Part shown: one piece after another, positions 1 to 15,116 of the stretch
How positions within the stretch are numbered: position 1 is the stretch's first letter
Layout of the letters: each line of letters starts with the position of its first letter
Assembly (NCBI GenBank): GCA_945871455.1
Contig: CAMBXJ010000044.1
Coordinates: forward strand, 1 to 15,116
Reading direction: 5' to 3'
Source of the DNA: Asaia bogorensis
GTDB lineage: Bacteria; Pseudomonadota; Alphaproteobacteria; Acetobacterales; Acetobacteraceae
Length of the DNA: 15,116 nt
The notes under the pieces: generated by a model
What the model was told of the DNA's origin: nothing
Seen by the model: the letters and a program-made list of their open reading frames with translations, nothing else
Database searches by the model: none
Position numbers and translations under genes: made by a program

Positions 1-1749
1 TGGCGGCGCGGCTTCCTCGGGCCGGGTGACCGGGAGAACGGCAACCGCATCCGAGGCGGCGAGAAGCTGCTGTTCTGGAATGCCGCGGGCACCGAAATCG
101 CGCCGCAGGTCGCCAAGGGGTTTGAGCTCAGCGCCGATGGCAAGCGCACCTTGCTGTTCCTGCGCAAGGGCATGAAATGGTCGGATGGCGCGCCGTTCAC
201 CGCCGACGATTTCATGTTCTGGTATCAGGACATGTACGCGGTGAAGGACCTGGTGCCGGTGCCCGCGCCGGAAATGTCCATCAACACCAAGCCCGGGCGC
301 ATGGTGAAGGTCGACGAAACCACGGTCGCGTTTGAGTTCGACGAGCCCTATTTCCTGTTTCCGCAGATGCTGGCCGGCGATACCCAGGTGGGCGGCGGCC
401 AGTCGCGCCTGCAATCCGACGGGCGGGCGCTGGGGCTGTATGCGCCGGCGCATTACCTGAAGAAATTCCTGCCGAAATACAGCTCGCTGGACGCCCTGAA
501 CGCCGAGGCCAAAGCCGCCGGCTATGAGAACTGGGTGCAGTATTTCCGCTTCAAATCCGACTGGAGCCTGAACAAGGACGTGCCGACCCTGGCCGCCTGG
601 GCCATGGTGCAACCGGTCAACAGCCAGATCTGGCTGCTGGAGCGCAACCCCTACTATTACACGGTCGATACCGACGGCAACCAGTTGCCCTATATCGACA
701 AGGTGCAGATGACGCTTGCGGAAAACCCCGAAGTCATCAACCTGCGCGCCATCGCCGGCGAGTTCGACTACCAGGAGCGCTTCATGGACCTGGCCAAGCT
801 GCCGGTCTTCCTGGAAAACGCCGGGCGCGGCGGCTACCGGGTGATGCTGGACCCCGGGTTCAACGGCGGCGATTCGCTGCTGTTCTTCAACATGGCCTAC
901 CGCCAGGACGCCGAACTGCGCAAATGGTTCCAGAACGCCGAATTCCGGCGCGCCCTCGCCCTCGGCATCGACCGCGACCAACTCAACGAGGCCTTCTGGC
1001 TCGGCCTTGGCGTGCCAGGCAGCGCGATGCCCGCCCCCATCATTCCGGAAAGCCCCGGAGAGGATTACCGCAAGCGCTGGGCGGTGCTGGATGTGAAGAC
1101 CGCGAACGCGAAGCTGGATGCGATCGGGTTGACCAAGAAAGACTCCGAAGGGTACCGTCTGCGCACCGATAACGGCCAGCGGCTGCGCGTGCAGGTGGAC
1201 GTGCCACAGACATTGACACCGACCTGGCCGCAGCAGGTCGAGATGATCGCGCAACAATGGCGCGCCATCGGTATCCATGCCGATGCCAAGCTGTTCGAGC
1301 GGAGCCTGTTCTTCACCCGCGTCCGCAACGACGACAATCAGATGGTGATCTTCGCCAATAATGGCTCGGAGAACCTGTTCCTGTGGCCGGTGCAGACCCT
1401 GCCGATCGATCCGGTCAGTGCCTATGGCGGGGTGGCGATCGCCCGTTGGTATGCGACCGTGGGCGCGTCCGGCATCGCGCCGGAGGACCCGGCCATGCTG
1501 AAAGCATTCGAACTGCTGCGATCCGGCGGCGGTCTGCCGCAGGCGGAACGGACCCAGGTGGCGAAGGAAATCTGGAAGCTGGCGGTCGATCAGGTGTGGA
1601 CCATCGGTCTGGTCGGACAATCGCCGACCTTCATGGGCACCAGGGTCGTCAACCTGAAGCTTGGCAATGTTCCCAGCCGCGTCTGCATTTCTCAGCATTG
1701 CCGCACGCCGTGGAGCGGCCATCCGGAGCAGTGGTACTACAAGCAATAG
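1..1749 (+). CDS. ABC transporter substrate-binding protein, family 5 (5'-truncated), first of three paralogues
   Basis: The reading frame is open from the first base, so this is the C-terminal 582 residues of a protein whose start lies upstream. By analogy with the two downstream copies (about 673 residues) roughly 90 N-terminal residues, including the signal peptide, are missing. The SBP_bac_5 hallmark is present (KGMKWSDGAPFTADDF, from about base 169), followed by GGGQSRLQSDGR, LAENPEVINLRAIAGEFDY and a C-terminal RVCISQHCRTPW with two conserved cysteines. Family members are periplasmic receptors that hand peptides or other small solutes to an ABC importer. The substrate cannot be told from sequence. 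The subfamily is longer than standard DppA/OppA proteins (about 500-550 residues). The stop is followed after 30 bases by the next paralogue, indicating an operon. Confidence 0.93.
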   Translation, partial: WRRGFLGPGDRENGNRIRGGEKLLFWNAAGTEIAPQVAKGFELSADGKRTLLFLRKGMKWSDGAPFTADDFMFWYQDMYAVKDLVPVPAPEMSINTKPGRMVKVDETTVAFEFDEPYFLFPQMLAGDTQVGGGQSRLQSDGRALGLYAPAHYLKKFLPKYSSLDALNAEAKAAGYENWVQYFRFKSDWSLNKDVPTLAAWAMVQPVNSQIWLLERNPYYYTVDTDGNQLPYIDKVQMTLAENPEVINLRAIAGEFDYQERFMDLAKLPVFLENAGRGGYRVMLDPGFNGGDSLLFFNMAYRQDAELRKWFQNAEFRRALALGIDRDQLNEAFWLGLGVPGSAMPAPIIPESPGEDYRKRWAVLDVKTANAKLDAIGLTKKDSEGYRLRTDNGQRLRVQVDVPQTLTPTWPQQVEMIAQQWRAIGIHADAKLFERSLFFTRVRNDDNQMVIFANNGSENLFLWPVQTLPIDPVSAYGGVAIARWYATVGASGIAPEDPAMLKAFELLRSGGGLPQAERTQVAKEIWKLAVDQVWTIGLVGQSPTFMGTRVVNLKLGNVPSRVCISQHCRTPWSGHPEQWYYKQ

Positions 1750-1779
1750 GACCCGGACCGGCCAGGGAGGGAGCGAACG

Positions 1780-3804
1780 ATGCGTAACATCATGTTCGGA
1801 TTGACCGTCGCCTTGACGATAGCGGGTGGCGCCCATTCCGTCCGGGCCCAAAGCGCGTTCGAGCAATCCGGCCTGGTCGGCAAGCTGGAAGCGCCGACCG
1901 TGATCACCGATCCGGCGCGGATGCCGAAAAGCTTCAAGGAGGCACCGCAACTCGCGGACCTGGTGAAGGCCGGCAAGCTGCCGCCGGTCGCCGACCGGCT
2001 GGGCGCCGAACCCATGGTGATCCAGCCGTTGCGCAATATAGGAACCTATGGCGGCACCTGGCGCCGCGGCTTCCTGGGCCCGGCGGATGGAGAGAACGGC
2101 AACCGCGTCCGCGCCGGGGACAAGCTGCTGTACTGGAACGACGCCGGAACCGAAATCGCGCCTCAGGTCGCGAAGGGCTACGACCTTAGCGCCGACGGCA
2201 AGACGACCACGCTGTTCCTGCGCAAGGGCATGAAATGGTCCGACGGCGCGCCCTTCACCGCCGACGATTTCATCTTCTGGTTCAAGGAGATGTACCCGAT
2301 CAAGGACCTGATCCCGGTGCCGGTTCCCGAACTGTCGATCAAGGGCAAGCCCGGCCGGATCGTCAAGATCGACGAAACCACGATCGCGTTCGAATTCGAC
2401 GAAGCGTATTTCCTGTTCCCACGTCTGCTGGCCGGCGACACGCAGATCGGTGGCGGCCAATCCCGCCTGCAATCGGACGGGCGTTCCTTCGGCCCCTACG
2501 CGCCGGCGCATTATTTGCGGAAATACCTGCCGGCATCAAGCTCGGTCGAGGCATTGACCGCGGAAGCGAAAGCCAACGGATACGACAACTGGGTGCAGTA
2601 TTTCCGCTACCGGAGTGACTGGCGCCTGAATTCGGAAACCCCCACGCTGGCCGCATGGAAAATGGTGCAACCGATCAGGGGACAGATCTGGCTGCTGGAG
2701 CGTAACCCGTTCTATTACGTGGTCGATACCGCCGGCAATCAGTTGCCCTATATCGACAAGGTCCAGTTGACCCTGGCCGAGAACCCGGAAGTTATCAATC
2801 TGCGCGCCGTCGCCGGCGAGTATGACTATATGGAACGCTTCATCGACCTGGCGAAGCTGCCGGTGTTTCTGGAGAATGCGGATCGCGGCGGCTACCGCGT
2901 GGCGCTCGATCCCGGGTTCAACGGCAGCGATTCCATGCTGTACGTCAACATGTCCTATCGCCAGGACCCGGAAATCCGCAAATGGCTGCAAAACGTCGAT
3001 TTCCGGCGCGCTCTGTCGATGGGCATCGACCGTGGCCAGCTCAACGAGGCCTTCTGGCTGGGGCTTGGCGTCATCAGCACCTCGATCCCGTCGCCGGAAA
3101 TCCCGGAAAGCCCTGGGGAGGAATACCGGCTGCGCTGGGCCGAACTGAACGTGAAGAAGGCCAATGCGATGCTGGACGCGATCGGCCTGAGCAAGAAGGA
3201 CGGGGAAGGCTTCCGCCTGCGCACCGATAACGGCCAGCGCCTGCGGGTGCAGATCGACGTCGCCCAGACCCTGACACCGACCTGGCCGCAACAGGCCGAG
3301 ATGATCCTGCAACAGTGGAAGGCGATCGGCATCTACGCCGACACCAAGCTGTTCGAGCGCGGATTGTTCTATACCCGTATCCGCAACGACGATCACCAGT
3401 TGACGATTTTCACCAACAATGGCTCCGAGAGCCTGTTCCTGTATCCGAACCCCGTGCTGCCGGTCGATCCGATCTCCAGCCAGGGGGGCGCCGCGATCGC
3501 CAAGTGGTGGGCGTCGAACGGGGCCGCCGGGATCGCGCCGGAAGATCCCCTGCTGGTGAAGGCGTTCGACCTGCTGCGCACCGCCGGCGGCCTGCGGGAG
3601 GCCGAACGCACCAAGGTGGCGCAGGAAATCTGGAAGATGGTGGCCGATCAGGCTTGGACGATCGGCATTGTCGGCCTGTCGCCAACCTATATGGGCACCC
3701 GCGTGGTGAACAAGAAACTGGAAAATGTGCCAGGCCGGGTCTGCACGTCCCAGCACTGCCGCACGCCGTGGAGCGCCTGGCCGCAACAATGGTACTACCG
3801 GTAA
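1780..3804 (+). CDS. ABC transporter substrate-binding protein, family 5, second paralogue
   Basis: A complete 674-residue periplasmic solute receptor. The start is set by a strong ribosome binding site (AGGGAGGGAG, 1764-1773) ending six bases before the ATG. A Sec-type signal peptide is clear: MRN, then a hydrophobic stretch, likely cut after VRA at residue 23. A family-specific N-terminal segment follows (ITDPARMPKSFKEAPQLADL and KAGKLPPVADRL), then WRRGFLGPADGENGNR and the SBP_bac_5 signature KGMKWSDGAPFTADDF at about residues 149-164. The C-terminus carries RVCTSQHCRTPW, whose two cysteines recur in all three copies and may form a disulfide (inference). By eye it is highly similar to the first copy over the shared length, including long identical DNA tracts. 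Substrate unknown; no permease gene is adjacent. Confidence 0.95.
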   Translation: MRNIMFGLTVALTIAGGAHSVRAQSAFEQSGLVGKLEAPTVITDPARMPKSFKEAPQLADLVKAGKLPPVADRLGAEPMVIQPLRNIGTYGGTWRRGFLGPADGENGNRVRAGDKLLYWNDAGTEIAPQVAKGYDLSADGKTTTLFLRKGMKWSDGAPFTADDFIFWFKEMYPIKDLIPVPVPELSIKGKPGRIVKIDETTIAFEFDEAYFLFPRLLAGDTQIGGGQSRLQSDGRSFGPYAPAHYLRKYLPASSSVEALTAEAKANGYDNWVQYFRYRSDWRLNSETPTLAAWKMVQPIRGQIWLLERNPFYYVVDTAGNQLPYIDKVQLTLAENPEVINLRAVAGEYDYMERFIDLAKLPVFLENADRGGYRVALDPGFNGSDSMLYVNMSYRQDPEIRKWLQNVDFRRALSMGIDRGQLNEAFWLGLGVISTSIPSPEIPESPGEEYRLRWAELNVKKANAMLDAIGLSKKDGEGFRLRTDNGQRLRVQIDVAQTLTPTWPQQAEMILQQWKAIGIYADTKLFERGLFYTRIRNDDHQLTIFTNNGSESLFLYPNPVLPVDPISSQGGAAIAKWWASNGAAGIAPEDPLLVKAFDLLRTAGGLREAERTKVAQEIWKMVADQAWTIGIVGLSPTYMGTRVVNKKLENVPGRVCTSQHCRTPWSAWPQQWYYR

Positions 3805-3813
3805 TCATAGATG

Positions 3814-3860
3814 GCCGCACCCTTGGGAGCAGCCATTCGGAGCAGTGGTTTTGCAAATGA
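3814..3860 (+). pseudogene. Decayed 3'-end remnant of a fourth substrate-binding-protein copy
   Basis: The 43 bases 3814-3856 align without gaps to 1700-1742, the 3' end of the first receptor gene, at 34 of 43 positions by hand count. Read in the matching frame the remnant encodes RTLGSSHSEQWFCK and then a TGA, against RTPWSGHPEQWYYK in the first gene. Nothing upstream in that frame resembles the family, because the preceding bases belong to the end of the second gene in another frame. It is best read as the scar of an extra copy lost by unequal recombination. Its TGA overlaps the ATG of the third gene (ATGA, 3857-3860), and the GGAG inside it (3839-3842) is one of the few purine-rich sites available to start that gene. 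Confidence 0.7.
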
Positions 3861-5875
3861 AATACATAGCCCTTAGCCTGTCGCTGCTGCTGACCGGTGT
3901 TTCCCCAGCCGGCGCGCAAAAGAACGAATTGCGGGAAGCAGGCATCGTCGGCACGCTGGAATCGGCCACGATCATCACCGATCCGGCGCAGTTCCCGAAG
4001 AAATTCCAGGAAGCCCCCGCGCTGGCGGACCTGGTGAAGGCGGGCAAACTGCCGCCGGTCGAACAACGTCTGCCCACCGATCTGCTGGTCATCAAGCCAT
4101 TGCGGGAAATCGGCAAATACGGTGGCACCTGGCGGCGCGCCTTCCTGGGGCCGGGCGACGGCGAAAACGGCAACCGCATCCGGTCCGGCGACAAGCCGCT
4201 GTTCTGGGACGTGACCGGAACGAAACTGATGCCGCAGGTCGCCAAGGCCTACGAGATCAGCGCCGACGGCAAGCGCACCACCCTGTTCCTGCGCAAGGGC
4301 ATGAAGTGGTCGGACGGCACGCCCTTCACCGCCGACGATTTCGTCTTCTGGTATGACGATATGTATCAGAACAAGGAGATCGCTCCCTCGGCGTCCCCCA
4401 ACATGACACCGGGCGGCACACCCGGGCGCGTGGTGAAGATCGACGAAACCACCGTCGCCATCGAATTCGACGTCCCCCATTTCCTGTTCCCCGCCATGCT
4501 GGGCGGCGACACCCAGGTCGGCGGCGGCCAATCCCGCATGCAGTCCGAGGGGCTGGCCTTCGGTCTTTACGCCCCGGCGCATTACCTGAAGCAGTTCCTG
4601 CCGAAATATACGCCGGTCGAAACCTTGAACGCACAGGCCAAGGCGGCCGGTTACGCGAACTGGGTGCAGTATTTCAAGTTCAAGACCGACTGGCGGCTGA
4701 ACGTCGATCTGCCGACCATAGCCGCCTGGAAAATGACCCAACCGATCAACACGCAGACCTGGATGCTGGACCGCAACCCGTATTTCTATGAGGTCGATAC
4801 CGCTGGCAACCAGCTTCCCTATATCGATCGGGTGCAGATGTCGCTGGCGGAAAACCCCGAAGTGGTGAACCTGCGCGCCATCGCCGGCGAGTATGACGTG
4901 CAGGAACGCTTCATCGACATCGCCAAACTGCCGGTGTTCCTGGAAAATGCCGAACGTGGCAAATACAAATACCGCCTGGACCTGGGGTTCAACGGCAGCG
5001 ACTCCCAGCTTGTGTTCAACATGTCCTTCAAGGCCGACCCGGAAATCGCGAAATGGTTCGCCGTCGCCGATTTCCGGCGGGCACTGTCAATCGCCATCGA
5101 TCGCGATCAATTGAACGAGACGTTCTGGCTGGGCATCGGCACCCCGGGATCTGGCGTGCCGTCGGAAGTGGTCCCGGAAAGCCCCGGCAAGGAATGGATC
5201 GCCAAATGGTCCAACTTCGATCCCAAGAAGGCCAACGCGATGTTGGATTCAGTCGGCCTGACCAAGAAGGACCGTGAAGGCTACCGCCTGCGCACCGATA
5301 ACGGCGAGCGACTGCGCATCCAGATCGATGTTGCCCAGACGCTGAACCCAACCTGGCCGCAGCAGGTGGAAATGGTGATCCAACAATGGCGCGCCGTCGG
5401 CATCGCGGCGGACCTGAAGCTGCTGGAACGCACCCTGTTTTTCACCCGGGTCCGCAATGACCAGCATCAGGTGTCCATCTTCTCCAACAGCGGATCGGAA
5501 AGCCTCTATCTGTTTCCCACCCTGGCCCTGCCTGTCGATCCCGCCGGCAGCCTGATGGGCACGGCGTGGTCGCAATACTTCATCTCCAATGGAACCCAGG
5601 GCACCAAGCCCGACGATCCCGCCATGCTTCGGGCCTTCGACCTGATGCGCGACGCGCCGACGATGCCAGAACAGAAGCGGAATGAGATGGCGCAGGAGAT
5701 CTGGCGGCTGATCGCCGACGCGAAATGGCAGATCGGGTTGGTCGGGCAGGCCCCGGGCAGCCAGGGCAACCGCATCGTCAGCGACAAGCTGGGCAACATC
5801 CCCGCCCGTATCTGCATCTCCCAGCATTGCCGTCCGCCCTGGTCCGCTCGACCTGAGCAATGGTATTTTCGGTAG
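3857..5875 (+). CDS. ABC transporter substrate-binding protein, family 5, third paralogue
   Basis: A 672-residue periplasmic receptor. An upstream in-frame start exists, but it would lie inside the second gene. The ATG at 3857 gives a proper signal peptide (MKYIALSLSLLLTGVSPAGA, likely cleaved after residue 20), so it is chosen. The Shine-Dalgarno is poor: GGAG at 3839-3842 lies 14 bases upstream, inside the duplication remnant. The same domain order is seen as in the second copy: ITDPAQFPKKFQEAPALADL, GTWRRAFLGPGDGENGNR, KGMKWSDGTPFTADDF, LAENPEVVNLRAIAGEYD, and C-terminal RICISQHCRPPW with the paired cysteines. It is the most diverged of the three, with differences around the region after the signature (QNKEIAPSASPNMTPGG) and near 5500-5620, which may alter ligand range (inference). 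Last gene of the apparent operon. Confidence 0.95.
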   Translation: MKYIALSLSLLLTGVSPAGAQKNELREAGIVGTLESATIITDPAQFPKKFQEAPALADLVKAGKLPPVEQRLPTDLLVIKPLREIGKYGGTWRRAFLGPGDGENGNRIRSGDKPLFWDVTGTKLMPQVAKAYEISADGKRTTLFLRKGMKWSDGTPFTADDFVFWYDDMYQNKEIAPSASPNMTPGGTPGRVVKIDETTVAIEFDVPHFLFPAMLGGDTQVGGGQSRMQSEGLAFGLYAPAHYLKQFLPKYTPVETLNAQAKAAGYANWVQYFKFKTDWRLNVDLPTIAAWKMTQPINTQTWMLDRNPYFYEVDTAGNQLPYIDRVQMSLAENPEVVNLRAIAGEYDVQERFIDIAKLPVFLENAERGKYKYRLDLGFNGSDSQLVFNMSFKADPEIAKWFAVADFRRALSIAIDRDQLNETFWLGIGTPGSGVPSEVVPESPGKEWIAKWSNFDPKKANAMLDSVGLTKKDREGYRLRTDNGERLRIQIDVAQTLNPTWPQQVEMVIQQWRAVGIAADLKLLERTLFFTRVRNDQHQVSIFSNSGSESLYLFPTLALPVDPAGSLMGTAWSQYFISNGTQGTKPDDPAMLRAFDLMRDAPTMPEQKRNEMAQEIWRLIADAKWQIGLVGQAPGSQGNRIVSDKLGNIPARICISQHCRPPWSARPEQWYFR

Positions 5876-5938
5876 TTCGACAGTGGAGCACGCATGCCGT
5901 CGGTAGAGTGAGGCCCGGGGGGGAAACGTGCTGCCACG

Positions 5939-5959
5939 GACGCACGAACGCAGTGCGTC
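5939..5959. terminator. Perfect 7-bp inverted repeat between convergent genes, possible weak terminator
   Basis: GACGCAC (5939-5945) pairs exactly with GTGCGTC (5953-5959) around a 7-base loop. It lies between the receptor operon and the oppositely oriented oxidoreductase gene, where a bidirectional terminator would be expected. No T-run follows on either strand, so intrinsic termination is doubtful. Confidence 0.25.
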
Positions 5960-6006
5960 GCGTCAGCCTGTCGCCGCGTCAGCCTGCCGTCGCGTCAGCC
6001 GGTCTG
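5959..6006. repeat. Three tandem copies of a 16-bp unit
   Basis: The core CGCGTCAGCC begins at 5959, 5975 and 5991, an exact 16-base period. The full units are CGCGTCAGCCTGTCGC, CGCGTCAGCCTGCCGT and CGCGTCAGCCGGTCTG, the third being the most diverged. The third copy supplies the TGA stop of the minus-strand oxidoreductase (5995-5997). Since 16 is not a multiple of three, gain or loss of units beyond the stop would not change the protein. Probably a small slippage-generated repeat. Confidence 0.75.
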
Positions 6007-7101
6007 GGAAATTTCCAGCACATGGTCCGCGATCGCCATCGATGCGGTCAGACCGGGGCTTTCGATCCCGAACAGATGGATCAGGCCCGGCACGCCATGC
6101 GTCTGCGGTCCCTGCACCACGAAATCCTGCCCCGGTGCCCCGCGCGGCACCGTCTTTGGACGGATGCCCGCATAGCCGGGCTGCAAGGCGCCGTCTTTCA
6201 ATCCCGGCCAGTATTTTCGCACCGCGTCATAGAAACTGTCGGATCGCGCCGGATCGACCGTATAGTCGATCGCATCGATCCATTCGACATCCGGCCCAAA
6301 CCGCGCCTGCCCGCCCAGATCGACGGTCAGGTGCACGCCCAGCCCGCCGGGCACCGGCACCGGATAGATCAGCCGGGAAAACGGCGACCGTCCGGACAGG
6401 GTGAAATAATTGCCCTTGGCGAAATATTCCGTCGGCACGCGATCCGGCGGCATGCCGACGATGCCGCGCGCCACGAACGGCGCATGCAGCCCGGCCGAGT
6501 TCACCAGCAAACGGCACCGCAACGTCATCGGATCGGTGCCGCCGACATCGATCTCGATCTGACGGTCCACCACCCGCGCGCCGACCATCGGGCTGAAAAT
6601 CACCAGCACGGCGCCGGCGTTTTCGGCATCGCCTTGCAGCGCCACCATGTAGTTGTGGCTGTCGATGATGCCGGTGGCCGGCGACAGCAGGGCGCTGGTG
6701 CAGGACAGGTTCGGCTCCATGGCGATGGCCTCGGCCGCGGTCAGGACCCGCATGCCTTCCACGCCGTTGGTTTCCGCCCGCTGCTTGATGCCGGCCAGCA
6801 TCGCGTCTTCCCGCGCGTTGGTCGCCACGATCAGCTTGCCGCAATTGATGTGCGGCACGCCTTTTTCGGCGCAATAGGCATACAGCTTGCGCCGCCCCTC
6901 CACGCAGAACCGCGCCATCAGGCTATTCGCGGGATAGTAGATACCGGCGTGGATCACCTCGCTGTTGCGGGATGACGTTTCGGTGCCGATCCCCTCCGCC
7001 TGCTCCAGAATGATCACCTCGCGGCCGGCCTGCGCCAGCGCCCGCGCGACCGCCAGACCGACCACCCCGGCGCCCACGACAACGCAATCGACTTCTTCCA
7101 C
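5995..7101 (-). CDS. FAD-dependent oxidoreductase, L-2-hydroxyglutarate oxidase (LhgO/L2HGDH)-like
   Basis: A DAO-fold flavoprotein of 368 residues. The N-terminal Rossmann motif [17 protein letters not shown] binds [19 protein letters not shown] and GIIDSHNYM are typical of the L-2-hydroxyglutarate dehydrogenase branch, and a C-terminal [18 protein letters not shown] closes the FAD fold. Such enzymes oxidise L-2-hydroxyglutarate or related 2-hydroxy acids and pass electrons to oxygen or quinone; the exact substrate here is not proven. I chose the GTG at 7101, which gives [12 protein letters not shown] and has GAAGGGGG ending five bases upstream. An ATG at 7125 would add eight residues but lacks a clear ribosome binding site. 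It is divergent from the ketopantoate-reductase-like gene with 64 bases between the starts. The stop lies in a 16-bp repeat. Confidence 0.88.
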
Positions 7102-7165
7102 GCGCGCCCCCTTCTGTAACGGCATTCAGGAACGGGTTAGGCTGGCTGAAAACAGGAGTCCAGAC

Positions 7166-8089
7166 ATGCGGATCGCGGTTATCGGCACGGGTGGGGTTGG
7201 AGGAGGCTTCGGGGCCGCGCTGGCCAAGGCGGGGGGCGACGTCACCTTCGTCGCGCGAGGGGCGCATCTGGCCGCCATGCGTGCCAACGGGCTGCGGGTG
7301 GAGGGCGTTCGCGGCAACACCCTGATCAAGCCAGTTCAGGCGACCGACGATCCCGGGTCGATCGGCGTTGTCGATGTCGTGCTGTTCTGCGTGAAGCTGT
7401 GGGACGTGGAAAGCGTCGGCGCCCAGATCAAGCCGATCGTCGGACCCGGGACCGCGGTGATCCCGCTGCAGAACGGCATCGATTCGCCGGAACGTCTGGC
7501 GCCCATCCTGGGGGCGGGCGCGATCATGGGCGGCACCGTCGGCATCAGCACCACGATCGCCGAACCCGGCCTGATCCGCCAGACCGGCACCATGATGACG
7601 ATGGCATTCGGCGAATTGGACGGGCGCCCCAGCCCGCGCGGCGAGCGACTGTTGGCGCTGGCGAAACAGGGTGGCTTCGATGTCACCCTGACCGATGCGA
7701 TTCAGACCGCGATCTGGACCAAATTCATCCTGTTGACGGCCATGAGCGGCATTACCGCGCTGACCCGCCTGCCCGTCGGCAAGTTGCGCGACGATCCGGA
7801 CATTTTCGCTCTGTTCGAAGCGGTGATGCGGGAAACGGAAGCCATCGGTCGCGCCCGCGGCGTGGCGCTGCCGGCGGATGTGGTGGCGCAGCGGCTGGCC
7901 GGCGTTCGGTCGTCGCCGCCCGGTGTCATGGCGTCCATGGGGCACGACCTGTTGCGTGGCAACCGCCTGGAACTGCCATGGTTGGCGGGCAAGGTGGTCG
8001 CGCTGGGCCGGGAATACGGCATCCCGACCCCTGCGAACGCAACGATACTGGCCGGGTTAAAGCCCTACGCCGCCGGCACCCCGTCCTGA
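7166..8089 (+). CDS. Ketopantoate reductase family protein (ApbA/PanE-like 2-oxoacid reductase)
   Basis: A 307-residue NADPH-dependent reductase. The ATG at 7166 is chosen over longer in-frame starts because AGGAG (7154-7158) lies seven bases before it and the protein then begins directly with the dinucleotide-binding motif MRIAVIGTGGVGGGFGAAL. LQNGID (Asn103), WTKFILL (Lys186) and NRLELPW (Glu269) match the conserved Asn, the catalytic Lys and the acidic substrate-binding residue of PanE. The usual TEID context around the acidic residue is changed to LELP, so this may be a paralogue acting on another 2-oxo acid rather than the pantothenate-pathway enzyme; hence no gene symbol. It converges on the BrnA gene, with only three bases between the stop codons. 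Confidence 0.88.
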   Translation: MRIAVIGTGGVGGGFGAALAKAGGDVTFVARGAHLAAMRANGLRVEGVRGNTLIKPVQATDDPGSIGVVDVVLFCVKLWDVESVGAQIKPIVGPGTAVIPLQNGIDSPERLAPILGAGAIMGGTVGISTTIAEPGLIRQTGTMMTMAFGELDGRPSPRGERLLALAKQGGFDVTLTDAIQTAIWTKFILLTAMSGITALTRLPVGKLRDDPDIFALFEAVMRETEAIGRARGVALPADVVAQRLAGVRSSPPGVMASMGHDLLRGNRLELPWLAGKVVALGREYGIPTPANATILAGLKPYAAGTPS

Positions 8090-8092
8090 CCG

Positions 8093-8455
8093 CTACTTTT
8101 CTCGGCCTCGCCCGGATTTCTTGGGGGCGGTCGAGCGGTCGGCGGGGGGAACGAGGCCGGCGCGTTGGCGCGCGTCCATGAAAGAGCGCAGAACCTCGTT
8201 GATCCGGGTCTGGTAGCCGGCGCCAAAGCCGCGAAAGAAGCGCAGCACATCGGCATCGAGTCGCAGGCTGACGGCCAGTTTGGCCTCTTTCACGTCGAAG
8301 ACCAGGTCGGTGGCCCAGCCGCCATTGCCGACATCCGGTTTCGGTGCGGCGGTCGGTTTGGTTGCCTTCTCCACGGTTTTCGAGCGTGCGGTGGCTGCCT
8401 TCTTTTGGTTGGCCGCAACTTTGGCTTTGGATTTTGGTTTCGCCGTCCGTGCCAT
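8093..8455 (-). CDS. BrnA-type antitoxin (orphan), with long basic tails
   Basis: A 120-residue protein. The core at about residues 58-95 (AKLAVSLRLDADVLRFFRGF, then GYQTRINEVLRSFMDAR) is a clear BrnA antitoxin signature. BrnA proteins are ribbon-helix-helix DNA-binding proteins that neutralise the RNase BrnT and repress their own operon. The start at 8453-8455 is set by GGGAGG (8463-8468) seven bases upstream; a further upstream ATG at 8476 would overlap this site. Odd points: no BrnT-like ORF precedes or follows it, and the core is preceded by about 40 residues rich in Lys, Ala and Thr and followed by a basic tail (PKKSGRGREK), resembling histone H1-like or nucleoid-protein tails. It may act as a stand-alone DNA-binding regulator (inference). 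Confidence 0.82.
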   Translation of the reverse strand: MARTAKPKSKAKVAANQKKAATARSKTVEKATKPTAAPKPDVGNGGWATDLVFDVKEAKLAVSLRLDADVLRFFRGFGAGYQTRINEVLRSFMDARQRAGLVPPADRSTAPKKSGRGREK

Positions 8456-8499
8456 TTTGTTTCCTCCCATGGTCATTGGCGCCGCGAGTCCATTGTCTC

Positions 8500-8524
8500 A
8501 CTTCTTGCATCGCTTCCAAGAAGT
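8500..8524. promoter_or_regulatory. Perfect inverted repeat upstream of the brnA-like gene, candidate operator
   Basis: ACTTCTTG (8500-8507) and CAAGAAGT (8517-8524) are exact inverted copies separated by nine bases, so corresponding positions lie 17 bases apart. The site is 45 bases upstream of the antitoxin start and overlaps the proposed -10 element. Type II antitoxins of the ribbon-helix-helix class, including BrnA, usually bind such palindromes to repress their own promoter. Autoregulation here is an inference from position and symmetry. Confidence 0.55.
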
Positions 8525-8548
8525 ACGCACGGTTGTCATTACAGTCAA
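8520..8548 (-). promoter_or_regulatory. Possible sigma-70 promoter of the brnA-like gene
   Basis: On the minus strand TTGACT (8548-8543) matches five of six -35 consensus bases and is followed after exactly 17 bases by TACTTC (8525-8520), a poor -10. The -10 falls inside the inverted repeat. Support comes from the good -35, the spacing and the location. Confidence 0.35.
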
Positions 8549-8881
8549 GCGCCAGACCGCTTGTCGGCCATCCTGGCCGCGCCGACGCCGGGGCCGGTCA
8601 TGAAACGTTTGGACAAAAGGGACGCCGAGCCGGCGGTATTCAGGTCGTTTTGATTTTGCGTCGAGGCGATCCGGGGGTGTTTCATCCACAAAAATGCCGA
8701 AAATAAAAATTTCATTCCGGTTCCAGCGGGTGTAGTGCCGCCTCTGCTGCCATTGTGTGATGCGCATGATGGCCCCGGCAATTCCGATCGAGACCCGCGG
8801 CCGTCATGCAGGTCCCGCCACCTGCCTAGGGAGCAGCTATCTGCCCAATACGCATGCAGTCATGAATGGAGGATTAACCGC

Positions 8882-8989
8882 ATGGAATCGGAACAATACC
8901 CCCCGATTCCCGCATGGTTTCGCAACGAAAACCCCGGTTATCCGCGCCTTATCGGAACGGATTACCAAAAATCCATATTTAAAGTATAA
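8882..8989 (+). CDS. Possible small ORF of 35 codons
   Basis: An ATG at 8882 has a perfect GGAGG (8868-8872) nine bases upstream and opens a frame of 35 codons (MESEQYPPIPAWFRNENPGY, then a short basic end, TAA at 8987-8989). The peptide is rich in Pro, Tyr and charged residues, has no membrane segment or signal peptide, and matches no family I know. Against it: the stop codon sits inside a strong promoter-like TATAAT, and the composition shifts to AT-rich towards its end. A larger gene broken by frameshift is possible, since another frame stays open to 9053. Confidence 0.3.
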   Translation: MESEQYPPIPAWFRNENPGYPRLIGTDYQKSIFKV

Positions 8990-8990
8990 T
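8962..8990 (+). promoter_or_regulatory. Near-consensus sigma-70 promoter in AT-rich patch
   Basis: TTACCA (8962-8967, four of six) is followed after exactly 17 bases by a perfect TATAAT (8985-8990), predicting a start near 8997. It is the best promoter of this class in the window, but in AT-rich DNA chance matches are more common. The nearest confident gene downstream is gltX, 594 bases away, so it would imply either a long leader or an unrecognised short transcript. Confidence 0.4.
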
Positions 8991-9590
8991 CTGAAGATTC
9001 GCTATAAATTGCGTAATATCAGCATCTTGTCATACGATCTGAAAGTGGCGTAGGAGCTTTGCAAAAATCGTTCATAGTCCTTTTCGTGCCGCATTAACCT
9101 TTTGGCGGTTTTTGATAACCATTGCCTAAAATTGCGCCAAAACACCTCATTCCGGACGGCAACACGACGGTTTTGCCTTCAAAACACGCACATGGCCGTG
9201 AAAATCCACTTTTTGCTTGCCATGGATACCGCGACCATCTTAGAACAAAAAGCAAACATTGAGCCGCTTCCCATGCCCCAGGAACCCCGCACCCTTTCCA
9301 TTCCCCCCGCTTCGAACGCCGGAATCGCACGTCCGCTGTCGAAAACGGCGCCGTGTAGCCTGGGTTGCGGCCGATCCAGGGGCGTTTTCCTGCTGACCGG
9401 TCACCGGGATCATGCTCCGACGACGGGATCGGCTTGTTCGGCCAGATGGAGAATTTCCGCGACGGCATACCGGCTGCGGTCGGGGCGAGCGAAACTGGCG
9501 CGGGAACATCAGGGCCGGTCGCACATCCCGGCTGGTGGAGCCGGGCAAAACGCAGGTGCCCCGATCCGGCCCGCGTGCTAGATCGCGCGG

Positions 9591-11003
9591 ATGACCCAAG
9601 GCCCGACCACGATCCGCACCCGTTTTGCCCCCAGCCCGACCGGCCTGCTGCATATCGGCGGCGCCCGCACCGCGCTGTTCAACTATCTGTACAGCCGTCA
9701 TCACGGCGGCGCCTTCCTGTTGCGGGTCGAAGACACCGACCGGGAGCGCAGCACCGATGCCGCGACCCAGGTCATTCTGGAAGGGCTCGACTGGCTTGGC
9801 CTGACCCGGGACGAACAGACCGTGTTCCAGTCCACCCGCGCCGAACGCCATGCACAGGTCGCCCATCAGCTCCTCGAATCCGGCAAGGCCTATCGCTGCT
9901 GGTGTTCGGCCGAGGAACTGCGACAGATGCGCGAACAGGCCGTCGCGGAAGGTCGCTCTCCTCGCTATGACGGGCGCTGGCGGGATCGCGACCCGGCCGA
10001 GGCGCCCGAAGGCGTGAAACCGTCGATCCGGCTGAAAGCCCCGCGGGATGGCGAAACGGTGGTCGAGGACCTGGTGCAAGGCACCGTCCGCGTCGCCAAC
10101 GCCGAAATGGACGACATGATCATCCTGCGCGGGGACGGCACGCCGACCTATCTGCATGCGGTCGTGGTGGACGACCACGACATGGGGATCACGCATGTTA
10201 TCCGCGGCGACGACCATCTGACCAACACGTTCCGCCAGGTGCAGATTTTTCAGGCCATGGGCTGGGATCAGCCTCGGTTCGCGCATATTCCCCTGATCCA
10301 CGGCGCGGACGGCGCGAAACTGTCGAAACGGCACGGCGCCGTTTCGGTGCTGGAATTCCGGGAGCAGGGGTTCCTGCCCGAAGCCGTCTGCAACTACCTG
10401 CTGCGGCTGGGCTGGTCGCATGGGGATCTGGAAGTGGTGGACCACGACGAGGCCATCCGCCTGTTCGACATCGCAGACGTGAACCGGGGCGCGTCCCGGA
10501 TGGACTATGCCAAGCTGACCAACCTGAACGGCATCTATATTCGCAAGGCCGACGATGACCGCCTGACGCGGGACGTGCTGCAACGCCTGGCCCACCAACC
10601 GCATCTGTCGCTGGGCAGCATCGCCGCCGGCCGCATTCGCGCGCTGATGCCGCAGTTGAAGGAACGCGCGAAGACCCTGGTCGAACTGGCCAACGCCGCC
10701 GCTTTCCTGGCGCGCGTGGTGCCCTTGCCGATGGAACCCAAGGCTGCGGCGCAACTCACGGCCGAGGCAAAGCTGCTGCTGCGCGACGTGGGTGCGGCCC
10801 TGGCCGAGACGGATTTTTCGGTCGCGGCCATCGACGCGGCGTTGCGTGGGTTTGCGGAGGCGACCGGGCGCAAATTGGGGCAGGTGGCCCAGCCGCTGCG
10901 CGCCGCTTTGACCGGCAGCACCGTCAGCCCTGGCATCGACGCCACAATCGCGGCACTGGGCCGAGAGGAAGCGTTGGCGCGGATTTTTGCCGCATCGCGG
11001 TAA
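9591..11003 (+). CDS. gltX: Glutamyl-tRNA synthetase
   Basis: A 470-residue class I aminoacyl-tRNA synthetase that charges tRNA-Glu (and in many bacteria tRNA-Gln, later amidated). The N-terminus carries [20 protein letters not shown], the HIGH-class motif at residues 21-24, and the KMSKS-class motif is GAKLSKRHG at about residues 241-249. [13 protein letters not shown] is also typical of GltX. The C-terminal third is the anticodon-binding region, and the length is normal. Cys103 and Cys105 ([10 protein letters not shown]) remain from the zinc-binding insert, but the partner cysteine expected about 25 residues later is replaced in the segment [13 protein letters not shown], so a zinc site is probably absent. 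The start is the only ATG close to the motif; no convincing Shine-Dalgarno precedes it. A 3' non-coding unit with FNR box and terminator follows. Confidence 0.97.
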
Positions 11004-11016
11004 AAATTTCGTCCTT

Positions 11017-11030
11017 TTGATTCAGATCAA
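11017..11030 (+). promoter_or_regulatory. FNR/Anr/FixK-type binding site
   Basis: TTGATTCAGATCAA is an exact match to the FNR-family consensus TTGAT-N4-ATCAA. It starts 13 bases after the gltX stop. A regulator bound here as a class II activator (centre at -41.5) would place the transcription start at about 11065, the base before the first hairpin of the RNA described below. The predicted -10 for that start is CATGTT (11053-11058), three of six consensus bases, which is what activator-dependent promoters often show. Confidence 0.65.
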
Positions 11031-11064
11031 TGGAGATTGCCGCGTTTGACGGCATGTTTCCTTT

Positions 11065-11147
11065 CGAGGCGCCAAGGCCCCGCCCTTGGCCTCTCTCTTG
11101 GACTCCTCCCCAAACTTGGCGATGCCCACAAGGCATCGCCTTTTTCT
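11065..11147 (+). ncRNA. Predicted small RNA, about 83 nt, anaerobically regulated, with anti-Shine-Dalgarno loop
   Basis: Three consecutive hairpins fill the space between the FNR-box promoter and a T-run. Hairpin 1 (11066-11093) has ten base pairs with a two-base bulge and loop CCCCGC. Hairpin 2 (11098-11113) has a four-pair stem UUGG/CCAA and exposes the loop ACUCCUCC, complementary to GGAGG ribosome binding sites. Hairpin 3 (11118-11140) is a perfect nine-pair stem followed by TTTTT, an intrinsic terminator. No ORF with a ribosome binding site is present. Alphaproteobacteria are known to have trans-acting RNAs presenting CCUCC-type loops (for example the CcsR RNAs of Rhodobacter), and FNR-activated small RNAs are known in other bacteria (FnrS). 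Both parts together suggest a translation-repressing RNA made under low oxygen. The alternative is a 3' untranslated region and terminator of gltX, possibly processed. Confidence 0.55.
11118..11145 (+). terminator. Intrinsic terminator downstream of gltX and the predicted small RNA
   Basis: GGCGATGCC (11118-11126) pairs perfectly with GGCATCGCC (11132-11140) across the loop CACAA, and is followed at once by TTTTTC. It is the strongest rho-independent terminator in the window. It ends 115-142 bases after the gltX stop, so it can serve read-through from gltX as well as the small RNA. Confidence 0.9.
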
Positions 11148-11238
11148 TGTACGGGGCAAAAACATGAACCGGCGTTTACGAAATTTGAACCAATAGGGGG
11201 GTAGTCGAGGGTTGCTGAAGGACAGGAGTGCGCAAAAA

Positions 11239-11721
11239 ATGCGAGCGAAGGACCAAGGGTCGAGTGGGTCGGTGATCGCTCCGCTGGTCGGCTTAAGCGT
11301 GGGATTGCTGGCTTTGGGCGGGTCCATCGAGATCGCGCGGATGGCCGAACAGCTTGGCCCCAAGGTTGGCGACCAGGTGGCATTTGGCCTGGATACCCGG
11401 TCCCAGATCGTCAGCAAGGAGATATTGGCCGTTGCACGGGCCGATGGGTCGGCATGCAGGCTGGATATCGCTCTGATGCAGAAGTCCGGCGGCAGTCTGA
11501 TCGTGGAGGAGCGCGGTCCTGGTTCTCCGCGACTTTACCGGGTCCATTGGTCGGGGCGCGCGACCGCCGCGGACGGCGGGAACTGTGGTTCGGCGGTGGA
11601 TTTGCGGTTGAACGATGGGCAGCTCGCGACCTTGGCGGAGGCCGCGGGCGGCTACGGCCTGACCCGCCGGCGCCTGGTGCTGTCGACGCCTTGGGCGACA
11701 GCCGGGGCGTCCGTCCCCTGA
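11239..11721 (+). CDS. Hypothetical protein with one N-terminal membrane segment
   Basis: A 160-residue protein of unknown family. The ATG at 11239 is used because AGGAG (11224-11228) lies ten bases upstream; an in-frame TTG at 11212 would place that site inside the gene. After a short polar start (MRAKDQGSSGS) comes a hydrophobic stretch VIAPLVGLSVGLLALGGSIE at about residues 12-31, then a soluble part with two cysteines (SACRLDIA and GNCGSAVDL). It may be an inner-membrane anchored periplasmic domain or a signal-anchor protein. Codon use is like its neighbours. It stands alone, between a terminator and the convergent ArsR-type gene, 44 bases from the latter's stop. No function is proposed. 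Confidence 0.7.
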   Translation: MRAKDQGSSGSVIAPLVGLSVGLLALGGSIEIARMAEQLGPKVGDQVAFGLDTRSQIVSKEILAVARADGSACRLDIALMQKSGGSLIVEERGPGSPRLYRVHWSGRATAADGGNCGSAVDLRLNDGQLATLAEAAGGYGLTRRRLVLSTPWATAGASVP

Positions 11722-11765
11722 CGGATTGGCCGAACCCGCCACCGTATTGCCTGAGTTGGCTCGGC

Positions 11766-12449
11766 CTATGCGTCCAAGGTGATCCCGAAGCTTGCCGCGA
11801 AGCCGGTTCGGCCGACCGGGGTGATCGCCACCGCGCGGGTGTCGCGCAGTCGGGCCACCCAGCCGAGGTCGAAGCACCGGCAAGCCAGGGCGGCGCCGAG
11901 CCGGCCGGCGATATGGGGCCGTCGCTCGCTCCAATCCAGGCAGGGGCGGCAGAACACGCGCTTTCCCGGCCCCGGTTCCGCCCCGAAGTCGCGCAGGAAG
12001 GCGTGGCCGGTTTCCGTCACTTCACCGCCATCTGGCGACAGGGCGATATGGCCTTGCTGGGTCAGCGAATCGGCCAGGGCGACCCCCAGCCGACCGGCCA
12101 GATGGTCGTAGCAGGTGCGGGCGTTGCGCAAGGCGTCGCCTCCCTTCCAGCTTGTGGCGGTGCGGGGCGTTTGCGCACCGGCCACCGCCATGATGCTTTC
12201 CAGCATCTGCCCGACCAGCGGGGAGGCGAGGCGGAAATAGCGGTGCCTGCCCTGTTGTTCCACCGTCAGCAGCGCCGCCTGGGTAAGTTTGGCGAGATGG
12301 CCGCTGGTGGTTTGCGGCGAGACCCGCGCGGCGAAGGCGAGTTCCTTGGCCGTCAGGGCGCGCCCATCCAGCAACGCGTTCATGATGTTGGCGCGCGCCG
12401 GATCTCCCAGCAAGGCGGCGACCGCCGCGACCCTTGGCATATCGCTCAT
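11766..12449 (-). CDS. ArsR-family winged-helix regulator with cysteine-rich C-terminal half
   Basis: A 227-residue transcription factor. The winged helix-turn-helix of the ArsR class is at about residues 8-75: LLGDPARANIMNALLDG, recognition region SPQTTSGHLAKLTQAALL, wing EQQGRHRYFRLA. The canonical ELCVCDL metal site of ArsR/SmtB is absent. The unusually long C-terminal half carries RTCYDHLAGRLGV and VFCRPCLDWSERRPH and further cysteines at 190 and 192, five in all (113, 167, 170, 190, 192), a plausible thiol, metal or cofactor sensing site (inference). The start has GGGAGG six bases upstream. Its own promoter with a palindrome lies in the 185 bases before it. The pyridoxal kinase gene pdxY lies upstream on the same strand, hinting at control of vitamin B6 salvage. 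Confidence 0.88.
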   Translation of the reverse strand: MSDMPRVAAVAALLGDPARANIMNALLDGRALTAKELAFAARVSPQTTSGHLAKLTQAALLTVEQQGRHRYFRLASPLVGQMLESIMAVAGAQTPRTATSWKGGDALRNARTCYDHLAGRLGVALADSLTQQGHIALSPDGGEVTETGHAFLRDFGAEPGPGKRVFCRPCLDWSERRPHIAGRLGAALACRCFDLGWVARLRDTRAVAITPVGRTGFAASFGITLDA

Positions 12450-12478
12450 TCATGGCCTCCCGTCGGGTTGGTCGGGGC

Positions 12479-12507
12479 AGTATAGCCGGTGCGGGGCTGC
12501 CGAAGGT
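12479..12507 (-). promoter_or_regulatory. Candidate promoter of the ArsR-type gene
   Basis: On the minus strand TATACT (12484-12479) matches five of six -10 bases and would give a start near 12472, a leader of about 22 bases carrying the Shine-Dalgarno. The -35 position 17 bases upstream reads ACCTTC (12507-12502), which is poor and overlaps the palindrome next to it. Confidence 0.45.
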
Positions 12508-12523
12508 TCGGTTCCGACCGAAC
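12506..12523. promoter_or_regulatory. Perfect 18-bp palindromic operator candidate upstream of the ArsR-type gene
   Basis: GTTCGGT (12506-12512) and ACCGAAC (12517-12523) are exact inverted copies around TCCG. The site touches the -35 position of the promoter above and lies 57 bases before the regulator's start, a normal place for autorepression by an ArsR-type dimer. It could instead be a hairpin after pdxY, but no T-run follows it on that strand. Confidence 0.5.
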
Positions 12524-12634
12524 TGTCATCCGATCACCGATGGATCGTCGCGCCGGTATGATCGAACGGAGAGCAGGCCGGTGGGTCGTGGTGGCAATGT
12601 CAGGCCAAGCGGAGGTTGGTGTCGGTAGTCTCGG

Positions 12635-13495
<861 letters not shown>

Positions 13496-13543
13496 CCCCG
13501 CTCGATATCATACCGACCGGCTGAAACAATGACCTGCCGCCGA

Positions 13544-13572
13544 TTGTCTTGCCACCCCGAACCGTCTATCGC
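13544..13572 (+). promoter_or_regulatory. Weak candidate promoter for the Old Yellow Enzyme-family gene
   Basis: TTGTCT (13544-13549, four of six) and TATCGC (13567-13572, three of six) are separated by exactly 17 bases and lie 44 bases before the ATG in the 121-base divergent intergenic region. The match is modest and rests mainly on location and spacing. Confidence 0.25.
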
Positions 13573-13583
13573 GACCCGCCTGA

Positions 13584-14693
<1,110 letters not shown>

Positions 14694-15018
14694 CACCGCG
14701 GGCCGCCTCGCCACGCGCCGTGATGGAGCGGCTCCCGGAAGGCGACCTGGGGCGGCTTATCCGCGTGAGAAGCGGCCGGGACAGGTGCAGGCAATCGTGC
14801 TCGGAGTCCTGGCGGCCATCCCGGTCGGCGACCCCGGTCGGATCGTCTGCCGGTCGCCCTGTCGGGAGACGCCGCCCGCCCACGGTAACGCGCGTAAACT
14901 GTCCTCTCGGCGTGATGCGTTGCCGATCCGCGCGCGGGGCGGCAGTCTCCCCCACGCGCCGTTCCCACTCTTACCGTCCGGCCGGTCCCGTCTAGCGGAT
15001 CGGGTCGCGGAGTAGCCG
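14694..15018. other. Gene-free stretch between the reductase gene and the next gene
   Basis: In these 325 GC-rich bases I see no gene, RNA or convincing promoter. Open frames run through on several strands as expected in GC-rich DNA, but without ribosome binding sites or family matches. A short imperfect hairpin overlaps the end of the reductase gene (GCGGCGC-TATA-GCACCGC, one mismatch, no T-run), and GGCGACC/GGTCGCC (14827-14833 and 14852-14858) are inverted copies that could be chance. Confidence 0.5.
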
Positions 15019-15116
15019 ATGCCCTTGTCCTCCTTCCGGTTCCCCATCTTCCTGCTCGCCAAGGCCAGATTGTCGCGCCTGCTGCCGGCGCTGCTGGCGC
15101 CGTTGCTGCTGGCGGG
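15019..15116 (+). CDS. Start of an exported or membrane protein (3'-truncated)
   Basis: The ATG at 15019 has GGAG (15009-15012) six bases upstream and opens a frame that runs off the window. The 32 codons visible read MPLSSFRFPIFLLAKARLSR and then a strongly hydrophobic Leu/Ala stretch (LLPALLAPLLLAG), i.e. a charged start followed by a signal peptide core or first membrane helix. The function cannot be told from this fragment. Confidence 0.55.
   Translation, partial: MPLSSFRFPIFLLAKARLSRLLPALLAPLLLA

Follow-up and report, generated by a model that had tools for sequence, protein, structure and literature searches.

In the window (the whole stretch of 15,116 nucleotides of Asaia bogorensis DNA that was analyzed), an FNR-type box, several hairpins and a T-run follow one another behind gltX. 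Do these elements form an oxygen-responsive RNA gene, as an earlier note made from the sequence alone had proposed, and to what kind of RNA would that gene give rise? Our answer is that the locus most likely specifies a stand-alone small RNA of about 83 nt, a paralogue of the alphaproteobacterial aR8 RNAs, which would be transcribed from an FNR class II promoter at low oxygen and would repress mRNAs through the loop ACUCCUCC.

Promoter and anatomy of the RNA gene

The gene anatomy and the promoter architecture are evident in the nucleotide sequence. The FNR/FixK-type box TTGATTCAGATCAA occupies positions 11017 to 11030 of the forward strand (center, 11023.5), as seen in a pattern scan and in the comparison of loci. 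It is the perfect TTGAT-N4-ATCAA sequence that had been described and the only one in the window; when up to two mismatches are tolerated, four boxes turn up, which does not exceed chance (mean, 3.12). Nine perfect boxes are present in the 4.06-Mb genome to which the window belongs, versus none in a reversed control. Other perfect boxes of this genome lie before fnr (L140, G000:C381), before the gene for a CBS/BON-domain protein (L138, C210), and inside a frame leading into a metal P-type ATPase (L133, C46).

In FNR class II promoters the box is centered at -41.5. When the box centre is put at this position, the predicted transcription start is C11065 on the forward strand, and the -10-like hexamer CATGTT (11053 to 11058, forward strand) sits precisely at -12 to -7, so that the window contains both the box at a predicted -41.5 and the -10 element of a class II promoter. 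The minimum free energy fold of 11065 to 11147 consists of three hairpins (-37.3 kcal/mol, z = -5.3) and is matched in stability by 0 of 200 shuffled sequences. The 5' hairpin 1 (11066 to 11095, forward strand) abuts the predicted start, a coincidence that the earlier note had pointed out. The core CTTGGACTCCTCCCCAAACTTGGCG (11097 to 11121, forward strand) contains hairpin 2 (11098 to 11113), whose loop ACUCCUCC (11102 to 11109) is an altered aR8 seed. The intrinsic terminator (11118 to 11147, forward strand) is made of a 9-bp stem (11118 to 11140) and a U-tract; both the middle hairpin and the terminator with its T-run, which the earlier note had described, are present. A scan of the window returned five terminator-like sites, including that of the RNA, and shuffled sequences average 3.6, so that the terminator scan alone proves little.

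Conservation and spread

The segment from 11004 to 11160 was compared by BLAST with 98 genomes, its own included, at a threshold of E 1e-6. Matches were found in 20 genomes, 18 of which belong to the same genus (33 genomes, own included) and carry the core; in the two others (G047, E 4.7e-10, and G053), the match is a canonical aR8 copy and not the altered core. The absence of the RNA from 15 genomes of the genus is taken from BLAST, and for G008, G010, G013, and G029 from further searches as well; diverged copies might escape. Among 397 genomes of the family, 12 from 2 of 102 genera contain the 14-mer CTTGGACTCCTCCC. In the second genus, the box and the core are present at three loci (two in G123 and one in G200), with the same distance between hexamer and box as in the genus of the window, which gives 21 loci in total over two genera. 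Two candidate loci were dropped: L148 (G008), a chance match to the 14-mer without box or hairpin surroundings, and L032 (G023:C334), which is near-identical to L031 and meets the contig edge before the box. A search for the box together with TCCTCCC in 385 genomes of the class yielded nine loci beyond the window, one of which (L225) was judged by eye to be an aR8 copy and eight were not. A plasmid search for the RNA returned no match. The exact core is present on 18 public contigs, all from MAGs, labeled as Acetobacteraceae (14), Rhodospirillales (2), Asaia bogorensis (1), and Nitrosovibrio (1); the last label is presumably a mislabel.

The distance from the box to the sequence TCGAG is exactly 33 nt in all 18 loci of the genus, which bears out the suspicion that the arrangement of box and hairpin is beyond chance. 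The TCGAG sequence itself differs by one or two letters in three of these loci (TTGAG, CTGAG, and CCGAA). The spacer between the box and the -10 hexamer is near-random in the 18 loci, while CA(N)3T at -12 to -7 is conserved (C and A in 18/18, the last T in 16/18). Because TTGA and TCAA within the box, as well as parts of the core, were preset in the pattern that defined the loci, the letter conservation of box and core is to some extent built in; that every locus has a box, and at a constant spacing, is not. The core is identical in 17 of the 18 loci and carries one substitution in the remaining one; the loci were selected by the core, and a looser pattern applied to the loci fetched by BLAST yields the same core.

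The three-hairpin fold is retained in 20 of the 21 transcripts (all 18 of the genus and two of the three of the second genus); the G123b transcript of the second genus folds differently upstream of the terminator. The proposal that box, spacing and hairpins would persist in relatives has therefore held, with the box present at the three loci of the second genus as well. Hairpin 1 varies in sequence and length, and has its first pair at transcript nucleotide 2 in 20 of the 21 folds; in two of these 20, that pair stands isolated. At most 8 of 200 shuffled sequences fold as well as hairpin 1 in 18 of the 21 loci, and 11, 12, and 25 do so in the others, in which hairpin 1 is no better than shuffles at the 5% level. 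RNAalifold recovers little of hairpin 1 because the MAFFT alignment is poor there, and single folds were used instead. Compensatory double changes keep the pairing at 4 of the 9 pairs of the terminator stem; hairpin 2 is invariant across the loci and thus receives no support from covariation.

The FNR regulator

The genome of the window encodes, at 1627 to 2319 of contig C381, a CRP/FNR protein with a CxxCx7C motif, a fourth cysteine, and the recognition helix ETVSR, which we take to be the marks of a four-cysteine FNR, the regulator that a class II promoter of this type calls for. A TTGATCCAGATCAA site is located 212 nt upstream of the longer start reading of this fnr gene. A close orthologue (E 6.1e-104 or better) is encoded in 16 of the 33 genomes of the genus, and the RNA is present in all 16; the cysteine pattern is present in 15 of these orthologues, L169 having been left out of the reading. 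In G021 and G027 the RNA is present and a close FNR was not found; in G008 and G024 the four-cysteine FNR is only 59 to 60% identical and the RNA was not found; in 13 of the 33 genomes neither the RNA nor such an FNR was found. Four-cysteine FNR is consequently encoded in 16 of the 18 RNA-bearing genomes and in 2 of the 15 others (table 16, 2, 2, 13; Fisher p 1.7e-5, kinship ignored), an association that may reflect a clade split within the genus.

FixK and FNR can recognize the same box, and the genome of the window contains, on C13, a response regulator beside a CRP-type protein without N-terminal cysteines, which are read as FixJ and FixK. The same small RNA could accordingly be controlled by FixK (via FixLJ) instead of, or besides, the four-cysteine FNR. 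G021 would suit such control, since it has the RNA and the box, yet its sole FNR match (E 5e-26) spans residues 45 to 211 only and its cysteines are unreadable. We nevertheless regard control by FixK as rather unlikely, because no copy of the RNA turned up in the 10 genomes in which the best FNR match, as read, has no cysteine cluster; these account for 10 of the 11 best matches from other genomes, the eleventh being that of G021 (L184). Control by the four-cysteine FNR is thus the reading that we follow below.

Relation to the aR8 family

The earlier note recognized no named family in the RNA, which no longer stands. A permissive Rfam scan detects RF00519 (suhB/MmgR, aR8) at positions 11088 to 11155 of the forward strand with a sub-threshold score of 32.7 bits (E 3.3e-5; cut-off, 41). 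In a larger search, 15 of the 20 further loci score between 27.6 and 36.2 bits for this family, with E values from 8e-4 to 0.13; the other five have no RF00519 match at E 0.5. At curated cut-offs, Rfam gave no match to any family in the window and no RF00519 match in the 20 further loci, all of which remain below the gathering cut-off of 41 bits. The 10-mer seed UUUCCUCCCU of the family is replaced by ACUCCUCCCC in the window, and the 20 other loci, which were selected by that seed, also read ACUCCUCCCC. Compared with the canonical CUUGGACGUUUCCUCCCUAAACUUGG, the sequence CUUGGACUCCUCCCCAAACUUGG found here is the seed without three nucleotides (GUU), followed by a change of U to C. The remaining hallmarks of aR8 are present, i.e., a weak hairpin, a C/U-rich stretch flanked by CUUGG...AAACUUGG, and a Rho-independent terminator. 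These flanks are common to the canonical aR8 copy of the same genome (L126); loci of the second genus have AUACCCUCGG on the right side. By its sequence, the RNA is a diverged relative of RF00519/aR8; it is classed as an aR8-derived variant rather than a standard member because it falls below the RF00519 cut-off and lacks the 10-mer.

A canonical aR8 copy above the cut-off is present in 71 of the 98 genomes, including one on contig C208 of the genome of the window. A box lies within 120 nt of all 15 altered-seed copies, versus 1 of 51 canonical copies (deduplicated); the count is restricted to copies whose terminator stem is perfect over at least 7 pairs, which is why it includes 15 altered-seed copies and not 21, and the one canonical copy with a box (L225) was itself retrieved by searching for box and seed, so that the unbiased canonical count is 0 of 50. 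L225 belongs to another alphaproteobacterial family and is a canonical-seed aR8 copy with TTGATATTTATCAA located 90 nt upstream, which is possibly an independent link to FNR or chance. A third aR8-like seed, GUUUCCCCCC, was observed in six copies in the genus (L034 to L038 and L129), with comparable flanks, a terminator, and no box. At least three types of aR8 seed are therefore found within one genus.

The RNA shares with the known aR8 RNAs (RF00519 suhB/MmgR, SisA-D of Caulobacter, and MmgR of S. meliloti) the CUUGGAC...UCCUCCC.AAACUUGG core, the weak hairpin, and the terminator and, as far as the excerpts of PMC12559287, PMC8401924, and PMC7143759 describe, an anti-Shine-Dalgarno seed and the occurrence of several paralogues in many genera. 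It differs from them in the change of seed, in the 5' hairpin and the promoter of the FNR class II type that it adds, and in its scores of 27.6 to 36.2 bits in the 16 matching loci against a cut-off of 41. In the excerpted text of PMC12559287, SisA-D share the 10-mer UUUCCUCCCU, which is anti-Shine-Dalgarno in character, and have no common promoter motif; in that of PMC8401924 and PMC7143759, MmgR limits polyhydroxybutyrate and its gene is under NtrC and AniA.

Proposed action and targets

The anatomy described above suggests the following course. At low oxygen, FNR would bind 11017 to 11030 and bring RNA polymerase to the start at 11065, and transcription would end at the gene's own terminator, which would release an RNA of about 83 nt. 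The exposed loop ACUCCUCC would then pair with the Shine-Dalgarno regions of target mRNAs and block their translation, probably with the assistance of Hfq. We infer each of these steps (transcription, oxygen response, Hfq use, repression, and targets) from sequence.

The 18 RNA-bearing genomes contain the 10-mer loop complement GGGGAGGAGT near ATG 41 times, including two sites that are simply antisense to the RNA, and the 15 RNA-less genomes contain it 25 times. For the 9-mer GGGAGGAGT, the counts are 51 sites, again including 2 antisense to the RNA, in 10 RNA-bearing genomes and 48 sites in 10 RNA-less genomes. Per megabase and without the self-antisense sites, RNA-bearing and RNA-less genomes have 0.41 versus 0.28 sites for the 10-mer and 0.91 versus 0.77 for the 9-mer, a slight nominal excess. 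Among 30 complement loci that were read (L186 to L215), 18 are the start of clpX (one identified by Pfam), 9 in genomes with the RNA and 9 in genomes without it; the remaining recurrent complement sites either fall within longer frames or gave no clear assignment. The clpX gene carries the long conserved ribosome-binding site GGGGAGGAGT genus-wide, whether the RNA is present or absent. Since the complement is equally present in RNA-less genomes, it is best read as a strong ribosome-binding site, and clpX is a candidate target at most. A calculation of the duplex between clpX and the RNA gave an implausible pairing over the entire RNA and was discarded.

These counts, from which no set of mRNA targets emerged, would also suit an RNA that acts on other RNAs, as a sponge, as a decoy, or as the prey of a CrfA-like sponge, and excerpts of PMC12559287 describe the pairing of the Caulobacter aR8 RNAs with the sponge CrfA via the same seed. 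The same excerpts present SisA itself as a repressor of mRNAs, which acts at their 5' UTRs through the 10-mer seed with Hfq, and we consider an action on RNAs other than mRNAs improbable compared with the mRNA repression proposed here.

Genomic context

The upstream neighbor of the RNA is gltX (9591 to 11003, forward strand), which encodes glutamyl-tRNA synthetase (PF00749, E 5.7e-93; PF19269, E 1e-29). The expected position downstream of gltX recurs widely: gltX precedes the RNA in 18 of the 21 loci, i.e., in the window and in 17 of the 20 further loci, as read from the C terminus and, in L003 and L142, identified by Pfam. Behind the RNA lies an ORF of 169 amino acids (11212 to 11721, forward strand; ORF comparison) with no Pfam match. 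In the second genus (L141), the ORF behind the RNA is 42% identical to it, and the order gltX-RNA-ORF is thus kept there; the genes downstream of the RNA vary from genome to genome. At the other end of the window, three large ORFs stand in a row (151 to 5875). The first and second are 75% identical across 530 amino acids, and the second and third are family 5 solute-binding proteins; by their sequences, the three are tandem copies of the binding protein of a peptide-type transporter.

With the box only 13 nt past the gltX stop codon and the terminator near this gene, the hairpins might be nothing more than the terminator or 3' untranslated region of gltX, with the box idle or serving the downstream gene. 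That reading accords poorly with three loci (L009, L013, and L019) in which the RNA stands behind a luciferase-like monooxygenase gene (twice) or an HpaB-like gene (once) with box and spacing intact; in addition, the core is conserved far beyond the needs of a terminator, and a terminator separates the box from the next gene, the identity of which differs between genomes. We judge it quite improbable and retain the stand-alone RNA gene.

The claim that the segment contains no ORF very nearly holds: no ORF of at least 20 amino acids lies wholly inside 11065 to 11147, but the segment is overlapped by sense frames of 36, 45, and 55 amino acids and, on the opposite strand, by frames of 70 to 131 amino acids. 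A short protein-coding or dual-function gene, to which the overlapping sense frames would lend themselves, is scarcely credible, since the frames of 45 and 55 amino acids begin ahead of the predicted transcript, that of 36 amino acids (start TTG at 11086) extends beyond the terminator, and the stretch ahead of the core measures 26 to 38 nt in the various loci, with length differences that are not always divisible by three.

Comparison with known small RNAs and implications

FnrS of E. coli is not known to be related to aR8, and the Rfam scans of the window gave no FnrS match. The likeness is one of function, since FnrS is described in the excerpted text of PMC8139620 as an FNR-activated small RNA that represses oxygen-dispensable functions, and the RNA of the window is predicted to act alike. 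In Rhodobacter sphaeroides, the FnrL-bound RSs0019 and RSs2461, as well as PcrZ, are alphaproteobacterial small RNAs linked to FNR-type regulators (PMC4263372 and PMC8139620, excerpts); they are likened to the present RNA by description only, and the excerpts state no relation to aR8. The CcsR RNAs (RF02791) have a comparable CCUCCUCCC motif, and one locus (L009) matches them weakly; the match of 26.1 bits is far below the cut-off of 65.3. Small RNAs linked to FNR and aR8 RNAs are thus each already known, and in the excerpts returned by a search of the open-licence literature we found no aR8 RNA under FNR and none with the seed described here.

Standard annotation would miss the RNA, as all 21 loci stay below the curated RF00519 cut-off. 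The change of seed is accompanied by a change of promoter, which can be traced between species. A tentative extension, to which we give slightly less than even weight, is that aR8 is a modular set in which the paralogues carry different seeds and each answers to its own signal, and of which one paralogue was reseeded and captured by FNR in these bacteria; it would then be a counterpart of FnrS on an unrelated chassis with its own private targets. The widespread alphaproteobacterial aR8 family, hitherto tied to carbon and nitrogen status, would in this RNA gain a link to oxygen.
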